From an uncultured Gammaproteobacteria bacterium (GTDB taxonomy: Bacteria; Pseudomonadota; Gammaproteobacteria; Pseudomonadales; Pseudohongiellaceae), in assembly GCA_913031035.1 (NCBI GenBank), contig CAJWGN010000010.1:1-45584 (forward strand): 45,584 nt of DNA, given 5' to 3'. A program made the position numbers and the translations under genes. Of the stretch, positions 1 through 45,584 are shown one piece after another; position 1 is the first letter of the stretch, and every line of letters starts with the position of its first letter. Under the pieces are notes generated by a model. The model did no database searches and was not told the DNA's origin. It saw nothing but the letters and a program-made list of their open reading frames with translations.

Positions 1-13
1 AAAGGAAGTAAAA

Positions 14-679
14 ATGAAAAGAATTATAGCAGTCACAATTGCCACTTTGCTCTCAAGCCGTAAAAAAAATCGCCAGCCCTCTAAAAATCTACCGACAGAG
101 GGTGGCTTTTCTTACAAGACTTTGGCGCAACCCTGTCGGCAAGTAAATACGACAAATAGGTTCATCAATCTTGGTTTATCGATGTTTATGTCTATTAGCT
201 GTTCCGTTGCTTTTGCTGATGATAATGGCCTCTATGCTGGGATCGGATTGGCAAACGTAAAGGCGAGTGAACAAAACATCGAAAGCAGTAAAACTGCTTT
301 TAGGTTTATCGGCGGCTATTCCTTAAATAAATATATTGCAGCTGAAGTTGCGTTGTTTAATGTTGGTGAGCAAAAAAAAATTGGCATGAAAGGCAACGGT
401 TATAGTCTTAGTGTGCTCGCTCAATACCCAGTAAGTGACCAGTTCAAGGTTTTCGTCGAACTCGGAGGAATGATTGTAGACTTGGAAGTTGATGAAGGTA
501 GAACTACTGTTAATGCCAAAGGTGAGGATTCACTAAGTGATGGTAGAGACCCTGGTAGCCTTCTCGCCTTTGGTGTTACATATGATTTAAATGCGTGGAC
601 CTTTGCCCTAAAGAGTACATCGGCTGATACCGACGCCGATCTAAATATAATTTCACTAAACGCGTATTACAATTTTTAA
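14..679 (+). CDS. Outer-membrane beta-barrel protein with an anomalous N-terminus
   Basis: Mature-looking part (from about residue 69, DDNGLYAGIGLANVK) has alternating hydrophobic/polar strands and ends in a C-terminal aromatic (YYNF), as in small OmpA-like/porin-family 8-strand barrels of the outer membrane. A perfect AAAGGAAG ribosome site precedes ATG 14, and the first 15 residues (MKRIIAVTIATLLSS) look like the start of a signal peptide. They are followed by about 40 polar residues and then a second signal-like segment ending ISCSVAFA just before the mature start. The polar stretch coincides with a terminator-like hairpin at 72-113. Either the signal peptide has been interrupted by an in-frame insert of roughly 120 bp, or translation starts further in (ATG 182, without a visible ribosome site). 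Substrate and role are unknown. The barrel assignment is fairly safe; the start is not. Confidence 0.6.
   Translation: MKRIIAVTIATLLSSRKKNRQPSKNLPTEGGFSYKTLAQPCRQVNTTNRFINLGLSMFMSISCSVAFADDNGLYAGIGLANVKASEQNIESSKTAFRFIGGYSLNKYIAAEVALFNVGEQKKIGMKGNGYSLSVLAQYPVSDQFKVFVELGGMIVDLEVDEGRTTVNAKGEDSLSDGRDPGSLLAFGVTYDLNAWTFALKSTSADTDADLNIISLNAYYNF
72..113 (+). terminator. Terminator-like hairpin inside the 5' end of the first ORF
   Basis: Stem GCCAGCCCTCT (72-82) pairs with AGAGGGTGGC (97-106) with one bulged base and is followed by TTTTCTT. A run of A on the other side makes it bidirectional in appearance. Part of its right arm (CCGACAG, 92-98) can instead pair with CTGTCGG (133-139), so two structures are mutually exclusive. 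Confidence 0.5.
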
Positions 680-1158
680 AACTACGTAATTAACTGGTAA
701 TGACAGTTGCACTTTGTCGATTTTTCAATGCGCTGCCTCGCTCCAAGCGCAGGCACTTTGAAAAACATACCTGCAAAGATGCAAATACTTATTATCTTAA
801 TTATTAGTGCCGCAAGTCTTCAGTAAAAATGAGAACATTCATCAAGGATGTTCTCGTTTCACTTAATGTTCTATGCCTCGCAGCTCTTAGAAAGAAAAGC
901 CTAAGCCTTTGGCGGACTAAATTCTCAATCGTCATTCTAAAACTCGACACCAGTAGAAGCCCGTGGAAACCCGCCCTACGTAATGGCGAAAATGACTAAT
1001 AACTCAACATTCTCCCAAATACTCAAAATCAATTATTTATATACCATTGATTTATATGAGTTTTATAGTTGGCACGGTATTCGCTATATTCACTATTCAC
1101 AGGCAGCCATTAGCAGACGTAATGGCGAACGCCACCTTGCCTGAACTTGGAGTCGGTT
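680..1158. other. Intergenic region without a supported gene
   Basis: Only the hairpin at 831-860 stands out. Short ORFs here have no convincing ribosome site or family resemblance. The 12-mer CGTAATGGCGAA occurs twice, around 980 and 1119, with no clear meaning. Confidence 0.5.
831..860 (+). terminator. Probable terminator hairpin
   Basis: GAGAACAT (831-838) pairs perfectly with ATGTTCTC (848-855) across a 9-base loop. It is preceded by AAAAAT and followed by the weak T tract GTTTC. It lies downstream of the beta-barrel gene. Confidence 0.5.
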
Positions 1159-1437
1159 ATGAAAGTATTAGGAAACCTAGCGGTAATTGTTTTGGTGATA
1201 ATAGGCGCTTTAGCCCTTATTCCACTGGTTTCATTTGGATTTGCGATATTCAGCGGGATCGCGGTATTTGCGATCTGGCTGCTACCGGTTTGGATAATTG
1301 CCACTTCGGATAAGACCACCGGCTTCGAAAAAATCGCCTGGATAATAGCGATCCTTTGTCTTTCCTGGTTTGCGTGGGTGTTTTATTTCTTCTTAGCGCC
1401 CCTTAAGCCCAGGCAACGCTATTACTATTCGGACTAG
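1159..1437 (+). CDS. Small membrane protein with PLDc_N-like segment
   Basis: A 92-residue protein starting at ATG 1159, chosen because GGAG lies 7 bases upstream; the longer reading starts with a TTG at 1147. It has three hydrophobic segments: residues about 4-22 and 24-43, then a last one reading EKIAWIIAILCLSWFAWVFY before a basic end. The last segment resembles the phospholipase-D-nuclease N-terminal (PLDc_N) membrane motif, where a conserved Trp and a late Tyr/Phe flank a helix. These small proteins are inner-membrane and of unknown role. It stands alone, about 100 bases before the ABC exporter genes and in the same direction. Confidence 0.6.
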   Translation: MKVLGNLAVIVLVIIGALALIPLVSFGFAIFSGIAVFAIWLLPVWIIATSDKTTGFEKIAWIIAILCLSWFAWVFYFFLAPLKPRQRYYYSD

Positions 1438-1540
1438 TCGGCTGCTCATGCGCGGTTCACGATTAGTGAGTTACTAAAATCCGTAGTTCATCATCAACTG
1501 TTCCGCTATGATGAACTACGATTTAGAAAGAGCTTGCGCC

Positions 1541-2305
1541 ATGGCGATCATTGAAGTTAAAAATCTCTTTAAGCACTACCCCGTCCCTGGTAAAAAAGGC
1601 GAGACATTCGCAGCTGTCGACGGCATATCGCTGTCTATAGGTAGAGGCGAGATTTTCGGCATACTCGGACCCAACGGGGCGGGCAAAACAACCACCTTAG
1701 AAATGCTTGAAGGCCTCACTGACATTGATGGCGGCAGTGCGTTGATCGATGGCATTGATGTCCAGTCCAACCCTTACAAAGTTAAAGAAATTATTGGTGT
1801 GCAGCTCCAAGCCAACGAGTACTTTGACAGTCTCACGATCTCAGAATTACTTGTGCTTTTTGGAAACTTATATTCTAGAAATATTGACCCCCAGGAATTG
1901 CTCAAAAAAGTAGACTTAGTCGATAAGGCCAAAGCAAAACCCGACAGCTTGTCTGGCGGTCAAAAACAGCGCTTCTCGATTGCCTGCGCGCTGGTAAACG
2001 ACCCTAGGGTGCTTTTTCTCGACGAACCAACGACCGGTCTTGACCCTCAAGCCAAGCGCAATCTGTGGGAATTAGTACTTAATTTAAATCGTGCCGGTAT
2101 GACAATCGTTTTGACCACCCACAACATGGAAGAAGCAGAATCTCTTTGCCAGCGAATAGCCATAATGGATCATGGGGTCATTGTTGCCGAAGACACTCCT
2201 CAGAATCTTATTCTCGCCCATGCGCCAGACCCGCCAGCAGCAGCCATCCATGGAAACATCGAAAATGTGTTTCTTGCACTTACAGGTCGAGCCTTGCGCG
2301 ACTGA
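1541..2305 (+). CDS. ABC exporter ATP-binding subunit
   Basis: Cytoplasmic ATPase of an ABC-2 type exporter (CcmA/NodI-like, COG1131). Visible motifs are Walker A GPNGAGKTTT, Q-loop VQLQ, signature LSGGQKQR, Walker B RVLFLDEPTTGLD and the H-loop TTHNMEEAE. The reading frame opens at ATG 1508, but MAIIEVKNLFKHYPV from ATG 1541 is the normal beginning for this family and has GAAAGAG upstream, so 1541 (254 residues) is preferred. The permease gene starts 13 bases downstream, so the two are almost certainly one operon and one transporter. The exported compound cannot be told from sequence. Confidence 0.9.
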   Translation: MAIIEVKNLFKHYPVPGKKGETFAAVDGISLSIGRGEIFGILGPNGAGKTTTLEMLEGLTDIDGGSALIDGIDVQSNPYKVKEIIGVQLQANEYFDSLTISELLVLFGNLYSRNIDPQELLKKVDLVDKAKAKPDSLSGGQKQRFSIACALVNDPRVLFLDEPTTGLDPQAKRNLWELVLNLNRAGMTIVLTTHNMEEAESLCQRIAIMDHGVIVAEDTPQNLILAHAPDPPAAAIHGNIENVFLALTGRALRD

Positions 2306-2318
2306 GCCGGAATAATCT

Positions 2319-3410
2319 ATGCCTACACAAGTGCAATTTCATCTAGCTAAGGTCTTTTTAAAGATTTTCTTAAGAGACAGACAGTCGATGTTTTTTAGCC
2401 TATTTTTTCCAATAATATTCATGACAGTCTTAGGCTTTATCAATCGCAACGGAGTTGACCCTGTAAATATAGGTATAGTTAATGATTCTCCTGATCCCTC
2501 AGCAATTGAATTTATCCAAGAATTAATAGACAACCCAGTTTTTAGTGTAACCCTCGGCTTTGAAAATCGACTTAGATCAGCCCTAGAAAAGGGAGAGCTA
2601 ACATTAGCCATTATAATTCCGAAAGAATTTGACACAAAAAGTGAAGGCACTGCGCTTCGCGTTTTAGTGGATGCCGCCCAGGTAAGGCAATTAGGATTGA
2701 TATTACCAGTGCTCGAACAGTCACTGGTTGAAATTGAGCGTGAATTCAGAGATATCGAACCTATGTTTGACTTGATAATTGAAGATGTAAAAGCTCGTTC
2801 TCAGAACTATCTAGATTTCTTGCTGCCTGGTCTAATGGCATTCACTCTCATGCAGCTTAGTATTGCGGGGAGCGGATTCAACATCGTCGAATTTCGACGC
2901 AAGGGCATACTTAAACGATTGTTTGTCACCCCAATTGAACCGAAAGATTTTATCTCCTCTATAGTCATGGCGAGAATGATTATAGTATTGGTGCAGCTAT
3001 CTGTACTCATTACCTATGCGCTATTAGTACTCGATGTGAATATAGTCGGCAACCTAGCAAGTTTTTACTTGATGATTATATTAGGCACCTTCATTTTTCT
3101 CTGCCTCGGTTTTTGCCTTGGCAGCATTGCAAAAACTCAGCAGGCGGTGATGGCCATTGGCAACATTGTTATTTTCCCGCAAATCTTCCTATCTGGCGTT
3201 TTCTACCCCATCGAATCTATGCCCGATTTTATCCAACCTATTGCTTATCTTTTACCTCTTAGCTTTATATCGACGGGTATGCGTGAGATAGCTATTAATG
3301 GTGCGACTCTTATGGAGATCACCTCAAGTCTTATAGGAATAGGGGTCTGGCTTGTCGTCTCCTTCATTCTTGCGACGCGACTGTTCGTATGGAAAGAAGT
3401 AGCCAACTGA
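2319..3410 (+). CDS. ABC-2 type transporter permease
   Basis: 363-residue integral inner-membrane protein pairing with the preceding ATPase. Layout is typical of ABC-2 permeases: one N-terminal membrane helix (MFFSLFFPIIFMTVLGF), a large external domain of about 150 residues, then about five helices. The final section reads NIVIFPQIFLSGVFYPIESMP, the conserved ABC-2 'FLSGvffPl..mP' motif, followed by LLPLSFISTGMREI. Family members export drugs, lipids or polysaccharide precursors; the substrate here is unknown. No terminator is evident after the stop. Confidence 0.9.
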   Translation: MPTQVQFHLAKVFLKIFLRDRQSMFFSLFFPIIFMTVLGFINRNGVDPVNIGIVNDSPDPSAIEFIQELIDNPVFSVTLGFENRLRSALEKGELTLAIIIPKEFDTKSEGTALRVLVDAAQVRQLGLILPVLEQSLVEIEREFRDIEPMFDLIIEDVKARSQNYLDFLLPGLMAFTLMQLSIAGSGFNIVEFRRKGILKRLFVTPIEPKDFISSIVMARMIIVLVQLSVLITYALLVLDVNIVGNLASFYLMIILGTFIFLCLGFCLGSIAKTQQAVMAIGNIVIFPQIFLSGVFYPIESMPDFIQPIAYLLPLSFISTGMREIAINGATLMEITSSLIGIGVWLVVSFILATRLFVWKEVAN

Positions 3411-3580
3411 TCTTCATCAAGATTTATGTTCATCGACGGTGACAATTAAGAATCGTTTGTAATATAGTCAGATGTGCCCGAACGCATCAACACTCAACGA
3501 TTTAGATGCTGGGTTCACTAAATTTGAAGTGCCTGCTTTAACATGGCAATTCCCTCAAGATGGCTTGGAGAAATATAAAA

Positions 3581-4063
3581 ATGAAAAAAAAAATAGCTGT
3601 TATGTCAACAATTGCGATTCTAGCCTCCGGTTTCTTTTCGGCAGTATCTGCACAGGACCCTCCTACCCCAGAGCAACAGGCTGAAGCGGCGGTAGACACG
3701 AGAAAGTCTGTATTTAAGCTTCTACGATTTAATCTAATTCCGTTGGTCGGCATGGCGCAAGGTGCACCTTTTGATGCCGCACTAGCAGAGCGTAACGGTC
3801 GCCGAATTGCCGCACTAGCACCAATGATCCCCGATGTTATGGCACATAACACGCGTGGATTTGATGTTGAGACAACAGCGCTGGACAAAATTTGGGACAA
3901 CCAATCAGATTTCGCTTCTAAGGCACAGGCTCTAGTAGATAACGCCACAGCGTTCGCTGATGCTGCCGCTACCGGCGATCGCGGAGCGACACTAGGTACA
4001 TTTCGTGCATTAGGCGGCTCGTGTGGTAATTGCCATGACGACTACCGTGTAGATGACGACTAG
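3581..4063 (+). CDS. Cytochrome c' (class II cytochrome c)
   Basis: 160-residue periplasmic haem protein. ATG 3581 begins a clean signal peptide (MKKKIAVMSTIAILASGFFSAVSA, then QDPPTPEQQ); a GGAG lies somewhat far upstream. The body is the all-alpha four-helix-bundle pattern of cytochromes c', and the single haem motif CGNCHDDYR lies at the very C-terminus, which defines class II. Family members bind NO/CO and help against nitrosative stress; some donate electrons. The start codon is followed by a run of ten A (3584-3593), a site where slippage or sequencing error could occur. The gene is monocistronic and ends in a strong terminator. Confidence 0.9.
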   Translation: MKKKIAVMSTIAILASGFFSAVSAQDPPTPEQQAEAAVDTRKSVFKLLRFNLIPLVGMAQGAPFDAALAERNGRRIAALAPMIPDVMAHNTRGFDVETTALDKIWDNQSDFASKAQALVDNATAFADAAATGDRGATLGTFRALGGSCGNCHDDYRVDDD

Positions 4064-4091
4064 CTCCACTATTTCCTTTACTACGATCAAG

Positions 4092-4126
4092 AAAAGGCAG
4101 CCATAGGCTGCCTTTTCCGTTTTTTA
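4092..4126 (+). terminator. Rho-independent terminator of the cytochrome c' gene
   Basis: AAAAGGCAGCC (4092-4102), 3-base loop, GGCTGCCTTTT (4106-4116), then CCGTTTTTT. Perfect 11-bp stem with a T tract. Confidence 0.9.
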
Positions 4127-4593
4127 TTTGAAATATTTACCGCTCATCTACACTTTTTTTCATATCAAGTTTGTTTGAGAATCATTTTCTATGTGAGAAA
4201 GGCAAACAGAAACACCAAGCCGTTGGCCATTACCATTCAAGTAGCTGTTTTATAAAAGACCAATGCTCAATAGAAAGCTCGCTAAGTGTCGCATGAAGCT
4301 CAAAAAATACTAGAGCGACGATGACGAATATAAAGTCTATATTCCAAAACTCTTTAACGCGTCACGCTCTCTGATTTACAATAGCACTTGGGAAAACCAA
4401 GTCGAAAAAGAAGCAGCGTGATGGCGCTTGAACTGGTTATTATCAGTTGGAATTTCTATGCTTCGACTTGCCAGTCTTCATCACTGCATTAAACTGCCGC
4501 AGTTCTATTACATTAAAGCTAATGAAAATATCCTCTCAGAAATGACGATCAAGGCCCATCATGGCTCCTTAATAAAACACTAGAAAATATATT
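4127..4593. other. Intergenic region, possibly a gene remnant
   Basis: No intact gene. From about 4263 on the plus strand, an ATG-led frame (MLNRKLAKCRMKLKKY) meets a stop after 16 codons and then stays open to about 4420. This might be debris of a gene but resembles nothing I recognise. Confidence 0.3.
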
Positions 4594-4902
4594 TCAGTCA
4601 TTTTTTCGCTTTCGACTGAATTCAACTCCAAAGCGTTCCTTGTGTGAGTACTTTACAAACACAAATGCGACAATAAAAGGCATTGACGAGACTCCAATTA
4701 TTCGTCCTGCAGTTTTTAGGGAGATTCCAAAGTCTGATACAAAAAAATAAGTCTCTACAGCTAACACCCCAGCAAGGTATAGAGCGATTTTAAAATTTAC
4801 GAACCCAAGATAAGCACCGGTATTTTTATCTCTTATAGCATCAGAAATAAACACCATGGCCAATAGAGGCAGAATGGTTGCATTAAGATAAATGTAATTC
4901 AT
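4594..4902 (-). CDS. Small membrane protein, candidate bacteriocin immunity protein
   Basis: 102 residues with about three hydrophobic segments (YLNATILPLLAMVFI; FKIALYLAGVLAVETYFFV; IIGVSSMPFIVAFVFV) and a strongly basic tail (KYSHKERFGVEFSRKRKND), so an inner-membrane protein with a cytoplasmic C-terminus is likely. The start has a good AAGGAGA ribosome site nine bases upstream. It lies 61 bases downstream of a double-glycine-leader peptide gene, in the same direction. That is the usual place for the immunity protein of a class II microcin/bacteriocin, since such proteins are small and membrane-bound. The role is inferred from position and shape only; I recognise no family. Confidence 0.55.
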   Translation of the reverse strand: MNYIYLNATILPLLAMVFISDAIRDKNTGAYLGFVNFKIALYLAGVLAVETYFFVSDFGISLKTAGRIIGVSSMPFIVAFVFVKYSHKERFGVEFSRKRKND

Positions 4903-4963
4903 TTTTTATGTTCTCCTTACCATTTGGTATATATCGGCAGCTATAAAAAGTTACTGTTGACTC

Positions 4964-5236
4964 TTAAGAACTATTACCAACATGATTTCCCATAATTCCA
5001 ACTTCTGCTGACGAGGCGCCAAAAAATACGCGAGCGAACGTGGGAACATATGAACTGGTAGCAATGCCACCAAAAAACCCGGCAACACCACCCAGAATTC
5101 CGGCACCAAGAACCTGACCGACATTTCCTCCGCCAAAATAAGTAGAACCTACGCCTGTCACAATTCCTAGTCCGACGCCTAACAGCCCAAATCCACCGCT
5201 CACCTGTTCAATTTCATCACAAGTTAATTCTCTCAT
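4964..5236 (-). CDS. Double-glycine-leader peptide, class II microcin/bacteriocin-like precursor
   Basis: 90 residues. ATG 5236 is chosen because AAGGAG lies 7 bases upstream; a TTG two codons earlier is less likely. The first 15 residues, MRELTCDEIEQVSGG, are a textbook double-glycine leader, close in pattern to the colicin V leader MRTLTLNELDSVSGG. Cleavage after GG by a peptidase-containing ABC transporter would release about 75 residues rich in Gly, Ala and Val with GxxxG-type repeats (GLLGVGLGIVTGVGS; GAGILGGVAGFFGG), as in membrane-active microcins. The mature part has no Cys; the leader has one. No transporter (PCAT or HlyD-like) gene is in this window, so export would rely on genes elsewhere. 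Antibacterial function is inference. Confidence 0.75.
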   Translation of the reverse strand: MRELTCDEIEQVSGGFGLLGVGLGIVTGVGSTYFGGGNVGQVLGAGILGGVAGFFGGIATSSYVPTFARVFFGASSAEVGIMGNHVGNSS

Positions 5237-5453
5237 CCTCAATCTCCTTTTGATTTCGGTTTAATTTATCCTTAGTATCGACTAGCCTTTTCAGCGTAGG
5301 CGTAGCTGTTAAAAAGTCGTAGTTTTTCGAGAAATTAAATTAGGAAACAGAGTATTTTTGAAAAAAAGTCTACGAAAAGGGTAAGCCGGCGCATAGTGAT
5401 TTCTGGCTCTAGCGTCGAGTAGTGAAACTCATTTGTGGTTTTTGAGCATGGTT

Positions 5454-5528
5454 TTAGATGAAGACTAATGATATTTCAGCGATGCCTTCACTTACTTTTT
5501 CGATCTCATGCTTGGATAGTTCTCTCAT
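5454..5528 (-). CDS. Leader-only mini-ORF related to the adjacent microcin leader
   Basis: A 24-codon ORF beginning MRELSKHEIEKVSEG, matching the leader of the gene 220 bases downstream at ten of fifteen positions, including MREL, EIE and VS. The second-last leader Gly is Glu (EG instead of GG), and the ORF ends nine residues later. It therefore has a leader but almost no cargo. The upstream ribosome site is weak (AAAAGAA). It is most simply the remnant of a duplicated precursor gene; a very short expressed peptide is possible. Confidence 0.5.
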   Translation of the reverse strand: MRELSKHEIEKVSEGIAEISLVFI

Positions 5529-5618
5529 TTCGATATTCTTTTGAAATAAACAGTCAATAAACAGATTCATAGTTTAGTGGTCTACCTATTAAAGGCCAAG
5601 AAAAAGGGAAATTAAAGC

Positions 5619-6500
5619 TTAGATCACAGCCACATTGTGCCTGGTGAAATATGCGGCCAGCGCTGCACGATCTGCATCGGTGAGTTTGCTAGTATTGTGC
5701 TCAATAACATCATTCATATCACCGCCAACAAACTCCCCATTGGGCTTTAAACCTAACAGTAAGAAAAGATCAAAGTTATCCAGAGTCCAGTCGGACATTG
5801 CCTCGCCGTCAATAGGCTCGATTACTTCCTCGCCTAGCTCAGCGCCTGCGTATTCATTAGAATAATCAGGAATACCCAAACTGTTACGCGGAGTATGGCA
5901 TTCGCCACAGTGGCCTAAATTCCTAGCCAAATAGGCACCTCTCGCCACTGCGGCTTCTTCAAATGCTTGGGCTTGGGGTTCAGCAATTTCAGCCATGATG
6001 TTCCAACCGGCCACCGCCCAGCGGCTTAGCCAAAAAGGTGTTTCTGGATCGCCAACGTAATTATTAATTGGGGCTAACGACATGAGGTAAGAACCAATAT
6101 CTAAGGCCTCTTGATCGGTTAGCCCCCCATAGGCACGATAAGGAAAAGCCGGGAAATAGAAACTTCCAGAGGGTGTACGGCCATGCTTTAAGGCAGCTAT
6201 AAAATCCCTTGCCTGCCAGTCACCAATACCCGTTTCTCGGTCTGGTGTGATGTTTGGCGCATAGAAAGTACCAAAATCGGTAGCTAAGCCATGGCCTCCA
6301 GAGAGCGTTTGTGAATCTTCATCTCCCTTATGGCAGCTAACACAGCCTCCTGCTGTGACCAGATATTCGCCTCTAGAGATTCCCTCGGGGGAGGTGCTAA
6401 GTGAAAGGTCTGCGGAAATAGTGGGCGGATAAAAAATCAAAAAAAGCACAAGCAAACCAACGGCTAGGATACTGACGGGCAAAAGGATTTTTAAACGCAT
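5619..6500 (-). CDS. Membrane-anchored diheme cytochrome c
   Basis: 293 residues. An N-terminal hydrophobic anchor (LLPVSILAVGLLVLFLIFY) is followed by two cytochrome c domains with haem motifs CVSCH (53-57) and CGECH (198-202). This is the layout of cytochrome subunits that take electrons from periplasmic alcohol/aldehyde or PQQ-type dehydrogenases. NITPDRETGIGDW and FPAFPYRAYGGLTDQEA are typical of these diheme subunits and contain likely distal Met/His regions. It acts at the periplasmic face of the inner membrane. It lies near a PQQ dehydrogenase but is transcribed in the opposite direction, so partnership is only suggested. No strong ribosome site is visible. Confidence 0.85.
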   Translation of the reverse strand: MRLKILLPVSILAVGLLVLFLIFYPPTISADLSLSTSPEGISRGEYLVTAGGCVSCHKGDEDSQTLSGGHGLATDFGTFYAPNITPDRETGIGDWQARDFIAALKHGRTPSGSFYFPAFPYRAYGGLTDQEALDIGSYLMSLAPINNYVGDPETPFWLSRWAVAGWNIMAEIAEPQAQAFEEAAVARGAYLARNLGHCGECHTPRNSLGIPDYSNEYAGAELGEEVIEPIDGEAMSDWTLDNFDLFLLLGLKPNGEFVGGDMNDVIEHNTSKLTDADRAALAAYFTRHNVAVI

Positions 6501-6608
6501 AGCTCTAAACCATTACCAAACTGGGCTTAGAGTGTTACAAATTTAGGTTTTAGAGGCAACGATTCCTCGAAATTCAGTCGTTGCCTCTAAGGATCTCAAC
6601 TCTGATGG

Positions 6609-7703
6609 TTAAACTAACTCACCCAACATCTCTTTGTTAAAGGTCACCAGCTCGTCCATTTTGCCATCGCGGACTTTATTAGCCCAATCTGGATTAGCTA
6701 TTAATGCCCTGCCAACGGCAATAAGATCAAACTCGTCTGCTTCCATACGAGAGACAAGCTCATCAATGCCAGCAACCTCAGCGGTGCCCTCACGATAAGT
6801 TGCAATAAACTCTTCAGTTAGTCCAACACTACCAACGCTGATGGTTGGCTTGTTGGTAATCTTCTTTACCCATCCTGCCAAGTTTAGGGTTGAGCCTTCA
6901 AACTCAGGCTCCCAAAAGCGGCGGTTACTGCAATGAAAAACATCCACGCCAGCTGCGGAAAGGGGAGTCAAAAACTCTTCGAGCTCTTCCGGTGTAGTAG
7001 CAAGTTTGGCGTCATAGTCTTGCTGCTTCCACTGGGAGAACCTCAAGATCAATGGAAACTCATCTCCAATAGCTGCTCGAATGGATTTGACGATTTTTTC
7101 CGCGAAACTCCCTCGTTTAGCCAAACTACCGCCATAGCCATCCTCTCTGACGTTAGTGCCTTCCCAGAAGAAATTGTCGATAAGATAGCCATGGGCACCG
7201 TGAAGCTCGATGGCATCGAAGCCAATCTTTACAGCATCCACTGCTGCTTGAGTATAAGCGGCAACAAGCTCATCAATTTCTTCTGCGCTGAGAGGTTCAA
7301 GCACCTGCTTGCCCGGCTTTATATAACCTGATGGCGATGAAGAAGGATAATCTGGATGTGGGCCTTCACCGGGTTTACGAATTGCGCCCACATGCCAAAG
7401 CTGCGGAGCAATCTTACCTCCAGCGGCATGGACTGTATCAACTACATGCTTCCAGCCGGCAAGGGCTTCGCCGTGAAAACAAGGAATTTGAACACCGCTA
7501 GACGCAGCCTCATGAGGGATGGTTGTCCCTTCTGTGATAATCAAACCAACACCGCCTTCGGCTCGGCGACGATAGTAATCTGCTACGTTTTGGTCAGGTA
7601 CACCGTTAGGCGAAAATTGCCTAGTCATCGGCGCCATAACAATTCGATTAGCGAGTTCAAGTTTGCCGAGATTAAAAGGGTTAAATAAAACGTCAGGAGT
7701 CAT
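6609..7703 (-). CDS. Old Yellow Enzyme family NADH:flavin oxidoreductase
   Basis: FMN-dependent ene-reductase family, TIM barrel. Seen: LFNPFNLGKLELANRIVMAPMTR at the start (family hallmark N-R-I/V-x-M-A-P-M-T), the GGVGLIITEGT strand, HGAHGYLIDNFF with the substrate-binding His pair region, and GRALIANPDW near the C-terminus. Such enzymes reduce activated C=C bonds of enones, nitro compounds or maleimides with NAD(P)H in the cytoplasm. The frame is open to 7736, but homologues begin at MTPDVLFNPF, so ATG 7703 (364 residues) is preferred; its ribosome site (GGA) is modest. Transcribed like the cytochrome gene 108 bases downstream. Confidence 0.9.
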   Translation of the reverse strand: MTPDVLFNPFNLGKLELANRIVMAPMTRQFSPNGVPDQNVADYYRRRAEGGVGLIITEGTTIPHEAASSGVQIPCFHGEALAGWKHVVDTVHAAGGKIAPQLWHVGAIRKPGEGPHPDYPSSSPSGYIKPGKQVLEPLSAEEIDELVAAYTQAAVDAVKIGFDAIELHGAHGYLIDNFFWEGTNVREDGYGGSLAKRGSFAEKIVKSIRAAIGDEFPLILRFSQWKQQDYDAKLATTPEELEEFLTPLSAAGVDVFHCSNRRFWEPEFEGSTLNLAGWVKKITNKPTISVGSVGLTEEFIATYREGTAEVAGIDELVSRMEADEFDLIAVGRALIANPDWANKVRDGKMDELVTFNKEMLGELV

Positions 7704-7848
7704 AGGTAAGTCCAATAAATTAAAAAGCCGAGGCATTCTAGTAGTTGCAAATCTGCTTGTCGACCTTACACACCACCCGATACACTTAGTTGGCAGATAA
7801 AATCACGACATCCTCCCCAACCAACTCAGTAATAGAAGGCTTTTTGTC

Positions 7849-8325
7849 TTGCTAGATTTTCAACACATTATCCAAGTTAACGATTTAGAAGATAAGAGTC
7901 TGCTCGTGGTTACCAGGCCGCAGCTTTGGCAAGGCCTTGTGCTTCGCGCTAGAAGTCCGGAAAAATTTAATGATGCCTTACAATGCCATTCCTCTGATAC
8001 TGAAGAAAATCAGTTTGTCCGGCGGATAACAGCGGGGCATACAAAGTTTCAGGAATTAGTAGTCATGACGCCTGAATTGAAAATTGAGACAAGCACTGTT
8101 CTTGGAATCGGTCAGATTTTTGCCGAAAGCTCCTCTTTAATAGAAGAGCCGGAGCCAAATTCACTGTTTGTTCGCTTTAGCTATCGCAGAGACTTTAATC
8201 GCGGTGAGAACGACATTCAAATGGCTGAATATCTTAAAACTGCCTACGTCCAGATTGACCGAGATGCTATTGCAATGATCCGCATGCTCGCTATGAGCAA
8301 ATCCCTCAATTCAGCGGTTAACTAA
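7849..8325 (+). CDS. DUF1857 (AtaL-like) START-fold protein
   Basis: 158 residues beginning at TTG 7849 with AGAAGG upstream. The opening pattern (FQHIIQVNDLEDKSLLVVTRPQLWQGLVLRARSP) matches the DUF1857/AtaL-like family: 'F.hlIQIND....LTReQLW.GLvlRAe.P'. Members have the SRPBCC/START-like hydrophobic-cavity fold and are thought to bind small hydrophobic ligands; the biochemical role is unknown. Cytoplasmic, no signal peptide. Divergent from the Old Yellow Enzyme gene, sharing a roughly 145-base upstream region. Family call is fairly sure; function is not. Confidence 0.75.
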   Translation: MLDFQHIIQVNDLEDKSLLVVTRPQLWQGLVLRARSPEKFNDALQCHSSDTEENQFVRRITAGHTKFQELVVMTPELKIETSTVLGIGQIFAESSSLIEEPEPNSLFVRFSYRRDFNRGENDIQMAEYLKTAYVQIDRDAIAMIRMLAMSKSLNSAVN

Positions 8326-8496
8326 TCTGTCTCACCTAGAGTTTACTAGCTGGCCAAACTTTATTTAGATGTACATAGCCAATTTTTACAATAGCAGCAG
8401 TATTAGCAACGACAGCAGCGACTTTTTGATTCCCCACCAGCAATTGGTTACAGTGAGTATTCAAACAATACTAAAAATAAGCTTAACCGGCCTAAA

Positions 8497-8865
8497 ATGA
8501 AAACCTACACTCTGAAATCAGTTGGCTCGTGCCTGCGCTTAAGCAAGCGACTAGTTCTGACTATTGGTATCGCACTTGCCATGCCTTGGTTCAATCTCGT
8601 CTGGGCTCAAGGGGTAGACGCCTTCGACCCTGCTCAAACCTATGAGAGTACCTGCTTTGCCTGCCATGGCACTGGCGCCGCTCACGCACCAGAGGTGGGG
8701 GATGTCATTGAATGGGAGATCCGGCTAGAGAAAGGCTTGGACAGCCTAATTCAAAATACCATTAACGGACTCAATGGAGTCATGCCTGCGAGGGGTCTCT
8801 GCGTTGACTGCAGCGATGAACAACTCAAAGCCATCGTTGAATATATGTTGGACAGTAGCGAATAG
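8497..8865 (+). CDS. Cytochrome c5-like periplasmic cytochrome
   Basis: 122 residues with a signal peptide (basic n-region, hydrophobic LTIGIALAMPWFNLVWAQ) and a single haem motif CFACH (53-57). A second Cys pair, GLCVDCSDEQ near residue 101-104, together with MPARG is the hallmark of cytochrome c5-type proteins: a disulfide next to the axial Met. A periplasmic electron carrier. It lies 48 bases upstream of the PQQ-dependent dehydrogenase gene in the same direction, so it is a good candidate for the electron acceptor of that enzyme. Confidence 0.85.
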   Translation: MKTYTLKSVGSCLRLSKRLVLTIGIALAMPWFNLVWAQGVDAFDPAQTYESTCFACHGTGAAHAPEVGDVIEWEIRLEKGLDSLIQNTINGLNGVMPARGLCVDCSDEQLKAIVEYMLDSSE

Positions 8866-8913
8866 CGCGACAATTCCCAATGCGTAAAAAAAATAAGCCA
8901 AAGAGGCACGCCA

Positions 8914-10761
8914 ATGATTACAGATAAAAATAAACGCGTATTAACAACTTTAGTCACTTTCGGCTTAGCCGCGATTTTGGCCAGCTGTTCACCTACACCA
9001 GAAACGACTTCGATTACAGTTGCCGTTGGTGAAGGGGTTTCTGAACAAAGCGCTAGTAAAATCCAACTTTCAGCAAATCCTCCAGCGAACATTCCAACAA
9101 ACGGCTTATCTACTGTCGATAACATGGACTGGGCCCTGCATAATTTGGATTTAGCCGGATCACGATTCTCACCCAGCGATCAGATTACGCCAGACAATGT
9201 TTCCAGTTTAGTGCCTGAATGGTTGTTCCAACATGGCGTCATTGACGGCGTCAGCAATCAAACCACTCCGATTATCGTTAACGATGTTATGTATGTGACC
9301 GACTCTCGCGGCAGCGTCTATGCCCTTGATGCTGAAGATGGGCATTTGCTGTGGACCTTTGATGTCACTCGAAAATTAGGCGGTGGACGCCGCGAAGGCT
9401 ATATTTTTCGTCACCGCGGAGTCGCTTATGATGATGGTGTGATTTATACCGCAGCAGGGTCTTTCCTATTTGCTCTGGATGCCAAGACAGGGGAGCCTCT
9501 TCCCGGCTTCGGTGAAGCTGGCCAAGCACCGGTGATTTTAAATGTCCTCCACCAGAAAGATCCCGGCATCGCCACCGCCATTTCTGTTGGCTATTGGTTC
9601 ACCACCGCGCCACAGATATACAATGGGGTCGTTTATCTAGGCACTACCCGTAGTGAAAGCCATATCGCCGGTGGTTACGTGCTCGCTATCGACGCAAAAA
9701 CCGGCGAATCGCTATGGAATTTTAATACCGTTCCCCAAGATGAAACCGATCAGGGCTGGGAAATCGCCGGACCTACTTGGGTTGGCGGCGAACGTAACGG
9801 TGGAGGTATTTGGGAGACGCCTTCCATTGATCCCGAACTCAACATGATCTATTTCGCAGTTGGCAATCCCTTTGGCGACAGCACCAAAAGGGCTGGCATG
9901 AATCTTTTTTCAGATTCACTCATTGCGTTGACCCTCGATACTGGACGTCTGGAGTGGCACTACCAACAGGTGCACCACGATGTTTGGGACTACGACTCGG
10001 GTAACCAACCGGTATTGTTTGATATGGAAGTGGCCGGTGAGAATGTTAAAGCACTCGCTCAGGCCAGTAAAAACGGTTGGCTTTATATCCTTAATCGAGA
10101 GACTGGCGAACCTGTCCATCCTATTATTGAAACACCAGTACCCACAGAAACTGCCACTGAAGGCGAAGTTCCTTATCCCACTCAGCCAATTCCGCACAAG
10201 GCAAATGGCGAGCGAATGGAACCGGTCGCGCCAGTATTCCCGCAGGATATTGCTGCTGAGAAAATGCTGGACAACCAACTGGTAGAACAATTTACGCCAA
10301 TAGGCCCAAATCAAATATTTTCACCCGGCTATGGCGGTGGATCAAACTATGCCCCTATTGCTTTTAGCCCGGACACCGGCTTGCTCTATGTAAATGCAAT
10401 TGACCAGCCTTTTAATTCTGGCCGCGGGGCGAAAGGCTATTTCTCTGCCTACGACCCAACAACTGGAGAATTAATCTGGCGGCAAATCTTTGAAGGCTAT
10501 GGCCAAGCTGGAGCCGTAGTCACCAAGGGCGGCGTGGTTTTTGTTGGCACTGGTAGCAATGAGGCTGGCTACTTCTTCGCCTTTGACGCCAAAACCGGTG
10601 AAGAGCTATGGAAATTCAACACCGGTGCCGGTGTGTTCGCCTCACCCTCAGTTTATGTGATTGATGGCCGAGAATATGTCACGGTAGCTTCCGGAGGTGG
10701 TTCTCGTGGCCGGCGTGGCGGCGATTTAATTTTAACTTTCGCGCTTCCGGACGACAACTAA
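8914..10761 (+). CDS. PQQ-dependent dehydrogenase lipoprotein
   Basis: 615 residues. A lipoprotein signal (LAAILASC, lipid Cys 25) is followed by a beta-propeller with repeated tryptophan-docking motifs (YALDAEDGHLLWTFDV; LAIDAKTGESLWNF; FAFDAKTGEELWKFNTG). This is the quinoprotein fold of PQQ alcohol/aldehyde dehydrogenases in the periplasm. Likely cofactor/metal ligands are Glu 248 (RSESH), Asn 318 (VGNPF) and the catalytic Asp 359 in VWDYD. An extra Asp 361 sits two residues after the catalytic one, the pattern of lanthanide-using XoxF/PedH enzymes. The vicinal-Cys disulfide typical of many such enzymes is absent. Ribosome site AGAGG. Follows a cytochrome gene. Substrate unknown. Confidence 0.9.
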   Translation: MITDKNKRVLTTLVTFGLAAILASCSPTPETTSITVAVGEGVSEQSASKIQLSANPPANIPTNGLSTVDNMDWALHNLDLAGSRFSPSDQITPDNVSSLVPEWLFQHGVIDGVSNQTTPIIVNDVMYVTDSRGSVYALDAEDGHLLWTFDVTRKLGGGRREGYIFRHRGVAYDDGVIYTAAGSFLFALDAKTGEPLPGFGEAGQAPVILNVLHQKDPGIATAISVGYWFTTAPQIYNGVVYLGTTRSESHIAGGYVLAIDAKTGESLWNFNTVPQDETDQGWEIAGPTWVGGERNGGGIWETPSIDPELNMIYFAVGNPFGDSTKRAGMNLFSDSLIALTLDTGRLEWHYQQVHHDVWDYDSGNQPVLFDMEVAGENVKALAQASKNGWLYILNRETGEPVHPIIETPVPTETATEGEVPYPTQPIPHKANGERMEPVAPVFPQDIAAEKMLDNQLVEQFTPIGPNQIFSPGYGGGSNYAPIAFSPDTGLLYVNAIDQPFNSGRGAKGYFSAYDPTTGELIWRQIFEGYGQAGAVVTKGGVVFVGTGSNEAGYFFAFDAKTGEELWKFNTGAGVFASPSVYVIDGREYVTVASGGGSRGRRGGDLILTFALPDDN

Positions 10762-10802
10762 GCTGACAGGTAAAAAACCTATTCAGAGTGACAGTAAAGA
10801 TT

Positions 10803-11852
10803 ATGAAGTGTTCAGTGGACAAACAGCCAAAGAGTTTCCTTTTGTGCGCAGCAGTTATTGGCCTGCTTTCCCCTTGGATGGTTAACGCACAAATCGATGC
10901 AGATGCCGATTTCGACAACTGGCTGGTTGAGTTAAGGCAAGAAGCGGCAGATAACGGCATCGGTGAAGTAACTCTGGTGCAGGCATTCGCCAATATCACT
11001 CCCCCGGTTAAACGCGTCATTGAACGCGACAGATCGCAGCCTGAAAGAGTCCAAACCTACGACGACTACCTCACCGCAAGGGTAACGGATTGGAAAAAAG
11101 AAACCGGGATTGAATTAATGACCCGCCATCAAGATGTGCTCCGTGAAATCAGTAAGCGTTACGGCGTACAAGCCCGTTTTATCGTTGGAATATGGGGTAT
11201 GGAAACCAACTTCGGCACCTATCCAATTAAAGAGCCCTTGTTCAATGTTCTGGCCACACTTGCCTATGACAATCGCCGCGCTGCTTTCTTTCGCGCGCAA
11301 TTTTTAGCAGGCCTTGAAATCTTAGAGAGCGGCTTTCCTGCAATAGAAAACATGAATAGCTCTTGGGCGGGAGCTATGGGTCAATCGCAGTTTATCCCTG
11401 AGAGCTATCTTCAATATGCTGTCGACTACGACCAAGATGGTAAAAAAGATATTTGGGATACCGAAGCTGACGTATTTGCCTCCATCGCAAACTATTTCAA
11501 AGCGCGCAACTGGCAAGACGACCAAACTTGGGGGCGGCCAGTGCTACTACCCGAAGGTGGGGAAGAAAATTTAGTTGGATCGCAGTCCGACGGCCTCAGC
11601 CCAGACCGGTACTGTAAACGCTATAGCAGTTTAGGCGCTTGGAGAGATCTGCAAGATTGGCAGGCCCTGGGAGTAAGAAAAGCTGACGGCAGTGATCTAC
11701 CCACTCGCTCGATTCCCGCAGCATTAGTATTAGCGGACAAAGGAGACAATGAAGCCTATCTAGTTTATCGGAACTTTTGTTCCATTATGAGCTACAATCC
11801 CGCTTTTAAATATGCTCTATCCATTGGGCTGCTCGCCGATCAATTACGGTAG
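10803..11852 (+). CDS. MltB-family lytic murein transglycosylase
   Basis: About 349 residues with a signal peptide (SFLLCAAVIGLLSPWMVNAQ). The SLT_2 domain shows GIWGMETNFG with the catalytic Glu (about residue 134), LATLAYDNRRAAFFRAQ and SWAGAMGQSQFIPESY, all hallmarks of MltB-like enzymes that cleave peptidoglycan with formation of 1,6-anhydro-MurNAc. No lipobox is seen, so it is probably a soluble periplasmic form. GTG 10788 is the alternative start, adding five residues; neither has a strong ribosome site. It follows the PQQ enzyme gene by 41 bases, so co-transcription is possible, but no functional link is evident. Confidence 0.88.
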   Translation: MKCSVDKQPKSFLLCAAVIGLLSPWMVNAQIDADADFDNWLVELRQEAADNGIGEVTLVQAFANITPPVKRVIERDRSQPERVQTYDDYLTARVTDWKKETGIELMTRHQDVLREISKRYGVQARFIVGIWGMETNFGTYPIKEPLFNVLATLAYDNRRAAFFRAQFLAGLEILESGFPAIENMNSSWAGAMGQSQFIPESYLQYAVDYDQDGKKDIWDTEADVFASIANYFKARNWQDDQTWGRPVLLPEGGEENLVGSQSDGLSPDRYCKRYSSLGAWRDLQDWQALGVRKADGSDLPTRSIPAALVLADKGDNEAYLVYRNFCSIMSYNPAFKYALSIGLLADQLR

Positions 11853-11863
11853 AGTTAGCCATT

Positions 11864-12357
11864 GTGCTCTATATAAAAGGCTATGCCACTAAGTTCTTTG
11901 ATGGCTTCGTCCAGCAGTTAAAAGACTATCAGATCGACGCCGTCGCCGATGTAAGGTCGACTCCTTTCAGTAAAGTTTTCTTCGATACCATCAAATCGCG
12001 CTAGAAAAACTTTGCCGGCTAACGGGATAGACTATAATTTTCTTGGCTAAGAGCTAGGCCCACGCTCGATAAATCCAGACCATGACGGTCAAAGCGGCCA
12101 AGTAAAATTTGACAGACTAAAGAAATCTCCACTGTTTGAAGCTGGCATCGAAGGCCGGCAGAACCGCCTGAAAAAAGGCCTTAAATTCGCACTTTTGTGT
12201 GCCTAGAAAAACCCAGCTCTGTGCCATCGAAGGTTGCTGGTGGGTCATTATTGATGTGAGGGTTTTTAAACTGACATTCAGCATATCGATCATGGCAGCG
12301 GAATCGAACCCTAAAGCTGGCTTGAGCAGCGCTTAATCGAGCTTCGAGGTGTGCACG
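11864..12357 (+). pseudogene. Decayed DUF488 family gene
   Basis: Pieces in different frames read like a DUF488 protein in order. VLYIKGYATKFFDGF, then QIDAVADVRSTPFSK (family: 'IgvLvDVRs.P.S') run from GTG 11864 to a stop at about 12003. Then, shifted, IDYNFLG-stop-ELGPRSINPDHDG, FDRLKKSPLFEAGIEG and LKFALLCA-stop-KNPALCHRRLLV (family: 'aLlCaEkdP..CHR'). At least one frameshift and several stops make it non-functional. Intact relatives are small cytoplasmic proteins of unknown function. End set where resemblance fades. Confidence 0.85.
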
Positions 12358-12481
12358 TGGACTTGCTGACTTATACCTTTATATAAGCTCAATTGCCTAT
12401 AAGCGACAGCTAGAACAAACCAGCTATCGCAAATAGGAAGCCAAAAAGACACTAAGGACCTAAACTAAAGCTAAATAACAT

Positions 12482-12506
12482 CCACCGCCTTGAAGCGGTG
12501 GCTTTA
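12482..12506 (+). terminator. Hairpin upstream of the first secreted-family gene
   Basis: CCACCGC (12482-12488) pairs with GCGGTGG (12495-12501), loop of 6, followed by CTTTA. Weak T tract; it may have terminated the DUF488 gene before that decayed. Confidence 0.4.
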
Positions 12507-12609
12507 CAGACGCATTTGAGAGGGGTACCTTGCCTCTTAAGCAGTTACTGGCCAGCTGGTTTTGCCACCTAGCCCAAACGCTTACACAATAGAATTAAGG
12601 AGACACTGA

Positions 12610-13653
12610 ATGCTTAAACTTAATCGAAGGGCACTAGCCGCAACAATTATAGGCTGCTCGGTCGCATTTTTATCGGCGCCGTCTATGGCACAAAGCAGCG
12701 ATCGTCCGCAGTTGACTGGCGTTTGGACTAACGCATCTTTAACCAGCCTTAACCGCCCACAAGGAGTAGATTCCTTAGTTGTGTCTCCAGCGGATGCAGA
12801 AAAAATTGCCGCCGGCACAGCTATTGCTGGAATTGCCCCTGGCGATTTTGACGATAATGCACCATCCAACACTGAATCCGGGGCACCTCCCGCAGGCAGC
12901 ATAGATTTCGGACTCCGAGGCTACAACTCGTTCTGGACTGATCCAGGTTCCTCCTTAGCCCTAGTTAAAGGCGAGTTTCGCACCTCCTATATCATTGACC
13001 CGCCAAGTGGCCGCGTTCCGCGTTTAGAAGTCCCTAAGGTTAGCTTTACAGACCGAGGGTTTGGTAGACGCTATCTCACTGGCTTGGGTGATAACTCCGG
13101 ACCAGAAGCGCTGCCCTTGGCTGAGCGCTGCTTGCTCGGCTTCGGCAACACAGCAGGCCCCGGCATGATGGGCACGCTTTACAACAGCACCTACCAGTTT
13201 GTGCAAACTGATGACTACGTGATGATCTTGGCTGAAATGGCACATGACGCCCGCATAATCCCACTATTTGACTCAGCAGAAGATGCTAGAGCGAATACTC
13301 GGCCCCAAGTGATGGAGCAGTGGTTAGGGGATTCAAGAGGCTGGTATGAAGGGGACACCTTGGTTGTCGAGACTATTAATATAAAGCCTATTCAGATGGA
13401 ACAGAGCTCGGTGCCAATCACCGACGACGGCACGATCACTGAACGCTTCAGCCGTCATTCGGACTCTGAAATCGTCTATCAATTCATTGTCGAAGATTCA
13501 AATCTCTACCGCCAACCTTGGACCGCAGAACTTAGTTTTTATGCAACCGAAGGCCCTGTTTATGAATATGCTTGCCACGAAGGCAACTACGCGATGCCGG
13601 GTATGTTGGCTGGCGCGAGATTTCAAGAAGCAGAAACCGCTGACAACCAGTAG
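12610..13653 (+). CDS. Secreted protein of an unnamed family (paralogue of the gene at 18270)
   Basis: 347 residues with ribosome site AAGGAG and signal peptide ending APSMAQ. Clear paralogue of the 18270-19298 product. Shared landmarks are L-T/Q-G-x-[WY] after the signal, SLNRP/PLNRP, YNSFW/YNEFW, a conserved Cys (ERCLLGF/DRCLTGF), DDYVMILAEMAHDARIIPL, GWYEGDTLVVET and the C-terminal GPVYEYACHEGNYAMPG. Proteins with the [GH]-x-W-E-G-D-T-L-V-V motif are common and unnamed in marine Gammaproteobacteria and in Acidobacteria. Likely periplasmic; two invariant Cys may form a disulfide. Function unknown. Not in an evident operon; flanked by pseudogenes on both sides. Confidence 0.8.
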   Translation: MLKLNRRALAATIIGCSVAFLSAPSMAQSSDRPQLTGVWTNASLTSLNRPQGVDSLVVSPADAEKIAAGTAIAGIAPGDFDDNAPSNTESGAPPAGSIDFGLRGYNSFWTDPGSSLALVKGEFRTSYIIDPPSGRVPRLEVPKVSFTDRGFGRRYLTGLGDNSGPEALPLAERCLLGFGNTAGPGMMGTLYNSTYQFVQTDDYVMILAEMAHDARIIPLFDSAEDARANTRPQVMEQWLGDSRGWYEGDTLVVETINIKPIQMEQSSVPITDDGTITERFSRHSDSEIVYQFIVEDSNLYRQPWTAELSFYATEGPVYEYACHEGNYAMPGMLAGARFQEAETADNQ

Positions 13654-13957
13654 TGATGCTAAAAGGCTGAAACCGGTCGGTGCTCTTATCCAAAATCAAT
13701 AGGCAGCACCGACCAAGTTCTTGATAAAAGCCCCGCCTAGACTCTTGATAAAACACCGACTGGAAGCTCGGACTAAGCTGCAATTGAACGCACGCAAGTC
13801 TGGGATTTTTGGCCCAGCCAAGCTCAATCAAGAGCAGCCTTTTCTCTACGAGGCACCCTTCGGATCCCAACTTAAGGCCTAGTGTAGATTCCGATGCCGA
13901 CCGTAAACCTAAATTAAACTTATCCTTAGCTCCCCTATCCTATCAACTAGATTTGCT
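13654..13957. other. Intergenic region with an inverted repeat and possible gene debris
   Basis: Holds the inverted repeat at 13675-13714. CTTGATAAAA occurs twice, at about 13721 and 13744. A short open stretch ending at about 13880 (GIFGPAKLNQEQPFLYEAPF) could be the tail of a lost gene. Confidence 0.35.
13675..13714. repeat. Perfect 10-bp inverted repeat after the stop
   Basis: GGTCGGTGCT (13675-13684) and AGCACCGACC (13705-13714), 20-base loop, beginning 21 bases after the stop of the secreted-protein gene. No T tract follows; it may protect the mRNA 3' end or be an old terminator. Confidence 0.45.
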
Positions 13958-14344
13958 ATGCAGCGTGTCAACCTAGCCTCATTGTTGGTCGGTGATTACG
14001 ATGAGGCACTCGGTTTTTATATTGATAAGCTGGGGTTGAGCTGGATGAAGACACCACCCTAAGCACTCAAGGCAGACGCTGGGTTGTTATCAAATCTAAT
14101 GGCTCAGCAGTATGAATCTATTGTTCGCGAAAGCCTCAGGCGAGACTCTATTAAGTCAAGTTGGCTATTAAACGGGGGGCGGAGATTTTTTTATTGACAC
14201 CGGAAATTTGGACAGAGACACACAAAACTTACCGGCCTTGGGGTAAATTTTATCCGCCAGCCTCAGCAGCATGAGTATAGCAAAGTCGCAGTAGGCGAAG
14301 ACTTTTATGGGAATCTTGTGGACCTAATCCAATACCAACAATGA
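13958..14344 (+). pseudogene. Decayed VOC/glyoxalase-superfamily gene
   Basis: From ATG 13958 the frame reads MQRVNLASLLVGDYDEALGFYIDKLGL, a typical VOC opening, then shifts. A second frame gives ELDEDTTLSTQGRRWVVI to a stop. A third gives LLFAKASGETLLSQVGY-stop-TGG and FFIDTGNLDRDTQ, and the last gives TGLGVNFIRQPQQHEYSK, VAVGEDFYGNLVDLIQ and the stop at 14344. The joined pieces match a PhnB-like glyoxalase/bleomycin-resistance protein of about 130 residues. At least three frameshifts and several stops. It sits directly before the RidA-like remnant and the two may once have been an operon. Confidence 0.9.
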
Positions 14345-14348
14345 GATC

Positions 14349-14750
14349 ATGGAAACGAATTATATGGGCACGAAAGTTTATCAGCCGAGCCGAAAACCTA
14401 GCCCTGTGGTCAAACCCCATTAGTCACGCAGTCGTAGTTGGCAAACGGTGTTTTGTTGGTGAACAGCTATCGGTGAGCACAGAAGACGCTTACATCTCTG
14501 GAGCTATTTTAGAAAAAGTCACCCTCCCCTTTAGTCACTTTCTAGCCGCTGTAAAAGCTGCCGGTTTCACAAAAAAGGAAATTGTTTTTGTCGATATCAC
14601 CTTTATCGATTTAGGCGAGGTGGATACGCTTAATACTTTTTATGGGAACTTATTTTCTGGCGAAAAGCGACCTCCCAGAACAATCTACAAAGCCGCAGCC
14701 TTACCCTCGGCGGAAAAATCAAAGTGATGGGCTCAGCAGTTAAAGACTAA
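14349..14750 (+). pseudogene. Decayed RidA/YjgF-family gene
   Basis: The original N-terminus appears to be METNYMGTKVYQPSRKPSPVV from ATG 14349. The body is in another frame: NPISHAVVVGKRCFVGEQLS, ISGAILEKVTLPFSHFLAAV, KAAGFTKKEIVFVDITF, NTFYGNLF and PPRTIYKAAALP with the family Arg. The C-terminus shifts again to LGGKIKVMGSAVKD, stop 14750. Two frameshifts therefore break an otherwise well-preserved RidA-like protein (imine/enamine deaminase family). An apparently open ORF at 14341-14727 is the middle frame only. The end overlaps the convergent FGE-domain gene by 4 bases. Confidence 0.8.
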
Positions 14751-15736
14751 AGCGTACTTATAGCAATTCGAAACCCAATAGTAAGATTTCTGACGCTGGG
14801 GTCCACACCTCCTCTTACGGCGGCACGGACATTGTTAACTTGGTCAGCATAAGATCCTCCTCGCATTACCCAGATTACATCAGAGGAAAGACTGACTCCG
14901 TCGTCATCAGGATTGTAGGGGTAATCTTGAAGGGGGCTACGGGTTAATTCCCAGACATTGCCACTCATGTCAGAAAGTCCATAGCTACAAGAGGGGCATG
15001 CTAAAGCACCAACTGCCAGGGGCTGATCATTATTGAAATTTGCAAAGTCAGTCCTGACTCTCGAGCCCCAGGGGAACACTTTGTTGTCTGTGCCACGTGC
15101 CGCTTTTTCCCACTCCGCCTCGGTAGGCAAAGTGACATGGCCACCTGAATCCAATAACGCTTTAACCTGCGCTGGCGTTGAATCGGATTGGCGAAGCTTT
15201 TCTTCCAACCATCTTGCATAGCCAAGTGTTTCTGGCCAAGTCACGCCTGCAATTGGAAAGTTCCCCGGTGAATCTAGATTCAGTGCAGCGGAAGTTTGAG
15301 CGGTGTCTTCTAAATAGGCGCTGTACTGGGCAACTGTAGTCTCAAAGCGGCTAATGAAATAAAAGGGCAATTCTACTTTCCCCTGACGCTGCCTGCGAGA
15401 CCACTGCTCGTTGCCATATGCAAGCGAGTCGAGCGTCGGGTTACTGCCCATTGTAAAGGTGCCGGCAGGAATTTCTACAAAACCAAGAGTAGAATCGTTC
15501 GGTAAGTACCAGCTCTCGATTTCAAACCCAGAAAGTGTTTTGAACGCGTCTGTGGAGACTAGTGTGGAATTATCCAGCGTGGTAGTTTCAATGCTTTCTC
15601 GAGTCAGCCAAACTGCGGTAAAAATAATAAAGAGCAAAAGAATAAGTAGGCCAAACGTACGACTAGGCTCCAACGGTGCTGGAGCAGAATCAATCACCGA
15701 GTCTTTTGCCAGTTTCAGTTTCTGGGTTTTACTCAA
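14747..15736 (-). CDS. Membrane-anchored FGE-sulfatase (SUMF1) domain protein
   Basis: 329 residues: a short cytoplasmic start, one membrane helix (LLILLLFIIFTAVWL, about residues 30-45), then an exported formylglycine-generating-enzyme-like domain. Landmarks are FVEIPAGTFTMGSNP, PFYFISRFETTVAQYSAYLE, PIAGVTWPETLGYARWLEEKL, LPTEAEWEKAARG, PWGS, GLSDMSGNVWEL, VMRGGSYAD and IGFRIA. The domain family includes true formylglycine enzymes, but most members have other or unknown roles. The C-type copper Cys pair of true FGE is not evident here. Start is a TTG overlapping the stop of the upstream membrane-protein gene (TTGA), so translation is coupled and the two products probably act together. Confidence 0.82.
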   Translation of the reverse strand: MSKTQKLKLAKDSVIDSAPAPLEPSRTFGLLILLLFIIFTAVWLTRESIETTTLDNSTLVSTDAFKTLSGFEIESWYLPNDSTLGFVEIPAGTFTMGSNPTLDSLAYGNEQWSRRQRQGKVELPFYFISRFETTVAQYSAYLEDTAQTSAALNLDSPGNFPIAGVTWPETLGYARWLEEKLRQSDSTPAQVKALLDSGGHVTLPTEAEWEKAARGTDNKVFPWGSRVRTDFANFNNDQPLAVGALACPSCSYGLSDMSGNVWELTRSPLQDYPYNPDDDGVSLSSDVIWVMRGGSYADQVNNVRAAVRGGVDPSVRNLTIGFRIAISTL

Positions 15737-17376
15737 AGTTGACTCTTGATATTTAATTCATCGCAAGCAAAGCTCCAATTATGATCACAAGCCTTCGCGT
15801 ACAAATCTGATGCAGGAAGATCGATAAGATTTTTACCACCCTGTCGTAACATTAATCTTAAGTCCAACTCTTTCGGCAGATCAGCAATAAGCCTGTCCTC
15901 ATTCAATAAATTTAAGCAGCCACTCTTAAATTTAAGCTCACATGCTTGACTGAAATAGTTAAATGCCAGCTCAGTATTTATTTCGGTGATCTCACCTTGA
16001 CGATAGTGAATGCCTAATTCATTGCAGGCCCATGCAGCGTTGTCATTGCAGTAGGTGCCCTCGATTAATAGCAGGCGATCGCAGGCACCGTTAAGACTCT
16101 CAGCACATGACTCTTCCCAAAAAGGCAGACTATCACCGGCATGCTGTCCATCGGTTTTATTAAACATCGACATAATTGCGAAAACCGCAATCCATACGCT
16201 CATATGCGCTAAGTTAGCTCGACCACCAAACCAGTTCGGGTTCCAAACATTGAGCCAAGCCTCAGAATTAATTGACCGCACCGCCCTATCGATTGCGATA
16301 ACGCTCAGATTCAGTAGCGGCACACAGAGAAGTTTGTCATAAAAGGTAGGCGCGCCAAAAAGATCGAGTATCGTATAAAGTGCAAATACGCCGATACCGT
16401 AGAGTCCTCCAAATATCATTTTCCCAAGAGGGGTTCGCGGAGAAGTAGACGGGTCCGTCACCAGCAGATGAAGACCTAAAAAAACAGCTGCGGGAATTTC
16501 TGAATCCAAAAAATACGGCACGCCGTTAAAGATCGAATAGAGCGCGCTTGAGCCAAAAAGAACCAGAGCAGCTGATCCTGCAACCAAGGTAATAGAAAAG
16601 AAATGCATCACCACAAGGCCAGCAAAAAATAAAAACAAATAGATATTTGGCGCTAAGGTTAGGTTCGATGAAATTAAAGGAGCCCAGGTTAAATTTGTAC
16701 TGTTAGTAATAATGAGAACTAGAGAGAATAAACCCAAGGCAAATGCAGAAGGGTTAAAGATGTGAACACTGCGCCCCTCTCTGTTCCAGCGAACATATTC
16801 CTTCCCCATAAAACCAACCGCAATCATCAAAAATTGCATATAGAACCAGTCGTCTCTGAACCACAGAAACAGGTTGGTACTAAATATTATTGGAATCGGC
16901 CCAAACCCTAATGTGTAGACCCTACCTCGAGACCAAGCCAGCAGCGTACCGAATGCAAAAGCGAATAGAACCTGAGCCAAAAGCAGCAGCATATGGTCAT
17001 AAACAGGCTGCCAGAAATATCCCCAATACAGATAAACACTAAACTGCACCATTGCCTGAATATAGTGCTGGGAGTGAACGACTATTGAAAATCCGTGTTC
17101 TATCCCCCTGCGCTTACTGAGCAACAAAAGATATGCCTGCCATAACATCAAGGCGAGAATCGCAGCCCAAAATGACCACACCAATGCCAAACTAGATTGA
17201 ACTCTAGGGGTAAATGACAGAAGGAAAAGTCCAACGGTGAGCACCATAGGCAGTGCAAAACTGCCTAGTGAAAAAGCCGAACCGGAAGAGTTATTGGTTT
17301 GCGCAGTACTGGCCATACGAAGAATGCCTAAAATCCCTAGTCTCAGGATTGCTGAGGACGGGTAAGTGTTTAACAA
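15733..17376 (-). CDS. NqrB/RnfD-like membrane protein with Sel1-like C-terminal domain
   Basis: 547 residues. Residues about 30-370 are roughly ten membrane helices resembling the NqrB/RnfD/RnfE family. HIFNPSAFALGLFSLVL matches RnfD 'hiFNPa', and LLVTDPSTSPRTPLGKMIFG matches 'atDPvs..tt..GrliFG'. I find no SGAT-type flavin-attachment Thr. The C-terminal 130 residues hold Cys-paired repeats (CNDNAAWACNELGIHYRQG; AFNYFSQACELKFKSGCLNLL) like Sel1/Hcp repeats, probably periplasmic. The TTG at 17376 has no ribosome site; ATG 17313 (MASTAQTNNSSG) is an equally likely start. It is the first gene of a coupled pair with the FGE-domain protein. The other Rnf/Nqr subunits are absent, so it is not a standard Rnf complex. 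Confidence 0.72.
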   Translation of the reverse strand: MLNTYPSSAILRLGILGILRMASTAQTNNSSGSAFSLGSFALPMVLTVGLFLLSFTPRVQSSLALVWSFWAAILALMLWQAYLLLLSKRRGIEHGFSIVVHSQHYIQAMVQFSVYLYWGYFWQPVYDHMLLLLAQVLFAFAFGTLLAWSRGRVYTLGFGPIPIIFSTNLFLWFRDDWFYMQFLMIAVGFMGKEYVRWNREGRSVHIFNPSAFALGLFSLVLIITNSTNLTWAPLISSNLTLAPNIYLFLFFAGLVVMHFFSITLVAGSAALVLFGSSALYSIFNGVPYFLDSEIPAAVFLGLHLLVTDPSTSPRTPLGKMIFGGLYGIGVFALYTILDLFGAPTFYDKLLCVPLLNLSVIAIDRAVRSINSEAWLNVWNPNWFGGRANLAHMSVWIAVFAIMSMFNKTDGQHAGDSLPFWEESCAESLNGACDRLLLIEGTYCNDNAAWACNELGIHYRQGEITEINTELAFNYFSQACELKFKSGCLNLLNEDRLIADLPKELDLRLMLRQGGKNLIDLPASDLYAKACDHNWSFACDELNIKSQL

Positions 17377-17596
17377 GAAAAGAGTGAAGAATAAACCAGC
17401 TAAAGGGTCAATTCAATTTTTGTAATTGGTGGGAGTAAACAGAATCATGAATGAATTTTTGACCTTGCTCTGCTTAAAATGGGTCTTGGAATCTCGAGAA
17501 TCTTTAGAAATGAGTGAATTGCACGCAGGGTGCTGATCCTCCATTCAATGATTCGAGCACTGTTCTGGGCAGATAACCAAACTTGTCTTGTCAGGT

Positions 17597-17956
17597 TTAG
17601 CCCTCTGAGTGTTTATGCTCGCGGAAATGTTCGTGGCTATTATGATTGTGGAGGTGTGACTTTACTTCCTCACCCGTCGCCTCCTCAGCGCCCCCATGAC
17701 CCCGCTCTTCGTGAGAGTCTCCATGATGCTCATGGTCGTCCCCAAAAGCTGCGTCAACGGCCCTGAAGGGCGCAGCGATGACTGTGCCGGTGGTGTCCGC
17801 CGCCGCCCCAATAACTGCACCCGCAATTTGAAATGGCGCTTTAACGACAGCAACCGTAGTGTCTACTGCAACCCCGACTACCGCCCCGATGCAACCGGTC
17901 AGTGCCGATGCGAGCAACGCGGCAGTGGTCAGTTTTAATAACTTTACAAATTTCAT
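17597..17956 (-). CDS. Histidine-rich small lipoprotein
   Basis: 119 residues. The signal ends in lipobox LTGC (Cys 22), so it is lipid-anchored. The middle has repeated Ala/Val-Gly segments (GAVVGVAVDTTVAVVKAPF; GAVIGAAADTTGTVIAAPF), an internal duplication of about 22 residues. The tail is very rich in His, Asp and Glu (DDHEHHGDSHEERGHGG; HLHNHNSHEHFREHKH), with over a dozen His in 45 residues, which suggests Zn, Ni, Co or Cu binding. Ribosome site AGGAAAGG. No metal transporter or regulator is adjacent. The reading frame is well supported; function is inference from composition. Confidence 0.75.
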   Translation of the reverse strand: MKFVKLLKLTTAALLASALTGCIGAVVGVAVDTTVAVVKAPFQIAGAVIGAAADTTGTVIAAPFRAVDAAFGDDHEHHGDSHEERGHGGAEEATGEEVKSHLHNHNSHEHFREHKHSEG

Positions 17957-18269
17957 AACCTCAAGCCTTTCCTGTTTTGATAGTGGATTTCTGCCACGCT
18001 CAGGGCGTAGGTCTGTATTTGAACTGTGACTGTTTCGCTCTGTGATTGACTGCTTTGTCTTTCCAACCGCTGAGCTCTAGTCTTAGCTATGATCACAATA
18101 GCTGGGATACGCTTAACCCTAACTGAATATTTAGCGGGTATTGAGCCCCTATGTTGTCCGTTTAGACAGATAACAAAGCCTTGAAAACAGGAGGAAACAA
18201 GCGTACTTTCAGTGGATTAGCTGTCACTCAGCAGCCGTTTAATAATTAAAATAATAGTTGGAGGTTTAA
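17957..18269. other. Divergent promoter region
   Basis: 313 bases between the divergent lipoprotein gene and the second secreted-family gene. No ORF of note. The 3' end carries the strong GGAGG ribosome site of the 18270 gene. No convincing -35/-10 pair could be picked by eye. Confidence 0.4.
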
Positions 18270-19298
18270 ATGATTCAGCCCCACGCAAAACCAGCTTCTC
18301 CTGTGACAAACTCGCAAAAAATCACCAAGATTGGAATGAAGTCGGTGGCGTTGCTTCTTGGCGTTGCCTTATATGCGTCAGCTCAAGCACAAAGTAACGA
18401 CATCCCAAGAACAGAACATGGCCATCCAGATTTACAGGGAACTTACACTTTCCGAACCATAACGCCGTTGAATCGGCCCGCCGAACTTGCCGACAAAGCA
18501 GTTCTCACCGCCGAAGAAGCCATTGAATGGGAAAAGTTTGAAAACACCCGTCAGAATCGTGACCTGATCATCGACAGCGAGGGCGGTGCGGGTTATCCAC
18601 CCGGCGTTATTTCTTATAATGAATTTTGGTACGAGCGGGGCAATCAAACTATTTTGGATAGACGCACATCGCTCATTTACAACCCTGCTAATGGCCGTAT
18701 CCCAGCAGCCAACGCGGCTGGGCAAAAACGTCGAGCAACCTATGGAAAAATGGTCTTTGATAGTGCCGGCCCAGAAGGACGAACCACTGTTGATCGATGT
18801 CTTACCGGCTTTGTTGGCGGCCCACCGATGATACCGGGCTCGTACAACAACAATATGCAGCTCGTTCAAACTAAAAACCATGTAATGATCCTAAACGAGA
18901 TGGTTCATTCGGCCCGAATAATCAGACTTGATAGTGACCACAGTACCAAACAGTTAAAATGGGAAGGAGACTCAATCGGCCACTGGGAGGGTGATACTCT
19001 TGTGGTGAAAACCCAGCATTTTTACCATGATTACAATTTGCGGGGCATGTCCGACCAAGCCGTAATTGAAGAGCGTTTTGACTATGTCGATGAAAATACC
19101 CTCGATTATGACTTTACGGTAACAGACCCGTTGTCATGGGATGACAGCTGGTCAGCTAAAGTACCGCTACGGAAAGCTGGGGACCCTGTTTATGAATATG
19201 CCTGCCACGAAGGCAATCATGGTCTTCAGGGAATTTTGGCAGGATGGAGACGCTATGAGTCATTGGGCATGAACGGCAACGGTACCCCTAAAGAATAG
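18270..19298 (+). CDS. Secreted protein of an unnamed family (paralogue of the gene at 12610)
   Basis: 342 residues. Strong ribosome site GGAGG five bases before ATG 18270. Unusually long signal region: about 22 polar residues, then MKSVALLLGVALYASAQAQ; the inner Met at about residue 24 could also be a start, giving a normal signal peptide, but the ribosome site favours 18270. Shares with its paralogue the pattern LQGTYTF, PLNRP, YNEFW, DRCLTGF, NHVMILNEMVHSARIIRL, GHWEGDTLVVKT and DPVYEYACHEGNHGLQG. Periplasmic or outer-membrane associated; function unknown. Ends in a strong terminator, so it is a single-gene transcript. Confidence 0.8.
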   Translation: MIQPHAKPASPVTNSQKITKIGMKSVALLLGVALYASAQAQSNDIPRTEHGHPDLQGTYTFRTITPLNRPAELADKAVLTAEEAIEWEKFENTRQNRDLIIDSEGGAGYPPGVISYNEFWYERGNQTILDRRTSLIYNPANGRIPAANAAGQKRRATYGKMVFDSAGPEGRTTVDRCLTGFVGGPPMIPGSYNNNMQLVQTKNHVMILNEMVHSARIIRLDSDHSTKQLKWEGDSIGHWEGDTLVVKTQHFYHDYNLRGMSDQAVIEERFDYVDENTLDYDFTVTDPLSWDDSWSAKVPLRKAGDPVYEYACHEGNHGLQGILAGWRRYESLGMNGNGTPKE

Positions 19299-19321
19299 CT
19301 TGCCCTGATGATATGTTTTTT

Positions 19322-19346
19322 AAGGGGCCAAATGGCCCCTTTTTTA
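19322..19346 (+). terminator. Rho-independent terminator
   Basis: AAGGGGCC (19322-19329), loop AAAT, GGCCCCTT (19334-19341), then TTTTT. It follows the secreted-family gene by 23 bases. Confidence 0.92.
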
Positions 19347-19361
19347 TTAGAGAATTTTGCT

Positions 19362-19834
19362 ATGACATCAGTCTCACCTTTTTTTTCATAAGCTTAATTG
19401 GTTGAGGCTGAGCTCTGCATTCATATTACTAATAGTGTTTGGCTCTAGTGCCAGCGCGGCGTCATTAGCCTCTGTTGATATTAAGTCCAATCTAGATCCA
19501 AACGCGATTACGATCACCGAAATAGATATCGTTTTTCTCTACGATCAAGCCCTTGTTGACGCTTTTCCAGCAACCAAGTCGCGCTGGTATTCCCTGCGGC
19601 GAACGCTAACTCGGCGCTGGGGTGATTCAATGGATGTTGTCAGTGTATTAATCACCCTAGGCTTTGACTCAGACACAGCAATCTTGCCAGGTCGCGGGCT
19701 AGACGCAGTTAAGGTCTACGTTATTGGCCAGCATGCATAATGAGGCCGCTATGATGCCAGTAGATGTGACGGATTTTTCCTCCGTATTAACCACCATAAA
19801 CGGCTTAGGCATTATTGTAACGAGTGGCGAGTAA
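19362..19834 (+). pseudogene. Small secreted protein gene broken by two frameshifts
   Basis: The open part (19402-19740, TTG start) reads RLSSAFILLIVFGSSASA (signal peptide), then about 90 residues (ITITEIDIVFLYDQALVDAF; KSRWYSLRRTLTRR; AVKVYVIGQHA) to a stop. One base out of frame the sequence continues naturally: NEAAMMPVDVTDFSSVL, GLGIIVTSGE, stop 19834. Upstream, ATG 19362 (MTSVSPFF) would join the signal peptide as HKLNWLRL if the run of eight T at 19379-19386 lost one base. Two single-base indels therefore disrupt a protein of roughly 155 residues. I do not recognise the family. A sequencing error cannot be excluded. Confidence 0.55.
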
Positions 19835-20244
19835 GCGGTAGCACTCTATTGCATCAATTCTTTGCTTAACCCCAGCAAACTCACAACAGGGGATATCTGG
19901 CACTTTATTTTTTTTGTCAGTGCTGCATAAGCCACAATGCTTTAAACCCCGCACGACATTGCAACTCCTCTAGTGCGTTAGCATTTATTCATGTCAGCAT
20001 ACATTCTGGTAATTTCAAACCACTGAGGCTTTGTAAACAATTGTTACAGAACAGTTTTCATGACTACTCAGTTAGCAAGCCTGTCCTCAGGCCGCGGAAT
20101 TACTAAGGCTTGAAGGAATCACTGCCAGTTTTCGAGTGTTGTCCTCTCTCTGTGTCGCCGCCGCACCACTAACCCGCAATTGTACTGCTGTTTTTACTGG
20201 TTTATCCTTGCCAGCCCCTCAACGAAGCAGTGAGAGACAAAAGA
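19835..20244. other. Intergenic region, nothing identified
   Basis: About 410 bases with no supported ORF, RNA or clear repeat. It presumably contains the promoter of the NHL-repeat gene. Confidence 0.4.
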
Positions 20245-21318
20245 ATGAATAATAATCAACTTCTAAGATCCTCGGTGATCGGCTTTCTAGGCCTACTAGT
20301 TTCACCGACGCTGGTTTTTGCTCAAGCCGACATGGACCCCGTAAACGACCTAGCCAATCCTTATATCACCCAAGCGGGGTATTTTAAGATGCCTGGGGGC
20401 CGAAGTTGGGGCTCTTCCAGTACTGTCGACATCGACCTTGACGGTGAAAGCGTCTGGATAGCTGAACGCTGTGGCGCTAATCTAAATGCCTGTGTCCAGA
20501 ACCCAGATACCAACCTGATTATGTTGTTCGATAAGAACGGCGACATGGTGCGCAGCTTCGGCGCAGGCTATATAAGTTGGCCTCATGGCATTCATGTAGA
20601 TTTTGAAGGCAATGTTTGGGTAGCAGATGGCCGGGACAATCAATCTGGCAACAATCCACCAAGTAATGCTTACGGACATCAAGTTCACAAATTTAGCCCA
20701 ACCGGCGTTCATTTGATGGCTTTAGGTCAAAAAGCCGGAGGCCGCGATGATGAGTACTTTTTCACCCCTAATGATATGCATGTCGCCCCAAATGGCGATA
20801 TTTTTGTTGCCGAAGGTCACTCAAATAATCCTGGAACGCCTGCCCGAATTCTAAAATTTAACAGCGACGGTGACTTTCTCATGTCATTTGGTGAAATGGG
20901 AGATGGACCAGGCGAGTTTATGCAGCCTCACGCCTTGGCCATGGATTCCAAAGGTCGACTTTTTGTCGGAGACAGAAGCAACGACCGCGTACAGATTTTC
21001 GATCAAGACGGCAACTTTCTCGACATGTGGTATCAATTTGGTCGCCCAAGCGGAATCTATATTGATAGCAACGATGTTTTCTACTCAGCGGATTCTGAGT
21101 CTGGTTCAATAAACCCAGCTCATGGCGATTGGCTTCGTGGTATACGGGTAGGCTCTGCGCAAACTGGCGAAGTTGAGTTTTTTATTCCTGATCCCAATCC
21201 AGACTGCAGCGGCACGTGCACTGCTGAAGGCGTAGTGGCCGATGCAAACGGTAATATCTTTGGCGCCGAAGTAGGCCCTGTCGGCGGAGTGAAGCGTTAT
21301 ACGCGCCCAGTTAAATAA
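20245..21318 (+). CDS. Secreted NHL-repeat beta-propeller protein
   Basis: 357 residues from ATG 20245 with a signal peptide ending LVFAQ; GTG 20230 is an alternative, and neither has a strong ribosome site. At least five NHL-type blades are visible: LIMLFDKNGDMVRSFGAG, PHGIHVDFEGNVWVADG, KFSPTGVHLMALG, PNDMHVAPNGDIFVAEG and PHALAMDSKGRLFVGDRSNDRVQIFDQDG. This blade set resembles peptidylglycine alpha-hydroxyglycine lyase (PAL)-like bacterial proteins, but catalytic residues cannot be assigned by eye. Periplasmic or secreted. Four Cys near the ends could form disulfides. Ends in a strong terminator. Confidence 0.82.
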   Translation: MNNNQLLRSSVIGFLGLLVSPTLVFAQADMDPVNDLANPYITQAGYFKMPGGRSWGSSSTVDIDLDGESVWIAERCGANLNACVQNPDTNLIMLFDKNGDMVRSFGAGYISWPHGIHVDFEGNVWVADGRDNQSGNNPPSNAYGHQVHKFSPTGVHLMALGQKAGGRDDEYFFTPNDMHVAPNGDIFVAEGHSNNPGTPARILKFNSDGDFLMSFGEMGDGPGEFMQPHALAMDSKGRLFVGDRSNDRVQIFDQDGNFLDMWYQFGRPSGIYIDSNDVFYSADSESGSINPAHGDWLRGIRVGSAQTGEVEFFIPDPNPDCSGTCTAEGVVADANGNIFGAEVGPVGGVKRYTRPVK

Positions 21319-21462
21319 TAACTTGAGGTGAGCTGGTAAATGAAGGATCGTGCCAGATCTGGTGAAGGTGAGGGTGTCGGGAAAACCATTCCGATACCTA
21401 ATCTCTAATCCACAGAACCAATCACCATACTAAAACCCTTAACCGACCCGATAAACAAAAAA

Positions 21463-21492
21463 GCCCGCCTTTGAAAAGGCGGGCTTTTTTTT
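21463..21492 (+). terminator. Strong rho-independent terminator
   Basis: GCCCGCCTT (21463-21471), loop TGAA, AAGGCGGGC (21476-21484), then eight T. The A tract on the left makes it usable from both strands, so it may also end minus-strand transcripts through the icd relic. Confidence 0.93.
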
Positions 21493-21584
21493 GATCATAG
21501 CTCTTCAGACTGTAAAGAAGCCTGTCGGTCGGCCTGAAATTCTAGATTCCCATAAATGAGAGCCAGTAATAAAAGCCTTAACAG

Positions 21585-23003
<1,419 letters not shown>

Positions 23004-23204
23004 TTCTGATCCCTTAAGGTTGTTACTAAAATTACCGCGAACCAAATCGCTGGGCTGAACTCATCACAAAATCGCTCAGCAAAAAAGGCGCGTAGTACAG
23101 CGGTAGCGCACTTTTCAGAACAGGGCTGCAATCTCTATCAATTTGCGAAAAATTACCTCAATCACCATGTATACTGTTACGCACCACTGATTTGAAGGAT
23201 AAAT

Positions 23205-23711
23205 ATGACTATTACAACCTCACTACCCGATTTGAATATTAGGCACGCAACGGTCGAAGACTGCCAAACCATACTTGGTTTCATTGTGGAATTAGCCATC
23301 TATGAAAAGCTTGAGCACGAAGTTGTGGCCACTACCGCGACATTGGAAGAAACCCTTTTTGGTGCGACCCGGTATGCTCAGTGCATTATCGCTGAGTATC
23401 AATCCAAGCCTGTAGGCTATGCACTTTTTTTTAATAACTTTTCAACTTTCACAGGCCGGCCCGGCATTTATTTAGAAGATCTTTATGTGCGACCAAAAAT
23501 GCGCGGCAAAGGTTTTGGAAAAAACTTACTCGCCTATCTTGCCAAGCTAGCGGTTGATTCTAACTTCACTCGTGTGGAATGGTCAGTCTTGGACTGGAAC
23601 AAACCCGCTATTGATTTTTATCGCTCTATTGGTGCCCAGCCAATGGAAGGCTGGACAGCACAACGACTTGACGGCAATCAACTGCAAGCCTTTGCCAAAG
23701 AATTTAAATAG
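23205..23711 (+). CDS. GNAT N-acetyltransferase, diamine/thialysine acetyltransferase-like
   Basis: 168 residues with ribosome site GAAGGA. The GNAT fold is marked by IRHATVEDCQTILGFIVELAIYEKLEHEV at the start and the acetyl-CoA loop LEDLYVRPKMRGKGFGKNLL (RxxGxG). The section RPGIYLEDLYV and VEWSVLDWNKPAIDFYRSIGA are typical of the spermidine/spermine (SAT1/SAT2) and thialysine acetyltransferase group. Cytosolic; likely acetylates a small amine with acetyl-CoA. Exact substrate is unknown. A -10-like TATACT lies at 23170-23175. It appears monocistronic. Confidence 0.87.
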   Translation: MTITTSLPDLNIRHATVEDCQTILGFIVELAIYEKLEHEVVATTATLEETLFGATRYAQCIIAEYQSKPVGYALFFNNFSTFTGRPGIYLEDLYVRPKMRGKGFGKNLLAYLAKLAVDSNFTRVEWSVLDWNKPAIDFYRSIGAQPMEGWTAQRLDGNQLQAFAKEFK

Positions 23712-23740
23712 AATAAATTTTCTAAAAACTTAAGCTTAAA

Positions 23741-23765
23741 AATAGCACCGATAGCTGGTGCTATT
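23741..23765. repeat. Perfect 9-bp inverted repeat between two genes
   Basis: AATAGCACC (23741-23749) and GGTGCTATT (23757-23765), loop of 7. It lies 30 bases after the GNAT stop and 35 before the transaminase start. The lack of a T tract argues for an inefficient terminator or an operator. Confidence 0.5.
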
Positions 23766-23799
23766 AACCGGTGGCCAGAATAAATAGGGCAACAAGAAA

Positions 23800-24657
23800 A
23801 TGGAAAGGATCGTCTACGTTAATGGTGAATTCTACCCCCAGTCTGAAGCCAAAATATCAGTTTTTGATAGAGGCTTTATTTTTGGCGATGGGGTTTATGA
23901 AGTAGTCCCTGTTATCAACAGCAAGCTTGTTGACAAACAGTACTTTCTTGAACGCCTGAACCGATCTCTAACCGAACTCTCTATCGATTGGCCCTGCAGC
24001 CAAGACCAGTATATAGAGGTCATGGAAAAATTGATTTCAGCCAATCAGTTGACCGAAGGAGTTGTCTACTCGCAGGTTACTCGAGGAATCGCAGAGCGAG
24101 ACTTTCCCTTCCCTAAAGATGCCGCACCAAGCTTGGTGGCGTTCACCACAGTAATGGCTTTGCTAGACAATCCTGCCGCACGTACTGGCATTCCGGTTAT
24201 CACAACTGAAGACTTACGCTGGAAGCGCCGAGACATCAAGTCAATCAATCTTCTCGGCCAATGTCTTGCTAAAGAGGATGCAGTGTCACAGGGCGGCGCA
24301 GAGGGGTGGATGGTTGAAGATGGCTTGGTAACAGAGGGAGTATCCTCGACTGCCTATATCATTAAAAATAATTTAATTATCACAAGAGAACTATCCAACT
24401 CAATCCTTCCAGGTATTCGCCGAAGAACAATGTTGGAGATAGCAAAAGAAAACAATTTAGATTTTGAAGAACGAGCATTCTCGGTTGACGAAGCCTTGTC
24501 CGCCGATGAAGCTTTTATTAGCAGTGCAACTACGCTAGCCATGCCGGTGGTAAGTATCGACGGAAAACCTGTCGCTAGCGGAGTCCCTGGCCCTATCACA
24601 ATGCGACTACGTGAACTCTACAAGAACAAGTTAATAGCGGAAGCGGCTGCTGCATAG
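23800..24657 (+). CDS. D-amino acid transaminase (class IV PLP aminotransferase)
   Basis: 285 residues, the usual length of D-alanine aminotransferases. Signature parts are VYVNGEFYPQSEAKISVFDRGFIFGDGVYEV at the N-terminus, the PLP-binding Lys 147 in RRDIKSINLL, the D-specific VTRG in YSQVTRGIAERDFPF, and the glutamate strand GLVTEGVSSTAYII; it closes with ILPGIRRRTMLEI. It makes D-glutamate or D-alanine from the keto acids, feeding peptidoglycan synthesis in the cytoplasm. The ribosome site is weak. Convergent with epmA, whose stop is 8 bases away. Distinction from branched-chain aminotransferase rests on the VTRG and RRDIKS patterns. Confidence 0.87.
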   Translation: MERIVYVNGEFYPQSEAKISVFDRGFIFGDGVYEVVPVINSKLVDKQYFLERLNRSLTELSIDWPCSQDQYIEVMEKLISANQLTEGVVYSQVTRGIAERDFPFPKDAAPSLVAFTTVMALLDNPAARTGIPVITTEDLRWKRRDIKSINLLGQCLAKEDAVSQGGAEGWMVEDGLVTEGVSSTAYIIKNNLIITRELSNSILPGIRRRTMLEIAKENNLDFEERAFSVDEALSADEAFISSATTLAMPVVSIDGKPVASGVPGPITMRLRELYKNKLIAEAAAA

Positions 24658-24664
24658 GCAAAAC

Positions 24665-25621
24665 TCAAGCTAAGTCTGTAGTAAAGCTAATCACTTCGCT
24701 GATGGACTTAGCGCCGGTTACAATCATCAGCAAGCGATCTACTCCCAGAGCAACTCCTGCGCAGTCTGGCAGCCCGCTTTCCAGTGCCGCAATAAGATTT
24801 TCATCGATCGGCACCAGTCCACGATTAGCTTGCCTCCTTTTATCTAGGTCTGAATCAAAGCGCCGACGCTGCTCAACAGGATCAGTTAACTCAAAATAGC
24901 CGTTAGCTATTTCCATTCCAGAACAAAAAAGCTCGAACCGCTGAGCGACTTTTACACCTGCGGCATCAAGTTTCACCTGTGCTAAAGCAGCCTGATCTTC
25001 TGGGTAGTCATAGAGAAACCAATTGCCTTGCATAGCGGGTTCGATGATTTGGGAAAGTATCAATTGAAGATAGTCAGTTCGACTAAGTCCTTGGGCCACC
25101 AAAGAAATCTCGCTTTTAACGAACTTCTCTAAGTCGTCAGTAAGTACTTGGTGAGGGTCTATTCCTAAATTTTGCTGAAAAAGTTCCCGATAAGAAAAAT
25201 GCCTAATGTCAGTCAGCGGGGTAACTAAGTAAACCAAAGCCTCAACCTCGGTCATTAGCTGAGATAACGAATAGCCCGGTTGGTACCACTCTAACAAAGT
25301 AAATTCAGGATTATGGCGGTCGCTTATTTCTTCGAATCGAAATGCTTTGCCCAGCTGATAAATGGCACCAGACCCCGAGGCCAACAACCGCTTCATAGCG
25401 CACTCTGGAGACGTTTGAAGATATAAGGCTTGGTTATTTTGCCCCCAACTATTTTCAGTTTTCCACGACTGGATATGAAGATCGCTTGCCGTTGCCCTGG
25501 CAAGTATCGGGGTTTCAACTTCTAAAACTTTGCGCGCGGCAAAGAACTTTCTTATTTGTGCCAGCAAATCAGCACGAGCGGCAAGCATGGAGGCTGGCGC
25601 GCTCGGCTTCCACTTAGTCAA
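24665..25621 (-). CDS. epmA: EF-P (R)-beta-lysyltransferase EpmA
   Basis: 318 residues, a truncated lysyl-tRNA-synthetase-like catalytic domain without the tRNA anticodon-binding domain. It attaches (R)-beta-lysine to Lys 34 of EF-P. Class II synthetase motifs are seen: VLEVETPIL (motif 1), RFEEISDRHNPEFTLLEWY (motif 2) and GVALGVDRLLMIV (motif 3), with the lysine pocket region EIANGYFELTDPVEQ. The start is a TTG at 25621: the family opening MTKWKPSA fits exactly, and no ribosome site is visible. The stop of efp is 8 bases upstream, so the gene is probably translated by coupling. It forms a set with efp and the divergent epmB. Confidence 0.95.
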   Translation of the reverse strand: MTKWKPSAPASMLAARADLLAQIRKFFAARKVLEVETPILARATASDLHIQSWKTENSWGQNNQALYLQTSPECAMKRLLASGSGAIYQLGKAFRFEEISDRHNPEFTLLEWYQPGYSLSQLMTEVEALVYLVTPLTDIRHFSYRELFQQNLGIDPHQVLTDDLEKFVKSEISLVAQGLSRTDYLQLILSQIIEPAMQGNWFLYDYPEDQAALAQVKLDAAGVKVAQRFELFCSGMEIANGYFELTDPVEQRRRFDSDLDKRRQANRGLVPIDENLIAALESGLPDCAGVALGVDRLLMIVTGAKSISEVISFTTDLA

Positions 25622-25629
25622 AGGACTAG

Positions 25630-26202
25630 CTACTTATTCACCCGATTTTGATACTCGTTAGTCCGGGTATCCACTCTCAGTACATCACCTATATTGATGA
25701 AAAGTGGCACCTTCACCTGAGCACCAGAACTGAGTGTGGCCGGCTTGGTGCCGCCCTGAGCCGTGTCGCCCTTTAACCCTGGGTCCGTATCAGTCACTTC
25801 TAACTCAACAAAATTAGGAGGCGTCACTGATATTGGAGCGTCATTCCAAAGTATTACCGTATACAGACATTGTTCTTTTAGCCAATTCTTAGCGTCTGAT
25901 ATCGCGTTTTCATCTGCGGCAACTTGCTCGTAGCTGTCGTCTGTTTTCATGAAGTGCCAGAATTCCCCGTCGGCGTAGAGATATTCCATATCAAGCTCCA
26001 TTACGTCTGCAGATTCGACAGATTCGCCGGATTTGTAAGTACGCTCCAAAACACGACCGTTCATCAAATTTCGCCACTTCACTCGGTTAAAGGCTTGCCC
26101 CTTGCCCGGTTTGACCATTTCGTTTTCTAAAATAGAACAAGGCTCTCCTTCAACCAAAGCTTTCATTCCGGATTTAAATTCGCTGGTTGAGTAATTAGCC
26201 AT
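25630..26202 (-). CDS. efp: Translation elongation factor P
   Basis: 190 residues with the three-domain EF-P layout. The modified residue is Lys 34 in VKPGKGQAF, the form used by the EpmA/EpmB pathway. Other landmarks are [34 protein letters not shown], and the C-terminal domain [29 protein letters not shown]. It relieves ribosome stalling at polyproline. Ribosome site GAGGG close to the ATG. First gene of a two-gene unit with epmA. Confidence 0.97.
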
Positions 26203-26559
26203 AGTGCCCTCTTGGTCTGTTTAATTCTGGGTGTCGTTAAATTAGTGTTGCCGAACTGTTTTAGACGAGCTATTTTTTTGAATATTAGAGCTTAGATATC
26301 TTAGCCACGTTATTTTAACCGATTTTTTTGCTGAGCTTCGTTTTAATTTAGCTTCCGCCAATCAATCTCTACAACTCGTCTTGCCCTGCAGAATTGGTCC
26401 TGCAAAATTGACCCCTTAAATTAAAGGCGGCAAAGTCCGCTCTCACCGCTCATGCCCGTGATGAAGATAGCTGCTATCATCTGCGCTTTCACGAATCTCG
26501 ATGATGCCTGACTCAAGCAAACACAAAATCAGAGCCCACGTCGCTCTCGCCCAGAACTT
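26203..26559. other. Divergent regulatory region between efp and epmB
   Basis: 357 bases containing the promoters of both transcripts; no ORF. The near repeat GCAGAATTGGTCCTGCA / GCAAAATTGACC lies around 26388-26412. No promoter could be assigned with confidence. Confidence 0.4.
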
Positions 26560-27576
26560 ATGAATAAGCCAGAAACTTTGATTATACAGTCAGATCAGCC
26601 TGAAAAATGGCAAAAAATACTATCCGACCTAATAACAGACCCAAAGGACTTGCTAGACTATCTTCAGCTTGATGAGGCCCAGCGACCTGCAAGTTTGATG
26701 GCTCAGACTCAATTCCCAATGAAAGTGCCCATGCCTTTTGCCGCTAAAATGAGAAAGGCAGATTGGGGTGACCCTCTGCTTAAACAAATTTGGCCAGCCA
26801 CGGAAGAAGAAATTGTCGATAGCCGCTATGTAACCGATCCGTTGGCGGAGGCCGACAGCAATCCAATGTCCGGCTTGCTGCACAAATACCACGGGCGAGT
26901 TTTGTTAACCGCAGCTCCCCATTGCGCAGTGCATTGTCGTTACTGCTTTCGTCGTCATTTTGACTATGAAGAAAACGCCCCTAGTCGTGTTCTTTGGCAG
27001 CGATGTTTCGATTACATCGGTGCCGACAACAGCATAGAGGAGGTCATACTCAGCGGTGGCGACCCTTTGGCCTTGGCGGATAAACAAATAGGTTGGCTTC
27101 TGGACGAGCTGGAATCTATTCACCACATCACCACTATCCGCATTCACACTCGATTGCCCATTGTCATACCTCAGAGAATCACCAACGAACTAATCGAGAT
27201 TTTGAGTCTCAGGAAAGTAAAGATAGTGATGGTAATTCACTGCAACCACGCTCAAGAGCTGTGCTCTGATAGCCGCCACGCATTAAACACGTTGTCGTCA
27301 ATTGGCCTCATTTTAATGAACCAATCGGTGGTTTTAAAGGATGTTAACGACAATGCAGACTGCTTAGTTGAGCTCAGTCGAAAACTATTTTCTGTCAGTG
27401 TACTACCTTATTATCTGCACTTACCTGACGAGGTTGCTGGAACCGCACACTTCGACGTCAGTAGAAACAGGGCGCTGAATCTGATCGCCCAGATGCAAAC
27501 CCGACTTCCCGGCTATCTAGTGCCCAAGCTGGTGAAGGAAGAGCCTGGACAGCCCTCTAAGACTCGCATTGGCTAG
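26560..27576 (+). CDS. epmB: EF-P lysine 2,3-aminomutase EpmB
   Basis: 338 residues, radical-SAM enzyme with the cluster motif CAVHCRYC (Cx3Cx2C) followed by FRRHFDYEENAPS, and the SAM-binding ILSGGDPLALAD. Near the C-terminus are LPYYLHLPDEVAGTAHFDV and the KLVKEEPGQPSK end typical of the short aminomutases. It converts L-lysine to (R)-beta-lysine, the substrate EpmA loads on EF-P. Length matches EpmB rather than the longer clostridial KamA. Divergent from efp-epmA. The ribosome site is poor. Confidence 0.94.
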   Translation: MNKPETLIIQSDQPEKWQKILSDLITDPKDLLDYLQLDEAQRPASLMAQTQFPMKVPMPFAAKMRKADWGDPLLKQIWPATEEEIVDSRYVTDPLAEADSNPMSGLLHKYHGRVLLTAAPHCAVHCRYCFRRHFDYEENAPSRVLWQRCFDYIGADNSIEEVILSGGDPLALADKQIGWLLDELESIHHITTIRIHTRLPIVIPQRITNELIEILSLRKVKIVMVIHCNHAQELCSDSRHALNTLSSIGLILMNQSVVLKDVNDNADCLVELSRKLFSVSVLPYYLHLPDEVAGTAHFDVSRNRALNLIAQMQTRLPGYLVPKLVKEEPGQPSKTRIG

Positions 27577-27692
27577 GCCGGTAAGAAATAACGAGGTAAA
27601 TCGGAGCATTGGATAAAGAGAATGGATAAATAAAGTAAGCAGAGAAAAAATAGCAAAAAGGCCGGGCGAACGTAGAGAGAAAAGGTCGAAGG

Positions 27693-27726
27693 AAAAGCTA
27701 GAGAGAAAAGCTAGAGAGAAAAGCAG
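27693..27726 (+). repeat. 13-bp tandem repeat in a purine-rich leader
   Basis: AAAAGCTAGAGAG repeats at 27693-27705 and 27706-27718 and partly at 27719-27726. The surrounding 27671-27692 is a diverged version (GTAGAGAGAAAAGG). It lies upstream of the GGDEF-EAL-like gene. Confidence 0.65.
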
Positions 27727-27780
27727 TCCAGGCCAAAGTGGATTTAGCCGATCAAACCACCCACCAAACAAGGAGTCGTC

Positions 27781-29103
27781 ATGGCCGTGGATCATCACTA
27801 TACCGAGCAACAAACATACTCAGGCTTACTCCATGATCCGGCCAAACTCGACCCCCTGACAGGCTTTCACCATCAGAGCTATCTCGACGAAGTTCTCAAT
27901 AAAAAAATCAAAGGCCACAAACTTAATCCTGCTGCTGCCAGCCTGGCAATTCTTCAGCTGGAGAATTTCTACGAAATCAGAACATGGCTAGGAAAATCTG
28001 ATGCAACGCTTTTCCTAGGCGATATTGCTCGCCTTTTAAAGAAAACCCTCCCTGCCTCAGTCTTACTGAGCCGCTGTGAACGATACGAGTTTGCAGCATT
28101 ACTCACCGACCAGTCCAGCCATAATGCCAGAGCGATTGCCGCGGAAGTCCGACACGTTATCGAATCCGCTGCGGAGAAATCTGTGCCGGATAGGGTCAAA
28201 TTAAAGATCAGTATTGGAATCGCAGAAATTGACGATCGCACTACCAGCAAAGACGTTCTTTATGCTCGGGCGCGGCACGATATGAGCGACTACAGAAAAG
28301 GCCAGATTCATTTAGTGCGTCAGCAGCTGAATCAACAGCCAGCTATTGTTTTTAAACGCCTTAAAGACGCCCTGAATTCAGGCTCGCTGCGGCCATTATT
28401 TCAAGCGGTAATCAGCTTTAAGCCCGATCAACTAGAACACTATGAAATCAGAACACATGTCGAGGACAGCCAAGGTGTCATTCCAGCTGAGCTTTTCTTT
28501 GAAGTTGCTGTACAAAATGCATGGGGAGATGCCATCGACCGCTGGCTCATTCAAAATGCCCTGAGAATTCTTAAGCAATTCGCAAAGCCCTCATTGAAAT
28601 TTACCGTTAATATCACCCACAACTCCATTGTTAAGCCCCATTTTCTATCCTGGCTCGACTCAATAATGACCAAAAACCCAAACCTAGGGAGCAGCTTAGT
28701 GTTCCAAATTAGTGAGATTGATGTGCTCATCGCTCAGCATCACATACGTTATTTTTGTCAGCAATTAAGCGTTCACGATATACAGCTTTGCATCAACCAT
28801 TTTGGCTGTACGAATGACCCGTTCCGCTACTTAGACTTATTCCGCGCTGAGTTTGTAAAACTCAATGGCACAGCTGGCCAACATTTAGAGCCCGGGAATA
28901 GTGGGTCACAAAGTTTGGCAGACCTAGTGGAGCGATTGCATGAGAGAGGCTTACGAGTGATCGTCCCAAAAGTGGAGAACATGCTCCAGATGCCACAGCT
29001 TTGGAACAACAGTGTTAACTATGTTCAAGGCTATGGTTTGCATAAACCTAGCAAATCACTTGATTATGAGTTTTCGCAAGAGGCGACATTGAGCATCCAT
29101 TAG
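27781..29103 (+). CDS. Degenerate GGDEF-EAL protein, FimX/CsrD-like
   Basis: 440 residues. Residues about 20-170 have the diguanylate-cyclase fold opening (LDPLTGFHHQSYLDEVL) but RYEFAAL in place of GGDEF, so it should not make c-di-GMP. Residues about 190-430 resemble an EAL domain with the catalytic set lost: YEIRTH for E-A/V-L-L-R, NITHNS for the Asn strand, FVKLNG for KID, NHFGCT for DDFGTG. It should not cleave c-di-GMP either, and binding is doubtful. No membrane segment. Such double-degenerate proteins act as effectors (FimX in twitching motility, CsrD in RNA decay). Start ATG follows AAGGAG. The gene before parC in Pseudomonas aeruginosa, separated by serB and others, is fimX, so the locus fits. 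Confidence 0.8.
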   Translation: MAVDHHYTEQQTYSGLLHDPAKLDPLTGFHHQSYLDEVLNKKIKGHKLNPAAASLAILQLENFYEIRTWLGKSDATLFLGDIARLLKKTLPASVLLSRCERYEFAALLTDQSSHNARAIAAEVRHVIESAAEKSVPDRVKLKISIGIAEIDDRTTSKDVLYARARHDMSDYRKGQIHLVRQQLNQQPAIVFKRLKDALNSGSLRPLFQAVISFKPDQLEHYEIRTHVEDSQGVIPAELFFEVAVQNAWGDAIDRWLIQNALRILKQFAKPSLKFTVNITHNSIVKPHFLSWLDSIMTKNPNLGSSLVFQISEIDVLIAQHHIRYFCQQLSVHDIQLCINHFGCTNDPFRYLDLFRAEFVKLNGTAGQHLEPGNSGSQSLADLVERLHERGLRVIVPKVENMLQMPQLWNNSVNYVQGYGLHKPSKSLDYEFSQEATLSIH

Positions 29104-29338
29104 GTTTGTAGGCCTGAATTAAACTCGAACCCAACCCGTGCTTTAACTCCACAGACCGTCATCTTAACTGCCCTTAGCCTACTCCTTGTCTTTGCTAGGC
29201 GTTAACTAGAGTAGCCGAGGCCACTAGCGCCTTAGCGGAAATATCCTAAACAAACTTATTGGGGAAGGCTGCGGCAGCTGTTACTCTTGCCGCAATACCT
29301 AAACGATACACATCAGCACCGCCACACGAGATTTTACT

Positions 29339-30763
29339 TTGCCAGCAAACCCTTCAGATTCAGCACCTCGGCCGATTCCCCAGACACCGAGGGATAAAGA
29401 ATCGGGCAAAAAGTCAGCCAAGGTATCGACTAAATTTTCATTCACGGTATCGATTCTGCTGATCTTGGCGCTATGCTGCTATTGGTTAATAAGCACTTAC
29501 ACCACCCAAAGCTTAATGCGTGACTATGCCGATGGCATGGGCAATACACTCGCTAGACAAACAGCAAATCAGATGACTGAACTCATGCTGGCCAATGATC
29601 TGATTAGCATGAATGTGGTGCTATCAGCTTTGACTCAAGATTCTTCTATCCTCAAAGTAGACGTGTTGAACGTCAGTAACGAAGTCATAGCGACCTCGAG
29701 AACAAGGGCGGCCTCGCCTGCCCCGATTATCCCTGTGCCTTTCAAAGTTAATCAAATTCAAGGTGAGTACATCGCTTCAATTTCCCTAGCCAACTCTATA
29801 GCCGGGTCAGTAATACTAACTCTTGATCTTGGCTATCTAGAAACCGGCTTGGTTAACAGCCTAGTTCTTAATGTCGCAGCCACTTTACTCCTCATTGCTA
29901 TGTCATCGTTATTGATTAGTACCTACTTCCAGACGCTGGTTAGCTTCCCGGCCAACTTGTTAGCCTTTGCATTAAACCAAGTTCGAGAAGGAAAAATCGA
30001 GACCTGCCCGGAGCCCAGCAACAATAACGAGTTAAGCACCGCAATTCGGCAGTTTAATGCTACCGCTGAATTTCTAGCGCAGAATACTTTTTTAAATAAT
30101 TTTGGAAACCGCCAACCTGATATCGAAGGTGATGTGCCAAAGTTTGAGCCGGGCACCCAAGATGTCACACTGCTAAATATCAAGATGGCGAACTTCTACT
30201 ACCTAGCTTCAACACTAAGCGAATCAAAACGGGTTAACCTTCTCAATAAATTTTATTTCTATGCAGGTAAAGTCAGCCAGCTTTACAGCGGCCAAGTCAC
30301 TTACTGCTCTGACGGTGAGGTGTTGATAAACTTTGGGGTTGGCAAGGTAGAAGAAGAGCAGGCTTTTTATGCGATCTGCGCGGGCCAGCTTTTTCTTCAG
30401 TTAGTAGATGACATTAGCGATATCGACGGTGAATCTACCGACGCAAAATTTAAGCTTGCTGTGCATGGAGGGCAAGCTGTTGGCGGACTCTACTCACCCA
30501 TTACGCAAGACACGAGTAATTTAACCGGTAAAACACTGGATTTATGTCGGCAAATTTGTGATGAATGTCCCATCAATAATTTACTTATTAGCCAGGCTTG
30601 TTTTGAGAATGCTGGAGCGGCAACCCGTGTTGAAGGCGAAGTATTCACAGTAATAGACGAACAAGAACAGATCTCTGCTTACCTAAGTTGCGAGCCTATG
30701 TCTGATTTCAAATTGCTACTCGAGCGCCAAGCGATCCAACTAATCACCGTTTTCAGCGAGTAG
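29339..30763 (+). CDS. AhpA/Smp-like membrane protein with degenerate class III cyclase domain
   Basis: 474 residues from TTG 29339, the first usable start after an in-frame stop at 29300. First comes a polar 40-residue leader, then TM1 (FTVSILLILALCCYWLI), a periplasmic domain of about 110 residues like E. coli Smp/YtjB (LARQTANQMTELMLAND; KVDVLNVSNEVIATSR) and TM2 (LVLNVAATLLLIAMSSLLIS). A HAMP-like stretch is followed by residues about 275-450 with the shape of a nucleotide-cyclase homology domain (VTLLNIKMANFYYLAS; VTYCSDGEVLINFG; LAVHGGQAVGGL; NLTGKTLDLCRQICD). The first metal-binding Asp is replaced (NIKM), so it is probably inactive. Follows the degenerate GGDEF-EAL gene; convergent with parC. 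Confidence 0.72.
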   Translation: MPANPSDSAPRPIPQTPRDKESGKKSAKVSTKFSFTVSILLILALCCYWLISTYTTQSLMRDYADGMGNTLARQTANQMTELMLANDLISMNVVLSALTQDSSILKVDVLNVSNEVIATSRTRAASPAPIIPVPFKVNQIQGEYIASISLANSIAGSVILTLDLGYLETGLVNSLVLNVAATLLLIAMSSLLISTYFQTLVSFPANLLAFALNQVREGKIETCPEPSNNNELSTAIRQFNATAEFLAQNTFLNNFGNRQPDIEGDVPKFEPGTQDVTLLNIKMANFYYLASTLSESKRVNLLNKFYFYAGKVSQLYSGQVTYCSDGEVLINFGVGKVEEEQAFYAICAGQLFLQLVDDISDIDGESTDAKFKLAVHGGQAVGGLYSPITQDTSNLTGKTLDLCRQICDECPINNLLISQACFENAGAATRVEGEVFTVIDEQEQISAYLSCEPMSDFKLLLERQAIQLITVFSE

Positions 30764-30787
30764 CCAGAACCATACACTACCGAGCAT

Positions 30788-33067
30788 TTACTCTCCTTCT
30801 GGTTTCAAAGACGTCTTAGATATCACTTCAATACGGTCAACGTTTTGAAAACCTCTTGGTAATTTATTGCCCCTTCTACCTCTTTCGCCCTGATAATGTT
30901 CTAGATCCGACGGCTTCAGATTATGGTGGCGGCGACCCGCATGGACCGTCAGTGTGTCTTTGTTGGTAAGAACTGCGATCGCCACAACAAACTCAACACG
31001 ATCGGCAACGCGAGCAGACGGTATGCTGATCACTTTATTTCCTTTTCCCCTAGCCAGTCTAGGTAGGTCAGTTAATGGGAACATAAGCATGCGGCCTTCA
31101 TTGGTAACCGACACGATATAGTCTTCATCATAGTTCGCTAATATGAGGGCTGATAAAACCTCACTACCTTTAGGCAACTTTAGCACCGCCTTGCCGGCTT
31201 TGTTTTTGCTGATAAGATCGCCGATTTTTGCAACGAAGCCATAACCTGCGTCACTAGTTAACAATACATCAATTGAGTTCTCGCCAATCAATACGCCTTC
31301 AAAAGTTGCCCCGGAAGGCGGATTCACACGCCCAGATAATGGTTCTCCCTGACCTCTAGCGGAAGGCAGACTATGGGCTGGCAACGAATATGTGCGTCCA
31401 GTAGAATCCAAAAAGATAGCGAGCTGGCTGCTTTTGCCCTTGGCGGCCAACTTAAACTCATCCCCTGACTTGTACTGCAGTGAAGTAGGATCAACATCAT
31501 GACCTTTAGCAGCTCGTATCCAACCCCGGTCAGACAAAACGATAGTGACCGGTTCTGTTGATAGTAATTCTGTTTCGCTAAATGCTTTTGCCTCGGTGCG
31601 GCTTACCAATGGCGTCCGGCGATCATCACCATATTTTTCAGTGTCCTCCCTAATCTCTTTTTTGATTAGGGTTTTCAAACGTGTGGCGGAGCCTAACAGC
31701 AACTCGATGCCTTTGCGTTCCTCGTTCAATTCTTTTTGTTCTGCTGTGATCTTAATTTCTTCAAGCTTTGCCAACTGTCTCAGTTTGAGCTCAAGAATTG
31801 CTTCAGCTTGACGTTCAGAAATTTTGAACTTTGCAATTAAAGCTAGCTTCGGCTTGTCTTCGGTTCTGACAATTTTGATGACTTCATCTATATTCAAATA
31901 GGCTATCAATAGCCCGTCTAATAAATGCAGACGATCTACTATCTTATCAAGACGAAATTGCAGTCTTCGTCTGACCGTCTCAGTTCTAAACTCAATCCAT
32001 TCTTTTAATAATGTTGCAATATCTTTAACGTTAGGAAGCTTATCAATACCGATCATGTTGAAATTCACACGATAGCTTTTCTCAAGATCTGTGGTTGAGA
32101 ATAAGTGTGACATGACGCTATCTACGTCTATCCGATTTGAGCGCGGAATGATCACGATACGAGTCGGATTCTCATGATCGGACTCATCTCGCAGATCTAC
32201 CACCATAGGCAGTTTCTTTTTCTGCATCTGCGCTGCGATTTGTTCCAGTATTTTGGCACCAGAAACTTGGTAGGGCAGTGCGTTAATAACAATATCGCCG
32301 CCTTCCACACTATAAATAGCGCGAGCTTTCAATGACCCTCGGCCAGTTCGATACAGAGCCTGAATATCCGCCTTAGGCGTTATTAACTCCGCCTCTGTTG
32401 GAAAATCAGGTCCTTTAATTATTTCGCAGATTTCTTCTACGGTTGCCTTTGGCTTGTCTAAAACATAAATACAAGCTTCAGCGACTTCTCTTAGGTTATG
32501 AGGAGGGATATCTGTCGCCATTCCTACCGCGATCCCACTACCACCATTAAGAAGTACATTAGGCAACCTCGCCGGGAGAATTTCTGGCTCATCCATAGTG
32601 CCATCAAAATTCGGGCGCCAATCCACAGTACCCTGGGCTAGCTCGCCTAGTAAAACATCAGCGTAGCCTTGCAATCGAGATTCAGTGTAGCGCATAGCGG
32701 CGAACGACTTAGGGTCATCCTGTGACCCCCAGTTGCCTTGGCCATCAACCAGTGGATATCGATAGGTAAACGGCTGCGCCATGAGCACCATTGCTTCATA
32801 ACAGGCGGAGTCTCCGTGTGGATGAAATTTACCAATTACATCACCTATAGTTCTCGCCGATTTTTTAAACTTCGCAGACGCTTTTAATCCAAGCTCTGAC
32901 ATCGCATAAACTATTCGGCGCTGCACCGGCTTAAGACCATCACCGATATTCGGCAGAGCACGGTCGTTGATCACGTACATCGAATAGTTTAGATAAGCTT
33001 GCTGGGTGTAGCTTTTCAGAGGCATCTGCTCGACGCCGTCTTTATTGACTGTAATATCTTGATTCAT
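30788..33067 (-). CDS. parC: Topoisomerase IV subunit A
   Basis: 759 residues. Cleavage/rejoining subunit of topoisomerase IV, which decatenates daughter chromosomes. Seen: [14 protein letters not shown], the quinolone-determining region [22 protein letters not shown] with the wild-type Ser and Glu at the usual resistance positions, and the active-site Tyr in [10 protein letters not shown]. The C-terminal part has the reduced beta-pinwheel typical of ParC rather than GyrA, without a GyrA box. parE ends 23 bases upstream in the same direction, so the two are co-transcribed. Confidence 0.97.
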
Positions 33068-33090
33068 GAATTTCTCAATTTACAATTTTG

Positions 33091-35013
<1,923 letters not shown>

Positions 35014-35066
35014 TCAATTTTCTTCTGTAGGGGAAGTCGTTCGAAAAGCTAAAAGTTGATAGTACT

Positions 35067-35669
35067 TTATCGCGCATTTATCTTGATTCTTGATAGTAGA
35101 AACTCAAAGATTAGAGGTAGTTCGTCTAAGTAATTTTCATAGCTATGGTTACCGCCTTGGCGGACGAGACAGTTGGCCTCAGTATATTTCTCAACAGCCT
35201 GACTGTAATCCAATGTCTCGTCTCCTGTTTGAACTAAAACTAGGAAATTTTCTGGCTTTTTCAAGGTTTCCACATGGATGTCTTTGAGTTCATCTATATG
35301 CTCTCTAGACACTGTATGGATTTCATCCGTGTGATAATTGTGGTGTTCTCCAATATGATCTTCCCAAAGCTCAAACGGTCTTACCGCAGGATTAATAAGC
35401 ACTGCAGGCAAAGCATATTTCTGAGATAAAAAAGTGGCATAAAATCCACCCAGTGAACTACCCATAATAATGATGTCATCAGCTTTCTTGCTTTCAATTA
35501 ACAAACTCAGCTCTGCGACTGTTTGCATCGGCCCATTTCTCATCATAGGAAAAGTGCAGGCACTCTCTAGCCCTATTTCACTACAGTAAGAGGCTGTCTG
35601 CTGAGCTTTAGCCGACTGCGGAGAACTTAGAAAACCGTGTAAATAGAGAAGATGTGGGGAATGTGACAA
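35067..35669 (-). CDS. yqiA: YqiA-family alpha/beta-hydrolase esterase
   Basis: 200 residues. Small serine esterase with LLYLHGFLSSPQSAKAQ (oxyanion region), nucleophile elbow MGSSLGGFYAT, PAVLINPAVRP, Asp in QTGDETLDY and His in GGNHSYENY. All members of the catalytic triad are present. E. coli YqiA hydrolyses short acyl and palmitoyl-CoA esters; its physiological role is unclear. Sits between cpdA and parE in the conserved nudF-yqiB-cpdA-yqiA-parE order. The intervals to cpdA (181 bases) and parE (53) allow co-transcription. Confidence 0.92.
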   Translation of the reverse strand: MSHSPHLLYLHGFLSSPQSAKAQQTASYCSEIGLESACTFPMMRNGPMQTVAELSLLIESKKADDIIIMGSSLGGFYATFLSQKYALPAVLINPAVRPFELWEDHIGEHHNYHTDEIHTVSREHIDELKDIHVETLKKPENFLVLVQTGDETLDYSQAVEKYTEANCLVRQGGNHSYENYLDELPLIFEFLLSRIKINAR

Positions 35670-35850
35670 GTTTGTTCCGAGTGTGCGCTGGGTGATAATA
35701 CTTTGAGAGGAATTTTAAATGCTATTCCTACCGGACTGTTCTATTAATTTATTCTCACTGAGCTGTTCTTGTTAACCGCTTCTTAACTTAGTAGAAGTGT
35801 TTTAAACTTTGTGAGTGCTGGGATTGAATATCAACTACACGCGAAGACCA

Positions 35851-36660
35851 TCAGTACCCGTCACTTTTTAAATCTACATCAAGGTCCGAATCCATGATTC
35901 GTTTAACATCCGATTCTATAGATCCATCTTCATGGAGCGAGAAGCTTCGATACCCGGGATTGACCTCATCGAGGGCGAAACTCTTAGCGTGAGGCTTAAA
36001 TTGAATACACGTTGAAGGAGTACAAAAACAACGTATTCCCAAATGCTCAAAATCCAAAGACTGATGAATGTGGCCATAAACGACTGCCTTAACTTTATTG
36101 CACGATGTCGCTATTTTAAAAAAAAGCTCATTATTTTGCAGACCAATATCTTCCATCCACTCAGGAGTGCCAAGCACTGGATTGTGATGCAAGCAGATCA
36201 TACAGTGATTGATCGAATTAGTGTTATTGACGTAATCGAGCTTGTCTTGTAAAAACTCCAGCTCGCTTTCAGATAACCGGCCATGAACTTGGCCAACAAT
36301 GGAGGTATCCAACATCACGATATACCAGTTTTGAAGTTGGATAGTCTTACTGCCGAGATCGCTCTCTTTAGCGACATACTCCATAACGGTGGCAGCATCG
36401 TGGTTACCCGGTATCCAGCGACATGGAGCGTTAAGTGGTGTTATCGCCTCTAAGAAATTCTCGTAGGCGGCAACTGATGCATCTTGTGCAATGTCACCTG
36501 TTGCCAGTATCAAATCGATGGGTTCTTCGTAATGCGCCACCATTTTTACCACATGGTTTAAACTGTCTGCAGTATTCATCCTTAACAGCGTACCATCACT
36601 AGTTCCATACAAGTGAGTATCAGTAATCTGCACTAGTTTAATAGGAGTTGATGATGCCAT
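35851..36660 (-). CDS. cpdA: 3',5'-cyclic AMP phosphodiesterase
   Basis: 269 residues. Class III metallophosphodiesterase with the full metal-binding series QITDTHLYG, LATGDIAQD, IPGNHDA, CLHHNP and YGHIHQS. It hydrolyses cAMP to AMP in the cytoplasm and so lowers CRP/Vfr activity. The C-terminus FCTPSTCIQFKPHA and GYRSFSLHEDGSIES matches CpdA rather than other calcineurin-like enzymes. It is 16 bases downstream of the DUF1249 gene, which indicates an operon. Confidence 0.94.
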   Translation of the reverse strand: MASSTPIKLVQITDTHLYGTSDGTLLRMNTADSLNHVVKMVAHYEEPIDLILATGDIAQDASVAAYENFLEAITPLNAPCRWIPGNHDAATVMEYVAKESDLGSKTIQLQNWYIVMLDTSIVGQVHGRLSESELEFLQDKLDYVNNTNSINHCMICLHHNPVLGTPEWMEDIGLQNNELFFKIATSCNKVKAVVYGHIHQSLDFEHLGIRCFCTPSTCIQFKPHAKSFALDEVNPGYRSFSLHEDGSIESDVKRIMDSDLDVDLKSDGY

Positions 36661-36676
36661 AAGGGTTGGGGCTTCA

Positions 36677-37231
36677 TTAGGTGCTGGGTGTTATGGCTGG
36701 CGTTTTCATGCTTCTACCTACTTTCAAGCAATGAGTTAGCCATTCGCCTAAGAATGAATTCACCTGCATTTTCTCATCCGGATAATACATTTTTGGATTT
36801 GGTTGGGCATAGCGAGATTGCAAATGCCGGTGACCTTGATAGGAAACAACTTCAGCTGTATTCGCATCATGATAGGCCCTGACAAGCATAGATGGATTAG
36901 TCATCCATTTCTTGAGCTGCGGCCTCTGTGTAATCTCTAATGTGGTGGTGTATTTAAATGCTTCAAGAATTCTAATTTGAACAACTACTTTCTCACCGCC
37001 TGACTCTAAGTCTGCAATCACAAACTCACGGCCAATTCCTTCCAATATTTTTTCTGGGTCGACTAGCTCGCGCTTTATAACATCGGCATCAGAATTAGCG
37101 GGGATATAATCTTCAAAAGACCTATCAATATAGGCCTGTAGCTGTGGAACAAGTTTAAGCAACCGTATGTAGTTGGCGTCGCACTCTGCCATCTGCTTGA
37201 TGAGGTCGATACTGTAAGATTTTCTTGCCAT
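36677..37231 (-). CDS. yqiB: DUF1249 (YqiB) family protein
   Basis: 184 residues, no signal or membrane helix. The DUF1249/YqiB pattern is seen in LMAECDANYIRLLKLVPQL, ILEAFKYTTTLEITQ, MLVRAYHDANTAEVVSYQ and YPNPKMYYPDEKMQVNSFLGEWLTHCL, here read as QPNPKMYYPDEKMQ. The role is unknown, though the gene is constant between nudF and cpdA in Gammaproteobacteria. The extreme C-terminus is a little longer than in E. coli. Confidence 0.9.
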   Translation of the reverse strand: MARKSYSIDLIKQMAECDANYIRLLKLVPQLQAYIDRSFEDYIPANSDADVIKRELVDPEKILEGIGREFVIADLESGGEKVVVQIRILEAFKYTTTLEITQRPQLKKWMTNPSMLVRAYHDANTAEVVSYQGHRHLQSRYAQPNPKMYYPDEKMQVNSFLGEWLTHCLKVGRSMKTPAITPST

Positions 37232-37394
37232 TCGTCTTTTCGGCCTAGGTACTTGTCTCGTTGTTTGTGTTTCGTTTCATGTCCGACTTTTATCTAACTT
37301 TAGTCTAAATGAAAAATTATCGTGGCGCTAATTGTAAACATTTACGCCATATTTGCGAGCCAATCTATGATTATATTTCGATTTTTAGAAACTC

Positions 37395-38036
37395 TTAGCG
37401 AGCCTCACCCAACCACTGAATGATGGTTACATCAAGATGTTTCTCAAGCCAAAAACTAGCAATAATAGTCATTGCATTGTTAATCAGACCTGATTCAACC
37501 GCACCATAAAGCTCAGCCACTGATAATACGACAACCTCAATATCTTCATGCTCAGCGTCCAGTCCAAACACGCCCCCAGCTTTACTTGCGTCGACTTGTC
37601 CGCAAAACAGATGTACTTTCTCATTAGTAGTGCCGGGGCTACTATAATAGGTGCAAATCTTAGTAATATTTTGAGGCCTGCAGTCTGCCTCTTCTTCGGA
37701 TTCTCTCAATGCCACATCTTCTGGAGACTCTCCTTCCTCAATCATTCCCGCAACAAGCTCCAGCAGCCATGGATTCTGGCCCTCGTCGATCATTCCCACT
37801 CTGAACTGCCTGACTAAGACCACCTCAAGACGCAATGGGTCCAGCAACAGTATCCCGATAGCACCACTTTTAACTTGAATTTCACGGCGCATCTCCTCAC
37901 TCCAGCCGCCTAAAACTAGTTTGTGCTTGAGCAGCAGCTTGTCAACTTTGAGAAAGCCATCATAACCGGCTTGTCGCTGACAAACTTCCACATCGTGGCG
38001 CGAGAATTTGCTCTTAAGCTTGCTCATACTGAACAT
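37395..38036 (-). CDS. nudF: ADP-ribose pyrophosphatase NudF
   Basis: 213 residues. Nudix hydrolase with box GMIEEGESPEDVALRESEEE followed by ADC. The fixed residues G, E and R-E..E-E are present, but the Gly near the box end (REUXEEXGU) is Asp, a non-catalytic position. Upstream SGAIGILLLDPLRLEVVLVRQFRVGM and downstream YYSSPGTTNEKVHLFCG are typical of ADP-ribose/GDP-mannose pyrophosphatases. Cleaves ADP-ribose to AMP and ribose 5-phosphate. ATG 38027 is a possible start three residues later. First gene of the conserved chain leading to parE; 163 bases separate it from yqiB. Confidence 0.92.
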   Translation of the reverse strand: MFSMSKLKSKFSRHDVEVCQRQAGYDGFLKVDKLLLKHKLVLGGWSEEMRREIQVKSGAIGILLLDPLRLEVVLVRQFRVGMIDEGQNPWLLELVAGMIEEGESPEDVALRESEEEADCRPQNITKICTYYSSPGTTNEKVHLFCGQVDASKAGGVFGLDAEHEDIEVVVLSVAELYGAVESGLINNAMTIIASFWLEKHLDVTIIQWLGEAR

Positions 38037-38255
38037 CCAGGGGTTAGCTGATAATTGTGAAATGCGTTATTGTGTAATGAGTTAGTCGTCACACTGGAGA
38101 CAATAATTGTCGAAGCAGAGCAGTTAGAGCTGAATTTAGCAGGAATAGCAGCTGTTTCCATGCTCCAGCCGCTAGCTCAAACCCGCTTTAGGGGAAAGCC
38201 TTGTGGCTCAAACCCGAAAACCCATAGATTCATTGGGCTTTAGGTAACTAGCCCT

Positions 38256-38405
38256 ATGGCTAAGTACGTAAGCGGGCCCTTAAACGCAGGTTTACGTGCA
38301 GGTTTACGTGCAGGTTTAAGTGCAGGTTTAAGCGCGGGCCTCAGCTGCAGGGCTCGAGCATCCGGCGCACAGAAACAGTGCGCCGTGAGGTTTAATCTCG
38401 GCTAG
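38256..38405 (+). CDS. Possible 49-residue ORF with Ala-Gly-Leu-Arg/Ser repeats
   Basis: ATG 38256 opens MAKYVSGPLN, then AGLR, AGLR, AGLS, AGLS, AGLS from the 12-bp repeat, and ends with a Cys/Arg-rich tail at TAG 38405, overlapping the parvulin gene end by 14 bases. Repeat length divisible by three keeps the frame. No ribosome site or homologue is evident, so it may well be untranslated. Confidence 0.2.
   Translation: MAKYVSGPLNAGLRAGLRAGLSAGLSAGLSCRARASGAQKQCAVRFNLG
38286..38345 (+). repeat. 12-bp tandem repeat, about five copies
   Basis: GCAGGTTTACGT at 38286 and 38298, GCAGGTTTAAGT at 38310, GCAGGTTTAAGC at 38322, and a diverged GCGGGCCTCAGC at 38334. It looks like recent slippage amplification, with GC drift at the right end. 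Confidence 0.9.
38364..38384 (-). terminator. Hairpin just after the parvulin gene
   Basis: GGCGCAC (38364-38370) and GTGCGCC (38378-38384), perfect 7-bp stem with a 7-base loop. It begins 8 bases past the parvulin stop on the minus strand. No T tract, so termination is uncertain. Confidence 0.4.
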
Positions 38406-38670
38406 TAACCTCTAAAAGGTGATAGCCAAATTGTGTTTTTACTGGACCCTGAAGAGTATTAACATCGGCACTAAAAACCACCTCATCGAATTCTTTAACC
38501 ATCATGCCGGGGCTAAATTGACCAAGGTCACCGCCTTGAGCTTTTGATGGGCAGTTTGAATGGGCTCGGGCTACGTCGCCAAAGTCTTCTCCACCGTCAA
38601 TCTTGCCTTTAAGTTCCAGACATTTTTCCTCAGTCTCTACCAATATGTGTCGTGCGCTAGCCGTAGACAT
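38392..38670 (-). CDS. Parvulin-type peptidyl-prolyl isomerase (PpiC-like)
   Basis: 92 residues, a single free-standing rotamase domain: ASARHILVETEEKCLELK, FGDVARAHSNCPSKAQGGDLGQFSPGMMVKEFDEVVF, and GPVKTQFGYHLLEVTSRD. These are the parvulin hallmarks (HIL, GGDLG-F, F-x-x-A/V-F, T-x-F-G-Y/WH). Without a signal peptide it is cytosolic, like E. coli PpiC. It speeds cis/trans isomerisation of prolyl bonds. Ribosome site AGAGGA seven bases upstream of the ATG. Monocistronic. Confidence 0.95.
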   Translation of the reverse strand: MSTASARHILVETEEKCLELKGKIDGGEDFGDVARAHSNCPSKAQGGDLGQFSPGMMVKEFDEVVFSADVNTLQGPVKTQFGYHLLEVTSRD

Positions 38671-38748
38671 AGATATTCCTCTTTAAATTTCTTTGACCAT
38701 ATTATGCCTCAATCAACCTGCTAGGCACACAAATAATCAGACTTACGC

Positions 38749-38754
38749 TATAAT
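38749..38754 (+). promoter_or_regulatory. Candidate -10 box upstream of the DUF2889 gene
   Basis: TATAAT (38749-38754), 106 bases before ATG 38860. No good -35 element is seen 17 bases upstream. Weak support. Confidence 0.25.
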
Positions 38755-38859
38755 GGCCGGCTAACCGCGCGTCTTTGTTAATACTGCCAATGCCAACGAA
38801 ATTCACCTACGTGCCTCGTCTAAGCAGTAGTTTTATAGTCATCAGTTAAGGTTTTTATT

Positions 38860-39450
38860 ATGCCATTGCCCGAACCAACCGCTAGAAGACATATCCATAC
38901 ACGGGCTATTCATTACAGAGGCTTTGAGCGCGAGGACGGACTCTGGGATATCGAGGCCCATATGACCGACACTAAAACCTACAGCTTCAGAAACGATTGG
39001 CGGGGAGAGATGGCGATCGGCGAGCCTCTCCACGAAATGCTTCTGCGAGTTACTATCGATGATGGGTTCATTATTAGAAATGTAATTGCCGCTACCGATC
39101 ATAGCCCTTTTGAAATGTGCCCAGAGATCACCCCTGTGTATAACTCTTTGGTTGGCATCAAAATGGGCCTGGGCTGGCGCAAGGCCATAAGAATGAAAGT
39201 TGGAGGGGTTGATGGATGCACCCACCTAACTGAGTTACTTTTCCCCATGGCGACCGTTGCGATGCAAACTATCTGGCCATTAATGAGTCATAGGAAAAAT
39301 CAATCTGACTCTAACGTCGGTGACAGCAAAAAGCGCCCCGCGGTGCTTGACACCTGCCATGCTTGGTCCACAGAATCGCGGGTGGTGAAAGAAAACGCTC
39401 CAAAGTACTACACTGGCCCTGACAAAATTGACACAGTGGATATTGACTAG
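38860..39450 (+). CDS. DUF2889 family protein
   Basis: 196 residues matching the DUF2889 pattern: HIHTRAIHYRGFEREDGLWDIEAHMTDTKTY, then GEPLHEMLLRVTIDDGFIIRNVIAATDHSPFEMCP, and the Cys-containing GVDGCTHLTELL. No signal peptide; cytoplasmic. Genes of this family often lie near aromatic or CoA-thioester degradation genes, but no such genes are present here and the function is unknown. AAGG lies about eight bases before the ATG. The acidic tail ends 184 bases before the convergent pdsS stop. Confidence 0.88.
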   Translation: MPLPEPTARRHIHTRAIHYRGFEREDGLWDIEAHMTDTKTYSFRNDWRGEMAIGEPLHEMLLRVTIDDGFIIRNVIAATDHSPFEMCPEITPVYNSLVGIKMGLGWRKAIRMKVGGVDGCTHLTELLFPMATVAMQTIWPLMSHRKNQSDSNVGDSKKRPAVLDTCHAWSTESRVVKENAPKYYTGPDKIDTVDID

Positions 39451-39633
39451 CTGCTCGTTTGTTTGAGCTGCTCCGTTAACCTTCGTTTGGCCTCCGTTTT
39501 GACTTCGTTTGACCCCGCCTTTAGACCCCAATTTTTCTGGATCTGTCTTTGTCGCGGGTGGAACCTGACTCTTTAGACCCGTTTCTTTAAACCTACTTTT
39601 AAATGCCTTAAGCTAGGCCAAAGCTAGGCATTG

Positions 39634-41820
39634 CTAACGGTAAAAGAGTGGAACCACCAAGGATATTACAACCCCTTCTCGATCAGTTTGGTTTTCGGCG
39701 CTGATTCTGCCGCCATGAAATTCAGCGATGAGCCGGGCAATATGCAAGCCTAATCCCAAATGTGGTTGCTTTTGTTTCTCTTGGGGTCTTATCGAAATCA
39801 TTGAATCGAATACTCTGTCTTTCATTTCTTCGGGTAAAAATGGACCCGCATTGGATACTTTTACCACCGCATGATCCCGCAACCCCTGACAGTAAACAAC
39901 AATGGGCTCGTTCGAGTAAGAAAACTCCACCGCATTAGCAATGAGCTTGTCTAATAGTTGCGCAAAGTACTCTGGCACACCGTTAATTAAAATGGGCTGA
40001 TCGGTTAACTCAGTCTCAAATACAGATTCTGGGTAAGCTAGTTTGTAACCTTCGACACAGCCATAGATTACATGGCACAGATTTATTTTCTCCTTTTCTG
40101 AGGTTTGTAGCATTTGCTCAAGTCGAGTGGCCTCACTCATATTAGTCAAAATTAAATTCAGCCTCTTGATACCTTCCTCAGCCCGCTCTATATAGATTTT
40201 GGATTCATCGTTGCTATTTATCATGCTCAAATTTTCTAACGATGATCTCACTACAGTCACTGGCGTTCTCAATTCGTGGGACAGTCTTGAGGACATATTT
40301 TCTAAATAAATCGTATACTGGGATAGTCGTTCTACTATGTTTGCAAAGCTACGAGAAAGGTCGCCAATTTCATCAGAATTTCTCGACGGCATCATAGTAT
40401 TCATAACGCGTCCAGACTCATCGATAATTCCCTCAGCTTGATTTCTTAGTAGCCGTATTCTCGATGAGATTCTGGAAGCGAAGAAAAACAGTCCAAGGGT
40501 AACCATTAACATTACTGCAAGGATGGTATTAAATAACTGCTCCAACGCTAGGTTTCTAAAAGTACGTAGACCATTCATATTCTGATCTACCAGAACAGCG
40601 CCAATAACTTCTCCACCCGCGACAATAGGGTGGGCAGCTTCCAAAAGCCGAGTCTGGGTTTCATCTGTCAGCGTTCTAAACTGAGTAAACGGCATGCCGT
40701 CCAACGCCGAGTCAATATGAGCACCCTCACGGCGCACGCCGGAATACAGCTCGTCAATAAAGTCATTGCTAGGCTTAGAAAGAATTTGGTAATAGAGCGG
40801 ATTTAGAATTTTTTCTTGAACATAAGTTATCGCTTTGTTGCCTGAGAGACGCTCATCAGCGGGTCTCTCTAGCTGTAAACCTGTTGCAGATTGGATATCG
40901 CCAACGGTTAGAAGTACTCGGCCACCACGGTCAACAACCTGAATGCGAGAATTATTGTGGCCCATGCCGGCGACAATTCGATCGATCTCCGGTGTTGGTA
41001 ATCTAAGTGAGCCAAGATTTTCTTTGTCCTCCGAACGGTAGGTGGCGACTACGCTATTAATACCGCGATTTTGTTGATCATCTACATCGAAGATAGCAAA
41101 GCCAAGCTTGTCGCCAAGCATATCCATTGGAATCTGAAGCTCTACCTCATAACCCCCTTCTGTTTCATACCACTGACCGCTTATACGGTCTTCGTGAATA
41201 GGGTTTGAGTAATCGTCTGCAACTCGAAACGGATACAGATATTCCGGCTCGTGAGGGGCAATAACATAGCGATTAATCTCGTTTCCCTGCTTGGACAGCA
41301 TACTTATCTGAATGAAGTCACTGCGATGTACGCTTAAAGAGGTTTGGCTTCGATAAACCAAATTGTCATCCTTGACTTTAAAGTAGGCATAGAGAGACCC
41401 ATTATGCTCGCCCACCATACTCTTGAACTTTAATGAATCTTCATTGCCTTGAAGCCTCACTGGTGCAAGTGAGGTAGAAAGATAATCTTTTGCACCGTAT
41501 TCAACTTCGTATTGCTGATACTCTCGCCAATCAACTATGGCGCCATCGTCTAGCGAAAGCGGCGAGAAAACAGGATAAACATAAAGGTCTTCTGTGCTTG
41601 TAGCAGGGCCGTATACTCCTTCGTCAAACAACTCTGGTCTTTCGTTTAATGCAGTGGCTAAAGCCTGGGCTATTCCAAGAACAGTTTGCTCTTGCCCGCG
41701 TCGAAGATACGTTTCCATTTCCAAAATATATTGATATCCAAGCCAGGGGATAACTAGTAGAAAACTAGAAAGGAAAACCAACTTGAAGCGAATCCCAAAA
41801 GGATTTTTAAAAGCTAGCAT
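39634..41820 (-). CDS. pdsS: Proteobacterial dedicated sortase system-type sensor histidine kinase
   Basis: 728 residues. TM1 (LVFLSSFLLVIPWLGYQYIL) is followed by a large periplasmic domain of about 400 residues whose first half resembles a CBM9-like beta-sandwich (LYAYFKVKDDNLVY; GGYEVELQIPMDMLG; GFAIFDVDD). TM2 (LFNTILAVMLMVTLGLFFFA), HAMP, HisKA with phosphate-accepting His 515 in LSHELRTPVTVV, and a HATPase domain (DKLIANAVEFS; GLGLHIARLIAEFHGG) complete it. The N-terminal sequence and layout fit the marine sortase-system kinase family (TIGR03785, from memory). It overlaps no gene but lies 3 bases after the response regulator stop, so they are an operon. The ligand is unknown. A hairpin-capable repeat (39602-39632) abuts its stop. 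Confidence 0.8.
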   Translation of the reverse strand: MLAFKNPFGIRFKLVFLSSFLLVIPWLGYQYILEMETYLRRGQEQTVLGIAQALATALNERPELFDEGVYGPATSTEDLYVYPVFSPLSLDDGAIVDWREYQQYEVEYGAKDYLSTSLAPVRLQGNEDSLKFKSMVGEHNGSLYAYFKVKDDNLVYRSQTSLSVHRSDFIQISMLSKQGNEINRYVIAPHEPEYLYPFRVADDYSNPIHEDRISGQWYETEGGYEVELQIPMDMLGDKLGFAIFDVDDQQNRGINSVVATYRSEDKENLGSLRLPTPEIDRIVAGMGHNNSRIQVVDRGGRVLLTVGDIQSATGLQLERPADERLSGNKAITYVQEKILNPLYYQILSKPSNDFIDELYSGVRREGAHIDSALDGMPFTQFRTLTDETQTRLLEAAHPIVAGGEVIGAVLVDQNMNGLRTFRNLALEQLFNTILAVMLMVTLGLFFFASRISSRIRLLRNQAEGIIDESGRVMNTMMPSRNSDEIGDLSRSFANIVERLSQYTIYLENMSSRLSHELRTPVTVVRSSLENLSMINSNDESKIYIERAEEGIKRLNLILTNMSEATRLEQMLQTSEKEKINLCHVIYGCVEGYKLAYPESVFETELTDQPILINGVPEYFAQLLDKLIANAVEFSYSNEPIVVYCQGLRDHAVVKVSNAGPFLPEEMKDRVFDSMISIRPQEKQKQPHLGLGLHIARLIAEFHGGRISAENQTDREGVVISLVVPLFYR

Positions 41821-41823
41821 AAT

Positions 41824-42537
41824 CTAATCTTTAGCTTCGCGCTGTGGCACTATATTCCAGCGGTAGCCCATCCCGTAAACTGTTTCTATGCAATCGAAGT
41901 CGTCGTCTATCTGCATAAACTTTTTCCGAATTCTTTTGATGTGCGAGGTAATAGTGCTTCCATCAACGAAGATTTTCGATTCCTGCATCAAAATTTGTCG
42001 ACTTTTTACGTGACCTGGAAATTTCGCCAAAGCGTGAACCATCCAGAATTCTGTGACTGTGAGAGGAATAGGATTGCCTTCCCATTGTACTGTGAGTCTT
42101 CTGATATCAAGGGAAAGCTTGTCTCGCTCAATCTGATTGTCAGGAGAGGGCGGTTGATCTATTACATCCATTCGGCGAAAAAGAGCGGCAATTCTTGCGG
42201 TTAAGTGGGGCAGACTAATGTCTTTAGTCAAATAATCATCCGCGCCCATTCTAAGGCCACTGACTGTATCAAAATCGTTGTCTCGGGCCGTCAAAAATAT
42301 AATGGGTAACGTTTCAGAAAGAGAACGCAAAGCTTGGCAGAGTTTAAAGCCCCCGTCGATTTCATCTTCTAAACCAATATCGATAATCGCCAGATTAGGC
42401 AGTCTAATATCAAAAGCTAGCATCGCATCTTTGCGGTTCGCGTATGTATTGACTTCGTATCCCTGCTTACGCAAAACGTCGGCGTAATTTTCACGGATAG
42501 CGGCCTCATCTTCAACAATCGCGATTCTTCTGCTCAT
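41824..42537 (-). CDS. pdsR: Proteobacterial dedicated sortase system-type response regulator (OmpR family)
   Basis: 237 residues: receiver domain with acidic pocket (VEDE), phosphorylated Asp 53 in LAIIDIGLED, the switch Thr/Lys in FLTARD and YLTKDISLPHL, then a winged-helix DNA-binding domain (LTVTEFWMVHALAKFPGHVKS; VDGSTITSHIKRIRKKF; IETVYGMGYRW). The run GGFKLCQALR, GLRMGADDYLTKDISLPHL and ARIAALFRR closely follows the marine sortase-system regulator family (TIGR03787, from memory). Upstream of and coupled to the kinase. Divergent from pdsO across 280 bases, an arrangement that suggests it controls pdsO and itself. Confidence 0.85.
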   Translation of the reverse strand: MSRRIAIVEDEAAIRENYADVLRKQGYEVNTYANRKDAMLAFDIRLPNLAIIDIGLEDEIDGGFKLCQALRSLSETLPIIFLTARDNDFDTVSGLRMGADDYLTKDISLPHLTARIAALFRRMDVIDQPPSPDNQIERDKLSLDIRRLTVQWEGNPIPLTVTEFWMVHALAKFPGHVKSRQILMQESKIFVDGSTITSHIKRIRKKFMQIDDDFDCIETVYGMGYRWNIVPQREAKD

Positions 42538-42817
42538 GGTCTTGGCTTCTTGGGTTTTTAACTAATGAAATAACTAAATACTGCTGATTTTCGCGACTAT
42601 AACTCATTTGACGTAGCAAAGTGACGGATGGTTTCACAGGCCTAGCAATTGCCATTATTCTGCCATATTTAATCAGCGTATGGCCCTTTTACTTCCCTAT
42701 CCAAGTAATAAACGTTGTGTTTAATAGCTTTAAGACACAAACAATATTTCGATCAACGATTTGCTTGATCTTAGTCACATAGCAGCACTGCTGCAAAATC
42801 ACTTAAGGATACTACCC
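42538..42817. promoter_or_regulatory. Divergent pdsR/pdsO control region
   Basis: 280 bases between the regulator and pdsO, the natural place for PdsR binding sites. TATTTAATCAG and ATGGCCCTTTTACTT stand out only as AT-rich patches; no direct repeat pair typical of OmpR-family sites could be fixed by eye. Confidence 0.35.
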
Positions 42818-43594
42818 ATGACTAAATTTTTAACGTCGGTTCTATTGTGCAGTTTAGTTTCGGTTCCGGCGTTAGCCGATACTGAAAAAGCGTCCTATGG
42901 CGATGATCCCAGCTCACAAGAAACAACAGGGTTCTTCACCGGTGTCGCGTTAGGCGCACTGGCCGGAGGCCCCCCAGGCGCTATTGTTGGAGGCGCCTTA
43001 GGGGCCGTATTCGGAGATGGCTGGCATGCGCGACAAGAAGTTGGGTTGCTGCAAGTAGACCTAGTCCAGAGCCAACAAGCCTTTAACAGGCTAACCGAAA
43101 AATCAGCGAACCTGCAGCGTGAATACCAGCTCGCACTGGGGCAATTGGATTCAATGCGCAGCCAAAAGCCACAACTTTTCAATGTCGCGAGCACGCCAGG
43201 GGAACTGTCTTCGTGTTGTGACAACGCCGGCCTTTCCCTTCATTTTCGTAGCGGCTCCAGCGACATCGAACCACAATATGCAGAGCAACTTGCTAGCATG
43301 GCGAAAATGGCTGGCCTGTTACGCACCTCACGAATAGAAATAGTAGGCTACGCTGATAGAAACGGAGATGCTGAAATGAATCTTAATCTGTCGAAACAGC
43401 GCAGCAATTCGGTAAAAGCATTCTTTAAAAGAATGGGGGTTCAAAATTCAGAGATCACCACCCTCGCCTATGGAGAAACTCTGCCTCTACAGCCTAGCCA
43501 GAGCTTCGAATCAGACTTCTTCGATAGACGAGTCATAGTCCGGCTTCGTGATCCATCTAAGCAAATGCTAACCCAAGGCGCTGGTGATAAATAA
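42818..43594 (+). CDS. pdsO: PdsO-like OmpA-family protein with glycine zipper
   Basis: 258 residues from ATG 42818 (AGGA eight bases upstream; the longer frame from 42761 lacks a signal at its start). Signal peptide ends VSVPALA. Next comes a glycine-zipper membrane segment (GVALGALAGGPPGAIVGGAL), a coiled-coil stretch (LTEKSANLQREYQLALGQLD) and a C-terminal OmpA peptidoglycan-binding domain (LHFRSGSSDIEPQYAEQLAS; EIVGYADRNGDAEMNLNLSKQRS; LAYGE). This layout matches PdsO of the proteobacterial dedicated sortase system. It likely links the outer membrane or periplasm to the wall. Neither sortase nor target follows. Confidence 0.82.
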   Translation: MTKFLTSVLLCSLVSVPALADTEKASYGDDPSSQETTGFFTGVALGALAGGPPGAIVGGALGAVFGDGWHARQEVGLLQVDLVQSQQAFNRLTEKSANLQREYQLALGQLDSMRSQKPQLFNVASTPGELSSCCDNAGLSLHFRSGSSDIEPQYAEQLASMAKMAGLLRTSRIEIVGYADRNGDAEMNLNLSKQRSNSVKAFFKRMGVQNSEITTLAYGETLPLQPSQSFESDFFDRRVIVRLRDPSKQMLTQGAGDK

Positions 43595-43628
43595 ATCTAT
43601 TCACGTCATTGACGACCGGAGTGCAAAA

Positions 43629-44288
43629 ATGACAGAGTTAAGGCTAGTAATCGGCAACAAAAACTACTCAGCGTGGTCGCTTTGCCCCTGGTTGATGTTA
43701 AAGATGTACGATATCGACTTTGATGAAATTAAGATTCAGCTTTATCAAGATAATACAGCGGAAAAACTTGGACCATTTTCTCCCTCTCTTAAAGTTCCTG
43801 TTCTACTGCATAAGGACATCAATGTCTGGGACTCATTGTCCATTTGTGAATACATTAACGAAGAGTTAATAGGCGGCGCTGCATGGCCTGCTAGCGCTAA
43901 GCTCAGAGCCTGCGCTAGATCAGTAAGCGCAGAGGCTCATTCAGAGTTCCTTGGCCTTAAGCGCGATTGGCCAATGAACTGCAAAGCCAGCTTCCCGTTA
44001 ACCCCCTCTGAAGTCTTGATTAATGAAATCGCTCGGATTGATGCAATTTGGAGCTGCTGCAGACGCAAATACGGCGAAAATGGAAGCTACCTGTTTGGTC
44101 GATTTTCAATAGCTGATTGTATGTACGCTGCTATGGCTATCCGCTTTGAATCGTATGGGGCGGAGCTTAGCAGCGAGGCCAATACCTATATGCAGACGCT
44201 ACTGGACAATCCTTTTGTGCAAAAGTGGATAACCTTGGGGAGACGGGAGAAAGAGACTCTCTCTATTGCATATTCTAGCACCGGCTAA
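43629..44288 (+). CDS. Glutathione S-transferase family protein
   Basis: 219 residues from ATG 43629, chosen for GGAG seven bases upstream; the frame is open from GTG 43584, which overlaps pdsO. The thioredoxin-like N-terminal domain begins LRLVIGNKNYSAWSLCPWLMLK (Ser after NY/K at the usual catalytic region), then SPSLKVPVLLHKDINVWDSLSICEYINE (cis-Pro VPV and the Asp-Ser glutathione-binding pair). The C-terminal helical domain has FGRFSIADCMYAAMAIRF. Cytosolic conjugation or peroxidase role; substrate unknown. Directly follows pdsO, but no functional link is known. Confidence 0.9.
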   Translation: MTELRLVIGNKNYSAWSLCPWLMLKMYDIDFDEIKIQLYQDNTAEKLGPFSPSLKVPVLLHKDINVWDSLSICEYINEELIGGAAWPASAKLRACARSVSAEAHSEFLGLKRDWPMNCKASFPLTPSEVLINEIARIDAIWSCCRRKYGENGSYLFGRFSIADCMYAAMAIRFESYGAELSSEANTYMQTLLDNPFVQKWITLGRREKETLSIAYSSTG

Positions 44289-44340
44289 TCTCAGCCCTTT
44301 ACTGAGGTGATCCCCACTTCGTTCAACCTCGCTAAAAATA

Positions 44341-44367
44341 TTGCGCGCGTGGACGATATGCTAGAAT
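44341..44367 (+). promoter_or_regulatory. Candidate extended -10 promoter of the DUF924 gene
   Basis: TGCTAGAAT (44359-44367) is an extended -10 element 28 bases before GTG 44396, with TTGCGC at 44341-44346 as a short-spaced -35. Confidence 0.4.
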
Positions 44368-44395
44368 ATACAATTTGCAGTGAAAGAGGGTTGCC

Positions 44396-44935
44396 GTGTC
44401 AGCGAAGGAAGTGATTAACTTTTGGTTTGGGGAAATCGAGCCAGGCCAGCGTTTCAAAAAAGACCCTGACTTTGATGAACAAATCAGAACTCGCTTCAAG
44501 TCCCTGCATAAAAAGGCCACCCAAGGCTTGCTATACAGATGGCGCGATCATCCGCTTGATGCGCTTGCCGAAATAATCTTATTAGATCAGTTCTCAAGAA
44601 ACATGTATCGGGACAGCTCTAAGGCTTTTGCTTGGGATAACCTCGCGCTAATACTTGCCCAAGAAGCTATTAGAAGAAAAATGGACCTGGAGCTGAGCGA
44701 TACGCAAAGAGCATTCATGTACATGCCTTTTATGCACAGCGAGTCAGCTGAAATCCACGAAATCGCAATCTTTCTTTTCGATCACCCTGGCTTGGAAAAC
44801 AATTTCAACTACGAGCTACGGCACAAACAAATCATTGATAGATTTGGCCGATATCCTCACCGCAATAAAGTGCTGCGGCGTAAATCCACCCCAGAAGAAA
44901 TAGAGTTTTTAAATCAGCCAGGGTCTGACTTTTAA
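44396..44935 (+). CDS. DUF924 family protein
   Basis: 179 residues, GTG start with AGAGGG upstream. The DUF924 pattern is complete: VINFWFGEIEPGQRFKKDPDFDEQIRTRFKSL, HPLDALAEIILLDQFSRNMYRDSSKAFAWDNLAL, AFMYMPFMHSE, and RFGRYPHRNKVLRRKSTPEE. All-helical cytoplasmic protein (TPR-like fold); biochemical function unknown. Single gene, convergent with the DAHP synthase gene whose stop is 29 bases away. Confidence 0.92.
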   Translation: MSAKEVINFWFGEIEPGQRFKKDPDFDEQIRTRFKSLHKKATQGLLYRWRDHPLDALAEIILLDQFSRNMYRDSSKAFAWDNLALILAQEAIRRKMDLELSDTQRAFMYMPFMHSESAEIHEIAIFLFDHPGLENNFNYELRHKQIIDRFGRYPHRNKVLRRKSTPEEIEFLNQPGSDF

Positions 44936-44964
44936 GACTAGGCAGCAACTCGCCCTAACTTAAT

Positions 44965-45584
44965 CTAACGATTAGGTAAAACATCTTTTAGTTTTGCAGC
45001 CATTTCTAAAATTGCTTTCTCTGTAGTTTCCCAATCCATACAGGCATCGGTGACCGACACTCCGTACTTCAAGTCTTCCAGGTTTGCGGGAATGGATTGG
45101 CTGCCGTGAAATAGATGACCTTCTAACATTGCACCAATAATCGACTTGTTTCCCTCAAGAATTTGATTAGTCATGTCTTTTAAGACCAACGGCTGAACAT
45201 CAGGGTCTTTGCTTGAATTAGCATGACTACAATCAATCATAATGTTGCTGTTCACGCCGCCGGCAGCTAAAGCCTTCTCACATTGGGCGATATTAACTGA
45301 ATCGTAGTTGGGCCCCTTGCTGCCGCCTCTTAAGACCACGTGGGCATAGGGATTTCCCTTTGTGGTGACTACAGATACTTGCCCTGCTTCATTAATTCCC
45401 AAAAATCGGTGCGGACTCGACACAGATTGCATCGCATTTACAGCGACTGTTAAACCGCCATCAGTGCCATTTTTAAAACCAACAGTCATAGAGAGCCCAC
45501 TTGACATTTCACGATGAGTTTGAGATTCTGTTGTTCTTGCTCCAATTGCACACCAAGAAATAAGATCTCCTAAATATTGAGGAG
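44965..45584 (-). CDS. 3-deoxy-7-phosphoheptulonate (DAHP) synthase, C-terminal part
   Basis: Runs off the right edge of the window; about 205 of roughly 350 residues are present. Type I AroF/G/H-like enzyme: YLGDLISWCAIGARTTESQTHREM, SGLSMTVGFKNGTDGG, VLRGGSKGPNYDSVNI, and IDCSHANSSKD with metal-binding His. SVTDACMDWETTE contains the metal-binding Asp-Ala-Cys. It condenses erythrose 4-phosphate with phosphoenolpyruvate, the first step of aromatic amino acid synthesis. Which feedback isozyme it is cannot be told without the N-terminus. Confidence 0.95.
   Translation of the reverse strand, partial: PQYLGDLISWCAIGARTTESQTHREMSSGLSMTVGFKNGTDGGLTVAVNAMQSVSSPHRFLGINEAGQVSVVTTKGNPYAHVVLRGGSKGPNYDSVNIAQCEKALAAGGVNSNIMIDCSHANSSKDPDVQPLVLKDMTNQILEGNKSIIGAMLEGHLFHGSQSIPANLEDLKYGVSVTDACMDWETTEKAILEMAAKLKDVLPNR

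Follow-up and report, generated by a model that had tools for sequence, protein, structure and literature searches.

What does the small gene pair at positions 4594-5236 of contig CAJWGN010000010.1 make, and how would its product leave the cell? The window, by which we mean the whole analysed stretch of 45,584 nucleotides from an uncultured gammaproteobacterium of the family Pseudohongiellaceae, carries on its minus strand a precursor peptide gene (4964..5236, 90 aa) that an earlier note, made from the sequence alone, had read as encoding a class II microcin-like precursor. The start codon (ATG, 5236) lies 7 nt behind an AGGAG ribosome-binding site (5244..5248, minus strand), and AAAAGGAGATTGA is present upstream of precursor homologues at three other loci as well (L130, L111, L175). 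The product begins with MRELTCDEIEQVSGG and divides into a 15-aa double-glycine leader (5236-5192) and a 75-aa mature part (5191-4967) that is 28% glycine and ends in NSS, with the C-terminal Ser codon at 4967-4969 and the stop at 4964-4966. The leader ends in GG or GA, as class II microcins require. Across the 3.96-Mb genome, a degenerate codon pattern for the first nine leader residues occurs exactly twice, at two places in the window 292 bases apart, and the reversed control has no match, so the leader is not a product of chance, and the earlier reading of the 90-residue product is confirmed on this point. The precursor has relatives in the genus that are 35-62% identical to it; those with E above 1e-4 are unsure.

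Searches of the precursor and of the 102-residue protein behind it against Pfam and NCBIfam, as the earlier note had proposed, were run and returned sub-threshold matches only. For the precursor, these were to Pfam MccV (residues 1-51, 15.4 bits where the curated cut-off is 27), to the NCBIfam lactobin A/cerein 7B family (residues 3-36, 18.9 bits where it is 21.5) and to NCBIfam VP1 (E 2.5 only). The Gly-rich mature region described earlier stands, and the emphasis on its GxxxG repetition does not: the mature part holds 8 GxxxG pairs against a shuffle mean of 5.4 (p 0.11), a spacing not clearly above that expected from glycine content alone, and we rejected it as a special feature. A 24-aa ORF on the same strand (5454..5528) has a second, degenerate leader (MRELSKHEIEKVSEG...), with no mature part and no good ribosome site. 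Since in one related genome (G011) the peptide gene is immediately preceded by another leader ORF, of 64 aa, this short ORF may be the remnant of a second precursor.

The gene behind the precursor (4594..4902, minus strand) proved to be as first described, a co-directional membrane protein gene 61 nt downstream, with its ATG at 4902 and an AGGAG ribosome-binding site (4913..4917) 10 nt before it. Its 102-aa product has three helices as predicted by AlphaFold2 (mean pLDDT 83) and the motif AIRDxxTGxYLGF; the best match of the model in a PDB fold search had an E-value of 1.2. The gene is conserved beside the peptide gene. With E-values up to 0.01, peptide matches were found in 14 of 58 genomes (the weakest of them are unsure) and partner matches in 6, own genome included in both counts, and all seven partner matches adjoin a peptide gene, so that relatives of the two are neighbours in other species too. 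A partner lies within about 1.1 kb downstream of 36 of the 43 distinct complete precursors in the genus, counted with a profile built from 12 of these same partners; 24 belong to the family of the window's partner and 12 to a second family, leaving seven precursors with neither. By sequence comparison, the pairing of peptide and partner is thus well supported, and the partner is likely an immunity protein.

In three other genomes (G024, G011, G013), the pair has the same flanks as in the window, a cytochrome c' gene on one side and a cytochrome c gene on the other, which suggests an old, chromosomal locus. A promoter scan found 4 sites against 3.4 in shuffles, and the one terminator-like site is on the opposite strand, behind the cytochrome c' gene. 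We also observed that the leader peptides in this gap (4063-5619 in the window; also sites in L024, L025, L027, L032) differ between species and that the gap in G021 holds two leader peptides of other types; the gap is possibly an exchange site for bacteriocins.

As the earlier note had it, no export gene lies near the pair, and the peptidase-containing ABC transporter with an HlyD partner that it had proposed to look for is present elsewhere in the genome. The sole Peptidase_C39 match found in the genome (about 92.5% complete) sits on another contig, C1, in a run of five genes encoding an acyltransferase (AcylT, 327 aa), an ACP (87 aa), an HlyD protein (423 aa), the C39 ABC transporter (697 aa) and a RayT-like protein (229 aa). 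The ACP and HlyD genes overlap by 4 nt, as do the HlyD and C39 genes, and the catalytic Cys, His and Asp of the transporter are present when read by eye. Two 452-aa frames resemble the TolC family (E 5e-62 and 3e-61; 210 and 208 bits, under the curated cut-off of 225). Among the ORFs around the exporter, neither inspection by eye nor Pfam found siderophore-attachment genes of the MceC/MceD/MceIJ type. With the leader, the conserved membrane partner and a single C39/HlyD exporter all in place, we consider the microcin-like reading of the precursor supported. The earlier note had also held that homologues in genomes lacking a C39 transporter would speak against that reading, and this objection applies in part: some assemblies, G013 (96% complete) among them, have both peptide and partner and no C39 match that we could find.

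The exporter run recurs in other genomes. We inspected 21 neighbourhoods among the 37 genomes of the genus with an AcylT match. All five genes occur together in 14 loci (own included; one has HlyD in two pieces) and in four of seven further loci; in the remaining three, C39 is not seen (G089) or the acyltransferase is only partial (G022, G002). In the genera g23 and g340, the order ACP, AcylT, HlyD, C39 was found in 5/5 loci of one set and 13/15 of another, the remaining two being L286 and, at a contig end, L289, both without an ACP match; the exporter locus of G842 (genus g339) is interrupted by a contig end. The DSL attachment motif of the ACP is invariant in 14/14. The last gene of the run (L002:11783-12472 on contig C1), called RayT-like after the REP-associated tyrosine transposases, has 13 relatives, and the matches among these 14 proteins are weak, three to REP_Tyr_transpos (best E 0.005) and one to Y1_Tnp (E 0.03). 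RayT-type enzymes carry a His-x-His motif, which is absent from all 14; the protein looks like a domesticated, inactive transposase. Because it has no match in the loci examined in the other genera (g23, g340), we give it no role in acylation.

Does the window's pair belong with this remote exporter? In one genome of genus g23 (G847, locus L289), AcylT, HlyD, C39, peptide and partner are contiguous. The 86-aa precursor there begins about 100 bases after C39 and is 38% identical to the window's, and the partner follows about 56 bases after the precursor, at 30% identity. This contiguity indicates that the window's pair belongs with the same exporter type, although it lies on another contig, an assignment that the sequence comparison supports well. 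None of the peptide genes found in the genus lies inside the exporter run. In a tree of 37 chosen C39 proteins, the 26 AcylT-linked ones group together, apart from the other 11 (support 97/99); an earlier tree, lacking 7 of 35 C39 proteins, set 21 AcylT-linked proteins against 7 others. The tree was rooted at its midpoint, so a single origin is compatible with it rather than proven by it. Across 84 genomes of the genus, as tallied by hand from the genus searches, AcylT and a leader peptide were both found in 26, AcylT only in 11, a peptide only in 8 and neither in 39 (p 8e-7), an association to which the relatedness of the species and the incompleteness of many assemblies may contribute.

The profile of the acyltransferase (ACYLTRANSFERASE) matched 37 of the 84 genomes of the genus and C39 matched 38, with both in 34; AcylT was found without C39 in G002, G022 and G089, and C39 without AcylT in G008, G068, G072 and G086. 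The AcylT family occurs in 59/137 genomes of the bacterial family (4/8 genera). With five first-look candidates scored per genome, it was found in 9/390 genomes of an order sample, all within this bacterial family, and in 2/398 genomes phylum-wide, namely our own and one partial match at 6e-13; a plasmid search gave no match. A search of genome contigs with the single peptide found one relative, in Solimicrobium silvestre, where the peptide gene lies between HlyD and C39 and its product ends in Arg, and the 20 kb examined there hold no AcylT match. Common descent of the AcylT-ACP-exporter run and its restriction to this bacterial family are supported, as far as sequence comparison goes.

The window species' own AcylT scores 21.4 bits against PF03279, below the curated cut-off of 22.3, and 14 of 16 AcylT relatives match that family (E up to 0.001, best 1.9e-12). 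In the PDB, the 14 best matches of its structural model (pLDDT 77) belong without exception to PatA or LpxM, with E-values of 1e-9 to 1e-8 and a TM-score by query of 0.50-0.54. The catalytic pair of LpxL/LpxM is HX4(D/E). All 16 proteins have the presumed catalytic His, and position H+5 is acidic in none of them (hydrophobic in 14, Thr in 2), with D or E found instead at H+3 in 15/16 and Asn there in the window's own species. Since the acid of HX4(D/E) is absent though the His is invariant, acyl transfer by this exporter-linked enzyme is plausible, not proven.

What would the enzyme acylate? The leader peptides suggest an answer, since 48 of 54 precursors in AcylT lineages end in Ser. In the main set, 44 of 49 different complete precursors do so (43 from the genus and 6 from g23), a count that leaves out the 24-aa ORF and a G031 peptide cut by a contig end. 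Among five further precursors behind or near the C39 gene of AcylT operons, two out of two from a first set in g23 end in Ser, as do those of L289 and L275, and that of L281 ends in Arg. No residue occurs in more than 16 of the 49 at any of the seven positions before the last, and the tails vary among relatives of the window's peptide, whose last 11 residues (GIMGNHVGNSS) include 3 Gly and 2 Ser. By similarity (E 0.001, single linkage), the mature parts make up seven groups, the largest with 34 members; Ser-ending members occur in six of these, three of which are Ser only. Leader and final Ser are the two features common to otherwise dissimilar cargo. The background rate is 63 of 980 long ORFs (6.4%), these being mechanical ORFs on both strands. 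Near AcylT-less C39 genes, none of six leader peptides ends in Ser; that scan searched 18 loci with a residue pattern, unlike the codon pattern that yielded the genus peptides, and of its seven leader-like ORFs one (Ala-ending, inside a larger ORF) was left out. Because LpxL-type enzymes use acyl-ACP and pass acyl groups to hydroxyls, the final Ser is best explained as the site used by the AcylT.

The Ser rule has exceptions. By genome, Ser-ending precursors make up 42/46 where an AcylT was found and 6/8 where none was (genus only), which argues against a strict dependence of the final Ser on AcylT within the genus, unless the operon disappeared from these genomes in recent time or lies in a part that was not assembled. 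The six assemblies with Ser peptides and no AcylT found are 68-96% complete (G013 96%, G092 94%, G068 93%, G101 87%, G097 85%, G070 68%). The six non-Ser peptides comprise two in G072, one ending NSSP in G020, two of MRELSEKEM type (G021, G020) and one in G864 (AACR). For G072, no AcylT and only a C39 fragment were found; the other four (two in G020, one each in G021 and G864) are in AcylT-bearing genomes.

Taking this together, we lean towards the following reading of the locus: a class II microcin-like bacteriocin with a probable immunity partner, served by a remote exporter run that probably acylates the peptide's C-terminal Ser before export. The precursor would be made in the cytoplasm with its 15-aa double-glycine leader. 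A dedicated LpxL/PatA-type AcylT would take an acyl group from the dedicated ACP and place it on the hydroxyl of the C-terminal Ser, after which the C39 domain of the ABC transporter, the domain that recognises such leaders, would cut off the leader and the peptide would exit through ABC-HlyD-TolC. The Gly-rich, hydrophobic and then lipid-tailed peptide would act on the envelope of competing bacteria, its presumptive target, and kill them, and the three-helix membrane partner would protect the producer. Against acylation stand the 6/54 non-Ser peptides, the six assemblies with Ser peptides and no AcylT found, the altered catalytic motif, the 11 genomes with AcylT and no leader match and the location of the genus peptide genes outside the exporter run. 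More tentatively, and at a level of belief that stops somewhat short of even, we propose that these peptides are lipo-microcins, an additional maturation type within class II, in which a dedicated ACP and an LpxL/PatA-type enzyme esterify the C-terminal Ser side chain with a fatty acid before export. A single acylating exporter would then handle many dissimilar bacteriocins with nothing in common but leader and final Ser.

The alternative that survives best, though we consider it rather unlikely, is an ordinary, unmodified class IIa-like microcin with its immunity protein, where the AcylT and ACP serve another purpose and the peptide needs its Ser to be exported, to be stable or to insert into a membrane. 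Class II microcins in general have such a leader, size, Gly content, partner and C39/HlyD exporter; the altered AcylT motif, the peptides that do not end in Ser and the 6/8 Ser where no AcylT was found in the genus also speak for this reading. Two observations weigh against it: the contrast between 48/54 Ser in AcylT lineages and 0/6 near AcylT-less C39 genes, and the persistence of ACP and AcylT beside HlyD-C39 in three genera.

One such other purpose would be remodelling of a lipid of the producer's own envelope (lipid A or phospholipid) as a general self-protection, with the peptide again unmodified. The nearest folds, those of LpxM (a lipid A acyltransferase) and PatA (a mannoside acyltransferase), point this way, as do the weak PF03279 match and the use of acyl-ACP by LpxL-type enzymes. 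We nevertheless regard it as improbable: 36/43 genus peptides already have a small downstream partner of one of two families, and the C-terminal Ser would be left unexplained.

A contact-dependent glycine-zipper system like Cdz of Caulobacter, in which aggregates of the peptide on the surface of the producer kill on contact and any acylation would serve as their anchor, would account for the similar size, the Gly-rich hydrophobic core, the small membrane immunity protein and type I secretion. The CdzC/CdzD/CdzI system (CdzC 86 aa, CdzD 84 aa) has, in the sections available of the paper describing it, small Gly-rich exported proteins, a membrane immunity protein and type I secretion, and it differs from our locus in being a two-protein, contact-dependent system with no obvious modification enzymes in the cluster (PMC5380434). 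Cdz needs two peptides, whereas here there is one intact peptide and a 24-aa ORF, and GxxxG is not clearly above composition; such a system seems to us a distinctly poor fit. Least probable is a signalling peptide with the partner as its membrane receptor or processing factor. Double-glycine leaders are used by pheromones too, though the VP1 match has an E-value of only 2.5. Against this reading, the mature parts are highly variable, copies occur in tandem and the partner family differs with the type of peptide, as is the pattern in toxin-immunity pairs.

If the peptide is acylated at its final Ser, how does the system compare with known ones? Its logic would be closest to that of the class IIb siderophore microcins (MccE492, MccH47, MccM), with differences in enzyme fold, donor system and mature sequences. 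The parts of the literature available to us describe modification of their C-terminal Ser by MceI/MceJ or MchD/MchC, with the HlyC-like MceI/MchD taking part (PMC10233263, PMC7680869, PMC3281104). The likeness would extend to the double-glycine leader, export by C39 ABC and HlyD-type proteins, an acyltransferase-family protein in C-terminal Ser modification and an immunity protein. Here, however, the AcylT has an LpxL/PatA rather than an HlyC-like fold and comes with its own ACP, the mature sequences do not as a rule have the Ser/Gly-rich tail of about 10 residues, ending in Ser, that marks class IIb, the exporter is far from the peptide gene, and attachment, if real, is more likely to the Ser hydroxyl than to the carboxylate. 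In a microcin cluster reported from Serratia marcescens, with SM027, SM017 and SM051, putative class II microcins adjoin genes with a potential role in modification. These encode, among others, proteins with an adenylation domain or of the AMP-binding kind, MchC and a toxin-activating lysine-acyltransferase; the acyltransferase is named as of the lysine-acyltransferase type, and the sections available mention no LpxL-type enzyme or ACP (PMC13101503).

Other systems resemble single parts of the locus. Microcin V and lactobin A/cerein 7B are alike in leader and Gly-rich mature part, with matches below the curated cut-offs. To our knowledge, the MccV system has no acyltransferase or ACP. In Moraxella catarrhalis, McbABCI encodes an HlyD-type protein, an ABC transporter, a double-glycine peptide and an immunity protein in the same gene order as L289, judging by the available portion of the paper, and a text search of it did not find 'acyl' (PMC2761928). 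Selidamides are ribosomal peptides that likewise bear a fatty acyl group, attached, according to the available excerpts, by GNAT enzymes to Lys or (hydroxy)ornithine side chains and not by an LpxL-type enzyme (PMC9505594).

Lipid tails are common in non-ribosomal antibiotics and rarely reported in ribosomal peptides; a review, available in part, calls lipidation in RiPPs very rare. In the titles, abstract openings and passages of open-licence papers covered by our searches on ACPs, acylation or lipidation in microcin, C39/HlyD and RiPP systems, no such system is described, and as far as this literature goes the acyl branch is undescribed, with leader, size and export all microcin-like of class II. 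If the proposal is true, class II microcins gain another uptake or anchoring device besides siderophores, the enzyme pair has a directly testable substrate rule (leader plus final Ser), and genomes can be searched for the combination of an ACP/LpxL-type exporter operon and cargo with a final Ser, as a signature.

Three further observations concern exporters and cargo of other kinds. Another exporter type in the genus (L093, L094, L098, L099, L100, L230, L231) has two adjacent C39-related ABC genes, encoding proteins of 707-808 and 968-981 aa, and no acyltransferase match; no cargo peptide was found for it. The MRELSEKEM peptides (L032:7427-7618, L115, L131) have dissimilar mature parts, two of the three lack a C-terminal Ser, and their genomes have several C39 matches; they are perhaps cargo of another exporter. 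Finally, at two loci (L221:4539-4872 and L222:4650-4983) the C39 gene is followed directly by a tandem pair of precursors, about 50 and 55 aa long and both ending in Ser, which possibly constitute a two-peptide bacteriocin.
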